A stretch of DNA of 51,749 nt from Hyphomicrobiales bacterium (GTDB taxonomy: Bacteria > Pseudomonadota > Alphaproteobacteria > Rhizobiales > Xanthobacteraceae), in the NCBI GenBank assembly GCA_017305595.1, contig JAFKKL010000009.1:1-51749 (forward strand), given 5' to 3'. Of this stretch, positions 1 to 51,749 are shown in pieces. Under the pieces are notes generated by a model that searched no databases, was not told where the DNA came from, and saw only the letters and a program-made list of their open reading frames with translations. How positions within the stretch are numbered: the first letter of the stretch is position 1; every line of letters starts with the position of its first letter. The position numbers and the translations under genes are program-made.

Positions 1-388
1 CGAGCGCGACAAAGAGCAACAGCAATGAGAGACCGGTGATGACTTCCGGCATCACCAACGGCGCATACAACATACCGGAGAACAGCGTGCGCCCCTTGAA
101 ACGTTCGCCTCGCACCAGCGCCAGCGCCGCCAGCGTGCCGAGCACCGCAGCCAGCGTCGCCGAAACCGCGGCGACGCGCAGGCTGGTTGCTGCCGCCGCC
201 AACATCGCCTCGTCGTTGAAGAACGCCGTGTACCAGCGCAACGACCAGCCGCCCCAAACGGTGACCAGTTGCGAGGCGTTGAACGAATAGATCACCAGGA
301 TCACGATCGGCAGGTACAGGAACGCAAGTCCCAGCGCCAGCGAGGCAATGTTGAAACGCGACATCGCGGCAAAGCGGCGGGCACTCAT
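1..388 (-). CDS. Polyamine-type ABC transporter permease, PotI/PotC family (partial)
   Basis: Second inner-membrane permease of a spermidine/putrescine-type importer. The gene starts at 388 and runs off the left edge, so only about the first 129 codons are visible. A hydrophobic first segment (about residues 13-35) is followed by the periplasmic signature YSFNASQLVTVWGGWSLRWY, which is typical of PotC/PotI proteins. More hydrophobic segments follow, with ALVRGERFKGR and the stretch MPEVITGLSLLLLF near the cut. The start overlaps the stop of the upstream permease as ATGA, indicating translational coupling. The frame is open to the edge with no defect. The substrate could be a polyamine or a related cation; no binding protein is in view to decide. 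Confidence 0.88.
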   Translation of the reverse strand, partial: MSARRFAAMSRFNIASLALGLAFLYLPIVILVIYSFNASQLVTVWGGWSLRWYTAFFNDEAMLAAAATSLRVAAVSATLAAVLGTLAALALVRGERFKGRTLFSGMLYAPLVMPEVITGLSLLLLFVAL

Positions 389-1296
389 GACCGCACCATC
401 TGGCGACGCTGAAATCTGTCGTAGATCACCAGCGGCAGCAGCAGGATCGCCAGTAGCATCACCGCCGTCGCGGCGGCCACCGGCCAGTCGCGATTGGTGA
501 AGAACTCGAGCCACAAGGTCTGGCCGATCATCAGCGAATCCGATCCGGCCAGCAAATCCGGAATGACGAATTCGCCGACCAGCGGAATGAAACACAAGAG
601 AGCGCCAGCGCCCACTCCCGGCAGCGACAGCGGCAACGTCACCCGCCAGAAACTTTGCAACGGCGAGCTGCCGAGATCGGCGGCGGCTTCCAGCAACGCT
701 GGATCGAGCTTCGACAGCGTCGCATAGAGCGGCAGGATCATAAATGGCAAATAGGAATAGACCATGCCGATATACATCGCCGTATCGGTCGACAGCCACA
801 CCACCGGTTCGGACACGATGTGCAACGTCAGCAGAATCTGGTTCAGCAAGCCATCGTGTTGCAGGATGTTGATCCATGCATAGACGCGGATCAGGAACGA
901 GGTCCAGAACGGCACAATCACCAGGATCATCGCCAAGGGTTGCCAGTGCCGCGGCAGACGCGACATCGCATAGGCGATCGGATAGCCGATCAACAGCAAC
1001 AGCACGGTAGCGGTCGCTGCCACCGTCAGGCTGCGCAGGCCCGCCAGCAAATAGAGCTGATCGGAGAGCAGCAGGCGAAAATTATCGAGCGACAAGGCCG
1101 AGACGGCGGCGATCAGCGCCTGCCAGCCAGCACCGAGATCGAACACCGGCAGATAAGGCGGTTGGGCGTTGGCCACCTGCGACAGGCTGAGCTTCAGCAC
1201 GAACCCGAACGGTACGAGGAAGAACAGCACCATCCAGCCGTAGGGCGCGATAGCGGCAAGGCGGGCCGGTCGTGTGAAGATATTGCGCGCGCTCAT
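385..1296 (-). CDS. Polyamine-type ABC transporter permease, PotH/PotB family
   Basis: First inner-membrane permease of the importer, 303 residues, the usual length for PotB/PotH. The N-terminal region has a membrane segment at about 17-36, then a large periplasmic loop. About five more segments follow from residue 83 onwards. The stretch around LDPALLEAAADLGSSPLQSFWRVTLPLSLPGV (about residues 195-228) is the EAA loop that docks on the ATPase. It forms the likely operon PotG-PotH-PotI: one base separates its start from the stop of the ATPase gene, and its own stop overlaps the next start. Family assignment is firm; the transported substrate is inferred only from the family. Confidence 0.9.
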   Translation of the reverse strand: MSARNIFTRPARLAAIAPYGWMVLFFLVPFGFVLKLSLSQVANAQPPYLPVFDLGAGWQALIAAVSALSLDNFRLLLSDQLYLLAGLRSLTVAATATVLLLLIGYPIAYAMSRLPRHWQPLAMILVIVPFWTSFLIRVYAWINILQHDGLLNQILLTLHIVSEPVVWLSTDTAMYIGMVYSYLPFMILPLYATLSKLDPALLEAAADLGSSPLQSFWRVTLPLSLPGVGAGALLCFIPLVGEFVIPDLLAGSDSLMIGQTLWLEFFTNRDWPVAAATAVMLLAILLLPLVIYDRFQRRQMVRS

Positions 1297-1297
1297 C

Positions 1298-2485
1298 TCA
1301 TCGATCCAGCACGATGCAATCGTCGGGTGCGAACCAGACTGTCACTCGTTGCCCAGCAGCGTAGGCATCCGCGCTGACGCGCGCGGCATTGGCCAGCGAT
1401 GCACGCAGCGTCGCGCCGCCGCCGTCGAGCATGATCGTGTAGGACGACGCGCTGCCGAGGTAGTTGACGTTCGCGATCGTACCTTCCAGCCGATTGATTG
1501 TGGCCGCGCCGGAATCACTGGCTGGCGCTCGCTGCGACAATCTGATTTTTTCCGGCCGGATGGCGACGCAGACGTCGGTTGCACCACCGAGATCGCGCGG
1601 CGCAAGTGCCGTCAGCACGCCGGCGCCTTGCGTGGCCACGCGCAGGCGACCGCCCTCGCGTGCCTCGATCTGCCCCTCGATAATGTTGACGTCTCCGACG
1701 AACTCGGCGACCCAACGCGAACGCGGCTCCTCGTAGAGCTGGCGCGGTGTTGCTACTTGCGCAAGTTTTCCCGCATTCATCACACCGATCCGATCGGCCA
1801 GCGTCATCGCCTCGTCCTGATCGTGTGTTACGACAATGAAGGTGAGGCCGAGCTTGCGCTGCAACGCCAGCAATTCGCGCTGCGTGCTGTCGCGCAGTTT
1901 CTTGTCGAGCGCCGCCAGCGGTTCGTCGAGCAGCAGCAATTGCGGCCGCCGCGCCACCGCGCGTGCGAGGGCCACACGCTGACGTTGCCCGCCTGATAGC
2001 TGCTCGGGACGGCGCTTCTCCAAACCTTCCAGGCGAACCAATGCCACAAGTTCCGCGACGCGTGCGTTGATCTCGGCTCGCGGCATGCCTGCCCGTCGCA
2101 GACCGAAAGCGATGTTGTCGCGCACGTTAAGATGCGGAAACAACGCGTAGCTCTGAAACATCATGTTGACCGGACGCTGATGCGGCGGCACCTGCGCGAC
2201 GTCCTCGCCATGCAGCAGAATTCGGCCGGAATCCGGTGTTTCGAAGCCGGCCAGCATCCGCAGCAGCGTGGTCTTGCCGCAACCGCTCGGCCCCAGCAGC
2301 GCAAAAAACTCACCCGCCTTGATATCGAGTGAGACTTCATCGACGGCGGTGAAGCCGCCGAATTGCTTCCCGACGGTGTCGATGCGCAGCAACGGCAACA
2401 CCGTGTCCACGCTCGCTTGTGGCGTTGTTTCTGAAAGTGGCCCCACCCTTGTCACTCCCGAGCATGCCGCAATCGCATGATGCAA
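1298..2485 (-). CDS. Polyamine-type ABC transporter ATPase, PotG/PotA family
   Basis: Cytoplasmic ATPase that powers the importer, 395 residues. Walker A is LLGPSGCGKTTLL (about residue 68), the Q-loop is MMFQSYALFPHL, the signature is LSGGQRQRVALARAV, and Walker B is LLLLDEPLAALD, followed by the His switch VVTHDQDEA. The last 120 residues form a TOBE-type regulatory domain, ending in FAPDDCIVLDR, as in PotA/PotG. The first 30 residues are poorly conserved, so an internal start nearer to LLRIDTVGKQFGG is possible. It is the first gene of the transporter operon. No periplasmic binding-protein gene lies upstream; that gene may lie beyond the left edge. Confidence 0.9.
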   Translation of the reverse strand: MHHAIAACSGVTRVGPLSETTPQASVDTVLPLLRIDTVGKQFGGFTAVDEVSLDIKAGEFFALLGPSGCGKTTLLRMLAGFETPDSGRILLHGEDVAQVPPHQRPVNMMFQSYALFPHLNVRDNIAFGLRRAGMPRAEINARVAELVALVRLEGLEKRRPEQLSGGQRQRVALARAVARRPQLLLLDEPLAALDKKLRDSTQRELLALQRKLGLTFIVVTHDQDEAMTLADRIGVMNAGKLAQVATPRQLYEEPRSRWVAEFVGDVNIIEGQIEAREGGRLRVATQGAGVLTALAPRDLGGATDVCVAIRPEKIRLSQRAPASDSGAATINRLEGTIANVNYLGSASSYTIMLDGGGATLRASLANAARVSADAYAAGQRVTVWFAPDDCIVLDR

Positions 2486-2607
2486 AAAAATCCGGCGAGC
2501 CGGAGCGTCCGGCGGCGCAGGATTTTGAGATCATCATGTAGCCGGGGATGCGCGCGAGCTCAACCGGCACGCGACAAAACGCTGCGGGGCGCGGAATTTC
2601 GGAGAGT

Positions 2608-5301
2608 TCAACCGACTTTTCGGTCCAGAGCCCGCAATCGGGGCGCGGCGCGCCCGACCAGCGCGGCATATTGCTCGATCGGCGCCGGCCTCCCGATGAA
2701 GTAGCCTTGGACCACGTCGCAGGATTCATCCGCGAGGAAGCACAGTTGTTCGTAGGTTTCGACACCCTCGGCGACGATCGACATATGCAAGCCATGCCCA
2801 AGCCCGATCACGGCGCGAATGATCGCGGCTGACTGCGGCGTGTGGCCGAGATTCATGACGAATGCCCGGTCGACCTTGATCTTGTCGAACGGGAACGCCT
2901 GCAAATAGGTCAGCGAGGAGTAACCACTGCCGAAATCGTCCATCGAGATGCGCACGCCAAGCGCCTTCAGGCGGCGCAGCAGACCAAGGCCACGATCGAA
3001 ATCCTCGATCAGCACACCTTCGGTGATTTCCAGTTCGAGCCGACCCGGCGCCAACCCGGTTTCAAGCAGCACCGAATGCAGGAAGTTGACCAGATCGCTG
3101 TGCATGAATTGTGCTGGCGAGAGGTTGACCGCTATCTGCAACGGTTTCGGCCACGACGCAGCCTCGCGGCAGGCCTCTCGCAAAATCCACTGTCCCATCT
3201 CGACGATCAGGCCGCTTTCTTCTGCCAGTGGAATGAAATCACTCGGCGGAACGGAGCCCCGCGTCGGGTGGTTCCAGCGCGCCAGCGCCTCGAACCCGAT
3301 GGTTTCACGTCCGGCATCATCACGACAGGCACGTGCCTGCGGCTGGTAGTGGAGAGACAGCTCACCGTTGCGGATCGCCATCGACAGGTCTTGATGCAGA
3401 ATCCGCCGGTCACGGACCTGGCGATCCATCTCCGGCTCGTAGATGTTGACCGAGCCGCGCGAGCGCGCCTTGGCTCGGAACAACGCGGCGCCGGCATTCG
3501 CAAGCAGCGAGGCCGCGTCGGTGCCATTGACCGGAAAAATCGCGATGCCGGTGGTGAGGCCGGTGCGAACCGATTTGCCATCAATGCGGAATTCGTCCGC
3601 CACGGACTCGGCCAGACGATTGGCCACCGTCAAGGCTGCCTCGGGCTGCGACCCATCGATGATCAGGCCGAATTCGTCGCCGCTCAGTCGGGCGACGACA
3701 CCACCGCGCGCCGCCTCCTGAATCCGTTGCGCGACCTCGATCAGCAACTTGTCGCCGACCGCGTGACCGAATACGTCGTTGATTTCCTTGAGACCATCGA
3801 GATCAACCGACAACACTGCGAATTTTTCGTCGGTTCCATCGCACGCCTCGATCATCTGGGCCAGTGCCTGGAGGAATGCCGGCCGGTTCGGCAAATCCGT
3901 CAAGCCATCGTGATACGCCATATGCGCCATGCGCGCTTCGGTCTGGCGGCGGTCGGTGACATCCTCGTGGGTCTTGATCAGGTATTGCGGGCCGCCCGCC
4001 TCGCCGGCGACGGTCACGCGCCGGGTCAGGAACAGCCGCAAGCCATCCTTGGTGCTGATCGGATGCTCCTCGGTCTGCATTCCGCCTTTCTTGATGGCGG
4101 CATCATCCCGATTGATGATCACGGAAGCTTCGCGCGGATTGAACAACTCGGCCGACGTCAATCCGGTGACGTCCTCGCGCCGGCGGTTGAGAATGATTTC
4201 AGCGCGGCGGTTGGCAAGCAGGTAGCGCCGGTCGTTGACATTCTCGACCGTGACCGCGATCGGAACGTGGTCCACTACCAGTTCCAGAAACGCCTTGGCA
4301 TTCTCCAACTGCTCGGAGAGCGATGCGCGCTCGGTCACATCGTCGAACAGCGCGACGAGGAATTCCGGCTGGTTGTCCTGATTGCGAACAATGACACGGT
4401 TGTTGGCAAGAACGCAGGGCCGGCCGTTGCGCTGAACATGGATCTCGCCACTGGTTCGCCCTGTCGGAGACTCGATCGCCTTCCGATCGGCCGCATCGAG
4501 CGCGGCGGCTGTTTCCGGCGTATAAAGTTCTTCGACCCTTTTGCCGACAATCTTATCGCGCGAGAAGCCCGAAAAGCGCTCAAACGCCCGGTTGACGAAG
4601 ATGTAGCGGCCGTCCTCGCCGCTCTTCGCAACGATGCAGACCGGAACATTGTCAATAATCGATTCAAGAAAGCTGTTGGCGGAGGCCAACTGCTTGGCAA
4701 GGCTGCGCTGCTCGGTGCAGTCCTCATGCGTTGCAGCCGCGCCGCCGTTCGGCAGCGAATAACGCTTCACCAGAATGGACCGGCCGTTGCTCAGTTCGAC
4801 GATCGAGCCATTGGTCTCGCCCGGATAAGCGGCACCTTCGCCGACCACCTCCGGAATCCCCCTGCTCCGGCGCAACGCGAACAACTCCAGGCCGGTGAGC
4901 CCCGACGTGATGTCGCTGCGCGTGAGTCCGTAAATCTCAAGATAGCGGTCGTTGCAGAAAACCACCCTGTCCTGGCGGTTGACGATCACAACGCCATGAC
5001 TGAGCGTATCCAAAGCGGTTGTGACCAGGGCGGTGCCACGCGAAAAGGCGCGCTTGACCCGGTTCAGAGCCGCAACTGCCCAGAGAACGACGGCAATCAG
5101 AAAGGCGAGCGCCACCACTGCGCCGATCACGAACTGCCATAGCAGCATCGGATCCATCGCTCCAAGCGACGCGGTCTGATCAAAGTTCGCAGGCAACGCC
5201 GATGCTGCCGCGAACGGCATCACCGTCATCAAAACAAACGCCGCGCCCCAAGCAGGATTCGCTCCGTTGCCGCCTGCCTGCCACTTCTTGCCAGCCATCA
5301 T
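2608..5301 (-). CDS. Membrane PAS-GGDEF-EAL cyclic-di-GMP protein
   Basis: Predicted dual-domain c-di-GMP turnover protein of 897 residues. Order: a hydrophobic N-terminus (about 17-36), a membrane segment (about 52-76), three PAS sensor domains (about 90-450), GGDEF (about 460-620) and EAL (about 640-890). The cyclase half has DLDGLKEINDVFGHAVGDK and the signature RLSGDEFGL, that is SGDEF in place of GGDEF. The phosphodiesterase half keeps FEALARWNHP, ITEGVLIED, MDDFGSGYSSLTYLQ, KVDRAFV, VAEGVET and QGYFIGRP, so it looks active. SGDEF is tolerated in some active cyclases, so the net activity cannot be read from the sequence. The start codon ATG at 5301 follows an AGGTGA ribosome binding site. 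A CtrA-like box lies about 115 bases upstream. Confidence 0.93.
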   Translation of the reverse strand: MMAGKKWQAGGNGANPAWGAAFVLMTVMPFAAASALPANFDQTASLGAMDPMLLWQFVIGAVVALAFLIAVVLWAVAALNRVKRAFSRGTALVTTALDTLSHGVVIVNRQDRVVFCNDRYLEIYGLTRSDITSGLTGLELFALRRSRGIPEVVGEGAAYPGETNGSIVELSNGRSILVKRYSLPNGGAAATHEDCTEQRSLAKQLASANSFLESIIDNVPVCIVAKSGEDGRYIFVNRAFERFSGFSRDKIVGKRVEELYTPETAAALDAADRKAIESPTGRTSGEIHVQRNGRPCVLANNRVIVRNQDNQPEFLVALFDDVTERASLSEQLENAKAFLELVVDHVPIAVTVENVNDRRYLLANRRAEIILNRRREDVTGLTSAELFNPREASVIINRDDAAIKKGGMQTEEHPISTKDGLRLFLTRRVTVAGEAGGPQYLIKTHEDVTDRRQTEARMAHMAYHDGLTDLPNRPAFLQALAQMIEACDGTDEKFAVLSVDLDGLKEINDVFGHAVGDKLLIEVAQRIQEAARGGVVARLSGDEFGLIIDGSQPEAALTVANRLAESVADEFRIDGKSVRTGLTTGIAIFPVNGTDAASLLANAGAALFRAKARSRGSVNIYEPEMDRQVRDRRILHQDLSMAIRNGELSLHYQPQARACRDDAGRETIGFEALARWNHPTRGSVPPSDFIPLAEESGLIVEMGQWILREACREAASWPKPLQIAVNLSPAQFMHSDLVNFLHSVLLETGLAPGRLELEITEGVLIEDFDRGLGLLRRLKALGVRISMDDFGSGYSSLTYLQAFPFDKIKVDRAFVMNLGHTPQSAAIIRAVIGLGHGLHMSIVAEGVETYEQLCFLADESCDVVQGYFIGRPAPIEQYAALVGRAAPRLRALDRKVG

Positions 5302-5412
5302 TCACCTGCGGATACCGCACGCAGTATCTGGCTGCTTCGATTTGCATCAGGTAAACGAGTAGCGTCGACCCGCCATAATTTGGCTCAAATTCGGGCAAAT
5401 GCGGCGGCATGA

Positions 5413-5427
5413 TTAATAGTTTGCTAA
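5413..5427. promoter_or_regulatory. CtrA-like box, one mismatch
   Basis: TTAA, seven bases, then CTAA. The CtrA consensus in alphaproteobacteria is TTAA-N7-TTAA, so this is one base off. It lies between the divergent c-di-GMP gene and the FAD oxidase gene. A single near-match in AT-rich intergenic DNA is weak evidence. Confidence 0.25.
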
Positions 5428-5506
5428 GATCGCACCGCGCAGGTTTCGCGAGTATAGAGGCCGGGACGCTTCCATTCGGGTCACTCCCGTTTCAATCACC
5501 TCGCCA

Positions 5507-6625
5507 ATGAGCCGAATGCCGATGGATCAGGTCGAATGCGTCATCGTCGGAGCGGGCGTCGTCGGCCTGGCAATTGCGCGGCGATTGGCGCGCGCCGACC
5601 GCGAAGTAATCATATTGGAAGCGGCGGAAGCCATCGGCACCGGCACCTCATCGCGTAACAGCGAGGTCATTCATGCCGGTATCTACTACGCTGCCGGCAG
5701 CATGATGGCCCAGATGTGCGTAGCCGGCAAAAAGGCGCTTTATGCTTATTGCCGCGACCACGATGTCCCTCACCGCAATTGCGGCAAGCTGATCGTGGCG
5801 ACACGGGCTGAGGAAGTCGACAAGTTGCAATCCATCAAGGCGCGCGCCGAAGCCAATGGCGTCGGCGACATGCGACTCCTTAGCGGTCAGGCTGCATGCG
5901 CACTGGAGCCTGCACTCGATTGTCAGGCCGCGCTCTTGTCACCCTCGACCGGAATCGTCGACAGCCACGCCCTGATGCTGTCGTTACGCGGCGAAGCCGA
6001 AGCCGCCGGCGGCGCGTTCGCTTTTCATGCGCCGCTGCTGCAGGCCCGCGTTCAGGGCGAAGGGATCGAGATCGACGTCGGCGGCGAGGCGCCGATGTCG
6101 CTGCAATGCCGCCTGCTCATCAATGCCGCCGGACTTGCCGCGACCATGGTGGCGCGCCGGATCGACGGAATGCCGATCGAGCTTATTCCGCCGGCCTATC
6201 TTGCCAAGGGCAATTACTTCAGTTGCAGTGCGCGCTCGCCGTTCTCGCACCTGATCTATCCGGTGCCGGAGCCCGGCGGCCTCGGCGTCCACCTGACCCT
6301 GGATCTGGCGGGGCAAGCCAAGTTCGGTCCTGATGTCGAATGGATCGACAGCATCGATTACGTTGTCGATCCGGAGCGCGCGAACAGATTCTATCCGGCC
6401 ATCCGCCGCTACTGGCCCGGTCTCCCTGATGATGCACTGATACCGGGTTACGCTGGCATACGTCCCAAGATCGTCCCGCCCGCCGTGGCGGTGCAGGACT
6501 TCATGATTCAAGGCTCGCGCGAACACGGCGTCGCCGGGCTCATCAATCTGTTCGGGATCGAGTCACCCGGATTGACGTCATGCCTCGCGATCGCCGATTA
6601 CGTCGCGGATTTGGCGCAAGCCTGA
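5507..6625 (+). CDS. FAD-dependent oxidoreductase, L-2-hydroxyglutarate oxidase (LhgO)-like
   Basis: Soluble DAO-fold flavoenzyme of 372 residues. The Rossmann dinucleotide motif is [16 protein letters not shown] (about residues 12-27), followed by the acidic VIILEA strand end. [18 protein letters not shown] (about 44-61) is the FAD-contact and active-site segment typical of LhgO/YgaF-type oxidases. [10 protein letters not shown] lies mid-protein, and the C-terminus has the FAD-binding [19 protein letters not shown]. Related enzymes oxidise L-2-hydroxyglutarate to 2-oxoglutarate and pass electrons to the respiratory chain; the exact substrate here is inferred. Starts at 5516 and 5522 are also possible, because the ribosome binding site is weak. 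It stands alone, divergent from the c-di-GMP gene. Confidence 0.85.
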
Positions 6626-6805
6626 CGCTACTCTGCTTGCAGAACTGCATCGCGATGACGACCGCAAAAGCCCTTTCGCAGTCGGCGTACGGCAAAGGAT
6701 ACGCCGAGCGAAATATCTGCGCGTAACAACAACGATGACGCTCGACAACGACGAGCAAAACTTCACTTCCAATTCAATCAGAAGCGGAAGTTACATGTGC
6801 TCCGC

Positions 6806-6991
6806 CTAGTGCAGTGTCGCGTCGGCATTTTGCCGGAGTTTTTCGATTTCATCCTTGAGGAGTAGTTTTCGCCGCTTCAGTTCAGCAATGCGAAGATCGT
6901 CGGTGGAGAGATGCCTAAGGGCCTCGTGCAATTCACTCTCGAGAACGCGGTGTTTCCGTTCCAGTTCAACGAGATGCGACTGAACCGCCAT
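6806..6991 (-). CDS. DUF465 (YdcH-like) small coiled-coil protein
   Basis: 61-residue cytoplasmic protein of the DUF465 family. The start at 6991 is chosen because AGGAGG lies directly upstream; the longer open frame before it lacks family features. MAVQSHLVELERKHRVLESE begins a helical hairpin, and DDLRIAELKRRKLLLKDEI is the family signature in the second half. The function of DUF465 proteins is not established. It is divergent from a second DUF465 gene at 7230, so two paralogues share a 238-bp intergenic region. Confidence 0.88.
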   Translation of the reverse strand: MAVQSHLVELERKHRVLESELHEALRHLSTDDLRIAELKRRKLLLKDEIEKLRQNADATLH

Positions 6992-7229
6992 ATAAAACCT
7001 CCTCGGGCTGGGATGAATCTCAAACGCGATTTGGATGATGAAGTCTACATGACATGGGAAATCTGTCGATAGATATAAGGTCGCGGATTTCAGTTTCGGC
7101 ACACTCATGAAAAACAAAACGTGAGTACGGAACCGTGCCGCTTGCGTGGTCTATCGATCGTCAAGATAATGCCTGAAGCGCGACGAACGATTTGCCGCAA
7201 CCGTTTCGCGATGCAAGATTTCGGATGAC

Positions 7230-7433
7230 ATGACCGACGACGAACGCGAACTCGGTGCCCAATTGGCACGGCTGCAACAAGAACACCGTGATCTCGACGC
7301 GGCCATCGATGCGCTGCATCAATCGCCCGCTCCCGACCTGCTGCAGTTGCAGCGGCTGAAGAAACGCAAGCTGTTGTTGCGGGACCGCATTGCCCACATC
7401 GAAGATCAGATCACACCGGACATCATCGCTTAG
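7230..7433 (+). CDS. DUF465 (YdcH-like) small coiled-coil protein, second copy
   Basis: 67 residues, almost entirely helical and highly charged. It has the family layout of a first helix (LGAQLARLQQEHRDLDAAID), a short loop with Pro residues (QSPAPDLL), and a second helix with LQRLKKRKLLLRDRIAHIED, the DUF465 signature. The function of the family is unknown. It is a diverged paralogue of the gene at 6806-6991 and is transcribed away from it. Its last bases overlap a possible small gene on the other strand. Confidence 0.85.
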   Translation: MTDDERELGAQLARLQQEHRDLDAAIDALHQSPAPDLLQLQRLKKRKLLLRDRIAHIEDQITPDIIA

Positions 7434-7554
7434 CTGACATGGCCCCGGGCGACCGCCGGACCTTGCCAAACATTTGCGGTAACTCCCGCCGGTATTCCGC
7501 AGCGGCCTCGGGCGAAAATCCGGATTCCGCCCCTTGCTCTTCCCCGACATTCAT
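7423..7554 (-). CDS. Possible 43-residue hypothetical protein
   Basis: A short open frame with composition like an amphipathic helix: MNVGEEQGAESGFSPEAAAE, then YRRELPQMFGKVRRSPGAMS. It starts at 7554 and ends inside the 3' end of the convergent DUF465 gene. The upstream region has only a weak GGAAAG-type ribosome binding site. I do not recognise a family. It could be chance in high-GC DNA. Confidence 0.25.
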   Translation of the reverse strand: MNVGEEQGAESGFSPEAAAEYRRELPQMFGKVRRSPGAMSAKR

Positions 7555-7676
7555 GGTGCTTGCCGGTCTTTCCAAAGACAGGTTAGCCCAAATACGCCTC
7601 GGCGGACGCCTTGCTCCCGTCGGTTGAAACGGATAATCCAGCCTATGCTTCTGGATTCTCGAAAAGAATTGACGCT

Positions 7677-8165
7677 ATGAACGCCCCCGTCACCATCATC
7701 ATGGGCAGCCAGTCAGACTGGGAGACCATGCGCCACGCATCAGAGACGCTGACCGCGCTCGGCGTCGCCCATGAGACGCTGATCGTCTCGGCGCACCGCA
7801 CGCCCGACCGGCTCTATGCCTTTGCCAAGGGCGCCAAGGCGGCCGGCTGCAAGGTCATCATCGCCGGCGCTGGCGGCGCGGCGCACCTGCCGGGCATGAC
7901 AGCAGCCTTGACCGAACTGCCGGTGTTCGGGGTGCCGGTGGAATCCAAGACGCTGTCCGGCGTCGATTCCCTATACTCCATCGTCCAGATGCCGGCCGGG
8001 ATTCCCGTCGGAACCCTGGCGATCGGCCGGGCCGGCGCAATCAACGCCGCGCTGCTCGCCGCCAGCGTCCTGGCGCTCAATGATTCCGACCTCGCCGGCC
8101 GGCTGGTGGAATGGCGGCGGCAGCAGACGGCGGCGGTGGCCGAACGCCCGGAGGGTGCGACGTGA
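7677..8165 (+). CDS. purE: N5-carboxyaminoimidazole ribonucleotide mutase
   Basis: Class I PurE of 162 residues. It isomerises N5-CAIR to CAIR in de novo purine synthesis, in the cytoplasm. Family motifs are [15 protein letters not shown] at the N-terminus (substrate phosphate binding, Ser and Asp), SAHRTPDRL (the catalytic His near residue 43), [13 protein letters not shown] and [21 protein letters not shown]. The start at 7677 gives the standard length; the open frame extends about 22 codons further upstream from a TTG but without family sequence. The stop overlaps the GTG start of purK, so the pair is translationally coupled. Confidence 0.96.
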
Positions 8166-9262
8166 CGGCTTCGGGTCAGGTGAAGCTGAAGCCCGGCGAC
8201 ACCATCGGAATTCTCGGCGGTGGCCAGTTGGGCCGGATGTTAGCGTTGGCCGCGGCACGGCTCGGGCTGCGCTGTCAGGTGTTCTCGCCGGATCCGGATT
8301 CGCCGGCATTCGACGTGGTGCAATACGCGACCTGCGCCGAATATGCCGATGTCGAAGCGCTCGAACTGTTCGCCGCCGACGTCGACGTGATCACTTACGA
8401 GTTTGAGAACGTTCCGGCCGCCACCGCGATGGTGCTGTCCGCCCGGCGGCCCGTGTTGCCGAACCACAAGGTGCTGGAAATCACCCAGGACCGGCTTGCG
8501 GAAAAGGATTTCATCAACAGTCTCAGCATCGCCACCGCACCTTATGCCGACGTCGCATCGGCAGCCGGTCTGCGCACCGCTATCGGCACTATCGGCCTGC
8601 CCGCTGTCGTGAAAACCCGCCGCTTCGGCTATGACGGCAAGGGTCAGGCCATGTTGCGCGAAGGCGTCGACGTTGACGCAGCATGGGCTGACCTCGAAAC
8701 CAAATCCGCTATTCTCGAAGGCTTTGTGCCGTTCGAACGCGAGATTTCGGTGATTGCCGCGCGCGGCGCCGATGGTCAGGTCGAATGCTTTGACGTCACC
8801 GAGAACGAACACCGCGACCACATCCTGAAGCACTCGCACGCGCCGGCACGTATCTCCGAGACGCTGGCGGAAGAAGCCCGCAGCATCGCGACCCGCATCG
8901 CGACGGCGCTGGACTATATCGGCGTGCTGGCAGTCGAAATGTTCGTCGTCCCCGGCAAGAATGGCCCGACGCTGCTGGTCAACGAAATCGCCCCGCGCGT
9001 GCACAACTCTGGTCACTGGACGCTCGACGGCGCGTCGGTCTCTCAGTTCGAGCAGCATATTCGCGCCATCGCCGGATGGCCGTTGGCCAAGCCGGTGCGT
9101 CATGGCGCGGTGACGATGACCAATCTCATCGGCGATGAGATCAACGACTACACGCGGTGGCTGACCGTGCCGGGAGCGACCGTGCATTTGTACGGCAAGG
9201 GCGCCGCGCGCCCGGGCCGCAAGATGGGACACGTCACGCAGATCACGCCGTCCAAGCTGTAG
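8162..9262 (+). CDS. purK: N5-carboxyaminoimidazole ribonucleotide synthase
   Basis: ATP-grasp enzyme of 366 residues that makes N5-CAIR from AIR, ATP and bicarbonate, feeding PurE. The N-terminal domain has [23 protein letters not shown]-grasp features include [34 protein letters not shown] and the metal-binding [15 protein letters not shown], then the C-terminal KMGHVTQI. The start is taken as GTG at 8162, which overlaps the purE stop (GTGA); a longer in-frame start exists inside purE but would add non-family residues. Convergent to aqpZ across a shared hairpin terminator. Confidence 0.95.
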
Positions 9263-9285
9263 TTCCGCCGCGTCTATCACACAAA

Positions 9286-9313
9286 AAAGGACCATGGCGA
9301 ACCATGGTCCTTT
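9286..9313. terminator. Bidirectional terminator between purK and aqpZ
   Basis: A perfect 12-bp stem (AAAGGACCATGG paired with CCATGGTCCTTT) closes a CGAA loop. In the aqpZ direction it is followed by a run of T, an intrinsic terminator; for purK the tail is only TTTG. It lies between the two convergent stops. Confidence 0.85.
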
Positions 9314-9333
9314 GCCGTTATGAGATTGACCGA

Positions 9334-10050
9334 TTACTTGCCGGATACGATTCCGGCCGGCTCGTCCGGGCTGAGCCAGCGATACAGCACGCCGCCGAGC
9401 ACACCGCCAACCAGCGGCGCGACCCAGAACAGCCACAACTGCTGAAGCGCCCAGCCGCCGACGAACAGCGCCGGACCGGTGCTGCGCGCCGGATTGACCG
9501 AGGTATTGGTCACCGGAATGCTGACGAGGTGGATCATGGTCAGCGTCAGGCCGATCGCCAGCGGCGCGAAGCCCGCGGGGGCCTTGCCGTGGGTCGAGCC
9601 CATGATGATGAACAGAAACACCATGGTCATCACCACCTCACTGATGAGGCACGCGACCAGATTGTAGTGCCCCGGCGAATGCTCGCCGTAGCCGTTCGAG
9701 GCGAAACCCTTGGCAAGATCGAAGCCGGCGGCCCCGCTGGCGATCATGTAAAGCACGGCCGAGGCGACGATGGCGCCGATCACCTGCGCGACGATGTAGG
9801 GAAGCACCTGCCCGGCGGGGAAACGGCCCCCTGCCGCCAACCCCAGCGTCACGGCGGGATTGAGATGCGCGCCGGAAATATGGCCGATAGCATAGGCCAT
9901 GGTCACCACGCTGAGGCCGAAGGCCAGCGCAACGCCCAGCAGCCCAATGCCGACCTGCGGGAACCCGGCCGCGATAACGGCGCTGCCGCAGCCGGCGAAG
10001 GTGAGCCAGAAGGTTCCTATGGCTTCAGCGACGTATTTTTGGGTATTCAT
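9334..10050 (-). CDS. aqpZ: Aquaporin Z
   Basis: Inner-membrane water channel of 238 residues with six membrane segments. Both half-helix signatures are present: HLNPAVTLG (about residue 61) and [14 protein letters not shown] (about 185). The N-terminal [21 protein letters not shown] is typical of AqpZ. The T after the first NPA and the H in TMIHLV are consistent with the narrow selectivity filter of water-specific channels, together with the Arg after the second NPA. It stands alone, divergent from rpsU, with a strong terminator downstream. Confidence 0.95.
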
Positions 10051-10309
10051 CGTTTTGCCCTTTTCCCATTGAGATCGCGAATCGCCCCGCGACTATGGAA
10101 GCAGGCAGCGGAACCTGTCGAGTTGCACACGCCGCGCAGCCTCAAGAATAGGTGGAAACGGCCGTCAAATACCGCCAAACGACCCTTCGGGCGTGGTGGA
10201 CATTCCTCATCCGATCTGGTACAGCCACGCCCTTGAGGTAAGGGATACGGCCTTTTGTCGCCCCTGCCTTCCCAGATTCCAATCCGGTTTATTGAAAAGA
10301 GGATGGCGC

Positions 10310-10609
10310 GTGCAGGTTCTCGTCCGCGATAATAACGTCGATCAAGCTCTCAAGGCGCTCAAGAAGAAGATGCAGCGCGAGGGCATTTTCCGCGAGATGA
10401 AGCTCCGCGGCCATTACGAAAAGCCGTCCGAGAAGAAGGCCCGTGAAAAGGCCGAAGCCGTGCGCCGCGCGCGCAAGCTGGCCCGCAAGAAGTTGCAGCG
10501 TGAAGGTCTGCTGCCGATGAAGCCGAAGCCGGTGTTCGGCGCTGGCGCAGGCGGCGACCGTGGCGCGCGTGGTCCGGGTGCTGGCGCAGGTCCGCGCGGA
10601 CCGCGCTAA
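10310..10609 (+). CDS. rpsU: Ribosomal protein S21 (bS21), long alphaproteobacterial form
   Basis: Small-subunit ribosomal protein, 99 residues from GTG at 10310. The core [20 protein letters not shown], then [19 protein letters not shown] and [14 protein letters not shown], is bS21. The C-terminal tail is rich in Gly, Pro and Arg, as in Bradyrhizobium-type S21. GAAAAGAGG precedes the GTG. In-frame codons upstream to 10193 lack family sequence and overlap a possible leader structure. Followed by a good intrinsic terminator. Confidence 0.95.
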
Positions 10610-10634
10610 GCCAAACATCGAGCCTCCAGTTACG

Positions 10635-10663
10635 AAAACGCGGGCCTTTCGGTCCGCGTTTTT
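10635..10663 (+). terminator. Intrinsic terminator of rpsU
   Basis: A 12-bp stem with one G-U pair (AAAACGCGGGCC with GGTCCGCGTTTT), loop TTTC, running into a T tract, about 25 bases after the rpsU stop. Confidence 0.85.
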
Positions 10664-10718
10664 GCTTGTGGCGACGGTGCTTTCAAGTCACGCCGATGGC
10701 GGCTCACGAAGAAAGCGC

Positions 10719-11432
10719 CTATCGCGGCATCACCGTGTGAAACGCCGATTTCGCAGCGGTTACGATGTCGTCCGCCGTGGACAAGGTTTGCGACACCAGC
10801 TTTGCTTCCACATCGTTCGAAAAGCTCGCCAACCGTTTCATGAGCGACATCTCCGATGTCGCCGGAAGGATGCGAACCGGATCGGCGCGCGTCTCGGCGA
10901 TCCGTGGCTGAGCTGTGGCTTCTCCAGCCTGCTCGTCCGGCACAAAATCGACAGCGGGCATCAAGATCGGGTCTGAGCGTGTCGTCACGATCGCAGCATT
11001 GCTGGCCTGGACATGCTCGCGTTGTGCCGCCGAAGTTTCAGCCGAACGGCTATTACGGTGGGTGATGCCGGGCCGCTCGCTGGCGGCGCGCGCCAACACG
11101 TGAGCATTCCGTACATGCATGGCGCTGTGTTTGCCCCGGCTGGTCGCGGTCTTGTCAGGGGTTGAAGCGATCGCGTCCGGCTCTGCACGCTCATGCGCAA
11201 CAGCGGGCACTTCCGTCTCAGCACCCTTGGCATTGACCGGGATCGGTATGATCGAGGGCCCGCGGCCCATCGCGACATCGTCAGCGTTCGACGTAATCGT
11301 CGATGCCGCGACGGTCGGCGGCGGCTCCGCCGGTTTCACGTAGATGTAGTTATGGACGATATAGGCCCCGATCACCGACGCGGCGACGGACGGGAAAATG
11401 TTCAGGACAAACTTCGAAATGAAAGCGAGCAT
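10719..11432 (-). CDS. Hypothetical membrane-anchored protein
   Basis: 237 residues from ATG at 11432, which follows GGGGAG. I do not recognise a family. The N-terminus MLAFISKFVLNIFPSVAASV, then IGAYIVHNYIYV, is one membrane segment. The rest is low-complexity, rich in Ala, Pro, Ser, Thr and Arg, and looks disordered and periplasmic. The last 50 residues (MKRLASFSNDVEAKLVSQTL and onward) may form amphipathic helices. The open frame extends further upstream to 11519, but that part is Arg- and Trp-rich and out of character. Possibly an envelope anchor or tether; no function can be assigned. Confidence 0.6.
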   Translation of the reverse strand: MLAFISKFVLNIFPSVAASVIGAYIVHNYIYVKPAEPPPTVAASTITSNADDVAMGRGPSIIPIPVNAKGAETEVPAVAHERAEPDAIASTPDKTATSRGKHSAMHVRNAHVLARAASERPGITHRNSRSAETSAAQREHVQASNAAIVTTRSDPILMPAVDFVPDEQAGEATAQPRIAETRADPVRILPATSEMSLMKRLASFSNDVEAKLVSQTLSTADDIVTAAKSAFHTVMPR

Positions 11433-11520
11433 CGGCGACACTCCCCAAGGCCGTCCAGCGGACGACCTCCACCAAACCATGCTTTGGTGTCGGAGCTTTG
11501 GGGCCGATTGAGGGATCAAT

Positions 11521-11556
11521 CGCGACAGATTGGTGGCAAACCAACGATCTGTCGCG
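11521..11556. repeat. Perfect inverted repeat with nested dyad
   Basis: CGCGACAGAT and ATCTGTCGCG form a perfect 10-bp outer stem, and TTGGT/ACCAA form an inner stem around GGCAA. It lies between the cupin gene and the membrane-anchored protein gene, both on the minus strand. No T tract follows, so it could be an operator or an mRNA-stabilising hairpin rather than a terminator. Confidence 0.6.
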
Positions 11557-11614
11557 CGTCGGTATTAGAAAGGCTCGATCCTGCCGAACCTCACATCGTC
11601 CTCAAAGACACGCC

Positions 11615-11902
11615 TTACGCCTTCAATTCGACCTCGAGGAAAACGATGGCGTCCTTGGTTTCGTTGAGCACGTCGTGCTCGACGCCGGCCTTGCGGAAAT
11701 AGGACTTTCCGATGCGAAGCTGCGCGATCGAGCGCGTGCCATCCGGCGCAACGATGGTCATGTCGCTGTTGGTCACCGGGACAATGACGTAGTCCATCTC
11801 ATGACGATGATGGCCGGTGGCGCTGCCCGGCGCCAGCCGCCACTCCGTGACACGAACTTCGTCGTTGTCGATCTGAACGTCGGATGTCGCAGCGATGGCC
11901 AT
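11615..11902 (-). CDS. Small cupin-fold protein
   Basis: 95-residue single-domain cupin. The first cupin motif appears as WRLAPGSATGHHRHEMDYVI (His-rich, metal-binding candidates near residues 31-34), followed by IGKSYFRKAGVEHDVLNET, which carries the second-motif His near residue 75. AGGAGT lies just upstream of the ATG at 11902. Such small cupins may bind metals or small ligands; nothing here fixes the reaction. The next gene upstream on the same strand is a decayed transporter, so its original partners are unclear. Confidence 0.8.
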   Translation of the reverse strand: MAIAATSDVQIDNDEVRVTEWRLAPGSATGHHRHEMDYVIVPVTNSDMTIVAPDGTRSIAQLRIGKSYFRKAGVEHDVLNETKDAIVFLEVELKA

Positions 11903-11919
11903 GGGAACTCCTCTCAGTC

Positions 11920-12145
11920 TTACGGAACGAATGCCATGAACAAGAATACCGCAAACACCACCACATGAACCAGCCCGAACAGGATGTTGGTGCGTCCGTT
12001 GTCCGGCGTCAGCATGCTGATCAGAATCGTCATCGCCAGCAAAACCATTTCGCGCGCGCTGAGGCCGAGAACCAGATCCTTGGCGTATAGTTCGGCAGCG
12101 CCAGCGTGATGGTCGCGAGCACGATCAGCACGTTCGCGCGAAGAA
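11920..12145 (-). pseudogene. chaA: Remnant of a Ca2+/H+ antiporter (ChaA-like)
   Basis: Two pieces of a ChaA-type antiporter survive in different frames. Around 12145-12083 one frame reads RANVLIVLATITLALPNYT, which resembles the middle of ChaA proteins. From about 12075 another frame reads LVLGLSAREMVLLAMTILIS, then MLTPDNGRTNILFGLVHVVV up to the stop at 11920, which matches the ChaA C-terminus. Roughly 150 or more residues that normally separate these parts are missing, as is the whole N-terminus. This is an internal deletion plus frame change, not a sequencing slip. The open frame from 12210 joins unrelated residues to the C-terminal piece and is unlikely to be functional. Confidence 0.7.
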
Positions 12146-12215
12146 AATGCGATAAAATCAAAATCCGCAGCGTTGTGCGCGCCGGGGAAGTACCCTCGCC
12201 GTGCCCACACGAGAA

Positions 12216-12240
12216 AACGGCCGGGACAAACCCGGCCGTT
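12216..12240 (-). terminator. Intrinsic terminator of the pnt operon
   Basis: A 10-bp perfect stem (AACGGCCGGG with CCCGGCCGTT) around a 5-base loop, followed on the minus strand by TTTT. It sits about 30 bases after the pntB stop. Confidence 0.8.
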
Positions 12241-12272
12241 CGTATTCTCGTACCGCCTTCGATGAAGCGTCG

Positions 12273-13673
12273 TTACATCGCCTTGACGATGTTTTCCGTC
12301 ATCTTCTTCGCGTCGCCTAGCAGCATCATGGTGTTGTCGCGATAGAACAGCGGATTGTCGATGCCGGCATAGCCCGACGCCAGCGAGCGCTTGATGAACA
12401 TCACGGTGCCGGCCTTCCAGACCTGCAACACCGGCATACCGTAGATCGGCGAGGTCTTGTCTTCTTCCGCCGCCGGGTTGGTGACGTCGTTGGCGCCGAT
12501 CACGAAGGCAACGTCGGCCTGCGCAAACTCCGAGTTGATGTCCTCAAGTTCGAACACCTCGTCGTAAGGCACGTTGGCTTCCGCCAGCAGCACGTTCATG
12601 TGGCCCGGCATGCGGCCCGCCACCGGATGAATGGCGTATTTGACCTCGACGCCTTCCTTCTTGAGGATGTCGGCCATTTCGCGGAGCGCATGCTGCGCCT
12701 GCGCCACAGCCATGCCGTAGCCCGGCACAATGATCACCTTCTGCGCGTTCTTCATGATGAAGGCCGCGTCGTCGGCCGAGCCGAGCTTGACCGGCTTCAC
12801 CTCGCCGCCGCCACCGCCGCCCGCCGCGGCGGTCTCGCCGCCGAAGCCGCCGAGGATCACCGAAATGAACGAGCGGTTCATGGCGTGGCACATGATGTAG
12901 GACAGGATCGCGCCCGAGGAGCCGACCAGCGCGCCGGTGATGATCAGCGCCGAGTTGCCGAGCGTGAAGCCGATGCCCGCCGCCGCCCAACCCGAGTAAG
13001 AGTTGAGCATCGAGATCACCACCGGCATGTCGGCGCCGCCGATCGGGATGATCAGCAACGCGCCGAGCACCAGCGCGATCACGGTGATCAGCCAGAAGTC
13101 CAGCGCCGAGCCGGAATGCACCAACCCGTAGATGAAGAAGATCAGCGCCAGGCCGAGCACGATGTTGATGATATGCCGCGCCGGCAGGATGATCGGCGCA
13201 CCCGACATGCGGCCTGACAGCTTGAGGAACGCGATCACCGAGCCGGTGAAGGTCAGCGCGCCGATGGCGACGCCGAGCGACATTTCGACGAGGCTCGCGC
13301 CGTGAATATGGCCCGGCGTGCCGATGCCAAAGGCTTCCGGCGCGTAGAATGCGCCCGCCGCCACCAGCACCGCCGCCATGCCGACCAGCGAGTGGAAGGC
13401 CGCGACCAATTCGGGCATCGCCGTCATCGGCACCCGCCGCGCGATCAGCGCGCCGATGCCGCCGCCGATGGCGATGCCGAGCACCACCAGCAGCCACGCC
13501 AGACCGTCCGCCGGCGGATGCGCCGCCAGCGTGGTGAGGATCGCGATCACCATACCGATCATGCCGAGCAGGTTGCCCTGACGGCTCGAGGCCGGACTCG
13601 AGAGTCCGCGTAGCGACAGGATGAACAGCACACCCGCGACGAGATACAATAATGCTGACAGATTGGCGTTCAT
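12273..13673 (-). CDS. pntB: NAD(P) transhydrogenase subunit beta
   Basis: Membrane and NADP-binding subunit of the proton-pumping transhydrogenase, 466 residues. It couples proton entry to hydride transfer from NADH to NADP+. The first ~270 residues hold about nine membrane segments, including HSGSALDFWLITV and NSYSGWAAAGIGFTLGN. A Gly-rich linker (GGETAAAGGGGGGE) leads to the NADP domain with VPGYGMAVAQAQHAL, AGRMPGHMNVLLAEA and VIGANDVTNPAAEEDKTSPI. It is the last gene of the operon with the two alpha-subunit genes. Confidence 0.96.
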   Translation of the reverse strand: MNANLSALLYLVAGVLFILSLRGLSSPASSRQGNLLGMIGMVIAILTTLAAHPPADGLAWLLVVLGIAIGGGIGALIARRVPMTAMPELVAAFHSLVGMAAVLVAAGAFYAPEAFGIGTPGHIHGASLVEMSLGVAIGALTFTGSVIAFLKLSGRMSGAPIILPARHIINIVLGLALIFFIYGLVHSGSALDFWLITVIALVLGALLIIPIGGADMPVVISMLNSYSGWAAAGIGFTLGNSALIITGALVGSSGAILSYIMCHAMNRSFISVILGGFGGETAAAGGGGGGEVKPVKLGSADDAAFIMKNAQKVIIVPGYGMAVAQAQHALREMADILKKEGVEVKYAIHPVAGRMPGHMNVLLAEANVPYDEVFELEDINSEFAQADVAFVIGANDVTNPAAEEDKTSPIYGMPVLQVWKAGTVMFIKRSLASGYAGIDNPLFYRDNTMMLLGDAKKMTENIVKAM

Positions 13674-13715
13674 CTCATGCCCCCGTTGTCATCGTCACCT
13701 TGAGGTGCACGCCGT

Positions 13716-14036
13716 TCACTTCTGCTTCTTCTTGTACATCGCCAGCATGCGCTGGGTGACGAGAAAGCCGCCGAAGATATTCACCGATGCGAAGATCAGC
13801 GCGATGAAGCCAAAGCCGCGCGCCCACAACGAGCCGCCATCGTTGCCGACCAGCGCCACGCCGACCGCGAGCAGCGCGCCGACGATGATCACCGAGGAAA
13901 TCGCGTTGGTCACGCTCATCAGCGGCGTGTGCAGCGCGGGTGTCACCGACCACACCACGAAGTAGCCGACAAACACCGCGAGCACGAAGATCGACAGACG
14001 GAAAACGAACGGATCGACCATCTCAATGGCGTGCAT
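13716..14036 (-). CDS. pntAB: NAD(P) transhydrogenase subunit alpha part 2
   Basis: 106-residue membrane portion of the alpha subunit, encoded separately as in Rhodospirillum and other alphaproteobacteria. It has three to four membrane segments with [20 protein letters not shown], which continues into [13 protein letters not shown], and ends in [12 protein letters not shown]. It sits between pntAA (11 bases upstream) and pntB (42 bases downstream) on the same strand, so it belongs to the same complex. Confidence 0.95.
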
Positions 14037-14047
14037 GGCTTGAGCCC

Positions 14048-15175
14048 CTATGCTTTCGGCTGGAAGTTCGGATGGATGACCGCGCCGTCTTTCGTCAACG
14101 CCGTCGCCTTGACCAGTTCGTCATCCCAGTTGACGGCGAGCGCCTTGGTCGACTTGTCGATCATGGTTTCGATAAACGACAGCAGGTTCTTGGAGTAGAG
14201 GCTCGAGGCGGACGCCGCGACCCGCCCGGCGAGGTTCGGAATACCGACGATCTTGACGCTATCGACCTCGGTAGTCTGGCCGCTGACGACACCCTCAACG
14301 TTGCCACCGCGTTCGACCGCGAGATCGACCAGCACCGAACCAGGCTTCATCGACTTCACCATGTCGGCCGAGACCAGCCGCGGCGCGGGACGCCCCGGGA
14401 TCAACGCCGTGGTGATGACGATGTCCTGCTTCTTGATGTGCTCGGCGGTGAGCGCGGCCTGCTTGGCCTGATACTCCTTGGACATTTCCTTGGCGTAGCC
14501 GCCCGCCGTCTGCGCGTTCTTGAACTCCTCGTCCTCGACCGCGAGGAACTTGGCGCCAAGCGATTCGACCTGCTCCTTGACCACAGGCCGCACGTCGGTC
14601 GCGGTCACCACCGCGCCGAGACGCTTGGCGGTGGCGATCGCCTGCAAGCCGGCGACGCCGACGCCCATCACGAAGACCTTGGCGGCCGGCACCGTGCCCG
14701 CCGCCGTCATCATCATCGGGAAGGCGCGGCCGAAGGCTTCCGCCGCCTCGATCACCGCGCGATAACCGGCGAGGTTGGCCTGCGACGACAGCACGTCCAT
14801 CACCTGCGCGCGCGTGATGCGCGGCATCAATTCCATCGCGAACGCGGCGACGCCTGCATCCGCCATCGTCTTCAGCGCGGCGTCGTTGCCATAGGGATCC
14901 ATGATGGCGACGACCAGCGCGCCCTTCTTGTAGCGCGTGACTTCGCTGGTTTCCGGGCGCTTCACCTTGACGACGATGTCGGCGTCCTTGACCGCATCGG
15001 CGCTGATCGCAGCACCGGCCGCTTCGTAGTCGGAATCCAGAAGACCGGATTTAAGTCCGGCGCCCGGCTCGACCGCGACTTCCGCGCCCAACGCCTTGAA
15101 CTTTTTCACCGTGTCCGGCGTCGCCCCGACGCGCGGCTCTGCCGCGTCGATCTCCTTCGCCACACCAATCTTCAT
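14048..15175 (-). CDS. pntAA: NAD(P) transhydrogenase subunit alpha part 1
   Basis: Soluble NAD(H)-binding subunit (domain I), 375 residues, related to alanine dehydrogenase. The N-terminal part has [20 protein letters not shown] and a second Rossmann domain with [21 protein letters not shown], the NAD dinucleotide motif at about residues 168-188. [20 protein letters not shown] follows, and [20 protein letters not shown] is a conserved family segment. It is the first catalytic gene of the pnt operon and lies 77 bases downstream of a CtaI-like peptide gene on the same strand. Confidence 0.95.
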
Positions 15176-15252
15176 AAAGCCTCCGGCGACACGCGATGCA
15201 TTAGGTGAAATAAACGGCGGCGCTGGCCCGCATGGGCAGCGCCCAAATGCCG

Positions 15253-15405
15253 TCAGACCAGGAAGATTGCCATCAGGATCAGGACGATAACGACGGCGAT
15301 CGTTCCGTACTTTACCAACCCGATGAAGAAATTATAGGTCGCTTCATGTTCGGCGTAATCGTTGCCGTCGGCAGTTGAGTAGGCGACTTCGCTATGGTCG
15401 GACAT
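15253..15405 (-). CDS. aa3-type cytochrome c oxidase subunit IV (CtaI-like, 50 residues)
   Basis: 50-residue peptide with an acidic N-terminus (MSDHSEVAYSTADGNDYAEH) followed by EATYNFFIGLVKYGTIAVVI and one C-terminal membrane helix. This is the layout of the small bacterial aa3 oxidase subunit IV family (COX4_pro_2), where EATYxxF is conserved. GGAGGGATGA precedes the ATG at 15405. The protein is an accessory single-helix subunit of the terminal oxidase. Its gene leads the transhydrogenase genes on the same strand, away from the other oxidase genes, none of which is in view. Confidence 0.85.
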   Translation of the reverse strand: MSDHSEVAYSTADGNDYAEHEATYNFFIGLVKYGTIAVVIVLILMAIFLV

Positions 15406-15637
15406 TCATCCCTCCAGTCCAATTCGACAATTGCGTTGCCATTAGCGCAATCGGCATGGGAGAGCAACGGCGGCCATCCGTTCCGCAAGAGTTGCGCCCA
15501 ATTCCACGGATTTTGCCATCTGTCCCGTCTCCTTCGTGGCAGGATTTTCTCCAGCCCCGCATACCCACGCAAGACGGACCTCCGTACAGGGGCGTGTCAT
15601 GCAACGGGTAACGTTGTGTGGACCGGTCGTGGGGGCG

Positions 15638-15675
15638 ATGGGATGTCCGGTTTGAACCCGGCGATTATCCCATCG
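15638..15675. repeat. Inverted repeat overlapping the pepF stop
   Basis: CGATGGGAT and ATCCCATCG are perfect inverted arms, with an inner CCGG/CCGG pair. It spans the last codons and stop of pepF and may act as a terminator hairpin or mRNA end protector; there is no T tract. Confidence 0.45.
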
Positions 15676-17596
15676 CCTCCAGTTCGTCGATCATCCCGGC
15701 GATGACCGAGAGGCCACCGTCCCAGAATTTCGGGTCGCGGGCATCGAGGCCGAACGGCTTGAGCAGTTCGGAATAATGCTTGGTGCCGCCCGCCGACAGC
15801 ATGTCGAGATATCGCCCGGCAAATCCCTCGGCGGCATTCTCGTAGACCGCATAGAGTGAGTTCACCAGACAGTCGCCAAACGCGTAGGCATAGACATAGA
15901 ACGGCGAGTGGATGAAGTGCGGGATATACATCCAGAAATTCTCGTAACCCGGCTTGATCTCGATCGCGGGCCCTAGACTTTCGCCCTGCACGCCGAGCCA
16001 GAGCTGACCTAGGCGCTCGGCGGTCAGTTCGCCGTTCTTGCGTTCGGTATGCACGGCGCGCTCGAACGAATAGAACGCTATCTGGCGCACCACCGTGTTG
16101 ATCATGTCCTCGACCTTGCCGGCGAGCAGCGCCTGCCGCTGCTTGGCATCCTTGGTCTGGCCGAGCAGCCGCTTGAAGGTGAGCATTTCGCCGAACACGC
16201 TGGCGGTCTCGGCCAATGTCAGTGGCGTCGGCGCCATCAGCGCGCCGTTCTTCGCCGCCAGCACCTGATGTACGCCGTGGCCGAGTTCGTGCGCCAGCGT
16301 CATCACGTCACGGGGCTTGCCCTGATAATTCATCAGCACATAGGGGTGCGCGGACGGTGTGGTCGGGTGCGAGAACGCGCCCGGCGCCTTGCCCGGACGC
16401 ACCGGCGCGTCGATCCAGCGATCGTCGAAGAAGCGTTCGGCGATCCGCGCCATCTCCGGCGAAAACGCGCCATAGGCGGTCAACACCGTCTTGCGCGCAT
16501 CCGGCCACGAAATGCGGCCGGTCGCCGCGAACGGCAGCGGCGCGTTGCGGTCCCAGTGCGCCAGCTTCTTCTTTTTGAACCAGCCGGCCTTCAGCGCGTA
16601 ATAGCGATGCGACAGCCGCGGATAGGCGGCGCGCACCGAGGCCACCAGCGCATCCACCACCTCGCCTTCGACACGGTTGGCGAGATGTCGTGAATCCGCG
16701 ACGTCCTTGAAGCCGCGCCAACGGTCGGCAATTTCCTTGTCCTTGGCGAGCGTGTTGGTGACCAAGGCGAAGGTGCGCTCGTTGGCCTTGAAGGTTTTCG
16801 CCAGGGCCTGCCCTGCCGCCTTGCGCTTCTCCGGCGAGCGATCCTGCAACAGGCTCAGCGTCGGCTCGATCGCCAATTCCTTGCCGCCGACCTTGAACCG
16901 CAGCGCAGAGATGGTCTGGTCGAACAGCCTGTTCCACGCAGAATATCCGCTGACCGATTTTTCGTGGAAGAGCTGCTCGACGCGATCCTCGAGTTGATAG
17001 GGCTTGTCCTTACGGCTGTCCTCGATCCACGGCCGATAGTGCGCCAGTTCCGGCACCTGCATCGCGTGCTCGATCACCGCGTCGTCGATGCGGTTCAATT
17101 CCAGTGCGAAGAACAGCAGATTGACCGACGCGGCGGTGAGACGCTCCGAGACGTCGCCGTAGAATTTCGAGATCGCCGGATCGACGCTGTCGCCGGCGTG
17201 AATCAGTCCGGCGTAGGAGCCGAGCCGGCCGGCGAGATCATCGATCGCCTCGTAACGGCGCACCGCTTCCGCGAGCCACTTGCCGCCGTCCGGCCGTGCG
17301 GTTTCCTCAGCCAACCTGCCCCTGTAGTCGCTGGCGAAGACCGCGCAGTCCTTGTCGAGAGCGTCGAGATCGCGCGCCACCTCCGGCGCATCGATTCCGG
17401 CATAGAGATCGGTCAGATTCCATTCCGGCAGCTTGCCGAGTCCCGACGCGGCCTCGGCTTTGCTCTTGGCCTTCGCTGAAGTCTTCGACGGCGCGGCCTT
17501 GGACGCGCTTTTGGCTTTCGCGGGCCGTGATTTCGCCGCGCTGGTGGTGCGCCGGGGAGCTGGTTTGCGGAGGGTCGAGGAAGGACGCGAGGCCAT
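15665..17596 (-). CDS. pepF: Oligoendopeptidase F (M3 family metallopeptidase)
   Basis: Cytoplasmic zinc peptidase of 643 residues from ATG at 17596, degrading oligopeptides. The catalytic motif TLAHELGHGVHQ lies near residue 435 (HEXXH), followed by LAETASVFGEML, which carries the third zinc ligand Glu. The C-terminal half has FIHSPFYVYAYAFGDCLVNS and the terminal DARDPKFWDGGL, typical of PepF. The first ~55 residues are rich in Lys, Ala, Pro and Arg and look like a disordered extension. The frame is open to 17689, but only TTG is available there. It is divergent from the sigma-54 regulator gene, with a CtrA-type box between them. Confidence 0.93.
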   Translation of the reverse strand: MASRPSSTLRKPAPRRTTSAAKSRPAKAKSASKAAPSKTSAKAKSKAEAASGLGKLPEWNLTDLYAGIDAPEVARDLDALDKDCAVFASDYRGRLAEETARPDGGKWLAEAVRRYEAIDDLAGRLGSYAGLIHAGDSVDPAISKFYGDVSERLTAASVNLLFFALELNRIDDAVIEHAMQVPELAHYRPWIEDSRKDKPYQLEDRVEQLFHEKSVSGYSAWNRLFDQTISALRFKVGGKELAIEPTLSLLQDRSPEKRKAAGQALAKTFKANERTFALVTNTLAKDKEIADRWRGFKDVADSRHLANRVEGEVVDALVASVRAAYPRLSHRYYALKAGWFKKKKLAHWDRNAPLPFAATGRISWPDARKTVLTAYGAFSPEMARIAERFFDDRWIDAPVRPGKAPGAFSHPTTPSAHPYVLMNYQGKPRDVMTLAHELGHGVHQVLAAKNGALMAPTPLTLAETASVFGEMLTFKRLLGQTKDAKQRQALLAGKVEDMINTVVRQIAFYSFERAVHTERKNGELTAERLGQLWLGVQGESLGPAIEIKPGYENFWMYIPHFIHSPFYVYAYAFGDCLVNSLYAVYENAAEGFAGRYLDMLSAGGTKHYSELLKPFGLDARDPKFWDGGLSVIAGMIDELEAMG

Positions 17597-17692
17597 GAAA
17601 TTCAATCCGTCAGGTGTGCCGAATCCGGAGGTTGGCTTTTTTGTAACTGTCTCGCAAGACGGCACGAAGAAGCGGCATCCTGATGACAATTC

Positions 17693-17707
17693 TTAAGAGC
17701 CCGTTAA
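17693..17707. promoter_or_regulatory. CtrA-type box (TTAA-N7-TTAA)
   Basis: A perfect match to the alphaproteobacterial CtrA consensus, two TTAA half-sites with a seven-base spacer. It lies in the divergent promoter region of pepF and the TacA-like regulator. In Caulobacter, tacA transcription depends on CtrA, so the position fits; binding itself is inferred. Confidence 0.5.
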
Positions 17708-17712
17708 TCGGC

Positions 17713-17732
17713 ATCGGGGAGAGTGCCCCGAT
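17713..17732 (+). other. Hairpin upstream of the sigma-54 regulator gene
   Basis: ATCGGGG and CCCCGAT form a perfect 7-bp stem around AGAGTG. A CATAAT sequence (a possible -10) lies about 10 bases downstream, so this hairpin may be part of the promoter rather than the transcript. Confidence 0.35.
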
Positions 17733-17766
17733 TCGAAACACATAATTGTTCCGTGCGGGGAGTACC

Positions 17767-19260
17767 ATGGCTGCAACCATTTTGATCGCCGATGACGACG
17801 CCGTGCAGCGCCGTCTCGTAGAGAACATGGTGCAGCGGGGCGGCTACGAGGCCGTGGTGGTCGACTCAGGCGACGCCGCGCTGGCGCGGCTGACCGATCC
17901 GGACGCAACCCCGATCGACGCCGTGGTGCTCGATTTGGTGATGCCCGGCCTCGACGGCATGGGCGTCCTCAGCGGCATGCGCGAGGCTGGCTTGAATACT
18001 CCCGTCATCGTCCAGACCGCCCATGGCGGCATCGACAACGTGGTCTCGGCGATGCGCGCCGGAGCCCACGATTTCGTGGTCAAGCCGGTCGGCGCCGAAC
18101 GCTTGCATGTGTCCTTGCGCAACGCGCTTAACACCAGCGCGCTGAAGGGCGAACTGCAACGCATCAGGCACAGCCGCGAAGGCAAACTGACCTTCGCCGA
18201 TATCGTCACCCGCAACGAGGCCATGGCCGCCGTGCTGCGCACGGCGCGCAAGGCGGCCGCCTCGACCATCCCGGTGCTGATCGAAGGCGAATCCGGCGTC
18301 GGCAAGGAATTGATGGCCCGCGCCATCCACGGCAGCGGTGAACGCGCCAGCAAGCCTTTCATTGCGGTCAACTGCGGCGCGATCCCGGATAATCTGGTGG
18401 AATCGATCTTGTTCGGCCACGAGAAAGGCGCGTTCACCGGCGCCACCGAGCGCCACACCGGCAAATTCGTCGAAGCCTCCGGTGGCACGCTATTTCTCGA
18501 TGAAGTCAGCGAATTGCCGCTCAACGCTCAGGTAAAGCTGTTGCGCGCCTTGCAGGAAGGCACCGTAGAGGCCGTCGGAGGCCGCCGCCCGGTCAAGGTC
18601 GACGTGCGGATCATCTCGGCGACCAACCGCAAACTGCTCGATCAGGTCAAAGCCGGCCATTTCCGGGAGGATCTGTTCTACCGCCTGCATGTGCTGCCGT
18701 TTACCGTGCCGCCGCTGCGCAGCCGGCGCGAGGACATTGCACATCTGGTGCGACACTTCCTGGCGCGGTTCTGCGCCGAGGAAAATCGCGTCATTACTGG
18801 CGTCAGCGGCGAAGCCATGACCCGGCTGACTCAACTCGACTGGCCCGGCAATATCCGGCAACTGGAAAACACGATCTACCGCGCCGTAGTGCTGAGCGAG
18901 ACCGATCAACTCGGACTCGCGGATTTTCCCCAGCTGGCCGCGCCGTTGCTCGACACTCTCGATTATTCCGAGGAACCGCTGACGATCGAACCGGCTTTCC
19001 ATTCGACCGCGCCGGCATTGGCGGGTAATGACATACCCATTGCACCGCTACCAAACGGCTCTCTCGCCATGCTGACGGATGCCGGTGAGATGCGCCCGCT
19101 GGAAGAGATCGAGAACGAAGTCATCCGTTTCGCGATCGCGCACTATCGCGGCCAGATGTCCGAGGTGGCGCGCCGTCTGAAGATCGGGCGATCGACGCTC
19201 TATCGGAAACTCGACGACGCGGCGGCAGCCGACGCGATGGAATCGTCAAAGAACCGATAA
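17767..19260 (+). CDS. Sigma-54-dependent response regulator, NtrC family, TacA-like
   Basis: 497-residue transcriptional activator from ATG at 17767 (GGGGAG upstream). The receiver domain (1-120) has the acidic DDD pocket, phospho-acceptor Asp56 in VVLDLVMPG, the switch Thr in VQTAHGG and Lys in VVKPVG. The AAA+ domain (about 150-380) has Walker A GESGVGKEL, the sigma-54 contact motif GAFTGA, Walker B GGTLFLDEV and the arginine-finger region FREDLFYRL. The C-terminal Fis-type helix-turn-helix is MSEVARRLKIGRSTLYRKL. No kinase gene is adjacent. The length, the QRRL start of helix 1 and the AVNCGAIPDNLVESILFGHE segment resemble Caulobacter TacA; other NtrC-type assignments remain possible. Confidence 0.92.
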   Translation: MAATILIADDDAVQRRLVENMVQRGGYEAVVVDSGDAALARLTDPDATPIDAVVLDLVMPGLDGMGVLSGMREAGLNTPVIVQTAHGGIDNVVSAMRAGAHDFVVKPVGAERLHVSLRNALNTSALKGELQRIRHSREGKLTFADIVTRNEAMAAVLRTARKAAASTIPVLIEGESGVGKELMARAIHGSGERASKPFIAVNCGAIPDNLVESILFGHEKGAFTGATERHTGKFVEASGGTLFLDEVSELPLNAQVKLLRALQEGTVEAVGGRRPVKVDVRIISATNRKLLDQVKAGHFREDLFYRLHVLPFTVPPLRSRREDIAHLVRHFLARFCAEENRVITGVSGEAMTRLTQLDWPGNIRQLENTIYRAVVLSETDQLGLADFPQLAAPLLDTLDYSEEPLTIEPAFHSTAPALAGNDIPIAPLPNGSLAMLTDAGEMRPLEEIENEVIRFAIAHYRGQMSEVARRLKIGRSTLYRKLDDAAAADAMESSKNR

Positions 19261-19444
19261 AGCGATCCGCAACGCCGTAAACGCGAAGCGTGGCACGGAT
19301 GTCACACACAGTTGGCATCTGACAAACGTTGGACGTCGATTGAACCGTTGCGGTCCGGTGACATACACACGCAAAAGTGACCAGTCGGCCACGCGCACGT
19401 TGCAAACGATCGGTTTCCCGGTCAGTTTGTCGTGAACCATTCGG

Positions 19445-19460
19445 TGGCACGCTGGTTGCT
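19445..19460 (+). promoter_or_regulatory. Sigma-54 promoter (-24/-12)
   Basis: TGGCACGCTGGTTGCT matches the consensus TGGCACG-N4-TTGCW at every fixed position. The start site would fall near 19471. It reads away from the TacA-like gene, toward the L,D-transpeptidase gene 290 bases further on. Confidence 0.75.
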
Positions 19461-19470
19461 TAAGCGCCAT

Positions 19471-19533
19471 GCGTGTATCCTGCGGATGAATCGTGGCGTG
19501 CCCGCGCTGTGTTGCATTTCGCGGGGCTTTTTG
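19471..19533 (+). ncRNA. Candidate short sigma-54-driven transcript
   Basis: The interval begins where transcription from the sigma-54 promoter would start. It ends in a 6-bp stem (CCCGCG/CGCGGG, 19501-19525) followed by GGCTTTTTG, a possible intrinsic terminator. The product would be an RNA of about 60 nt. The loop is long (13 nt) and the stem short, so readthrough into the downstream gene is equally possible. Confidence 0.3.
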
Positions 19534-19628
19534 TTCGCGGAACCATATGCAAGGAACCGCGCATCCAGCCGCAGTGTTACGTTGCGGACAGTCGAAGTGA
19601 CGGCGTGGGGCGGCGCGAGCCGACGACG

Positions 19629-19662
19629 TTGACACTTTGGCAAAGTTGACACTTTGGCAAAG
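19629..19662. repeat. Tandem direct repeat, 2 x 17 bp
   Basis: TTGACACTTTGGCAAAG occurs twice with no gap. Each unit holds the 11-bp palindrome CTTTGGCAAAG and a TTGACA that looks like a -35 element. It lies about 90 bases upstream of the L,D-transpeptidase start and is a likely operator or promoter element. Confidence 0.7.
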
Positions 19663-19750
19663 GTGCCATGACACGCTGCGCGCACTTGAGAGCAGAACTG
19701 TTCTAAACGTTGAACAGTTTCGCCGAGAGATAGAGCGAAAGGTTAGAGGA

Positions 19751-21886
19751 ATGCGGAAGGACTCGACTGGCCGACATGCAATGAGCCGTGGTGGATTTGA
19801 CCGCGTGCTGATGGCCGTGGCGGCGACATTCCTGACGGTTTCGGCCTCGAACGCATTCGCGCAGACCGCCCCGGCGCAAAACAATGCCGCCGAACTGGCG
19901 ATCGATGCCGCGGTTCCCGTACCCGACACCAGCATCGTGCCGCCGCCCACCGCCGCCGATATCGCCGCGACGCCATCGAATGCGGCAGCAAGCACCTCCG
20001 CCTCTCCCGCATCGGCCGACAAGACCGAAACCACCGCGAGCACAACGTCCGCGACCGCACCGGCGGCCAGCGTGACGGCGCCTGCCGCTCCGTCCGACAC
20101 CGCCCAGCAGGCCAAGGAGCCGGCTGCCGCTCCCGCCGCCGAAGCCCCCGCGAAGACCGCCAGCAAGGTCGCTCCGGCCGATCAACCGGTCGCCGAAAAG
20201 CTGCGCGACACGCTGCAAACCCAGGCCGCAAAATTCTTCGATCGCAAGAACGAACGCGCCGCCGTGGAGAAGTTCTACGCCGCGCGCGATTACGCGCCGC
20301 TGTGGACCGAGGGCGGCGCCCTCACCGCACGGGCCAAGAGCGTCGTGTCGCGCCTTAACGATGCCGCCGCCGACGGCCTCAACCCGGCCGAATATCCGGT
20401 GCCCAATTTCGGCACCGCGACCGGCCCCGATGCCTTGGCGGAAGCCGACCTCAAGCTGACCGCCAGCATGCTGGACTACGCACGTCAGGCGCAGAGCGGC
20501 CAGATGCACTGGTCGCAGGTCAGCGCCGACATTCAATATCCAGAACACCCGGTCGATCCCAACGAGGTGCTTGCCAACGTCTCGGCGGCGAAGGACGCCT
20601 CAGTAGCGCTGCAAGCCTATAACCCGCCGCAAAAGCTCTACAAGGAACTGCGCACCAAGCTCGCCGAATTGCGCGGCCAGTCCGAAGGTCCGGTGACGCT
20701 GCTGCCGGAAGGTCCGAAGCTCTCGCTTGCCCGAAAGACCAAGAAGAATCCGCATCCGGTCGCGATGGAAGATGACCGCGTGCCGCAACTGCGCGCCAAG
20801 CTCGGCGTCACCGAAAATCCCGACGATACCCACTATGACGCCACCGTCGCCGCGGCTGTCCGCAAATTTCAGGCTCATGCCGGCCTGAAGGCGACCGGCG
20901 TGCTCGACGACCACACCGTGAAGGCCATCAACAGCCCGAAGCGGGATCGCGAGATCGATACCATTATCGTCAACATGGAGCGCTGGCGCTGGTTGCCGCG
21001 CCAGCTCGGCGCGCCGTCGCTCGGCAATGCCTATGCCATCCTCAACATTCCGGATTTCACCCTGAAGGTGATGCACAACGGCGCTGAGGTCTGGAAGACC
21101 CGCGTGGTGGTCGGCAAGCCGGGCAAGCACGCCACGCCGCTCCTGACCGAGACGATGAAATACATTACGGTCAACCCGACCTGGAACGTGCCGCCGTCGA
21201 TCATCAACAACGAGTACCTGCCGGCCTTGCAGCAGGACCCGACCGTGCTCGACCGCATGGGGCTGAAGCTGCAACAGAACCGCGACGGCACCATCCACAT
21301 TTCGCAGCCGCCGGGCGAACGCAACGCGCTGGGCCGCATTCGCTTCAACTTCCCGAACAAGTTCCTGGTGTATCAGCACGACACGCCGGACAAGAACCTG
21401 TTCTCGCGTGACGTCCGCGCATTCAGCCACGGCTGCATGCGAGTGCAGAACCCCGATCAATATGCGGCGGTGCTGCTGAACATCGCGATGCCGAACGAGC
21501 ATTACACGCCGGAGAAAATCCGCTCGATGTACGGCAACAGCGAACGCGACATCAAGTTCGCGACGCCGATCCCGGTGAACATCACCTACCAGACCGCGTT
21601 CGTCGACGATGCCGGCAAGCTGCATACCCGCAGCGACATCTACGGGCGCGACTCGGCCATGCTGGCGCTGCTGCGCAACAGCAAGAACAAGAACCTCGAA
21701 GCGGTGGTGGCTCACGCCCAGCCGAACTACTCGCGGCCACGAGCCCAGCTCCCGGTCGCGGCGAACGACCGCGGCGGGTTCGGCTATGACAGCGGACCGA
21801 ATTTCTTCGAGCGGCTGTTCGGCATCCCCACCCAGGCCCCGCCGCCGGCCGCCGAATATGGTCAGCGCCGGAGAATTTATCGCTAG
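19751..21886 (+). CDS. L,D-transpeptidase (YcbB/LdtD type)
   Basis: Exported peptidoglycan cross-linking enzyme, 711 residues from ATG at 19751, with GAGGA just upstream. The N-terminal signal or anchor is VLMAVAATFLTVSASNAFAQ (about 21-40), then an Ala/Pro/Thr-rich linker to about residue 140. The YcbB-type scaffold domain contains FYAARDYAPLWTEGGALTAR. A peptidoglycan-binding domain follows (VAAAVRKFQAHAGLKATGVL). The YkuD catalytic domain has LNIPDFTLKVMHNGAEVW and the active-site motif FSHGCMRVQNP with its Cys. It makes 3-3 cross-links in the periplasm. The next gene is a DUF882/M15 peptidase, so the pair suggests cell-wall remodelling. Confidence 0.93.
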   Translation: MRKDSTGRHAMSRGGFDRVLMAVAATFLTVSASNAFAQTAPAQNNAAELAIDAAVPVPDTSIVPPPTAADIAATPSNAAASTSASPASADKTETTASTTSATAPAASVTAPAAPSDTAQQAKEPAAAPAAEAPAKTASKVAPADQPVAEKLRDTLQTQAAKFFDRKNERAAVEKFYAARDYAPLWTEGGALTARAKSVVSRLNDAAADGLNPAEYPVPNFGTATGPDALAEADLKLTASMLDYARQAQSGQMHWSQVSADIQYPEHPVDPNEVLANVSAAKDASVALQAYNPPQKLYKELRTKLAELRGQSEGPVTLLPEGPKLSLARKTKKNPHPVAMEDDRVPQLRAKLGVTENPDDTHYDATVAAAVRKFQAHAGLKATGVLDDHTVKAINSPKRDREIDTIIVNMERWRWLPRQLGAPSLGNAYAILNIPDFTLKVMHNGAEVWKTRVVVGKPGKHATPLLTETMKYITVNPTWNVPPSIINNEYLPALQQDPTVLDRMGLKLQQNRDGTIHISQPPGERNALGRIRFNFPNKFLVYQHDTPDKNLFSRDVRAFSHGCMRVQNPDQYAAVLLNIAMPNEHYTPEKIRSMYGNSERDIKFATPIPVNITYQTAFVDDAGKLHTRSDIYGRDSAMLALLRNSKNKNLEAVVAHAQPNYSRPRAQLPVAANDRGGFGYDSGPNFFERLFGIPTQAPPPAAEYGQRRRIYR

Positions 21887-21927
21887 GCCAGATTCGCTTC
21901 GATTGAACGAAATTTATCTGCAATATC

Positions 21928-21958
21928 AACGGGCTCCGTCGTAATGGCGGGGCCCGTT
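21928..21958 (+). terminator. Terminator-like hairpin after the L,D-transpeptidase
   Basis: An 11-bp stem with one G-U pair (AACGGGCTCCG with CGGGGCCCGTT) around a 9-base loop, 40 bases after the stop. The tail is TCCGTTAACC, so termination may be weak. Confidence 0.5.
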
Positions 21959-22091
21959 CCGTTAACCATTGTCCACCTCGCCGCTGGGCGCGGGCTATTT
22001 TTTGCCATACTCGCTGGGCTAGGTTTCTTTCTTCAATCCGAATTGGGGGTAAATCTCGATTAACCCTCCTGATTTAAGCCTCGTTATCCCT

Positions 22092-22122
22092 CTTTCGCTG
22101 CATGGGGTTGCGAAAGGGTTTT
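22092..22122 (+). terminator. Second terminator-like hairpin upstream of the M15 peptidase
   Basis: CTTTCGC and GCGAAAG form a 7-bp stem around an 11-base loop, followed by GGTTTTG. It ends only 18 bases before the next start, so it could also control translation of that gene. Confidence 0.35.
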
Positions 22123-22139
22123 GACTGAACGTCCTCTGG

Positions 22140-23765
22140 GTGGGCTCATTCGTGCCGGTCGGTTTTGCACGCGTTTTCAAATCGCTGACCTTGTCACGCG
22201 CCGGCTACGGCGTTGGCCTGACGTCGCTGTTGCTTCTCGCCGGCGCCGGTTCGGTCCATGACGCCACCGCGTCCCGCGAAACCCGCACGCTGTCGTTCCA
22301 CCACACCCATTCCGGCGAAGACCTGACCGTCACCTACAAGCGCAACGGCCGCTACGACGAGGCCGCGCTGAAGCAGCTCAATCATTTCCTGCGCGACTGG
22401 CGAAACCAGGCGCAGACCACGATGGACCCGCACCTGTTCGACATTTTGTGGGAAGTCTATCGTGACGTCGACGGCAAGAAGCCGATCCAGATCATTTCGT
22501 CCTACCGCTCCCCCGCCACCAATTCCATGCTTCGCCGCCGCTCCGCCCACACCGGCGTCGCGCGCCACAGCCAGCACATGCTCGGCCGCGCCATGGACTT
22601 CTTCATTCCCGGCGTGCCGCTGGAGCAAATCCGTTTCGCCGGGCTCCGCCTGCAACGCGGCGGCGTCGGCTTCTACCCGACTTCCGGATCGCCGTTCGTC
22701 CACCTCGACACCGGCAGCATCCGTCACTGGCCGCGGATGACCTACGATCAACTCGCGCGCGTCTTCCCCAACGGCCGTACCGTACATGTGCCGTCCAACG
22801 GCAAGCCGTTGCCCGGCTACCAACTGGCGCTCGCCGACGTCCAGAAGCGCGGTCAGGGCGACGACAGCTTCTCATTCGCGAAGCCCAAGAGCCTGCTCGC
22901 ATCGCTATTCAAGTCGAAGTCCAATGACGAGGATGACGAGGCACCGGCTAGCAACGCATCTTCTGGCAACGCCCCCACCGCCCAGCCTGCACCGGCTCCC
23001 GTCGTAACCGCGGCCGCCATTCCGGCCGAACCCGTGCCGCTGCCGCGCCCCAAGCCCGTCATTGCAGCGAGCTACCAGGTCGCCTCGGCCGACAACGTCG
23101 TCCCGGCGCCCACGCCCGCCAGGCAGGAAACGGTGGCCAGCACCGAACCTAAATTCAGGACGCCGGCCGATATCATCAATTCACGCGGCTTCTGGGGCGA
23201 CACGCCGCCGACCAAGCCAAAGCAGGCGACGCCGGCGCAGGTCGCCGCCATCAGCGCGCGGCAGGCACTCTCCAACGCCGTCGATCCGCAGCCGACCGCC
23301 AGCATCGACCACGCTTTCCATGCTCTCGCCTTCGCGCCGGTACCCTCGCCGCTTGATCGCGCCCATATCGTCGCGGCCAGCGCGCCGATTCCACGCCATC
23401 TGCGACCGCGCCCGGCCAAGCACAGTCCGATGTCCGTCAACGACGTGACGACCGTGGTGGCGAAAGGCCATCAGGGCCGCGATGGCCGGATTACGGTCTC
23501 GACGCGGCTGGCGTCCGCCGCCAAGGGCGACACCGTCTGGATGCGCGCGATGATCCTGTCGCCGAGCGCAACCACGGCGATGTCCTCGACCGTGTTTGGC
23601 GAGCCGGACATGACGGCGATGCGGGTTCACTTCGTCAAGCCGCAAACCACCGTCGCGGCGAATTTCTCCAGCGACCCGCAGCCCGGCATGGTCTGCGACC
23701 GCTTCACCGGCGCGGCCGTCGCCACCGTCCCGACGGTGACCTTCCAAACCGCCGCGCTGCGTTAG
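22140..23765 (+). CDS. DUF882 / M15-type peptidoglycan peptidase
   Basis: 541-residue exported protein. The start is GTG at 22140 (GTG at 22152 also possible). The signal-like segment is SRAGYGVGLTSLLLLAGAGS. The DUF882 (YcbK-like) catalytic domain spans about 45-225 and keeps ISSYRSPATNSMLRRRS, VARHSQHMLGRAMDFFIPGV and SPFVHLDTGSIRHWPRM, which supply the His/Asp zinc ligands expected of the M15-like fold. The remaining ~300 residues are Pro/Ala-rich and low complexity, with a short conserved-looking end (DTVWMRAMILSPSATTAMSS). It likely trims peptidoglycan peptides. It follows the L,D-transpeptidase gene. Confidence 0.9.
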   Translation: MGSFVPVGFARVFKSLTLSRAGYGVGLTSLLLLAGAGSVHDATASRETRTLSFHHTHSGEDLTVTYKRNGRYDEAALKQLNHFLRDWRNQAQTTMDPHLFDILWEVYRDVDGKKPIQIISSYRSPATNSMLRRRSAHTGVARHSQHMLGRAMDFFIPGVPLEQIRFAGLRLQRGGVGFYPTSGSPFVHLDTGSIRHWPRMTYDQLARVFPNGRTVHVPSNGKPLPGYQLALADVQKRGQGDDSFSFAKPKSLLASLFKSKSNDEDDEAPASNASSGNAPTAQPAPAPVVTAAAIPAEPVPLPRPKPVIAASYQVASADNVVPAPTPARQETVASTEPKFRTPADIINSRGFWGDTPPTKPKQATPAQVAAISARQALSNAVDPQPTASIDHAFHALAFAPVPSPLDRAHIVAASAPIPRHLRPRPAKHSPMSVNDVTTVVAKGHQGRDGRITVSTRLASAAKGDTVWMRAMILSPSATTAMSSTVFGEPDMTAMRVHFVKPQTTVAANFSSDPQPGMVCDRFTGAAVATVPTVTFQTAALR

Positions 23766-23853
23766 AATTTCCTGAAGCTAACGTTGTGAGCATTGCTCAC
23801 GCGCAGAGTTGATCCGCGCGTCCGCCCGTTGTGTCTAAAAGAAGTGGATTAGC

Positions 23854-24123
23854 TCAGAGCATCCCCAGCGCCTGGAGATAGGTCTCCAGAATGGTTTCCT
23901 GCTCGGCGCGTTCGTTGGCGTCCTGCTTGCGCATCCGCACGATGGTGCGCAGCGCCTTGACGTCGTAGCCATTGCCCTTGGCCTCGGCATAGACATCGCG
24001 GATGTCGTCGGAGATGGCCTTCTTCTCTTCTTCCAGCCGCTCGATACGCTCGATGATGGCCTTGAGCTGATCCTTGGCAAAGCGGGTCGCGGGCTCGTCC
24101 TGGACGGCGGCAGCGGTGGCCAT
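23854..24123 (-). CDS. gapR: GapR family nucleoid-associated protein (DUF2312)
   Basis: 89-residue DNA-binding protein. In Caulobacter, GapR binds overtwisted DNA ahead of replication and transcription forks and stimulates topoisomerases. The family core is present: [20 protein letters not shown], then [30 protein letters not shown] and the C-terminal [17 protein letters not shown] lies upstream of the ATG. It is followed upstream on the same strand by a DUF1244 gene with its own terminator. Confidence 0.93.
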
Positions 24124-24254
24124 CGTGCACTCCTACTGAACTGAAAATGAATCGGCGGGGGCCGGAAGCGGCACCGCATTGTCGGGCGACACTCAAGACT
24201 GATGCGCCTTTCGTCAAGGCAGCATCCGGCTCATCCACAGCGGCCCCACAGAAG

Positions 24255-24280
24255 AAAAAACGGCGTGACCGTGCGCGCCG
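24255..24280 (-). terminator. Terminator of the DUF1244 gene
   Basis: On the minus strand a 5-bp CGGCG/CGCCG stem with a 10-base loop runs straight into six T residues, 14 bases after the DUF1244 stop. The stem is short but the T tract is good. Confidence 0.5.
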
Positions 24281-24293
24281 CTATTGTGTTGCC

Positions 24294-24596
24294 TCAGTGG
24301 CCGCTTTGCGCCTTGGCCATCGCGGCCAGCTGTTCCGGCGTGGCACTGCCCTGATATTTTTCCTTCCAGGTTTCGTACGGCATCCCGTAGACCGCCTCGC
24401 GGCTTTCGTCCTTGCTCAGCGCGACGCCCTTGGCGTCGGCAGCTTCCTTCATCCAGTTGGACAGGCAGTTGCGGCAGAACCCGGCGAGATTCATCAGGTC
24501 GATGTTCTGCACGTCGGTTCGCTCGCGCAGATGGGCCACCAGGCGGCGAAATACGGCAGCTTCCAGTTCGGTGGTGGTTTTCTTGTCGATCGCCAT
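24294..24596 (-). CDS. DUF1244 family protein
   Basis: 100-residue cytoplasmic protein. The core VFRRLVAHLRERTDVQNIDL, then MNLAGFCRNCLSNWMKEAAD and GMPYETWKEKYQ, is diagnostic of DUF1244, which has a conserved CRNCL pair of cysteines. A metal-binding role is often suggested, but no function is established to my knowledge. It stands upstream of gapR on the same strand, with a terminator between. Confidence 0.9.
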   Translation of the reverse strand: MAIDKKTTTELEAAVFRRLVAHLRERTDVQNIDLMNLAGFCRNCLSNWMKEAADAKGVALSKDESREAVYGMPYETWKEKYQGSATPEQLAAMAKAQSGH

Positions 24597-24794
24597 GGCG
24601 CAACTCTCATCGTTAAGTCCCGGGACGTTAACCCAAAATGGGGCCCCTCACAGATTTTTCCACCTCGATGTGCAAAAAGCCACATCACGCGTAGGCGCGT
24701 GCCGGCATTCGGCCGCGCTGTCCCGGTCACCATCGGTTGAGCCGGCGTCGTTGGAGCGCGCCAAATCGCCAATGCTTTGCTATAGCTGGACTGG

Positions 24795-25367
24795 ATGACC
24801 CGAGACGATTCTCCGTACCGCCGTATTTTGCGCCGCCTGCGCGCCGCCATCCCGATGTGCGCCATTGCGCTTGCCGCGATGTGCTGGTCGATTGCGCCCG
24901 CGCATGCGGACTTCCGGCTCTGCAACAACACCTCCAGCCGCGTCGGCATCGCGCTCGGCTACAAAGATGCCGAGGGGTGGGTCACGGAAGGCTGGTGGAA
25001 CGTGTCGTCGCGCAGTTGCGAAACCCTGCTAAGGGGAACGCTGATCGCGCGGTACTATTACATCTACGCTCTCGATTACGACCGCGGCGGCGAATGGTCG
25101 GGTCAGGCTTTCATGTGTTCACGCGACAAGGAATTCACCATCCGGGGGACCGAGAACTGCCTGGCGCGCGGCTTTGACCGCACCGGCTTTTTCGAAGTCG
25201 ACACTGGCGAACAACGCTCATGGACCGTCCAATTGACCGAAGCCGGCCAACAGAACCCCAACGGCGCACCGCCCGGCCCGCTGCCGGGATTGCCGAACGC
25301 CCCGCACACCACGACGCCGGGCGGCCCCGGCTTGCCGCCAGCGACGCTGCCCGGGACCAAGCAATGA
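24795..25367 (+). CDS. DUF1036 periplasmic protein
   Basis: 190 residues. The signal peptide is about 1-38 (MCAIALAAMCWSIAPAHA, cleaved before DFRLCNNTS). The mature domain has FRLCNNTSSRVGIALGYKDA, EGWVTEGWWNVSSRSCETLL, YYIYALDYDRGGEWSG and FEVDTGEQRSWTVQLTE, typical of the DUF1036 family, with four Cys that may form disulfides. The C-terminal 40 residues are Pro/Gly-rich. Function unknown. The stop overlaps the pyk start (ATGA), an unusual coupling of an exported protein with a glycolytic enzyme. Confidence 0.88.
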   Translation: MTRDDSPYRRILRRLRAAIPMCAIALAAMCWSIAPAHADFRLCNNTSSRVGIALGYKDAEGWVTEGWWNVSSRSCETLLRGTLIARYYYIYALDYDRGGEWSGQAFMCSRDKEFTIRGTENCLARGFDRTGFFEVDTGEQRSWTVQLTEAGQQNPNGAPPGPLPGLPNAPHTTTPGGPGLPPATLPGTKQ

Positions 25368-26800
25368 GACGCCTGCGCCGCATCAAGATTCTTGCCACGC
25401 TCGGCCCCGCCTCCTCTGACAGCACCATGATCCGGCGGCTGTTCGAAGCCGGCGCCGATGTGTTCCGCATCAACATGAGCCACACACCGCACGACAAGAT
25501 GCGTGAGTTGGTCAACACCATCCGCAATGTCGAAAGCAGCTACGGCCGCCCGATCGGCATTCTGGTCGACCTTCAAGGCCCGAAGCTGCGCCTGGGCTCG
25601 TTCGCCGACGGCGCGATTCAGCTTCACAATGGCGCGCGCTTCACACTCGACTCCAGCAAGGAGCCCGGCGACGCCACGCGGGTTCAATTGCCGCATCCGG
25701 AAATTCTCGCCGCGCTAAAGCCAGGCCACGCGCTGTTGCTCGACGACGGCAAGGTGCGTCTGATCGTCGAGGAGGCCGCGCCGGACCACGCCGTCACTCG
25801 CGTCGTGATCGGCGGCAAGATGTCGGACCGCAAGGGCGTCAGCCTGCCGGACACCGATCTGCCGATGTCGGCGATGACGCCGAAAGACCGCGCCGATCTC
25901 GAAGCCGCGCTGGTCGCCGGCATCGACTGGGTGGCGCTGTCCTTCGTGCAGCGCGCCGAGGACGTAATCGAGGCCAAGAAGCTGATCCGTGGCCGCGCCT
26001 CGGTGATGGCCAAGATCGAGAAGCCGCAGGCGATCGAACGCCTCGCCGACATCATGGAAGTGTCCGACGCGCTGATGGTGGCGCGCGGCGATCTCGGCGT
26101 CGAACTGCCGGTCGAGCGCGTGCCGAGCCTGCAGAAACAAATGACGCGCATGGCGCGCAAGGCCGGCAAGCCGGTGGTGGTGGCGACGCAAATGCTGGAG
26201 TCGATGATCCAGTCGCCGGTGCCGACTCGCGCGGAAGTGTCCGACGTCGCGACCGCGGTCTATGAAGGCGCCGACGCCATCATGCTGTCGGCGGAATCGG
26301 CGGCCGGCAAATTTCCGGTGGAAGCGGTCTCCACCATGAACCGCATCGGCGAGGAGGTCGAACGCGATCCGACCTACCGCGGCGTGCTGACCGCGCAGCG
26401 GCCCGAGCCGGAAGCCACCATCGGCGATGCCATCGCCGACGCCGCACGGCAGATCGCCGAGACGCTCGAACTCTCCGCCATCATCTGCTGGACCAGTTCG
26501 GGCTCCACCGGTCTGCGCGTCGCGCGCGAACGTCCGAAGCCGCCGGTGGTGGCGATCACGCCAAGCCTCGCTACCGGACGCAAGCTTTCGCTGGTGTGGG
26601 GCGTGCATTGCGTCGTGGCGGAGGACGCCCACGATCAGGACGACATGGTGGACCGCGCCGGCAGCATTGCGTTTCGCGACGGCTTCGCCAAAGCCGGCCA
26701 GCGCGTCATCATCGTCGCCGGCGTTCCGCTCGGCACACCGGGCGCGACCAACATGCTCCGCATCGCCTATGTCGGCCCGAACAGCGACGCAACGCTATAA
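25364..26800 (+). CDS. pyk: Pyruvate kinase
   Basis: 478-residue glycolytic enzyme that converts phosphoenolpyruvate and ADP to pyruvate and ATP. Start at 25364 overlaps the DUF1036 stop. Signatures are KILATLGPASSDSTMIRRLF, FRINMSHTPHDKMRELV, ILVDLQGPKLRLG, the catalytic VMAKIEKPQAIERLADIMEV, MVARGDLGVELP and VATQMLESMIQSPVPTRAEV with AIMLSAESAAGKFPVEAV. The C-terminal allosteric domain has SSGSTGLRVARERPKPPVVA. Length and all active-site segments are normal. Confidence 0.97.
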   Translation: MRRLRRIKILATLGPASSDSTMIRRLFEAGADVFRINMSHTPHDKMRELVNTIRNVESSYGRPIGILVDLQGPKLRLGSFADGAIQLHNGARFTLDSSKEPGDATRVQLPHPEILAALKPGHALLLDDGKVRLIVEEAAPDHAVTRVVIGGKMSDRKGVSLPDTDLPMSAMTPKDRADLEAALVAGIDWVALSFVQRAEDVIEAKKLIRGRASVMAKIEKPQAIERLADIMEVSDALMVARGDLGVELPVERVPSLQKQMTRMARKAGKPVVVATQMLESMIQSPVPTRAEVSDVATAVYEGADAIMLSAESAAGKFPVEAVSTMNRIGEEVERDPTYRGVLTAQRPEPEATIGDAIADAARQIAETLELSAIICWTSSGSTGLRVARERPKPPVVAITPSLATGRKLSLVWGVHCVVAEDAHDQDDMVDRAGSIAFRDGFAKAGQRVIIVAGVPLGTPGATNMLRIAYVGPNSDATL

Positions 26801-27003
26801 CGCACCGTCGCGGCGCATACCTCTCTCCTTCATCTGAACGCTTGCGAAGCATTCACGGCAGGATCATGCTGCCTGAACTCTAAGCGGCTTCGAACTGCTG
26901 GCTTCCTGTCCGGTCGTCAGTGTCGAGGTTGAAAGCGGGCGCGCGCCGGCATCCGGCCTCTGCCCGTCAAAAATGGACTGTGCGTCCAACAAGGAGGAGC
27001 GTC

Positions 27004-28212
27004 ATGCTCAACAGACGTCGTTTGCTCACGGGCACCGCCGCGACCGCCGCCACGCTCGGCGCCGGCTCGCTTCTCGGCTCAGTCAGCGCCTTCGCCAAAA
27101 CCGTCACGCTGCCGTTCGAGAACGGCGAGCGGCCGATGGCGAAGTATCCGCAGAAGCGGCCGTTGATCTTGCAGACCAGTCGCCCGCCGCAGTTGGAAAC
27201 GCCGTTCTCCGTCTACAACGAGGGCGTCATCACCCCGAACGACGCATTCTTCGTGCGCTATCATCTCGCCGATATTCCGCTCGAGATCGATCCCGCGAAA
27301 TTCACCATCGAGGTGAAGGGCAAGGTCGACAAGCCGCTCAAGCTGTCGCTGGCTGATCTCAAGAAGATGCCCGCCAAGGAAATCGTCGCGGTGACGCAAT
27401 GCTCCGGCAACAGCCGCGGCTTCTCGACGCCGCGCGTCGCCGGCGGGCAGTCCGGCAACGGCGCCATGGGCAATGCGCGCTGGAAGGGCGTGCCGCTCAA
27501 GACCGTGCTGGAGAAGGCCGGCGTTCAGTCTGGCGCCAAGCAGGTGGTGTTCGGCGGCCTCGACGGCCCGGTGAGCGACAAGACGCCGGACTTCGCCAAG
27601 GCGCTCGACCTCGATCACGCCCGCGACGGCGAGGTGATGCTGGCCTATTCGATGAACGGCGAGAACTTGCCGATGCTCAACGGCTTTCCAGTGCGTCTCG
27701 TGGTGCCGGGCTATTACGGCACCTACTGGGTCAAGCACCTCAACGAAATCACCGTCATCGACAGCGTCTACGATAATTTCTGGATGAAGACCGCCTATCG
27801 CATTCCCGACAACGACTGCAATTGCGTCGAGCCGGGCACCGCGCCGAAGGCGACCGTCCCGATCAACCGCTTCACGGTACGTTCGTTCATCACCAACGTA
27901 CAGGACGGCGCTAAGGTGAAGGCAGGCGAAACCCGTCTGAAAGGTATCGCCTTCGACGGCGGCAAGGGCATCAAGGAGGTCGTGGTCTCGATCGACGGCG
28001 GCAAGACCTGGCTGCCGACTAAGCTCGGCAAGAATCTCGGAAACTACTCGTTCCGCGAATGGCATACCACCGTCAAACTGCCGGCGGGCGCTCACGAGTT
28101 GAAGGTGCGCGCCACCAGCAACGACGGCAAGACGCAGCCGATGCAGGCGCTGTGGAATCCGGCCGGCTATCTGCGCAACGTCGTCGAAACCGTCCGCGTC
28201 ACCGCAGCCTGA
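27004..28212 (+). CDS. Molybdopterin sulfite dehydrogenase catalytic subunit, SorA-like
   Basis: Exported molybdenum enzyme of 402 residues from ATG at 27004, preceded by AAGGAGGA. The N-terminus carries a twin-arginine signal (NRRRLLTGTAATAATLGAGS). The Mo-coordinating Cys133 lies in VTQCSGNSRGF. LNGFPVRLVVPGYYGTYWVK is the sulfite-oxidase substrate-pocket region. The C-terminal Mo-co dimerisation domain is about 290-400 (GIAFDGGKGIKEVVVSIDGG). It oxidises sulfite to sulfate in the periplasm and passes electrons to the cytochrome c encoded 11 bases downstream, the SorAB arrangement. Another sulfite-oxidase-family substrate is possible but less likely. Confidence 0.9.
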   Translation: MLNRRRLLTGTAATAATLGAGSLLGSVSAFAKTVTLPFENGERPMAKYPQKRPLILQTSRPPQLETPFSVYNEGVITPNDAFFVRYHLADIPLEIDPAKFTIEVKGKVDKPLKLSLADLKKMPAKEIVAVTQCSGNSRGFSTPRVAGGQSGNGAMGNARWKGVPLKTVLEKAGVQSGAKQVVFGGLDGPVSDKTPDFAKALDLDHARDGEVMLAYSMNGENLPMLNGFPVRLVVPGYYGTYWVKHLNEITVIDSVYDNFWMKTAYRIPDNDCNCVEPGTAPKATVPINRFTVRSFITNVQDGAKVKAGETRLKGIAFDGGKGIKEVVVSIDGGKTWLPTKLGKNLGNYSFREWHTTVKLPAGAHELKVRATSNDGKTQPMQALWNPAGYLRNVVETVRVTAA

Positions 28213-28223
28213 GGAGAACGATT

Positions 28224-28547
28224 ATGAAAGCAACGATGCGCCTCGCTGCCGCTGCCCTCACGCTCGCGGCCGGCATGGGCCTTACCGCCATGGCTCAGGC
28301 CAAACCGCTCAAGATCACGCTGCCGGACGAGACCGCGGCCTTCAAGCCGGGTACCAACCGCGACGTAGTGATGAATAACTGCACGGCGTGCCACTCATCG
28401 GACTACATCCAGACCCAGCCGCGCGGTCCGAAATTCAAGAAGGATTTCTGGACCGCCGAGGTCAACAAGATGATCAAGGTCTACGGCGCGCCGATCGAGG
28501 AAGGCGATATTCCGAAGATCGTCGAGTATCTAACGGAGAATTATTAG
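28224..28547 (+). CDS. SorB-like c-type cytochrome
   Basis: 107-residue exported monohaem cytochrome from ATG at 28224, preceded by GAGGAG. Signal peptide is about 1-26 (AAAALTLAAGMGLTAMAQA). The haem motif CTACH is at residues 53-57 (VVMNNCTACHSSDYI). A Met in VNKMIKVYGAPI is a candidate distal ligand. It ends EGDIPKIVEYLTENY. Together with the preceding gene it forms a periplasmic sulfite:cytochrome c oxidoreductase. A long in-frame extension upstream lies inside sorA-like sequence and is discounted. Confidence 0.9.
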   Translation: MKATMRLAAAALTLAAGMGLTAMAQAKPLKITLPDETAAFKPGTNRDVVMNNCTACHSSDYIQTQPRGPKFKKDFWTAEVNKMIKVYGAPIEEGDIPKIVEYLTENY

Positions 28548-28570
28548 GGTCGACCTACACAACACCATCC

Positions 28571-28658
28571 GTCATGCCCGGGCCTGTCCCGGGCATCCAC
28601 GTCTTAACGACATTACCGCAATGAAGACGTAGATGGCCGGGTCAAGCCCGGCCATGAC
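28571..28658. repeat. Palindromic repeat, family A, copy 1
   Basis: Two 35-base arms are largely complementary: 28571-28605 begins GTCATGCCCGGGCCTGTCCC and 28624-28658 ends GGTCAAGCCCGGCCATGAC. Each arm also has its own CCCGGG/CCGGG dyad, so the whole folds as a long hairpin. It lies between the convergent sorB-like and mscS-like genes. A second copy is at 42222-42310. Confidence 0.8.
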
Positions 28659-28702
28659 GAAGACCGCTAATTTGATTGTCATCGCGAATGACGTTCAGAT
28701 TG

Positions 28703-31135
28703 CTACCCCGCCGCACGGCGTTGCGATGACGGCGGCATCTCGATCTCTACCGGCACCGGCGACTGCAACAGGATCGTCTGGCTGTTGCTGGCGATCTCGA
28801 TGCTGTTTTCCTGGAAGCGGAGCTTCATGCGGCGGTTGAATTCGCGCTGCACCGGCCAGCGTCCGCCATGGGTGCAGCGGATTTGCCCGACGAGCGTGGC
28901 CATCATGCCATCGACCTTGTCGACGCCCCACAATTCGAGATCGCTGCGGATCAGCGGCTTGTATTCGGCCTCCTCGCGCATCTCCTTGACGATGTCCTTC
29001 AGCAACTGGCCGACCTGATCAGTGTCTTCCTTGTAGGAGACACTGACATTGACCGACGCGTTGCCGGCGCCACGGCTGGCGTTGGTGACGCTGGTCACCG
29101 CGCTGAACGGCACGATGTGCACCGAGCCGTCGCTGGCGCGCAGCCGGATGGTGCGGATGGAGACGTTCTCCACGGTGCCGGACAATCCTGACACGGTAAC
29201 AAAATCACCGACCTGCACCACGTTTTCCAGCAGCAGGAACAGCCCGGTGATCAGGTCCTGCACCAATTTCTGCGAGCCGAAGCCGACCGCGATACCGACG
29301 ATGCCGGCGCCGGCAAGCAGCGGCGCGATATTGACCCCGATCTCGCTGAGCGCAGTCAGCGCCACCACCGCGAGGATGACGCACAATAAAGCGGTCCGCA
29401 GCATTGGTTGGAAGGTGCGCAGCCGCGCCGCGCGCGCCGCGTGGCCATCGCGGGTCAGCGCCGCCAGTTGGTGATCCATCAGCGCGTTGAGCGCTTCCCA
29501 GATCGCGACCGCAATCACCACCGCAATGCCAATGGTCACGACGGCCGACAGAAGACGGCTGCCGATCTGGCCACCATAGAACCACACCACGGTATCGACG
29601 CCCCACACTTGCAGCAGCGCGACGACGGCGAGCCCCGCAACGACCCACGACGCGACGCGGCGTAACAGCGGCAGATAGCGGTTCGCCCGCGTCTCCAATC
29701 CGGGAAAGCGTTGCAGAATGTCGGCATTGATACGGAAGCCGCGATCGATCAGGCTGAGCAGCACGATCAGCAAGAGCCGCGCCACCACGATCACCGCGAC
29801 GGTGCCGGCGACGTATTGCAGCAGCAGCGTATAGCCGTCGCGAATGTTCAACGCCCACACCACCCACAGCGCCATCACAATGAAGATCGCGAAGTAATGC
29901 CACAGGCCGGCGACGCGGTTGCGCGTCGTCGCGAAAGCACCCTTCTGATCGCGCTTGGCACGGATGATCCGCGCCACCGGCGCACGGCATTGCAGGATGA
30001 CGACAACCACCAGCAGATGGACGGCGAGCATCACCAGACGTACCAGCGCGAAATAGCCGACACGATGCAGGCCGAGCAGCAGCGCGATGTTGGCGAAGGC
30101 GATGCCAGCGACGGCGACCGTGACGATGCGCCGGGTCCAGACCTCGACATAAGCGGCGGTGTCTTCCCGCGTCGAGAACACGCCGAGCGGCCCGACCAGC
30201 GCCCTCACCGCGCAGACCAAGCCGCGACACAGCGCGTAGGCATTGATGATGGCCAGGATCACCAGTCGCGTGGTGGTGACGTCGCCGATCTGGGTGCCCA
30301 GCATCAGCGAAGCGACCGCGACGAACGCCAGCACCGGCACCAGTTCCAGCGCCAGCCGTGCCAGCACGTAAGGCAGGCGCAACAGCGACTGCCAGGCGCG
30401 CGCCAGTTTCAGCCGGCGTCGGTTCTTGCCGGATTCCGGCGTGAGATCCTCGGCGGATGACGGCGGATCGGAGACCGTCACTTCCGGCGTAGGCGCCTTG
30501 ACGACACGCGGAATGCGCGCTTCGAGTGCACGCAGCGGCCGCCGCATCGCCCACCAGACCAGCCACTCCACCGCGAACGCGCCGCCGAACACCAGCACGA
30601 ACTTCCAGGCGATATCGATCAGCAGGTTGTAGTAGTAGGGATTGGTGGTGGTTTGGACCACCCAGTACCACAGCGCCGGGAAATGCGTGACGCTGCGGGC
30701 GGCCCATGTCACCTCGCGCGTCGCATCCGCAACCCAGCCGGAAATCGTCAGCAGCAATTGCGCGCCGAGGCTATCGGCATTGAGCGTCGGCAACGCCGGC
30801 TTCTCGGCGGCGGCGTCAGGCTTGGCAGCAGGCGGGGCGGCATCCGGAGGGCTCGCCGCCGGCGCATTCGCGGGCGCGCTTTTCGCATCCGTCGGTGCTG
30901 TCTTGTTATTTGCCGGCGCGGTCTTGGCGATGGCGCGCAGCGTGTCGATCATCTGCGCGCGCTTGGCATCGTCCTGCAATGTCTCAAGCGCGCGGCGTGC
31001 CTGCTCCGGCGTCAACGCCTCGCTTGAAGCCTGCGCGGCACCGGCGTGCACAGGAGCCGCGCCTTTCTGAGCCAGCGCCGGGCCTGCGACCAGCAACAGC
31101 CCGGCAACGATGAGAGGCAAAACCTTTCGCAACAC
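28703..31135 (-). CDS. Mechanosensitive ion channel, large MscS family (MscM/YbdG-like)
   Basis: 810-residue inner-membrane channel from GTG at 31135, chosen because AAAGGAG lies six bases before it. A signal peptide (LPLIVAGLLLVAGPALAQ) is followed by an Ala/Pro-rich periplasmic region to about residue 120, then about ten membrane segments. The MscS core has IGVNIAPLLAGAGIVGIAVG, FGSQKLVQDLITGLFLLLEN, VVQVGDFVTVSGLSGTVENV and RLRASDGSVHIVPFSAVTSV, which are the pore helix and beta domain. It releases solutes on osmotic down-shock. Convergent to the sorB-like gene. Confidence 0.92.
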   Translation of the reverse strand: MLRKVLPLIVAGLLLVAGPALAQKGAAPVHAGAAQASSEALTPEQARRALETLQDDAKRAQMIDTLRAIAKTAPANNKTAPTDAKSAPANAPAASPPDAAPPAAKPDAAAEKPALPTLNADSLGAQLLLTISGWVADATREVTWAARSVTHFPALWYWVVQTTTNPYYYNLLIDIAWKFVLVFGGAFAVEWLVWWAMRRPLRALEARIPRVVKAPTPEVTVSDPPSSAEDLTPESGKNRRRLKLARAWQSLLRLPYVLARLALELVPVLAFVAVASLMLGTQIGDVTTTRLVILAIINAYALCRGLVCAVRALVGPLGVFSTREDTAAYVEVWTRRIVTVAVAGIAFANIALLLGLHRVGYFALVRLVMLAVHLLVVVVILQCRAPVARIIRAKRDQKGAFATTRNRVAGLWHYFAIFIVMALWVVWALNIRDGYTLLLQYVAGTVAVIVVARLLLIVLLSLIDRGFRINADILQRFPGLETRANRYLPLLRRVASWVVAGLAVVALLQVWGVDTVVWFYGGQIGSRLLSAVVTIGIAVVIAVAIWEALNALMDHQLAALTRDGHAARAARLRTFQPMLRTALLCVILAVVALTALSEIGVNIAPLLAGAGIVGIAVGFGSQKLVQDLITGLFLLLENVVQVGDFVTVSGLSGTVENVSIRTIRLRASDGSVHIVPFSAVTSVTNASRGAGNASVNVSVSYKEDTDQVGQLLKDIVKEMREEAEYKPLIRSDLELWGVDKVDGMMATLVGQIRCTHGGRWPVQREFNRRMKLRFQENSIEIASNSQTILLQSPVPVEIEMPPSSQRRAAG

Positions 31136-31274
31136 GAAAGCTCCTTTGCGACAGCCAAATGCTTCGCGATTGAAAAATACGCCGGACGATCCCCGCAAGC
31201 AGGCGCTGTCTTGATACGCGATTCCGGCATGAACAGGGCGTTTCGACCGCCGCACGCAACATCACATGCCGCAA

Positions 31275-31952
31275 TCAGATATCGCGACCCTCGACCTTTT
31301 CGGTCAGCGTCTTGACCAGATCGGGAATCTTATCGAGGTGCGGATTGATCGCCAGCGCCTTCCGGAAGGCATCCAGCGCACGCTTGTCGTCGCCGAGATC
31401 GCGCATGATCATGCCGAGCCCGGCCAGTGCCCCGAAGTGACGCGGCTCGCGCGCCAGCACCTGCTCGATATCGCGCAGGGCGTGATCGTAATCATCCTTG
31501 AGATAGTAGACCGTCGCCCGCCGATTCCACGCTTCGATGTAGTCGGGACGCAGTTTCACGATGGCATCAAGCAATTCGAGCGCGACATCGAGCTGTTTGG
31601 CGTCGACAGCAGCCTTCGCCCGCACCATCAGCAATTGCGCTGTGTCGCTCGGCGTCGCGATCCACTGCGCCCAGATCCGCGCCTCGACATGCTTGGCACT
31701 GGCTTCATCGGGTGCCGCCTTCAGCGCGCCAAACAGGAAATCCAGTCCACGCGTGCGATCGGCCTTGATGGTGGGCAGCTTGGACGGCGGCTCCGGCGGC
31801 TTTTCCAGTTGCCGGTTGAGCGGCTTCTCCGGCGCGGGCCGTATCTCCTGCGCCTGACCGGCGACGGGCACCGCCGCAAGCATCAGCGCGGCCACGACAC
31901 CGCGACCGGCGTGGGCGGCAACTGGGAATCGCAAAATCGCTTTCACGGCCAT
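31275..31952 (-). CDS. Exported TPR-repeat protein
   Basis: 225-residue protein with an N-terminal signal (VVAALMLAAVPVAGQAQ, about 19-35) and a Pro/Lys-rich linker. About three tetratricopeptide repeats lie between residues 100 and 210: LDVALELLDAIVKLRPDYIE, AWNRRATVYYLKDDYDHALR and ALAGLGMIMRDLGDDKRALD. TPRs mediate protein contacts; the partner is unknown. It lies 139 bases upstream of the MscS gene on the same strand and downstream of the rpmJ terminator, so it likely has its own promoter and may be co-transcribed with the channel gene. Confidence 0.85.
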   Translation of the reverse strand: MAVKAILRFPVAAHAGRGVVAALMLAAVPVAGQAQEIRPAPEKPLNRQLEKPPEPPSKLPTIKADRTRGLDFLFGALKAAPDEASAKHVEARIWAQWIATPSDTAQLLMVRAKAAVDAKQLDVALELLDAIVKLRPDYIEAWNRRATVYYLKDDYDHALRDIEQVLAREPRHFGALAGLGMIMRDLGDDKRALDAFRKALAINPHLDKIPDLVKTLTEKVEGRDI

Positions 31953-31995
31953 GGCGTTAGTCTAGCCATGAGTTATGGCGCTGAAAAGACGACAA

Positions 31996-32026
31996 AGCCG
32001 CCCGGCGAACCATGCGCCGAGCGGCT
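31996..32026 (-). terminator. Intrinsic terminator of rpmJ
   Basis: A 12-bp stem (AGCCGCCCGGCG with CGCCGAGCGGCT, one G-U on the minus strand) around a 7-base loop, followed on the minus strand by TTTGTCGTCTTTT. It is about 60 bases after the rpmJ stop. Confidence 0.7.
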
Positions 32027-32085
32027 GAGTCTTCAAAATCGAGGAAAGCGGCTTGGGCGGCCCGCGCCGACCGAAGCCAGGATTC

Positions 32086-32211
32086 TTAGCCCTGGCGCGC
32101 CTTGAAGCGGCGCTGCACCTTGTTGATCACGTAGACGCGACCCTTGCGGCGCACGAGGCGGTTGTTGCGGTTGCGGCTGCGCAACGACTTCAATGAGTTA
32201 CGGACCTTCAT
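32086..32211 (-). CDS. rpmJ: Ribosomal protein L36 (bL36)
   Basis: 41-residue large-subunit ribosomal protein: [20 protein letters not shown], then [20 protein letters not shown] and Gly. This is the Cys-lacking (C-) paralogue form of L36, with the usual four zinc ligands absent, common in alphaproteobacteria. AGGA lies upstream of the ATG at 32211. A TTGACA/TAGAAC promoter lies about 100 bases upstream. Confidence 0.95.
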
Positions 32212-32310
32212 GGGACAATCCTACAGCGTGTTGAAAGGCCGTGTGCGACAGGCCAAATCTGGCAATAAAAGGATAATCCCGCCAGCGGCCAAGCCGCGCG
32301 GGATGCGTGC

Positions 32311-32340
32311 GTTCTAAAGCACGCCCGCCGCATCTGTCAA
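32311..32340 (-). promoter_or_regulatory. Sigma-70-type promoter of rpmJ
   Basis: On the minus strand TTGACA (32340-32335), an 18-base spacer and TAGAAC (32316-32311), upstream of rpmJ. The -35 is perfect and the -10 is a fair match. Confidence 0.55.
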
Positions 32341-32532
32341 CGTTTGGCGGCGGCAATCCGGGGATTTTGCTGCCGCTAAACCTCAAAACGTACGAGATGG
32401 AACCCAAACGACGCCCTGCTGACCCCGATACGTTGGTTCTAGCCGAAGGCGCTTTACGCCCTACGTACATTTGATTATGTTATATAACTATTCTGCCGAC
32501 GCCCTTTCAAGGGCGCGCCCGAGGGAGTGACC

Positions 32533-33402
32533 ATGCCCAATCTCGACGACGTCATCGCCATCGACATCCACACCCATGCCGAAGAACCCTGCGGCACCCA
32601 TGGCGACGACGGCTACGACGATTTCCAGGCAGCAATGGCGGAATACTTCAAGTCGCCGCACAAGCATCCGCCGACCGTGCCGGAGACAGCCGCCTACTAT
32701 CGCTCCAAGAACATCGCCGCGGTGATCTTCCCGGTCGATGCCGAGCGCGAAACCGGCTTCCGCCGTTACAACAATTACGAGATGGCCGAACTGGCCGCGC
32801 AGAATTCCGACGTGCTGATCCCGTTCGCCAGCATCGATCCCGCCAAGGGCAGGGTCGGCGCCCGCGAAGCGCGCAACCTGATCGAGAACCACGGCATCAA
32901 GGGTTTCAAGTTTCACCCGACCATGCAGGGCTTCTATCCGAACGACCGCATGGCCTATCCGCTTTACGAAGCGATCGCCGAAGCCGGTTCGATCGCGCTG
33001 TTCCACACCGGCCAGACCGGCGTCGGCTCCGGCATGCCCGGCGGCAACGGCATGCGGCTGAAATATTCCAACCCGATGTATATCGACGACGTCGCGGTGG
33101 ATTTCCCCGAGATGAAGATCATTCTCGCGCACCCCTCCTTCCCCTGGCAGGAGGAAGCGCTGTCGGTCGCAACGCACAAGCCGAACGTCTACATCGACCT
33201 GTCGGGCTGGTCGCCGAAATATTTTCCACCGATCCTGGTGCGCTACGCCAACACGCTGTTGCAGGACAAGATGCTGTTCGGCTCCGATTGGCCGGTGATC
33301 ACGCCGGACCGCTGGCTGTCGGACTTTTCCAAGATCGATATCCGCGACGAGGTGCGGCCGAAAATCCTCAAAGCCAACGCGCGCAAGCTGCTCGGGATGT
33401 AG
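32533..33402 (+). CDS. Amidohydrolase-2 family metal-dependent hydrolase/decarboxylase
   Basis: 289-residue cytoplasmic enzyme from ATG at 32533, preceded by GAGGGAG; a GTG six bases upstream is also possible. Metal and active-site features of the ACMSD/amidohydrolase-2 family are IDIHTHAEEP at the N-terminus, KGFKFHPTMQGFYPND, IALFHTGQTGVGSG, KIILAHPSFPW and MLFGSDWPVITPDRWL (the last Asp is catalytic). The family includes aromatic-acid decarboxylases and lactone hydrolases; the substrate cannot be fixed here. Convergent to an acyl-CoA dehydrogenase gene six bases away, which hints at a shared role in aromatic or acyl-CoA breakdown. Confidence 0.85.
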   Translation: MPNLDDVIAIDIHTHAEEPCGTHGDDGYDDFQAAMAEYFKSPHKHPPTVPETAAYYRSKNIAAVIFPVDAERETGFRRYNNYEMAELAAQNSDVLIPFASIDPAKGRVGAREARNLIENHGIKGFKFHPTMQGFYPNDRMAYPLYEAIAEAGSIALFHTGQTGVGSGMPGGNGMRLKYSNPMYIDDVAVDFPEMKIILAHPSFPWQEEALSVATHKPNVYIDLSGWSPKYFPPILVRYANTLLQDKMLFGSDWPVITPDRWLSDFSKIDIRDEVRPKILKANARKLLGM

Positions 33403-33408
33403 AGCGCG

Positions 33409-34644
33409 TCACAACTCGACGTCACCTGCGAGAAGCCGTTGCGCGATGGTGCGCGCGAGGATTTCGTTGGTGCCGTCGGCGATGTTGACGATGCGAAGGT
33501 CATGCCACGCATGGACGAGGCCGACTTCGTTGGTCAGCCCCATGCCGCCATGGGTCTGCATCGCACGGTCCACCGCGCGAAAGCCGGCCTGCACCGCGTA
33601 GGCCTTGGCCATCGACAATTCCTTCACCGCCTTGTCACCCTGATCGAGCAGCATCGCGGCATTCAACCCCATCAGATGTGCGGCATGCAGTTCGGTCGCG
33701 GCTTCCGCCAGCGGCAACGATACGCCCTGATAGTCGGCGATGACGTGGCCGAACGCCTCGCGCTGCTTGGCGTAGTCGAGCGCCATCTCCAGCGCCCAAC
33801 GCCCCTGCCCGACCGCGCGCGCCGAATTGTAGACGCGGCCGAGCGAGACACCGTAAAGCGCGAGCTTGAAACCTTCGTCCAATTGCCCGACCAGTTGCCA
33901 CGGCGCGACCTCGACATCTTCCAGCACCAGCGCGCCCTCATGGCCGCCCGCCTGACCGAACAGCCGCACCACGCTCTCCACCGCAAAGCCCGGCGCGCCG
34001 GTCGGTACCAGAAACGCGCTGATGCCACCGGCCTTGCGTGCGGCCTTCTCCGTGTCGGTGATGGCGAACACGATGCACCATTCGGCGGTCGGCGCGTTGC
34101 TGGTCCACAGCTTGCGGCCGGTGATGCGCCAGCCGCTGTCGGTCTTTACCGCGCGGGTCTGGATCATGCTGGCGTCGGAGCCGGCACCGGGCTCCGACAG
34201 ACCGAAGCACATCGAGGTCTCGCCGCTCATCATGCCGGCGAGACACCGGCTGCGGGCTTCATCGGTCACCTGGGTGAGCAAACGGCTCGGCCCGAACGCC
34301 CAATGCGCGATCACCCACGGGATCACGGTGCCCTGCCCGCCAAGCCGGCGATAGATCGCTTCCCATGCAACGTAATAGACCAGATGGCCGAGCCCGCCGC
34401 CGCCCAGTTCCGTCGGCGCGCACATCGCATAGAAGCCGGCCTCCGCCGACAGCATCCGCACCTCGCGGATCAGTGCGCGCACCTCCGGCGTATAGCGCCC
34501 CGTCTCGTCGTAGAGCCGCCGCTGATCCTCCAGCAACGGATGGTGCCGTTCGAGCCGCGGCGCGACCTGCGATTCAACGAACCGCAGCACACCGTCGCGC
34601 ACCGTCAGCACATCCTCCGGAAGGTCGAACGCCACCCCGCTCAT
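33409..34644 (-). CDS. Acyl-CoA dehydrogenase family protein
   Basis: 411-residue FAD flavoenzyme. The N-terminal helical domain includes GFYAMCAPTELGGGGLGHLV. The middle domain has the FAD/substrate signature CFGLSEPGAGSDASMIQTRA, ITGRKLWTSNAPTAEWCIVF. The C-terminal domain has YAKQREAFGHVIADYQGVSL, AMQTHGGMGLTNEVGLVHAW and RIVNIADGTNEILARTIAQR. It removes two hydrogens from an acyl-CoA thioester and donates electrons to ETF. The chain-length preference is unknown. Divergent from the haloacid dehalogenase gene. Confidence 0.93.
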   Translation of the reverse strand: MSGVAFDLPEDVLTVRDGVLRFVESQVAPRLERHHPLLEDQRRLYDETGRYTPEVRALIREVRMLSAEAGFYAMCAPTELGGGGLGHLVYYVAWEAIYRRLGGQGTVIPWVIAHWAFGPSRLLTQVTDEARSRCLAGMMSGETSMCFGLSEPGAGSDASMIQTRAVKTDSGWRITGRKLWTSNAPTAEWCIVFAITDTEKAARKAGGISAFLVPTGAPGFAVESVVRLFGQAGGHEGALVLEDVEVAPWQLVGQLDEGFKLALYGVSLGRVYNSARAVGQGRWALEMALDYAKQREAFGHVIADYQGVSLPLAEAATELHAAHLMGLNAAMLLDQGDKAVKELSMAKAYAVQAGFRAVDRAMQTHGGMGLTNEVGLVHAWHDLRIVNIADGTNEILARTIAQRLLAGDVEL

Positions 34645-34823
34645 GCATTGCTCCCTTGATCGTTTTTATCTGGTCAGTCCTTTTGCCAGCGTAACGAAGC
34701 AGCCAGCGAGTACAAGCGACGCGGATGCGTGGCTGTCATCCCGCGCGGTTCTTGAAACGCATGACGAAACGAGGCAACAACAGATCGGCGCGGTGCAGCT
34801 TCCATCCGCGAAGGAGAATCCCG

Positions 34824-35564
34824 GTGACCATCAAGGCCGTCGTTTTCGATGCATATGGCACGCTGTTCGACGTGCAATCGGTCGCCGCCATCACCGAGGA
34901 GACCTTTCCTGGCCACGGCGATATCATCACGCAGATCTGGCGCATCAAGCAGCTCGAATATAGCTGGCTGCGCTCGCTGATGGGCCGCTACGAGGATTTC
35001 TCCACGATCACCCGGGACGCGCTGACCTACACGCTGCGCTGCCTCGACCTTCCCCGCGACGAAGCCGCCTTCGCGCGGATCATGGAGAAGTATCTCCATC
35101 TCGACCTCTATCCCGATGCACGCGCGGCGCTCGATGCGATGCGCGACCGCAAGCTGGCGATCCTCTCCAACGGCAGCAGCGACATGCTGAACGCACTGGT
35201 GCGCAACAGCGGGTTCGACACCGTTCTCGACGCTACCATCAGCGTCGATGCCAAACGCATCTTCAAGCCCCACCGCGACGCTTATGTGTTGATCGAAGAG
35301 AAGCTCGGCGTCGCGCCCGCCGACGTGCTGTTCGTCTCGTCGAACCCGTGGGACGCCTGCGGCGCCAAGGCGTTCGGGTTGAACGTCGCGTGGATCGAGC
35401 GCGTCACACCCGAGGCGATGGCGCGCGAATGCGCCAAGACCGACCTCGTCGCGCCGCTCACCATGTTCAAGGCGCTTCGCATGCAAATGGACGAACTCGG
35501 CGTCGAACCCGACCATCGCATCGCGACGTTGTCCGACCTACCGAAACTGGTCGCCGCCGGCTGA
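34824..35564 (+). CDS. (S)-2-haloacid dehalogenase, HAD superfamily type II
   Basis: 246-residue enzyme from GTG at 34824 (AAGGAG upstream). The nucleophile Asp9 is in AVVFDAYGTLFDV. Other HAD motifs are AILSNGSSDMLNALV (motif II), KRIFKPHRDAYVLIEEKLGV (motif III Lys) and VLFVSSNPWDACGAKAFGLN (the SSNxWD motif IV characteristic of L-2-haloacid dehalogenases). It hydrolyses 2-haloacids such as chloroacetate to 2-hydroxyacids. A general phosphatase role is less likely given motif IV. The YbaK-like gene follows 38 bases later. Confidence 0.92.
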   Translation: MTIKAVVFDAYGTLFDVQSVAAITEETFPGHGDIITQIWRIKQLEYSWLRSLMGRYEDFSTITRDALTYTLRCLDLPRDEAAFARIMEKYLHLDLYPDARAALDAMRDRKLAILSNGSSDMLNALVRNSGFDTVLDATISVDAKRIFKPHRDAYVLIEEKLGVAPADVLFVSSNPWDACGAKAFGLNVAWIERVTPEAMARECAKTDLVAPLTMFKALRMQMDELGVEPDHRIATLSDLPKLVAAG

Positions 35565-35602
35565 CCCCTCCATCAATCTGTTCTCCCTTACGGAAACCCA
35601 AT

Positions 35603-36070
35603 ATGAGCGTCGAATCCGTCCGTGCGTTCTTTCAGGCTCACGCCCCTGAATTCGAGGTGATCGAATCCGACAAGAGTTCGGCCACCGTGCCGCTCGCCGC
35701 CGAAGCCTTCGGTGTGAAGCCGGAAGAGATCGCCAAGACATTGTCGCTGCGCGTCGGCGAACGTTACGTGCTGGTCGTGACCAAGGGCACGGCGCGGCTC
35801 GACAACAAGAAGGCCAAGACCGCGTTCGGCGCCAAGCCGCGGATGCTCGGCGCCGAGGAAGTCGTCGATATCACCGGCCATCCGGTCGGTGGCGTCTGTC
35901 CGTTCGGATTGAAGACGCCATTGTCGGTCTATTGCGACATCTCGCTGCAAGCGTTCGATATCGTGGTGCCCGCAGCGGGCTCGACCAACAGTGCCGTCCG
36001 CATTCCGCCGCAGCGGATGGCCGAACTGACGTCAGCCGAATGGGTCGATGTCTGCCAGACGCAGGATTAA
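35603..36070 (+). CDS. YbaK/EbsC-type aminoacyl-tRNA deacylase
   Basis: 155-residue protein from ATG at 35603. The YbaK fold is shown by VKPEEIAKTLSLRVGERYVL, VVTKGTARLDNKKAKTAFGA with its conserved Lys, and VVDITGHPVGGVCPFGLKTP, where the GxxPFGL segment and the catalytic Lys region are family hallmarks. Such proteins hydrolyse mischarged tRNA (for example Cys-tRNA-Pro) or stand as free editing domains. The precise tRNA specificity is inferred. It follows the haloacid dehalogenase gene on the same strand. Confidence 0.9.
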   Translation: MSVESVRAFFQAHAPEFEVIESDKSSATVPLAAEAFGVKPEEIAKTLSLRVGERYVLVVTKGTARLDNKKAKTAFGAKPRMLGAEEVVDITGHPVGGVCPFGLKTPLSVYCDISLQAFDIVVPAAGSTNSAVRIPPQRMAELTSAEWVDVCQTQD

Positions 36071-36855
36071 CTGATACTCACGATTTACGCATCAGTCGTC
36101 GATGCAGAGCTCAAGCGCCGACGCATCCACTTGGCGACCGCGCGCCATCACCTCAAGGTGAATATCGGACACGTCGCAAATAGCGTCTAAGAAGGATAAT
36201 ATTTTCCGCCGCGGCGCCTCCGCTATTATCATTGCTTTGTTCCGCGCCGTTCTCGACCGGAAACCGAAGCAATGTCGCGATTCGCGGTGTTTAAGGCATC
36301 GTCGAGCGCAAGATCATATCAACAGATTGCCGTCTGGCTTGCATCCCGCTCAATCAGGCAAATTGCTATTGCACTATGACTTCGTTTTGTCTTTGATGAT
36401 CCACTGCAACGTCGCGCGGACGCGACAACAAGAACCACCCGCACAAACCGCGCGATAGAGAGGAAACGATGGGCCAGTGGCTTTGGAGCGAGCGGCATTG
36501 GGCCAAGTCCTGTCCGCCCATCAATTTCGTGAGCCGGAAGATCTCTCGTCGCGAACTCCACGGCCTCGCGAACCAGCGCCATGGCGATCAGGCGGGAACT
36601 GCCGAAAGCAACGGTGGGCAAGCTCTCCAAGAAAGGGCTTTACGGCGAGGAGGACAGCAAGGCAGTTTCGGTGAAGCGAGCGCCTGACCGGGAGGCTGCT
36701 CACGTCATCAACGTCGGCCGCGTTAACTGCAATCGATTGAAAGTCGTGCACGTGCACTCTTGCCGCACAGGTTGGCGCACGAAGTCATTTACTCTTGCGT
36801 GCGCGAATGGCATTTTCAACCCTCGACTAGAAACGATCACCTAAGGGAGAACATT
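36071..36855. other. 785-bp stretch without an intact gene
   Basis: No credible complete gene is visible on either strand. The part around 36590-36660 holds a possible acyl-CoA ligase remnant. An AT-richer patch near 36190-36230 (GGATAATATTTTCC) and mixed codon quality suggest eroded DNA. The last part carries the promoter region for the downstream ABC transporter. Confidence 0.5.
36581..36670 (+). pseudogene. Possible remnant of an acyl-CoA ligase C-terminus
   Basis: The frame from 36581 reads MAIRRELPKATVGKLSKKGL, then YGEEDSKAV. ELPKATVGKLSKK is the C-terminal signature of AMP-forming acyl-CoA synthetases, carrying the catalytic Lys. No other part of such an enzyme is readable upstream in any frame, so only about 20-25 codons survive. 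It could be chance similarity. Confidence 0.35.
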
Positions 36856-38100
36856 ATGCGTAAATTGATGCTTGCCGCATTGGCTTTGCCGGTGCTGGCT
36901 TTGCCGACCTTCGGCACCCCCGCGAGCGCGGCGGACACCGTGAAGATTGGCTACATCGATCCGCTCTCCGGCGGCGGCGCCAGTGTTGGCGAAGGCGGCC
37001 TGAAAACCTTTCAATACCTTGCCGATGAAATCAATGCCGCCGGCGGCATCCTCGGCCAGAAAGTCGAGATCGTCCCACTCGACAACAAGACAAACCCGCA
37101 GGAAAGCCTGATCCAGGCGCAGAAGGCCGTCGACGCCGGCATTCACTACATCACGCAGGGCAACGGCTCGGCCGTCGCTGCGGCGCTGTCGGAATTCGTG
37201 CTCAAGCACAATTCCCGCAACCCCGGCAAGGAAATGCTCTATTTCAACTATGCCGCGGTCGATCCGATCCTGACCAACGAGAAGTGCAACTACTGGCATT
37301 TCCGGTGGGATGCGAACTCCGACATCAAGATGGAAGCGCTCACCAACTACATGAAGGGCGTTCCTGCAATCAAGAAGGTCTACCTGATCAATCAGGACTA
37401 TTCGTTCGGCCAGTCGGTTCGCACCGAAGCCCGCAAGATGCTGGCGGCCAAGCGGCCTGACATCCAGATCGTCGGCGACGAACTGCATCCGCTCCTGAAG
37501 ATCACCGACTTCGCGCCCTACATCGCCAAGATCAAGGCATCGGGTGCGGATTCCGTCGTCACCGGCAACTGGGGTCAGGATATCGCGCTGCTGCTGAAGG
37601 CCGCGGCTGACGCCGGCCTCAAGGTCAACTGGTACACCTACTATGCCGGCGGCGCCGGCGGCCCGACCGCGATCAAGCAGACCGGTCTGGATCATCAGGT
37701 GTTCCAGATCAACGAGGGTATTCCGAACGCCGGCTACAAGCCTGCAGTCGAATTCGAGAAGACCTTCCGCGCCAAAGTCAAAATGTCACTCTGGTACCCG
37801 CGCGCGGTGAACGAGATGCGCATGTTCAAGGCTGCGGCCGAGAAGGCGAAGTCGCTCGATCCGGTCAAGGTCGCCGCGGCACTCGAGGGCCTCGAGTTCG
37901 ACGTTCTCGATGGCGGCAAGGGCGTGATGCGCAAGGAAGACCACCAGTTCCTGCAGCCGATCTACATCTCATCGTTCGGCAGCCTCACCGACAAGGAGCC
38001 GTTCGACGAGGAAGGCACCGGTTGGGGCTGGAAGGAAGTCGCCAAGGTCGACACCGCGCAGGCCACTGTGCCGACCACCTGCAAGATGAAGCGCCCTTGA
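36856..38100 (+). CDS. Branched-chain-type ABC transporter periplasmic binding protein
   Basis: 414-residue exported solute-binding protein from ATG at 36856, preceded by AAGGGAG. The signal peptide is about 1-27 (LAALALPVLALPTFGTPASA). The mature protein has the Peripla_BP_6 fold: VKIGYIDPLSGGGASVGEGG, LADEINAAGGILGQKVEIVP, KVYLINQDYSFGQSVRTEAR and VVTGNWGQDIALLLKAAADA. The family covers branched-chain amino acids, amides, urea and aromatic acids; the substrate is not readable. It leads a five-gene transporter unit. A strong hairpin after its stop should raise its level above that of the permeases. Confidence 0.92.
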   Translation: MRKLMLAALALPVLALPTFGTPASAADTVKIGYIDPLSGGGASVGEGGLKTFQYLADEINAAGGILGQKVEIVPLDNKTNPQESLIQAQKAVDAGIHYITQGNGSAVAAALSEFVLKHNSRNPGKEMLYFNYAAVDPILTNEKCNYWHFRWDANSDIKMEALTNYMKGVPAIKKVYLINQDYSFGQSVRTEARKMLAAKRPDIQIVGDELHPLLKITDFAPYIAKIKASGADSVVTGNWGQDIALLLKAAADAGLKVNWYTYYAGGAGGPTAIKQTGLDHQVFQINEGIPNAGYKPAVEFEKTFRAKVKMSLWYPRAVNEMRMFKAAAEKAKSLDPVKVAAALEGLEFDVLDGGKGVMRKEDHQFLQPIYISSFGSLTDKEPFDEEGTGWGWKEVAKVDTAQATVPTTCKMKRP

Positions 38101-38111
38101 TCCAAACGCAT

Positions 38112-38152
38112 CTCCATCCTTTCGCGCTCATCTTCAGCGCGGAAGGATGGAG
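38112..38152 (+). other. Strong mRNA hairpin between the binding protein and permease genes
   Basis: A 17-bp stem (38112-38128 with 38136-38152, including one G-U) around a 7-base loop starts 12 bases after the binding-protein stop. No T tract follows, so an mRNA 3'-end stabiliser or attenuator is more likely than a terminator. A second small hairpin follows at 38157-38184. Confidence 0.65.
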
Positions 38153-38294
38153 GCGACCAGCCCGACAATACCTTGCCGGGCTGGCACGGCCCTTCGAACG
38201 CGGTGTCCGATCGTAGTCCTCTCAACCACGACAGCTTTACGATCAACCCCGCGTCACCATGCACGATTTCTAACTCCAACCCGGTGGTTGTCCC

Positions 38295-39242
38295 GTGCTT
38301 GAGCTGATCGTCATTTCCACTCTGAACGGCGTGCTGTTCGGCATGTTGCTGTTCCTGCTGTCGAGCGGGCTCACGGTGATTTTCAGCATGATGGGCGTGC
38401 TGAACTTCGCCCATGCAAGCTTCTACATGCTCGGCGCCTTCTTCGGGTACCAGATCTCTAGGTGGGTCGGCTTCTGGCCGGCCTTGATCCTCGCGCCGTT
38501 GCTTGTCGGCGCTCTCGGCATGGCGGTCGAGCGCTACGGCCTGCGTCAGACCCACAAGCACGGACACGTCGCCGAATTGCTGCTCACCTTCGGTCTTGCC
38601 TTCGCGATCGAGCAGGTGGTGCAGATGATCTGGGGCAAACTGCCGATGGACTACCGCGTCCCGGAGTTGCTCGACTTCCCGGCGTTCACGATCTTCTCGA
38701 CGAACTACCCCGCCTACAAGATGTTCATGCTCCTGGTGTCGGTGGTGATCTTCATTGCGCTGCTCATTATTCTGAAGCGCACGCGCGTCGGCCTGATCGT
38801 GCAGGCGGCGTTGACCCATCCCAGCATGGTCGCGCATCTCGGGCATAATGTCGGACGCGTCTTCATGCTGGTGTTCGGCGTCGGTACGGCGCTCGCAGCC
38901 GTCGCGGGTGTCATCGCCGGCCCTGCGCTGGTGACCCAGTCCGATATGGCCGCGCTGCTCGGCCCGATCCTGTTCGTGGTCGTCGTAGTCGGCGGCCTCG
39001 GCTCGCTGCCCGGCGCGTTCTTTGCCTCGCTGCTGATCGGCCTGGTCCAGACCTTCGCTGTGTCGATGAACGGTTCACTCGCCAGCATGTTCGGGCCGCT
39101 CGATCCCAGCATCGGCCCCTCGCTGCTCACCGACGTCTGGAACGTGACTATCGCTCAGATCGCCCCGATCCTGCCCTACGTGTTGCTGGTCCTGGTGCTG
39201 ATCGTCCGCCCGATGGGCCTCATGGGGACTCGCGAAACATGA
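38295..39242 (+). CDS. livH: Branched-chain-type ABC transporter permease, LivH family
   Basis: 315-residue inner-membrane permease from GTG at 38295. LivH features include an N-terminal ISTLNGVLFGMLLFLLSSGL, VIFSMMGVLNFAHASFYMLG, the loop RTRVGLIVQAALTHPSMVAH and VVVVGGLGSLPGAFFASLLI. About eight membrane segments. It overlaps the livM start (ATGA), giving coupling. It follows the hairpin region after the binding protein gene and belongs to the same unit. Confidence 0.94.
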   Translation: MLELIVISTLNGVLFGMLLFLLSSGLTVIFSMMGVLNFAHASFYMLGAFFGYQISRWVGFWPALILAPLLVGALGMAVERYGLRQTHKHGHVAELLLTFGLAFAIEQVVQMIWGKLPMDYRVPELLDFPAFTIFSTNYPAYKMFMLLVSVVIFIALLIILKRTRVGLIVQAALTHPSMVAHLGHNVGRVFMLVFGVGTALAAVAGVIAGPALVTQSDMAALLGPILFVVVVVGGLGSLPGAFFASLLIGLVQTFAVSMNGSLASMFGPLDPSIGPSLLTDVWNVTIAQIAPILPYVLLVLVLIVRPMGLMGTRET

Positions 39243-40543
39243 CAGAGTTGACCTCCCGCGCCCCCACGCCAACCGACGCCGCACCGGGACGGAATATCGG
39301 CTTCTACGCCGCCTGGGGCATCTTCATCCTCGCGGTGATATTACTGCCGCTGATTTTCAGGTCCGGCGGCTCGCACACCACATTCAGCCTGATCGGCATC
39401 GCAGCCATCTTTGCGCTGTCCTACAATATCCTGCTCGGCCAAACCGGACTGCTCTCCTTCGGACACGCCGTCTATTACGGGCTCGGCGGATTCCTTGCGA
39501 TCCATGGCATGAACGCCATTGCCGCGCACGGCCTGCCGGTCCCGCTGCCGTTCGTTCCCCTGATCGGCGGTTTCGCCGGCCTGGTGTTCGCCGTCGTGAT
39601 CGGCTGGGTGTCGACCCAGCGCGCCGGCACCGTATTCGCGATGATTTCGCTCGGCATCGGCGAACTGGTGGCGTCGTCCTCGCTCATTCTGCGCAGCTTC
39701 TTCGGCGGCGAGGCCGGCATCACCACCAACCGCACCGACTTGCCGGCATTGTTCGGCTGGAATTTCGGACCGCAGATCCAGGTCTATTACCTGATCGGGT
39801 TCTGGCTCGTCATCTCGGCCATCGCCATGTACGCCTTGACCCGCACCCCGCTGGGGCGGATGTGTAACGCCGTGCGCGACAATCCGGAACGCGTCCAGTT
39901 CATCGGCTATGATCCGCATGTGATCCGCTACCTGTCGTTCTGCTTCGCCGGCTTCTTCGCCGGTATCGCCGGCGCGCTCGCGGCCATCAATTTCGAGATC
40001 GCCAATGCCGCCTATCTCGGCGCGGTGCAATCCGGCGTCGTGCTGTTCGCGACCTTCATCGGCGGCGTGAGCTACTTCTTCGGCCCGATCCTCGGTGCCG
40101 TCGTGGTGACGATGCTGCAACTCGAACTGTCCGACGTCACCACAGTCTGGCAGCTCTATTTCGGCATTATCTTCATCGGCATCGCGATGTATGCACCCGG
40201 CGGCCTCGCCAGCCTTTTGATGATGCACCGGCCGCTCATTCGCGCTGGCACTTTGTCGACTATCCTCCCGGCCGATCTCATCGCGATCGTACCGACGATT
40301 CTGTTTGCCTGCGGCGTGATTCTCACTATCGAAATTCTCGCGGCCTATTCGCAAGGCAACGCCGGCAGCAGCACGATACGTCTGTTCCATATCCCGTTCG
40401 AGGCTGCGAATCCGATGACGTGGCTGGTTGCGGCCGTTCTGACGATCGGCGGCTTCTTCGTCGCGCGCATGACCTGGCGCGGCGTAACCGCCGCATGGGA
40501 TCGCGCAATGATGGCTGCCCGCGAGCGAGGTTATCACGCATGA
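39239..40543 (+). CDS. livM: Branched-chain-type ABC transporter permease, LivM family
   Basis: 434-residue inner-membrane permease. Family segments include AIFALSYNILLGQTGLLSFG, HAVYYGLGGFLAIHGMNAIA, the EAA-like loop RTPLGRMCNAVRDNPERVQF and FATFIGGVSYFFGPILGAVV. It is about 100 residues longer than a typical LivM. The excess C-terminal part (about 335-434) adds one or two more membrane segments (IVPTILFACGVILTIEILAA and TWLVAAVLTIGGFFVA). Overlaps its neighbours on both sides (ATGA). Confidence 0.93.
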   Translation: MTELTSRAPTPTDAAPGRNIGFYAAWGIFILAVILLPLIFRSGGSHTTFSLIGIAAIFALSYNILLGQTGLLSFGHAVYYGLGGFLAIHGMNAIAAHGLPVPLPFVPLIGGFAGLVFAVVIGWVSTQRAGTVFAMISLGIGELVASSSLILRSFFGGEAGITTNRTDLPALFGWNFGPQIQVYYLIGFWLVISAIAMYALTRTPLGRMCNAVRDNPERVQFIGYDPHVIRYLSFCFAGFFAGIAGALAAINFEIANAAYLGAVQSGVVLFATFIGGVSYFFGPILGAVVVTMLQLELSDVTTVWQLYFGIIFIGIAMYAPGGLASLLMMHRPLIRAGTLSTILPADLIAIVPTILFACGVILTIEILAAYSQGNAGSSTIRLFHIPFEAANPMTWLVAAVLTIGGFFVARMTWRGVTAAWDRAMMAARERGYHA

Positions 40544-41289
40544 CAAACGCCATTGAAATACGCGCGGTTGAGAAGGCGTTTGGCAACGTCCGCATCATCC
40601 AGGATCTCAACCTGACGGTCGCCAAGGGCGAGCGTCATGCGATCATCGGCCCGAACGGCGCCGGCAAATCCACGACGTTCAATCTCATCAGCGGTCACAT
40701 TACGCCGACTTCGGGAGATATCAGTCTCAACGGCGAGCGGATTTCCGGCCTGCGGCCGTTCGAGATCAATCGACGAGGCCTGTCGAGATCGTTTCAGGTA
40801 ACCAACGTCTTCGCCAAGATGACGGTGTGGGAAAACATCCGCTGCGCCGTGCTGTGGGCCACCGGTCAGCGCTATGCCTTCTGGAAGAATGTCGACAACC
40901 TGCCGGAAGTTCGGCGCAGGACGGCGGAAATTCTCGAAGACATTCACCTCACCCACCGGCGCGACGTGCCGGCCGGCTTGCTGACCTACGCCGAACAGCG
41001 CGAACTCGAAATCGGTATCACCATCGCCGGCGGCGCCAATGTGATTATGCTGGACGAGCCGACCGCGGGCATGAGCAACACCGAGACCGATCGCGCCGTG
41101 GCCCTGATCCGCCGCTTGACCGAGGGGCGCACGCTGGTGATCGTCGAACACGACATGAGCGTGGTGTTCGGCCTTGCGGACCGCATTTCGGTACTGGTCT
41201 ACGGCAATATCATCGCGTCAGGGACGCCGGAAGAAATCCGCGGCAACCCGAAGGTCAAGGAAGCCTACCTCGGCGAGGAGGAGCACTGA
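40540..41289 (+). CDS. livG: Branched-chain-type ABC transporter ATPase, LivG family
   Basis: 249-residue ATPase from ATG at 40540, overlapping the livM stop. Walker A is IIGPNGAGKSTTFNLI, followed by RSFQVTNVFAKMTVWENIR (Q-loop). The signature position reads LLTYAEQRELEIGI, as usual for LivG proteins (no LSGGQ). Walker B is VIMLDEPTAGM and the switch His is in VIVEHDMSVVF. All key residues are present, so this subunit should hydrolyse ATP normally. Confidence 0.95.
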   Translation: MTNAIEIRAVEKAFGNVRIIQDLNLTVAKGERHAIIGPNGAGKSTTFNLISGHITPTSGDISLNGERISGLRPFEINRRGLSRSFQVTNVFAKMTVWENIRCAVLWATGQRYAFWKNVDNLPEVRRRTAEILEDIHLTHRRDVPAGLLTYAEQRELEIGITIAGGANVIMLDEPTAGMSNTETDRAVALIRRLTEGRTLVIVEHDMSVVFGLADRISVLVYGNIIASGTPEEIRGNPKVKEAYLGEEEH

Positions 41290-41984
41290 TGCTCGAGGTC
41301 AAGGATCTGCACGCCTATTACGGTAAGAGCCACATCCTTCAGGGCGTGGACATGAACATTCAGGCTGGCGAGGTGGTCAGCCTGCTGGGACGCAATGGCG
41401 TCGGCCGCTCCACCACCGTCAAGGCGATCATGGGCGAGGTGACACCGCACGGCACCGTTCGCTTCAAAGGCAAGGATATTGCCGGTCTCCCTAGCTACAA
41501 GATCGCCCACCTCGGCCTCGGCTATGTCCCGGAGCATCGCGACATCTTCCCGGGCCTCACCGTGCGCCAGAACCTGCTGCTCGGCATCAAAAACCCGCGC
41601 AAGCCCGGTCGCTGGAAACTCGACGACATGCTGGAGATGTTCCCCAACCTGAAAGCGCGCGCCGATACGGCCGCGGGCGTGCTCTCCGGCGGCGAGAAGC
41701 AGATGTTGACGACCTGCCGCACCCTGATGGGCGACCCCGAACTGATCATGATCGACGAACCGACCGAAGGGCTGGCGCCGCTGATCGTGCAACAGGTCGG
41801 CGACCTGATCGCCCGGATCGCGGAAGCCGGCGTCGCCATTCTTCTGGTCGAGCAGAAACTCTCGATCGCGCTGCGCATCTCGCACCGGCTTTATGTCATG
41901 GGCCACGGCCAGATCGTCTTCGAAGGTACGCCCGACGAACTCAAGGCCAACGAGGCCGTTCGCAAGGATTGGCTGGAGGTCTAA
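41289..41984 (+). CDS. livF: Branched-chain-type ABC transporter ATPase, LivF family, with altered Walker A
   Basis: 231-residue ATPase starting in the TGATG overlap with livG. Walker A reads LLGRNGVGRSTTV: the invariant Lys (position 40) is Arg. The rest is intact: YVPEHRDIFPGLTVRQNLLL, signature VLSGGEKQML, Walker B LIMIDEPTEGLAP and switch His replaced by VEQKLSIALRISH, which carries Gln at the His position as usual in LivF. The transporter may therefore have one weak and one normal ATP site. A terminator follows. Confidence 0.93.
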   Translation: MLEVKDLHAYYGKSHILQGVDMNIQAGEVVSLLGRNGVGRSTTVKAIMGEVTPHGTVRFKGKDIAGLPSYKIAHLGLGYVPEHRDIFPGLTVRQNLLLGIKNPRKPGRWKLDDMLEMFPNLKARADTAAGVLSGGEKQMLTTCRTLMGDPELIMIDEPTEGLAPLIVQQVGDLIARIAEAGVAILLVEQKLSIALRISHRLYVMGHGQIVFEGTPDELKANEAVRKDWLEV

Positions 41985-42012
41985 TCCCCTCAAGGCAGCT
42001 TTACTGAAACTC

Positions 42013-42040
42013 AAATGCCCGGACGGTGATCCGGGCATTT
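42013..42040 (+). terminator. Intrinsic terminator of the liv-type operon
   Basis: A perfect 11-bp stem (AAATGCCCGGA with TCCGGGCATTT) around CGGTGA, then TCTATTT, 29 bases after livF. Confidence 0.8.
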
Positions 42041-42050
42041 TCTATTTCAC

Positions 42051-42142
42051 TCGTCATTGCGAGGAGCGTGAGCGACGAAGCAATCCAGCCCTTGCTTCGT
42101 CGCACTCTCGATTACTTCGCGGAACCTGTGCTCGGACGGCGC
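42051..42142 (+). repeat. Dispersed repeat, family B, copy 1
   Basis: A segment beginning TCGTCATTGCGAGGAGCGTG that matches, with a few differences, the reverse complement of 49290-49380. It holds an internal dyad around ACGAAGCAATCCAG...CTTGCTTCGT. A partial third arm (GCTCGCAATGACGAT) follows to 42174. Such elements are common between genes in this bacterial group. Confidence 0.8.
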
Positions 42143-42221
42143 GAGGCGCCGACCTGAGTGCTCGCAATGACGATCAATATCAATTCATCGCGCACTAAAG
42201 CACCATGCGTTCACCTTCACC

Positions 42222-42310
42222 CATCATAGCCGGGCTTGTCCCGGGCATCCACGATCTCAAAACCACGCAAGTTCAAAGACGTGGATGGCTGGGACAAGCC
42301 CGACCATGAC
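42222..42310. repeat. Palindromic repeat, family A, copy 2
   Basis: Arms at 42222-42257 (CATCATAGCCGGGCTTGTCC) and 42277-42310 (GGATGGCTGGGACAAGCCCG) are largely complementary and match copy 1 at 28571-28658. It lies between the liv-type operon and the phasin gene. Confidence 0.8.
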
Positions 42311-42343
42311 GGAGATGTTGATTCGACCTCGATTTATCCTGCT

Positions 42344-42775
42344 CTAGTCGCTCTTCTTACCGAAGTTGCGGAAGCTCTCCATGTTCTCCTCGACCTGCTT
42401 GCGCACCACGTCGAACGCATCCTTCTGCGACTTGGTCGCCATCTCGGCCAGTTCGCGCATGTTGTTGAGCGCGCCCTCGAACCGCTCCTTGGCGAGATCG
42501 GCGCGCTTTTTCAGCGCATCTTCCTGGCTGGCGTCCGCCACCGCCTGCCTCATGGCCTCTTGTAATATTTCGGACTGGCGGCGGATCAACGCCTGCCAAC
42601 CTTCGAAAGCAATCCTGTTGGCCGCCGTAAGAGCCTCGATATTCTTTCGCTCGCGATCAACGATCGCCGCGAAGTCGACACCAGGAATACGAAACTGGCT
42701 AAGCATCTTGGTGAAATCGAATAGCGGCATCTCACCCGCCCTACCGCTTTCATTGGATTTGCTGTCGTCGGTCAT
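42344..42775 (-). CDS. Phasin family protein
   Basis: 143-residue helical protein from ATG at 42775, with AAGGGGAT upstream. The phasin-2 core is visible: LFDFTKMLSQFRIPGVDFAA, VDRERKNIEALTAANRIAFE, GWQALIRRQSEILQEAMRQA and a C-terminal LAKERFEGALNNMRELAEMA. Phasins coat polyhydroxyalkanoate granules in the cytoplasm and control their size; some relatives act as general granule or chaperone-like proteins. The gene is divergent from the molbindin gene. An in-frame extension to 43177 lacks family sequence. Confidence 0.9.
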   Translation of the reverse strand: MTDDSKSNESGRAGEMPLFDFTKMLSQFRIPGVDFAAIVDRERKNIEALTAANRIAFEGWQALIRRQSEILQEAMRQAVADASQEDALKKRADLAKERFEGALNNMRELAEMATKSQKDAFDVVRKQVEENMESFRNFGKKSD

Positions 42776-43055
42776 CGGATATCCCCTTTTCAGGTTCGCG
42801 GAGCGGAGATCGTGAGCGATCAGACTTGCGGCTTGGTCTATGGCTGTCAAGCCAGAACCAAACGGACGATCGCCACCTGGCACCGTCTCCGCGACGATAA
42901 CGCGGTGCCATCCGGATCGTTCACTCGAGGCGAGCGCTAGGCCGGTAATCAGCCTTTCGGACGGTTTCTGGCAACCGCGTCGCGGCCACCCGCTCCCCGT
43001 CCGCGATATCCGTGCTATACAGCAAAACATAACGATCCATCTGAAGGAGCCATTC

Positions 43056-43268
43056 ATGAAGATCAGCGCGCGCAACCAACTCAAAGGCACCGTCGTCGAG
43101 GTTACCAAAGGCGCGACCACGTCCCATGTCCGGATCGACATCGGCGGTGGCGTCATCGTCACCGCATCGATCACCAACGAGGCGGTTGATCAACTCAAAC
43201 TCGCCAAAGGATCCGCGGCGTGGGCGGTGATCAAGGCATCCGATGTCATGGTCGCAGTTGATGGCTGA
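43056..43268 (+). CDS. Molbindin (Mop-type TOBE domain protein)
   Basis: 70-residue single TOBE-domain protein from ATG at 43056, preceded by AAGGAG. The sequence MKISARNQLKGTVVEVTKGA, then TTSHVRIDIGGGVIVTASIT and LAKGSAAWAVIKASDVMVAV, is diagnostic of molbindins, which form hexamers that bind molybdate or tungstate for storage in the cytoplasm. It is followed by a FecBCD-type ABC transporter 38 bases downstream on the same strand, which suggests that transporter handles the same anion. Confidence 0.93.
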   Translation: MKISARNQLKGTVVEVTKGATTSHVRIDIGGGVIVTASITNEAVDQLKLAKGSAAWAVIKASDVMVAVDG

Positions 43269-43306
43269 CATCCGGTAATGCAGCTCCAGCCGTCACGGCG
43301 CTAGGC

Positions 43307-44356
43307 ATGATGCGCACATCACATCGTTTTACCATCCTCGCAGCCGTGGTCGGCTTGCTCGCGGTTTTGTTTGCCGCACCGGCCACGGCACGCCGCGTCA
43401 CTGACTCCGCCGACCGCACCGTAGAGGTCCCCGACACCATCTCACGGGTATTCGCCGCCGGTCCGCCGGCGTCGATCCTGCTTTACACGCTAGCACCGCA
43501 GGACATGGTCGGTTGGGTTCGCACGCCACACGCGGCGGCAAAGCCCTTCCTGCTGCCGTCGGTACAAGCGTTGCCCGAGCTTGGTCGCCTGACCGGACGT
43601 GGCGACACTTTGAACCTCGAGCGATTGCTCGCGGCAAAACCCGACGTCATCATCGATTTCGGCACGATCAACGACACCTATCGCTCGCTGGCCGACCGCG
43701 TTCAGGCGCAGACCGGCATTCCCTATCTGCTGATAGACGGCCGCTTTCAGAATACGCCTGCCGCCCTGCGGCTGCTGGCCGATATTCTGGGCGTCAAGGA
43801 GCGCGGCGAAAAACTGGCACGGGCAGCGGAGGAGATTTTCGCGCAGGTCGACGACGTCCTCGCGCAGGTTCCACAGGACAAGCGCCCGCGGGTTTACCTC
43901 GCGCGAGGCCCGGAAGGGTTGGAGTCGGGTTCGCGCGGCTCGATCAATACCGAAATCATCGAGCGCGCCGGCGCCATCAATGTCGTCGAGGGTCTTCGCG
44001 AGAAAGGCGGCATCGTCAATGTGTCACCGGAGCAACTGATCGCCTGGGCGCCCGACACCGTCATCACGCTCGATCCGACGTTCCGTCGCAGCGTCGCTGA
44101 CAAGCCGGCGTGGGCACCGGTGCCGGCGGTTCGCGAGCGGCGGGTTTTTCTCGCGCCCAATCTGCCCTATGGCTTCATCGACGCGCCACCCTCGCTTAAT
44201 CGCCTGATCGGGCTGACGTGGCTGCTGCATACGCTTTATCCCGACAAAGCCCCCGGCAAGCTTCGCGATCAGATTCGCGCGTTCTATCATCTATTCTATC
44301 AGGTCGAGCCGAGCGACGCCGATCTCGACCGTCTGCTGGATCATATGGGAGGCTGA
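43307..44356 (+). CDS. FecB/MolA-type ABC transporter periplasmic binding protein
   Basis: 349-residue exported protein of the class-III (helical-backbone) binding family. Signal peptide about 1-28 (ILAAVVGLLAVLFAAPATA). Core segments are [75 protein letters not shown] and FIDAPPSLNRLIGLTWL. The family imports siderophores, haem, cobalamin or, in MolA proteins, molybdate. The molbindin gene immediately upstream favours molybdate/tungstate; this is inference. Starts at 43307 or 43310. Confidence 0.88.
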   Translation: MMRTSHRFTILAAVVGLLAVLFAAPATARRVTDSADRTVEVPDTISRVFAAGPPASILLYTLAPQDMVGWVRTPHAAAKPFLLPSVQALPELGRLTGRGDTLNLERLLAAKPDVIIDFGTINDTYRSLADRVQAQTGIPYLLIDGRFQNTPAALRLLADILGVKERGEKLARAAEEIFAQVDDVLAQVPQDKRPRVYLARGPEGLESGSRGSINTEIIERAGAINVVEGLREKGGIVNVSPEQLIAWAPDTVITLDPTFRRSVADKPAWAPVPAVRERRVFLAPNLPYGFIDAPPSLNRLIGLTWLLHTLYPDKAPGKLRDQIRAFYHLFYQVEPSDADLDRLLDHMGG

Positions 44357-44365
44357 CGTTCGGCC

Positions 44366-45370
44366 TTGCGCACCGCAACCATCCTTTTTCTGCTGCTGGC
44401 GCTGCTGATCGCCGTGACGGTGATCGCATCGGGCATCGGTCCCTATGCGATTTCACCGCCAGAGGTGGCGCGCGCTCTTGTCCAACGATTGTTCGGCGGC
44501 ACTAACAACGGCACGGTCGAAACCGTCATCTTCAATATTCGGCTTCCGCGCGTAGCCGCGGCCGGCATCGTCGGCGCCGCGCTCGCCGCGGCTGGCGCCG
44601 CCTATCAAAGCCTGTTCCGTAATCCGCTGGTGTCGCCAGACATTCTCGGCGTCTCCACTGGCGCGGGGCTCGGTGCCGTCACCGGAATCTTGCTCGGCCT
44701 CCCGGTGACGGCGATCCAACTGATGGGATTCACCGGCGGCCTGATCACGGTCCTCATCGTCGTAGTAATTGCGCGGGCCCTGCGCGGCGGCGGCGATGTA
44801 CTGGTGCTGGTTCTCGCCGGCATCGTGATCGGTGCGCTCGCGGGCGCGGCCATCTCGCTGGTGAAAGTGCTGGCCGACCCCTACGATCAACTTCCGGCAA
44901 TCACGTTCTGGCTGCTCGGCAGCCTGGCCGGCATCAAGGTGCATGACGTCGCTACTACTATTCCGATCGTACTACTCGGCCTCGCGCCTTTGATTCTGTT
45001 GCGCTGGCGCATCGGCGTGCTGTCGCTCGGCGACGATGAGGCTCGCGCGCTCGGGGTGAATGTGTCCCGACTGCGCGCCATCGTCATCGTCGCCGCGACG
45101 CTGGTGACCGCGAGCGTGGTGGCGATCTCCGGCGTGATCGGCTGGGTCGGCCTGATGGTCCCGCATATGGCGCGACTACTGGTCGGCCCGCGCTTCGATC
45201 GATTACTGCCGGCCTCAATCCTGCTCGGTGCAGCGTTCCTGATCGCGGTTGATACGTTGGCGCGCTCCGCCGCGCGTATCGAAATTCCGCTCGGTGTACT
45301 CACCGCCGTGATCGGCGGTCCGCTCTTCGTCTGGTTGCTGGCACACAATCGTCGAAGGATGCTGCCGTGA
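44366..45370 (+). CDS. FecCD/BtuC-type ABC transporter permease
   Basis: 334-residue inner-membrane permease with about ten membrane segments, from TTG at 44366 (GGAGG is 13 bases upstream, so the start is not certain). Family signatures are NIRLPRVAAAGIVGAALAAA, GAAYQSLFRNPLVSPDILGV, the LGVNVSRLRAIVIVAATLVT loop and ISGVIGWVGLMVPHMARLLV with a terminal TAVIGGPLFVWLLAHNRRR. It forms the channel for the substrate captured by the preceding binding protein, and its stop overlaps the ATPase start (GTGA). Confidence 0.93.
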   Translation: MRTATILFLLLALLIAVTVIASGIGPYAISPPEVARALVQRLFGGTNNGTVETVIFNIRLPRVAAAGIVGAALAAAGAAYQSLFRNPLVSPDILGVSTGAGLGAVTGILLGLPVTAIQLMGFTGGLITVLIVVVIARALRGGGDVLVLVLAGIVIGALAGAAISLVKVLADPYDQLPAITFWLLGSLAGIKVHDVATTIPIVLLGLAPLILLRWRIGVLSLGDDEARALGVNVSRLRAIVIVAATLVTASVVAISGVIGWVGLMVPHMARLLVGPRFDRLLPASILLGAAFLIAVDTLARSAARIEIPLGVLTAVIGGPLFVWLLAHNRRRMLP

Positions 45371-46131
45371 CATTGTTGCGCGCGCATGACCTCTCGATCG
45401 GCTACGGGCGCACTGTCATCGCGCGCGGCATCGATCTGCCCATTGAGGCCGGCGGTGTCACCTGCCTGCTCGGCCCCAACGGCATCGGCAAGACCACGCT
45501 GTTCAAGACGCTGCTCGGCCTCATTCCACCGCTGTCCGGCAGGGTCGAAATCGAGAGCAACGATCTCACGTCACTTGATCAGCAGACGGTCGCGCGCCAC
45601 ATCGCTTATGTGCCGCAGGCGCAAGCAACCGAATTCTCCTATTCCGTGCTCGATCTGGTGGTGATGGGGCGCACCGCGCATCTCGGCGCCTTCGCCGCGC
45701 CGGGAGCGAACGACTACGCCATCGCGATGACCGCATTGGAGCGGCTCGGCATTGCCGAGTTGGCGGATCGCGATTCCACGCGCATCTCGGGCGGACAGCG
45801 CCAACTCGCGCTGATCGCGCGCGCACTGGCGCAACAGGCCCGCGTCATCGTGATGGACGAGCCGACCGCAAGCCTCGACCTCGGCAATCGCATTCTGGTG
45901 CTGGAGACGATCCGCAGCCTCTCGGCCGACAATCTCGCCGTTGTGCTCTCGACCCATGAGCCGGAACACGCCTTTGTCGTCGCCGACCGCGTCGCGATCT
46001 TGGCGGCGAACGGCTTTCTCACCGGACCGGTCGAGAACGTGATGACCTCAGACGAATTGTCTCGGCTTTATCGTGTGGGGCTGGTGGTCGAGAAGACACC
46101 GTCCGGACGATCTGTCGTCGGTCCCGCCTGA
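45367..46131 (+). CDS. FecE/MolC-type ABC transporter ATPase
   Basis: 254-residue ATPase from GTG at 45367. Walker A LLGPNGIGKTTLFKTLLGL, Q-loop YVPQAQATEFSYSVLDLVVM, signature RISGGQRQLALIARALA, Walker B VIVMDEPTASLDLGN and switch His VVLSTHEPEHAF are all intact. It powers the permease encoded just upstream. Together with the binding protein and molbindin it makes a compact transport-and-storage unit. No terminator is seen after it; 108 bases later the NsrR-like palindrome begins. Confidence 0.94.
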   Translation: MTLLRAHDLSIGYGRTVIARGIDLPIEAGGVTCLLGPNGIGKTTLFKTLLGLIPPLSGRVEIESNDLTSLDQQTVARHIAYVPQAQATEFSYSVLDLVVMGRTAHLGAFAAPGANDYAIAMTALERLGIAELADRDSTRISGGQRQLALIARALAQQARVIVMDEPTASLDLGNRILVLETIRSLSADNLAVVLSTHEPEHAFVVADRVAILAANGFLTGPVENVMTSDELSRLYRVGLVVEKTPSGRSVVGPA

Positions 46132-46239
46132 ACTACGCCAGCAACGCGACTGTATTGCTTTATCAAAATCGATGACGTCGTTGCGAGATATCGAACGCCG
46201 GCGCGCCAGAATGCGCACGTCCATACCTCGCCTCTAAAT

Positions 46240-46262
46240 AAGATGTATTGACAATATATCTT
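46240..46262. promoter_or_regulatory. 23-bp palindrome resembling an NsrR/Rrf2 operator
   Basis: Left half AAGATGTATTG, central A, right half CAATATATCTT: 10 of 11 positions on each side are complementary. The layout and ends match the NsrR consensus (GATGYATTT-N-AAATRCATC) with about three differences. It holds a TTGACA hexamer that may serve as a -35 element. It lies 112 bases before the first gene of the DUF2249 set. Confidence 0.5.
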
Positions 46263-46373
46263 TATAGAGCAACACTCGTTGCACATGCGGCGCCGATGTA
46301 TCGGTCGATCAAGCGGCCGGCAGACGCCGCAAGCCATGCTGACAACAGCCCGCGACGGGCGACAGGAGCCACC

Positions 46374-46634
46374 ATGTGTCAGACAACTGAAGACACCGAC
46401 GTCACCGAGATCGATGTGCGCAGCCTTATTCCGGCGCAACGCCACGCCAAGATTTTCCAGCTTGTCGGCGAACTCGCGGCCGGCGACTCGTTCGTTCTGG
46501 TGAACGATCACGATCCCAAGCCGCTCTACTACCAACTCGAGGCCGAGCATCCGCACGAATTCTCCTGGACCTATCTGGAGAAGGGACCGGCGGTCTGGAA
46601 AGTCGAGATCGGCAAGCAGTTCAAGGTCGCCTGA
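46374..46634 (+). CDS. DUF2249 domain protein, single domain
   Basis: 86-residue cytoplasmic protein from ATG at 46374, preceded by CAGGAG. The family core is IDVRSLIPAQRHAKIFQLVG, SFVLVNDHDPKPLYYQLEAE and FSWTYLEKGPAVWKVEIGK; NDHDPKPLYYQ is the hallmark. DUF2249 proteins (SirA/TusA-like fold) are commonly found beside genes for denitrification and nitrosative stress, but no biochemical role is established to my knowledge. It is the first gene after the NsrR-like palindrome. An in-frame start at 46248 would put the start inside the palindrome and is discounted. Confidence 0.9.
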   Translation: MCQTTEDTDVTEIDVRSLIPAQRHAKIFQLVGELAAGDSFVLVNDHDPKPLYYQLEAEHPHEFSWTYLEKGPAVWKVEIGKQFKVA

Positions 46635-46770
46635 CCGCTGACGCTGATCCGCGCGCATTCGATATGCCGCACAATGCTCCCCGTCGGCAAACCGGTCTCT
46701 CGCAGGAAACGGTTTGCCGGCCGCGCCGGCGGTCGATCCGCCGGCGCCTTTTCCCGAAAGGAAGATCGCC

Positions 46771-48129
46771 GTGGTCGGCGTCGCTCTATCCCGCTGGACG
46801 ATGTCTTACTTCGCAACGGCCGTGCTGGCGCTAATTGCTGCCGAGGGATTGATGCTGGCGGGCATCGGGTATCCGCACGCCGCCATGGCCGCACCCGCCT
46901 CCTTGCTATTGGTGCATCTCGTCGCGATCGGCTGGCTTAGCCTGCTGATGTGCGGCGCGCTTTTCCAGTTCGTGCCGGTGCTTGTGAACCGGCCACTCCA
47001 TAGCAACACGTTGCCACTGCCGACGCTGATCCTGCTGATCGCCGGCCTGGCCGCGCTGCTGCTCGGCTTCGCTCAAATGGGCGGAACGATCCAGACGCCA
47101 TTCGGGTTCTTCCCGGCCGCCGCGATCCTTCTCGGCTCGGGCTTCGTGCTCGTGCTGTGGAATCTCGGCCGCACGCTATGGGCGGCGCGACCGCTGCCGC
47201 TGCCGGCGCGGTTCGTTGTGGTCGGGCTGTGCAGTCTCGCAGCAACCGTATTCCTCGGCATCATCTTCGCGCTGGTGCTGGGCGGCGTCGCCACCAAACC
47301 GCATCTGCTCGACGTTACGGCGCTCGGCCTGCCGATCCACGTGATCGCCGGACTTGGCGGTTGGCTCACCTTCACCGCGTTTGGCGTCAGTTACCGTCTG
47401 CTCGCAATGTTCATGCTGGCGCCCGAACTGGAAGGCCGCACCACGCGCGGCGCGCTGTATGTCGGGAGCACCGCACTCGCGGTCGCCATCGTCGGCGGCA
47501 TGGCGGCGATCTGCACGTCAACCAATGTGATATGGCCTATCGGCGCCGGTGGCATCCTCGGCCTGCTGGCGCTCGCGCTTTACGGTGGCGACATCCAGCA
47601 TCTTTATCGCGCGCGCAAGCGGCGTGTCATCGAACTCAACAGCCGCATGGCGGGCGTGGCGCTGGCAAATCTGGCCGCGACCATCCTGCTCGGTATCGCC
47701 CTGCTGCTCGCAGGCCGCTTCAATGGTCATGTCGGCGTCATCGTGTTTCTGGTTGCCTTCGCTTGGCTCTCGGGTTTCGGCCTCGCAAAACTCTACAAGA
47801 TCGTCGCCTTCCTCACCTGGCTCGAATGTTACGGTCCGGTGCTCGGCAAGACGGCGACGCCGCGCGTGCAGGATCTCGTCACCGAACCGCGCGCACAAAA
47901 ATGGTTCGCGTTGTATTTCGTTGCCGTGTGGATCGCCGCACTCGCATTGCTGTTTGCGATGCCGTTGCTGTTGTTCCAGGTCGGCGTCGGCGCGATGGGG
48001 CTCGCGACCATCGGCATCGGCATCCAACTGATGCGAACCCGCCGCCTCGCCAACGTCGCGCCCGCGCTGCGTCTGCCGAAGGGTACACAGCCGCCGCATC
48101 TTCTGCATTCATCGGTCCAGCCAAGCTGA
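46771..48129 (+). CDS. Polytopic membrane protein of a nitrosative-stress-type cluster (CcoN-like)
   Basis: 452 residues with about twelve membrane segments. GTG at 46771 is chosen because AAGGA lies eight bases before it; ATG at 46801 is an alternative. Two His in membrane helices stand out: LLLVHLVAIGWLSLLMCGAL (about residue 50) and LGLPIHVIAGLGGWLTFTAF (about 190). The pattern recalls subunit I of cbb3-type oxidases and relatives, though most haem and copper ligands of a true oxidase or NO reductase are missing, so catalysis is doubtful. The C-terminal 40 residues are basic and cytoplasmic. It lies between two DUF2249 genes and is likely a membrane partner or sensor for them. Confidence 0.7.
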   Translation: MVGVALSRWTMSYFATAVLALIAAEGLMLAGIGYPHAAMAAPASLLLVHLVAIGWLSLLMCGALFQFVPVLVNRPLHSNTLPLPTLILLIAGLAALLLGFAQMGGTIQTPFGFFPAAAILLGSGFVLVLWNLGRTLWAARPLPLPARFVVVGLCSLAATVFLGIIFALVLGGVATKPHLLDVTALGLPIHVIAGLGGWLTFTAFGVSYRLLAMFMLAPELEGRTTRGALYVGSTALAVAIVGGMAAICTSTNVIWPIGAGGILGLLALALYGGDIQHLYRARKRRVIELNSRMAGVALANLAATILLGIALLLAGRFNGHVGVIVFLVAFAWLSGFGLAKLYKIVAFLTWLECYGPVLGKTATPRVQDLVTEPRAQKWFALYFVAVWIAALALLFAMPLLLFQVGVGAMGLATIGIGIQLMRTRRLANVAPALRLPKGTQPPHLLHSSVQPS

Positions 48130-48140
48130 AGGAGACACGC

Positions 48141-48671
48141 ATGACCACATCATTCATGGACGTCGATGTCCGTCCGACCCTCCGCGCCGGCGGCGAACCG
48201 TTCGGCGAGATCATGGCGGCCATCGCCAAGTTGCAACCTGGTCAGGGCCTGCGGCTACTGGCCACCTTCGAGCCGGTGCCGCTGTTCCATGTGCTGGGCT
48301 CGAAGGGCTTCAGTCACAAGGCGAAAGAGATCGGCGGCGGCGATTGGGAGGTGCTGTTTTCGCCCGCAGCCGCAGCCACACCAGCTGATGCGACTCCGGC
48401 GAAACCCGCGAGCGACACCAGCGCATGGCCGTCACCCGTGCAGGAGATGGACAACCGCGACCTCGACCCGCCGGAGCCGATGGTGCGCATCCTCGCAGCG
48501 ACCGAAGCGATGGCGAACGGCGAAGTACTCTCGGCGCTGCTGTGCCGCGAACCGATGTTCCTACTGCCTGAACTGGCCAAGCGCGGCCACGCCTGGCGCG
48601 GTGCCTTCGAGCCGGACGGCAAGACCTACAAGATTCTCATTCGCGTCGGCGCGGCCAAGGAAGCCGCGTAG
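48141..48671 (+). CDS. DUF2249 protein with two domains
   Basis: 176 residues from ATG at 48141, preceded by AAGGAG. The first DUF2249 domain is about 1-75 (DVRPTLRAGGEPFGEIMAAI, GLRLLATFEPVPLFHVLGSK, GGDWEVLFSP). A Pro/Ala/Ser-rich linker follows, then a second domain (about 105-172) with LDPPEPMVRILAATEAMANG, LLCREPMFLLPELAKRGHAW and YKILIRVG. The hallmark loop is changed from the single-domain NDHDPKP to FEPVPLF and CREPMFL, so the two classes likely have different partners. It is 11 bases downstream of the membrane protein gene. Confidence 0.85.
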   Translation: MTTSFMDVDVRPTLRAGGEPFGEIMAAIAKLQPGQGLRLLATFEPVPLFHVLGSKGFSHKAKEIGGGDWEVLFSPAAAATPADATPAKPASDTSAWPSPVQEMDNRDLDPPEPMVRILAATEAMANGEVLSALLCREPMFLLPELAKRGHAWRGAFEPDGKTYKILIRVGAAKEAA

Positions 48672-48683
48672 CAAGGAGGCCGC

Positions 48684-49004
48684 ATGACTCCCGAAGCCAG
48701 CGAAGCTTTTGCCGGTCAGATCAAGGAGGCGCTGCGCCTCGTGATCGATCCCGAGCTTGGCTACAACATCGTCGATCTCGGGCTGGTTTACGATATCAAC
48801 GTCGAGGACGGCGGCGTGGTGCGCGTCGCGATGACGACGACGACGCGCGGCTGTCCCGCGACCGGCTATCTCAAGGACGGTGCGCGCGACGCCGCATGGA
48901 GCGTACCCTCCGTCGAGTTCGTCGACATCGCCCTCACCTACGATCCGCCGTGGACGCCGGACATGATGACGGACGATGCGAAGGTTCATTTGGGAATCGT
49001 CTGA
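48684..49004 (+). CDS. DUF59/MIP18-family metal-sulfur cluster assembly factor
   Basis: 106-residue SufT/PaaD-like protein from ATG at 48684, preceded by AAGGAGG. Family features are LRLVIDPELGYNIVDLGLVY, VRVAMTTTTRGCPATGYLKD with the functional Cys57, and VDIALTYDPPWTPDMMTDDA. Such proteins help assemble or deliver Fe-S clusters to client proteins. Its place in a putative nitric-oxide-responsive set fits repair of NO-damaged clusters; that link is inference. The stop overlaps the next start (TGATG). Confidence 0.9.
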   Translation: MTPEASEAFAGQIKEALRLVIDPELGYNIVDLGLVYDINVEDGGVVRVAMTTTTRGCPATGYLKDGARDAAWSVPSVEFVDIALTYDPPWTPDMMTDDAKVHLGIV

Positions 49005-49225
49005 TGACAATGCAGACGACGACACCCACGCGCGCGAAATTAGCAGATACCACGCCGTTGGTCGGCGTACTGCTGACGAGCCTCGAAGCGCTCGCTGCCG
49101 CCGGCAAAGCCGATGCAGCGTGCCGCCTCGCCGGAAAAGCCTGCGCCGAATTGCGACATAGTGATCCCGCGGCGTGGCAACGCTTCAATGTCTTTCTGCA
49201 CCGAATTATCAAGCATGTTTCTTGA
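49004..49225 (+). CDS. Unknown 73-residue helical protein
   Basis: Starts in the TGATG overlap with the DUF59 gene (a second Met is at 49010). I do not recognise a family. The predicted fold is three short helices: LVGVLLTSLEALAAAGKADA, ACRLAGKACAELRHSDPAAW and QRFNVFLHRIIKHV. Two Cys lie 8 residues apart in the middle and could bind a metal or cluster, though spacing is unlike known motifs. Close coupling with the DUF59 gene argues for a shared role, perhaps as its partner. Confidence 0.75.
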   Translation: MTMQTTTPTRAKLADTTPLVGVLLTSLEALAAAGKADAACRLAGKACAELRHSDPAAWQRFNVFLHRIIKHVS

Positions 49226-49289
49226 AATCACCCACACTATGCATCGACGGCAATAGCACCGTCAGTGCGAACACTCGGATCGGCATTCC

Positions 49290-49380
49290 GCGCCGTCCGA
49301 GCACAGGCTCCGCGAAGCAATCGAGAAGGCCACAAGCAAAGACTGGATTGCTTCGTCGCTAACGCTCCTCGCAATGACGA
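49290..49380 (-). repeat. Dispersed repeat, family B, copy 2 (inverted)
   Basis: The minus strand begins TCGTCATTGCGAGGAGCGTT and aligns along its length with 42051-42142. The two copies are in opposite orientation and flank about 7.1 kb that holds the phasin, molbdate-type transporter and DUF2249 genes. It separates the 73-residue gene from the DUF1971 cupin gene. Confidence 0.8.
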
Positions 49381-49415
49381 TGATCTAATCTTAAATTCCA
49401 CAGGACCATCACCGT

Positions 49416-49721
49416 ATGTCGACGATCCCTTCCGAAATGCCGCCCGGCTTTACTGCTTACGGACGCTCGCCGGATTTCTCATCCGACAACCTGCCGGCCA
49501 AGCTGCAATCGGCGCACAGCACCAAGGCTGGCACCTGGGGGCTGCTGCATGTGCTCGAAGGCGTCGTGCATTACCGGCTGGAAGCGCCGCACCAGGGCGA
49601 GAAGATCATCCATGCCGGCGAGACCGTGGTGATCGAATCGCAGGTGCCGCACCGTGTCGAATTCATCGAGCCTGGCCGCATGTTCGTCGAGTTCTATCGG
49701 CTGGCAGAAACCAGCGAATAA
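49416..49721 (+). CDS. DUF1971 cupin-like protein
   Basis: 101-residue single-domain protein. FTAYGRSPDFSSDNLPAKLQ, SAHSTKAGTWGLLHVLEGVV, HYRLEAPHQGEKIIHAGETV and VIESQVPHRVEFIEPGRMFV match DUF1971, a family related to the N-terminal cupin-like region of some TehB proteins. His residues in HSTKAG, LHVLEG and VPHRVEF could bind a metal. DUF1971 genes often sit near denitrification or nitrosative-stress genes, which fits the preceding set. A family B repeat lies between it and the 73-residue gene, so co-transcription is uncertain. Confidence 0.85.
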   Translation: MSTIPSEMPPGFTAYGRSPDFSSDNLPAKLQSAHSTKAGTWGLLHVLEGVVHYRLEAPHQGEKIIHAGETVVIESQVPHRVEFIEPGRMFVEFYRLAETSE

Positions 49722-49727
49722 AAGACC

Positions 49728-51749
49728 TCAGCGCGCCGTCGCCTCAAGCGCGGCCCGCGCCAGGTTGGCCTCGTACTGCCCGCGCGCCGACGAATATTGC
49801 TTCGGCCATGGCTGCCCGGCGAAGCCGATCTTCGATGCCTCATGCATCACGAATGACGGATCGGCGAGATGCGGCCGCGCGATGGCGCAGAGATCCGCGC
49901 GTCCCGCCGCGATGATCGAATTGGCGTGGTCAGCTTCCGAGATCGCGCCGACGGCGATGGTTGCGACATGTTCCTCGTTGCGGATCTTGTCGGAAAACGG
50001 CGTTTGATAAAGCCGCCCATAAATCGGCTTCTGATCGTTCACCACCTGTCCGGACGAGCAATCGATCAGATCGGCGCCCGCGTCCTTGAACATGCGGGCG
50101 AAGATCGCGGCATCCTCCGGTGTGTTGCCGCCCTCAAACCAGTCGTGCGCGGAAAGCCGTACCGACATCGGCTTCGACGCCGGCCATACGGCCCGCACTG
50201 CGCGAAACACCTCCAGCGGAAACCGCGCGCGGTTCTCATGGCTGCCGCCATAGTCATCGTCTCGAATGTTGGTCAGCGGCGACAGGAAACTCGACAACAG
50301 ATAGCCGTGCGCGGCATGCAGTTCGAGAATATCGAAGCCGATCCGCGCCGCACGCTCGGTCGCCGCGACAAAATCCGTTAGCACGCGGTCCATGTCGGCG
50401 CGCGTCATCGCGCGCGGCACGTCGGAGTGCGACAGATACGGCAGCGCCGACGCCGAGATCAGCGGCCAGTTGCCTTGCGCCAGCGGCTCATCGGCGCCTT
50501 CCCACGCCACCCGGGTCGAGCCCTTGCGCCCGGCATGGCCGAGCTGAATGCCGATCTTGGCCGGCGTGTGCCGATGCACGTAATCGACAATACGTTGCCA
50601 CGCCTTCTCCTGCGCATCATTCCACAGACCGAGGCAGCCCGGCGTGATGCGTGCGTCCGGCGAGGTACAGGTCATCTCGCCGAAGATCAGCGCCGCGCCA
50701 CCGTCGGCTCGCGCGCCGAGATGCACGAGATGAAAATCGTTCGGCACGCCGTCAGCGGCGGAATACATCGCCATGGGCGACACCATGATGCGGTTGTGCA
50801 AATGCAGATCGCGCATCCTGTAGGGCGTGAACATCGGCGGCGGCGGACTGCCGTTGGATGACACCGCGACGCCGGCGCGCTCCGCGAACCAGCGCTCATA
50901 ATTTTCCAGCCACGCCTTGTCGCGCAGCCGCAGATTTTCGTGGCTGATGCGCTGCGAGCGCGTCAGCATCGAATACATGAACTGCTCCGGCTCCAGCGTA
51001 TCGGCGTAGCGTCGGCCGACCACCTCGAACCATTCCATGGCGTTGCGCGCCGCGTTCTGGATGCGGGCGACGTCGACGCGCCGCACCTCCTCATAGGCTT
51101 CCAGCACGGCCGGGATGTTTTCGCGCCCGTGGCCGATACGATTGAACTGGTTGGTCAGCTCGATCGCGTCGTCGATGGCGAGTTTGGTGCCCGAGCCGAT
51201 GGCGAAATGCGCGGTATGGGCGCTGTCGCCCATCAAAACGACATGGCTGTTGCCGTTGAAATGGCTCCATTTCTCGCAGATCAGCCGGCCGAAATTCAGC
51301 CAGGCCGAGCCGCGCAGATGGCGCGCATTGCTCATCAGCGAATGGCCGCCGAGGGTGTCGGCGAACAGCTTTTCGCAGAACGCGATGGACTGGTCCTGGT
51401 CCATCTTGTCGATGCCGTGCGCCTTGAACACTTCGTCGGTCGTCTCGACGATGAAGGTCGAGGTCTTGTCGTCGAAGCGGTAGATGTGCGCCTGGAACCA
51501 GCCGTGCTCGGTCCGCTGGAAGTCGAAGGTGAAGGCGTCGAAGCGCTTCTCGGTGCCGAGCCAGATGAAACGGTTCGGCCGCATCAGCATGTCGGGCTTG
51601 AAGATTTCCGCGTATTTCGCCCGGATGCGGGAATTGACGCCGTCGGAGGAGATGATGAGGTCGGCCTCGGGGAATTCGCCGTCGTCCTGCACCTCGCGCT
51701 CGAACACCAGTTCCACGCCGAGTTCGAGGCAGCGCTCCTGCAAGATGTT
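49728..51749 (-). CDS. Fused FAD monooxygenase/OYE protein (salicylyl-CoA 5-hydroxylase or 2-aminobenzoyl-CoA monooxygenase/reductase type), partial
   Basis: The reading frame is open to the right edge, so the N-terminus is missing; about 670 residues are visible. The N-terminal part is an aromatic FAD monooxygenase: [20 protein letters not shown] and [20 protein letters not shown], then [14 protein letters not shown]. From about visible residue 305 it continues as an Old Yellow Enzyme domain: [64 protein letters not shown] and [10 protein letters not shown]. Such fusions act on salicylyl-CoA or 2-aminobenzoyl-CoA in aerobic aromatic degradation. Which substrate applies cannot be decided here. 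Confidence 0.9.

Follow-up and report, generated by a model that had tools for sequence, protein, structure and literature searches.

A conserved, apparently nitric oxide-controlled gene cassette built around an oxidase-fold membrane protein

What is the biological role of a compact, one-strand run of genes that encodes two DUF2249 proteins, a large membrane protein, and a DUF59 factor behind an NsrR-like palindrome? The first-pass annotation of the 51,749-nt stretch of DNA analyzed here (the window) read this run as a nitric oxide (NO)-response operon and noted that nirK, NO reductase (NOR), nnrS, and hmp genes are missing from the window, an absence that holds, as whole-genome searches place no match on the window's contig. 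Elsewhere, the genome encodes nirK (a partial gene), nnrS, and an NsrR-like regulator; searches of the genome found no NO reductase, no RIC, and no full-length flavohaemoglobin (Hmp).

The first gene (46374-46634, + strand) encodes a single-domain DUF2249 protein of 86 aa (Pfam PF10006, 102.5 bits); we take DUF2249 to be COG4309. It is followed after 136 nt by the gene for the membrane protein, here MEM (46771-48129, +; 452 aa), whose start is most likely GTG at 46771 rather than TTG at 46714, judging from the onset of homology and of an AAGGA box at the former. A double DUF2249 protein of 176 aa (48141-48671, +; 120.2 bits over two stretches, the second also matching TusA) is encoded 11 nt downstream, and a DUF59/FeS_assembly_P protein (48684-49004, +; PF01883, 66 bits against a cut-off of 23.5; TIGR02945, 94.8 bits, under that family's cut-off) a further 12 nt on. 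The DUF59 gene overlaps by 1 nt (TGATG) a gene for a 73-aa protein (49004-49225, +) that has no significant family in Pfam, where only TPR_14 appeared at E 0.033. The last gene encodes a DUF1971 cupin (49416-49721, +; PF09313, 64 bits, cut-off 23.1). The Pfam results agree with the families first assigned to these genes, including the 73-residue orphan.

Gene neighbourhoods were compared at 81 loci. Because the sample was built from the best 80 of 282 relatives, its counts are weighted towards close ones; it also holds near-duplicate genomes (e.g., L061/L062/L097 and L091/L092). Among these, the double DUF2249 gene was found at 80 loci and the DUF59 gene at 78, the misses lying at contig ends, and MEM, double DUF2249, and DUF59 occurred all together at 78/81. 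MEM-double DUF2249-DUF59 is a real cassette, and the co-conservation on which the original reading depended is present in its core. The single-domain DUF2249 protein was matched at 58 loci of this best-80-of-282 sample (at L063 and L101 only away from the cassette), and relatives of the 73-aa protein at 52/81. The cupin gene had been counted as part of the operon. It is present on the same strand, but it stands 190 nt from the 73-aa gene, past a dispersed repeat (49350-49379, +; second copy at 42052-42081), and recurs at 15/81 loci (best 80 of 282); it is an optional member. No description of the cassette as a unit was found in the titles and abstract openings searched, subscription papers being mostly outside this literature search.

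The palindrome, AAGATGTAT-N5-ATATATCTT (46240-46262, assigned to neither strand), fits the NsrR operator consensus gATGyAT-N5-ATrCATc given in PMC1274295, so that a consensus operator of the NsrR regulon is present at the promoter. A pattern derived from it matched once in the window and in 0 of 100 shuffles, and a looser pattern run over the whole genome returned 46240-46262 as its sole zero-mismatch match; a further palindrome-like site, with 2 mismatches, lies at C359. Upstream of the cassette, the palindrome recurred with 0-2 mismatches at 46 of 79 testable loci from the best 80 of 282 relatives (L050 and L080, which have no upstream sequence, were left out), compared to 1 of 3950 true dinucleotide shuffles, bearing out the NsrR-like palindrome of the first-pass annotation. 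At its centre is a -35 box, TTGACA (46248-46253, +), found in 41/46 sites, and 17 nt past this lies a probable -10 box, AACACT (46271-46276, +), in which, at equal spacing, A at position 2 is conserved in 43/46 sites and T at position 6 in 38/46 (best 80 of 282). A generic promoter consensus scan reported no promoter, the -10 candidate included, and its terminator counterpart no convincing terminator (2 terminator-like sites vs. 2.8 expected). An NnrR/FNR-type box was present at 17 of the 33 palindrome-less loci (1.3 expected) compared to 2 of the 46 palindrome loci (2.2 expected) in the best-80-of-282 sample. By these tests, 16/79 of the sampled loci (best 80 of 282) carry neither palindrome nor box, which counts against the explanation favoured below. 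Judged from these upstream sites, the cassette is apparently controlled by NO sensors of the NsrR and NnrR types.

A candidate for the repressor is encoded nearby in some relatives. An NsrR-like Rrf2 gene was found in 21 of the 81 stretches (best 80 of 282), divergent and within ~0.9 kb in 14, and 19 of the 21 belong to palindrome loci. The genome under study has one close NsrR-like Rrf2 gene with a cysteine cluster (G000:C170), and a palindrome related to the operator (3 mismatches) lies just upstream of it. Its product scored 139.3 bits against RirA and 137.5 bits against NsrR, slightly better for RirA and under the cut-off for both, which counts against the explanation favoured below. The repressor may be this protein, acting on the palindrome.

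The structure model of MEM (pLDDT 88.8) has 12 long helices, as first predicted, and a heme-copper-oxidase fold. It superimposed on CcoN (3mk7) with Z 30.5 and an rmsd of 3.6 over 389 residues, and on cNOR with Z 29.6. The catalytic subunits of heme-copper oxidases and NO reductases carry six metal-ligand histidines, on helices 2, 6, 7, and 10. Conservation was read from 76 MEM, 78 double DUF2249, 78 DUF59, 40 single-domain DUF2249, 13 73-aa, and 13 DUF1971 sequences, short sequences and those with stops having been dropped. In the 76 aligned MEM sequences, just two histidines are invariant, H49 in helix 2 and H190 in helix 6; helix 7 has no conserved histidine, and helix 10 has none that is invariant and none conserved in its core. 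Therefore, MEM has no standard NO-reductase site, and it differs from CcoN and NorB, whose twelve helices and fold it shares, in its two invariant histidines and in the lack of a COX1 match. Neither Pfam (E up to 1; PF00115/COX1 and PF05940 included) nor NCBIfam gave a family match, and a search of PDB sequences with the MEM profile returned nothing at E up to 1. By sequence, identification as CcoN (HHalign probability 6.5%) and as NnrS (0.2%; no PF05940 match) was rejected. Of the "CcoN-like partner" in the first-pass annotation, the fold has stood, and MEM is better described as a CcoN-fold homologue that keeps only two histidines than as a partner. Three-unit HCO-homology (HCOH) proteins, as reportedly described by Pei et al. 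in 2014, are said to combine 12 helices with two conserved histidines, perhaps a single heme, and a denitrification context. MEM likewise has 12 helices and two conserved histidines without an oxidase site, a likeness drawn to that description only.

In the single-domain DUF2249 protein, R23-H24 and N44-D-H-D-P-K-P are invariant (40 sequences). The second domain of the double DUF2249 protein has a TusA fold (Z 10.4, rmsd 2.1 over 74 residues to TusA 3lvj_C). TusA sulfurtransferases carry their catalytic cysteine in a CPxP motif; here, P110-P111-E112-P113 is invariant and preceded by D109, with no conserved cysteine at that place (78 sequences), so that the domain keeps the fold of TusA but not the cysteine of the sulfurtransferase. 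Cys57 of the DUF59 protein is invariant (78 sequences), and at 14 loci of the best 80 of 282 relatives Nfu_N is naturally fused to DUF59. DUF59 proteins serve other pathways as well, e.g., PaaD, which counts against a reading as Fe-S repair. C40, C47, and H66 are conserved in the 73-aa protein and H34, H45, and H79 are invariant in the cupin (13 sequences each).

YtfE/RIC, a di-iron hemerythrin-like protein, is of a type unrelated to the cassette proteins and has no match in this genome. Its role is similar, as PMC11526790 describes Fe-S protection under NsrR control. NnrS (PF05940) is likewise an NO-linked membrane protein and its gene adjoins the cassette in Sinorhizobium; according to PMC9246220 and PMC11526790, it responds to NO under NsrR, NorR, or NnrR and shields the iron pool against dinitrosyl iron complexes but does not remove NO. 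It differs from MEM in having five conserved histidines, in an alignment of 8 sequences (from 8 of 26 loci, chosen for a long open frame and the motif sought), compared to two in 76 MEM sequences. COG4309 has been predicted in NsrR and NnrR regulons beside norB or nor genes (Rodionov et al., 2005; PMC1274295); the partner there is norB, whereas here it is MEM and DUF59 with no norB. NO (DETA-NO) induced one operon of Sphingopyxis granuli TFA more strongly than any other (142-229-fold), namely SGRAN_3394-3396, which is divergent from nsrR; the authors tentatively tied it to protein traffic across the membrane, not Fe-S chemistry (PMC6472365). Its three-gene layout matches that of Sphingobium locus L103, which makes it a possible counterpart of the cassette.

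Since apparent NO-sensor switching goes together with a non-catalytic oxidase relative paired with Fe-S-linked proteins, the cassette probably protects or repairs metal centres under NO. We consider it somewhat better than an even chance that it is an NO-induced protection and repair operon for iron-sulfur and iron centres, comparable to NnrS and YtfE. This agrees with the role originally proposed, in which metal-sulfur centres are repaired or their damage is sensed, and the Nfu_N-DUF59 fusions may lend it indirect support. Without NO, an NsrR-like Fe-S repressor would sit on the palindrome and cover the -35 box; NO would damage its cluster and the operon would be transcribed. An activator of the NnrR/FNR type would take this role in many genomes of the Bradyrhizobium and rhizobium types. 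Since MEM lacks a conserved Cu-B pair on helix 7 and a histidine pair on helix 10, it probably binds one heme of the b type or another metal and would move electrons or iron, with no reduction of NO or O2. The TusA-fold DUF2249 proteins would be soluble partners that dock to MEM, and the DUF59 factor, sometimes fused to Nfu_N, would supply Fe-S units to proteins that are damaged or newly made. A bolder version, which we think unlikely, is a membrane-coupled repair machine in which quinone-pool electrons would pass via single-heme MEM to Cys-less TusA-fold relays and on to a carrier of the DUF59/Nfu type, which would restore clusters damaged by NO.

The denitrification context is consistent with such a role. 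In Sinorhizobium, the cassette sits between norECBQD-hemN and nnrS-nirK-nnrR-nap, where annotation lists MEM only as a hypothetical protein. In an order-level survey of 396 genomes (with up to 4 candidates per genome scored in the initial pass), nirK was present in 21 of 27 genomes with MEM vs. 69 of 369 others (p 3.9e-10); four weak nirK matches (G406, G439, G475, and G477) were dropped and the partial gene of our genome was counted as present. By genus the association was 12/16 vs. 30/119, one genus (g60) having MEM and nirK in different genomes. This strong association could also mean that the cassette serves the assembly or maturation of co-induced copper or heme enzymes, such as NirK or cbb3 oxidase, and MEM is structurally most like CcoN, while cbb3-type genes (CcoN, CcoO, CcoP, or a CcoI-like ATPase cluster) occur in 19/81 neighbourhoods (best 80 of 282). 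However, the other 62/81 of this best-80-of-282 sample show no cbb3-type cluster (many stretches are cut by contig ends), and a partner of the DUF59/Nfu kind suggests Fe-S clusters, not copper. Six of the 27 MEM genomes in the order-level survey lack a canonical nirK, which counts against maturation and against the protection and repair reading alike. We regard a maturation module as unlikely.

In our judgment, it is quite unlikely that the cassette senses nitrogen oxides or regulates the response to them, as DrpAB does in Thermus, where DrpA, a DUF2249 protein, is required for nitrate-dependent control (PMC6282519). Haloarchaeal DUF2249 genes are also induced in denitrification (PMC11218638). 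The cassette nevertheless appears downstream of known sensors, given its NsrR- and NnrR-type sites; Pfam found no DNA-binding or signalling domain in it, and its DUF59 factor is not needed for sensing.

A fold near that of cNOR in a genome with no NOR detected raises the further idea that MEM and its DUF2249 partners act as an unconventional NO reductase, or as a sink for NO, where NorB is absent. A sample of the family hinted at this, as a hand count found MEM in 10/12 nirK-positive genomes without cNOR vs. 3/8 with cNOR; one of the ten (G038) carries another NOR-type gene, and two cNOR genomes without MEM, with nirK split over two frames, were left out of the 8. This hint was not upheld across the 396 genomes. 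Among nirK-positive genomes of the order-level survey, MEM occurred in 11/45 with NOR and 10/45 without (p 1.0), and since it is equally frequent in both, MEM is not simply a substitute reductase. Considering also the lack of conserved histidines in helix 7 and the core of helix 10, this alternative is very unlikely. Most improbable is a sulfur-compound transporter like the YeeE-YeeD thiosulfate transporter, in which a membrane protein likewise goes with a TusA-like partner and whose YeeD is the closest fold to the second domain of the double DUF2249 protein (Z 11.9). Against it, the sulfurtransferase-cysteine position of the motif reads DPPEP and MEM has an oxidase fold, by comparison with structures such as CcoN and cNOR.

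Protection and repair of metal centres under NO is thus the reading that we favour for the cassette, which ties three unsolved protein types to NO stress, i.e., an oxidase-homologous membrane protein that lacks an oxidase site, DUF2249, and stand-alone DUF59. If true, the electron-relay repair machine would add a new task to those of the oxidase fold and would give DUF2249 a defined biochemical function, a question standing since COG4309 was flagged in 2005. As a conserved, apparently NO-controlled operon in the denitrification region of Sinorhizobium, the cassette makes S. meliloti a test bed for the function of DUF2249.

A scan of GTDB genomes recovered 282 relatives of MEM, the 12-helix membrane protein of the operon (window 46771..48129, +; 452 aa), and the best 80 of these together with the window gave 81 loci for comparison. 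Among the best 80, the closest relatives with a titled record belong to metagenome-assembled Hyphomicrobiales and Xanthobacteraceae, and the titles show that the hosts include alpha-, beta- and gammaproteobacteria. By tblastn, a double DUF2249 gene lay downstream of MEM in 80/81 loci and a DUF59 gene was present in 78/81; in the loci with a miss (L072, L105 and L111) the sequence ends at most ~290 bases from the place where the gene would be expected. The single DUF2249 gene occurred in 58 of the 81 loci, relatives of the 73-aa protein in 52, and the DUF1971 cupin in 15. Given these counts, MEM, double DUF2249 and DUF59 form the core of the cassette, the single DUF2249 and 73-aa proteins are frequent companions, and the cupin is optional. 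Co-conservation of the DUF2249 and DUF59 genes with MEM is thus confirmed, whereas the cupin, which the first-pass annotation had counted as part of the operon and which is present in the window, is not a regular member. In 14 loci the DUF59 protein carries a fused Nfu N-terminal domain (Pfam, on one representative), and the first 88 residues of that representative match all 14/14 fusion members (E < 1e-29).

Inspection of the sequence, Pfam and a pattern search placed the palindrome (window 46240..46262), the cupin and all five genes of the cassette where they had originally been annotated. For the membrane protein, the GTG at 46771 is the more likely start, since the sequence shared by relatives begins approximately there and a ribosome-binding-like AAGGA precedes it. 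The genes are separated, in order, by 136, 11 and 12 nt, a 1-nt overlap, and 190 nt up to the cupin gene. This last gap, which follows the 73-aa gene, holds one copy (49350-49379, +) of a dispersed repeat with the core GCTTCGTCGCT-NN-CGCTCCTCGCAATGACG; the other copy is at 42052-42081 (-). Directly upstream of the operon and on the same strand, window 43307-46131 encodes an iron-siderophore/B12-type ABC transporter (Peripla_BP_2, FecCD, ABC ATPase), and genes of the same lengths occupy the corresponding place in L039 and L040. Window 49728-51743 (-) is a single open frame reaching the window end, a two-enzyme fusion of a FAD_binding_3 part and an old-yellow-enzyme domain (Oxidored_FMN).

The palindrome AGATRYAT-N5-ATRYATCT was found with 0-2 mismatches, at most ~330 bases upstream of the cassette, in 46/79 testable loci (0 mismatches in 15, 1 in 16, 2 in 15), while 1/3950 dinucleotide shuffles reached two mismatches and 0/3950 fewer. 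It equals the NsrR consensus given by Rodionov et al., gATGyAT-N5-ATrCATc (PMC1274295), in agreement with its initial description as NsrR-like. Its centre is TTGACA in 41/46 palindrome loci, so that the spacer is not free, and 17 nt past TTGACA stands a -10-like hexamer with A at position 2 in 43/46 and T at position 6 in 38/46, which a generic promoter scan did not report. The promoter layout is well supported, and from the sequence a repressor bound at the palindrome would cover the -35 box. The palindrome is absent from 33 loci, and 17 of these carry TTG-N8-CAA within the last 200 bases (1.3 expected), compared with 2/46 palindrome loci (2.2 expected); several of the 17 boxes fit the NnrR consensus TTGcg-N4-cgCAA; 16 of the 79 testable loci have neither site. 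Since the one cassette is found with NO-responsive sites of two unrelated kinds, these results provide a strong, though indirect, argument that its role is linked to NO.

An NsrR-like Rrf2 gene occurs in 21/81 stretches, 19 of them palindrome loci, and is divergent from the cassette, at most ~0.9 kb away, in 14. The window's own genome has its NsrR-like gene on another contig, closely preceded by a copy of the palindrome with 3 mismatches; the family score of this regulator does not separate NsrR from RirA. The gene is divergent from one that by eye looks like a truncated haemoglobin, a protein that no family search reported. A further palindrome, two mismatches from the operator, lies at G000:C359:4313-4335 of this genome, upstream of a short-chain dehydrogenase-like gene and near a ferredoxin-like gene (both named by eye), and possibly marks another regulon member.

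MEM had no match among Pfam models, NCBIfam models or PDB sequences. Its structural model (pLDDT 88.8, 12 long helices) superimposed on CcoN with Z 30.5 over 389 residues at 3.6 A, and on cNOR with Z 29.6. Real oxidases have histidine pairs in helix 7 and helix 10; in 76 aligned MEM sequences these pairs have no conserved counterpart, and the only invariant histidines are H49 (helix 2) and H190 (helix 6). Consequently, MEM is an oxidase-fold protein that should not have the activity of a standard oxidase or of a standard NO reductase. The proposal of a CcoN-like partner was correct as to oxidase likeness, but MEM is itself an oxidase homologue. It also fits the description that Pei et al. reportedly gave in 2014 of three-unit HCOH proteins. 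A more distant MEM-like set in five genera (L030-L034; HHalign to MEM 98.7%) represents another oxidase-like membrane protein family, likewise uncharacterised, with a DUF2249 neighbour in 5/5 loci. DUF2249 also neighbours NnrS in 5/26 loci, but all five are from one genus. From these neighbourhoods, the pairing of DUF2249 with oxidase-like membrane proteins looks old.

Among the soluble proteins, double DUF2249 has a TusA fold in its second domain (Z 10.4 to TusA), which also resembles YeeD of the YeeE-YeeD transporter (Z 11.9). CPxP is a sulfurtransferase motif, and the domain has no cysteine at that position. Two histidines are invariant in the single DUF2249 protein, the DUF59 protein, which has solved relatives such as TM0487, keeps its DPE and GCP motifs in the conservation alignment, and the 73-aa protein conserves two cysteines and one histidine in at least 12/13 sequences.

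Neighbours recurring across the 81 loci, named from one scanned representative per cluster, were Crp/Fnr regulators (25 loci), Rrf2 (21), a CcoI-type copper ATPase cluster (14), pseudoazurin (11), nos genes (11), HemN (10), DUF1858 (10), CcoN (9) and NarG (6). MEM matched 114 plasmid records. On two annotated Sinorhizobium plasmids, including S. meliloti pSymA, the cassette stands between norECBQD-hemN and nnrS-nirK-nnrR-azurin-nap (nor and nnrR names partly assigned here from product lines), with MEM annotated as 'hypothetical protein' and DUF59 as 'metal-sulfur cluster assembly factor'. A DUF2249-DUF59 pair without MEM lies near nirK at L152:714-1430 (-) in a genome (G135) with two MEM copies elsewhere.

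The order was surveyed through 396 genomes, all with a completeness of 95% or more apart from the window's own, and 27 of them had MEM. Canonical nirK occurred in 21/27 MEM genomes vs 69/369 without MEM (p 3.9e-10), and by genus in 12/16 vs 30/119 (p 1.6e-4), tests that are not fully corrected for descent. The link to NOR was weaker (12/27 vs 68/369, p 0.0045). A smaller family sample had pointed to unequal MEM frequency with and without NOR, as might suit a simple replacement NO reductase; in the order survey, however, nirK-positive genomes carried MEM equally often with NOR (11/45) and without it (10/45), and this explanation was rejected. The own draft genome (4.67 Mb) has nnrS, a nirK truncated at the edge of a contig and a cytochrome c-cupredoxin-NirK-like fusion; no NOR match, RIC or full-length flavohaemoglobin was found in it, single absences being uncertain at 94% completeness. 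A 587-aa protein (G000:C9:14425-15333; L151:1911-3674, -) matches the NirK model in its C-terminal part and by eye begins with cytochrome c and cupredoxin parts, and other family genomes contain long NirK-type frames like it.

The observation is real, and the original core reading, an NO-response operon concerned with metal-sulfur centres, is mostly right, subject to three corrections: MEM is an oxidase homologue in its own right, it does not simply replace an NO reductase, and the cupin belongs to the cassette only optionally. The operon SGRAN_3394-3396 of Sphingopyxis granuli TFA, divergent from nsrR, is up 142-229-fold with an NO donor (PMC6472365); its layout equals that of a Sphingobium locus (L103), and the two may carry the same genes. 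Two reports describe NnrS as a shield for the iron pool against dinitrosyl iron complexes that does not itself remove NO (PMC9246220, PMC11526790), and the cassette is likened to it in the proposed way of protecting iron centres. We infer the identity of the repressor, heme binding, a complex and the repair step. In the most likely scheme, NO would inactivate an NsrR-like repressor, freeing the -35 box, and MEM and its partners would then be made to protect iron and Fe-S centres or build them anew, as proposed for NnrS.
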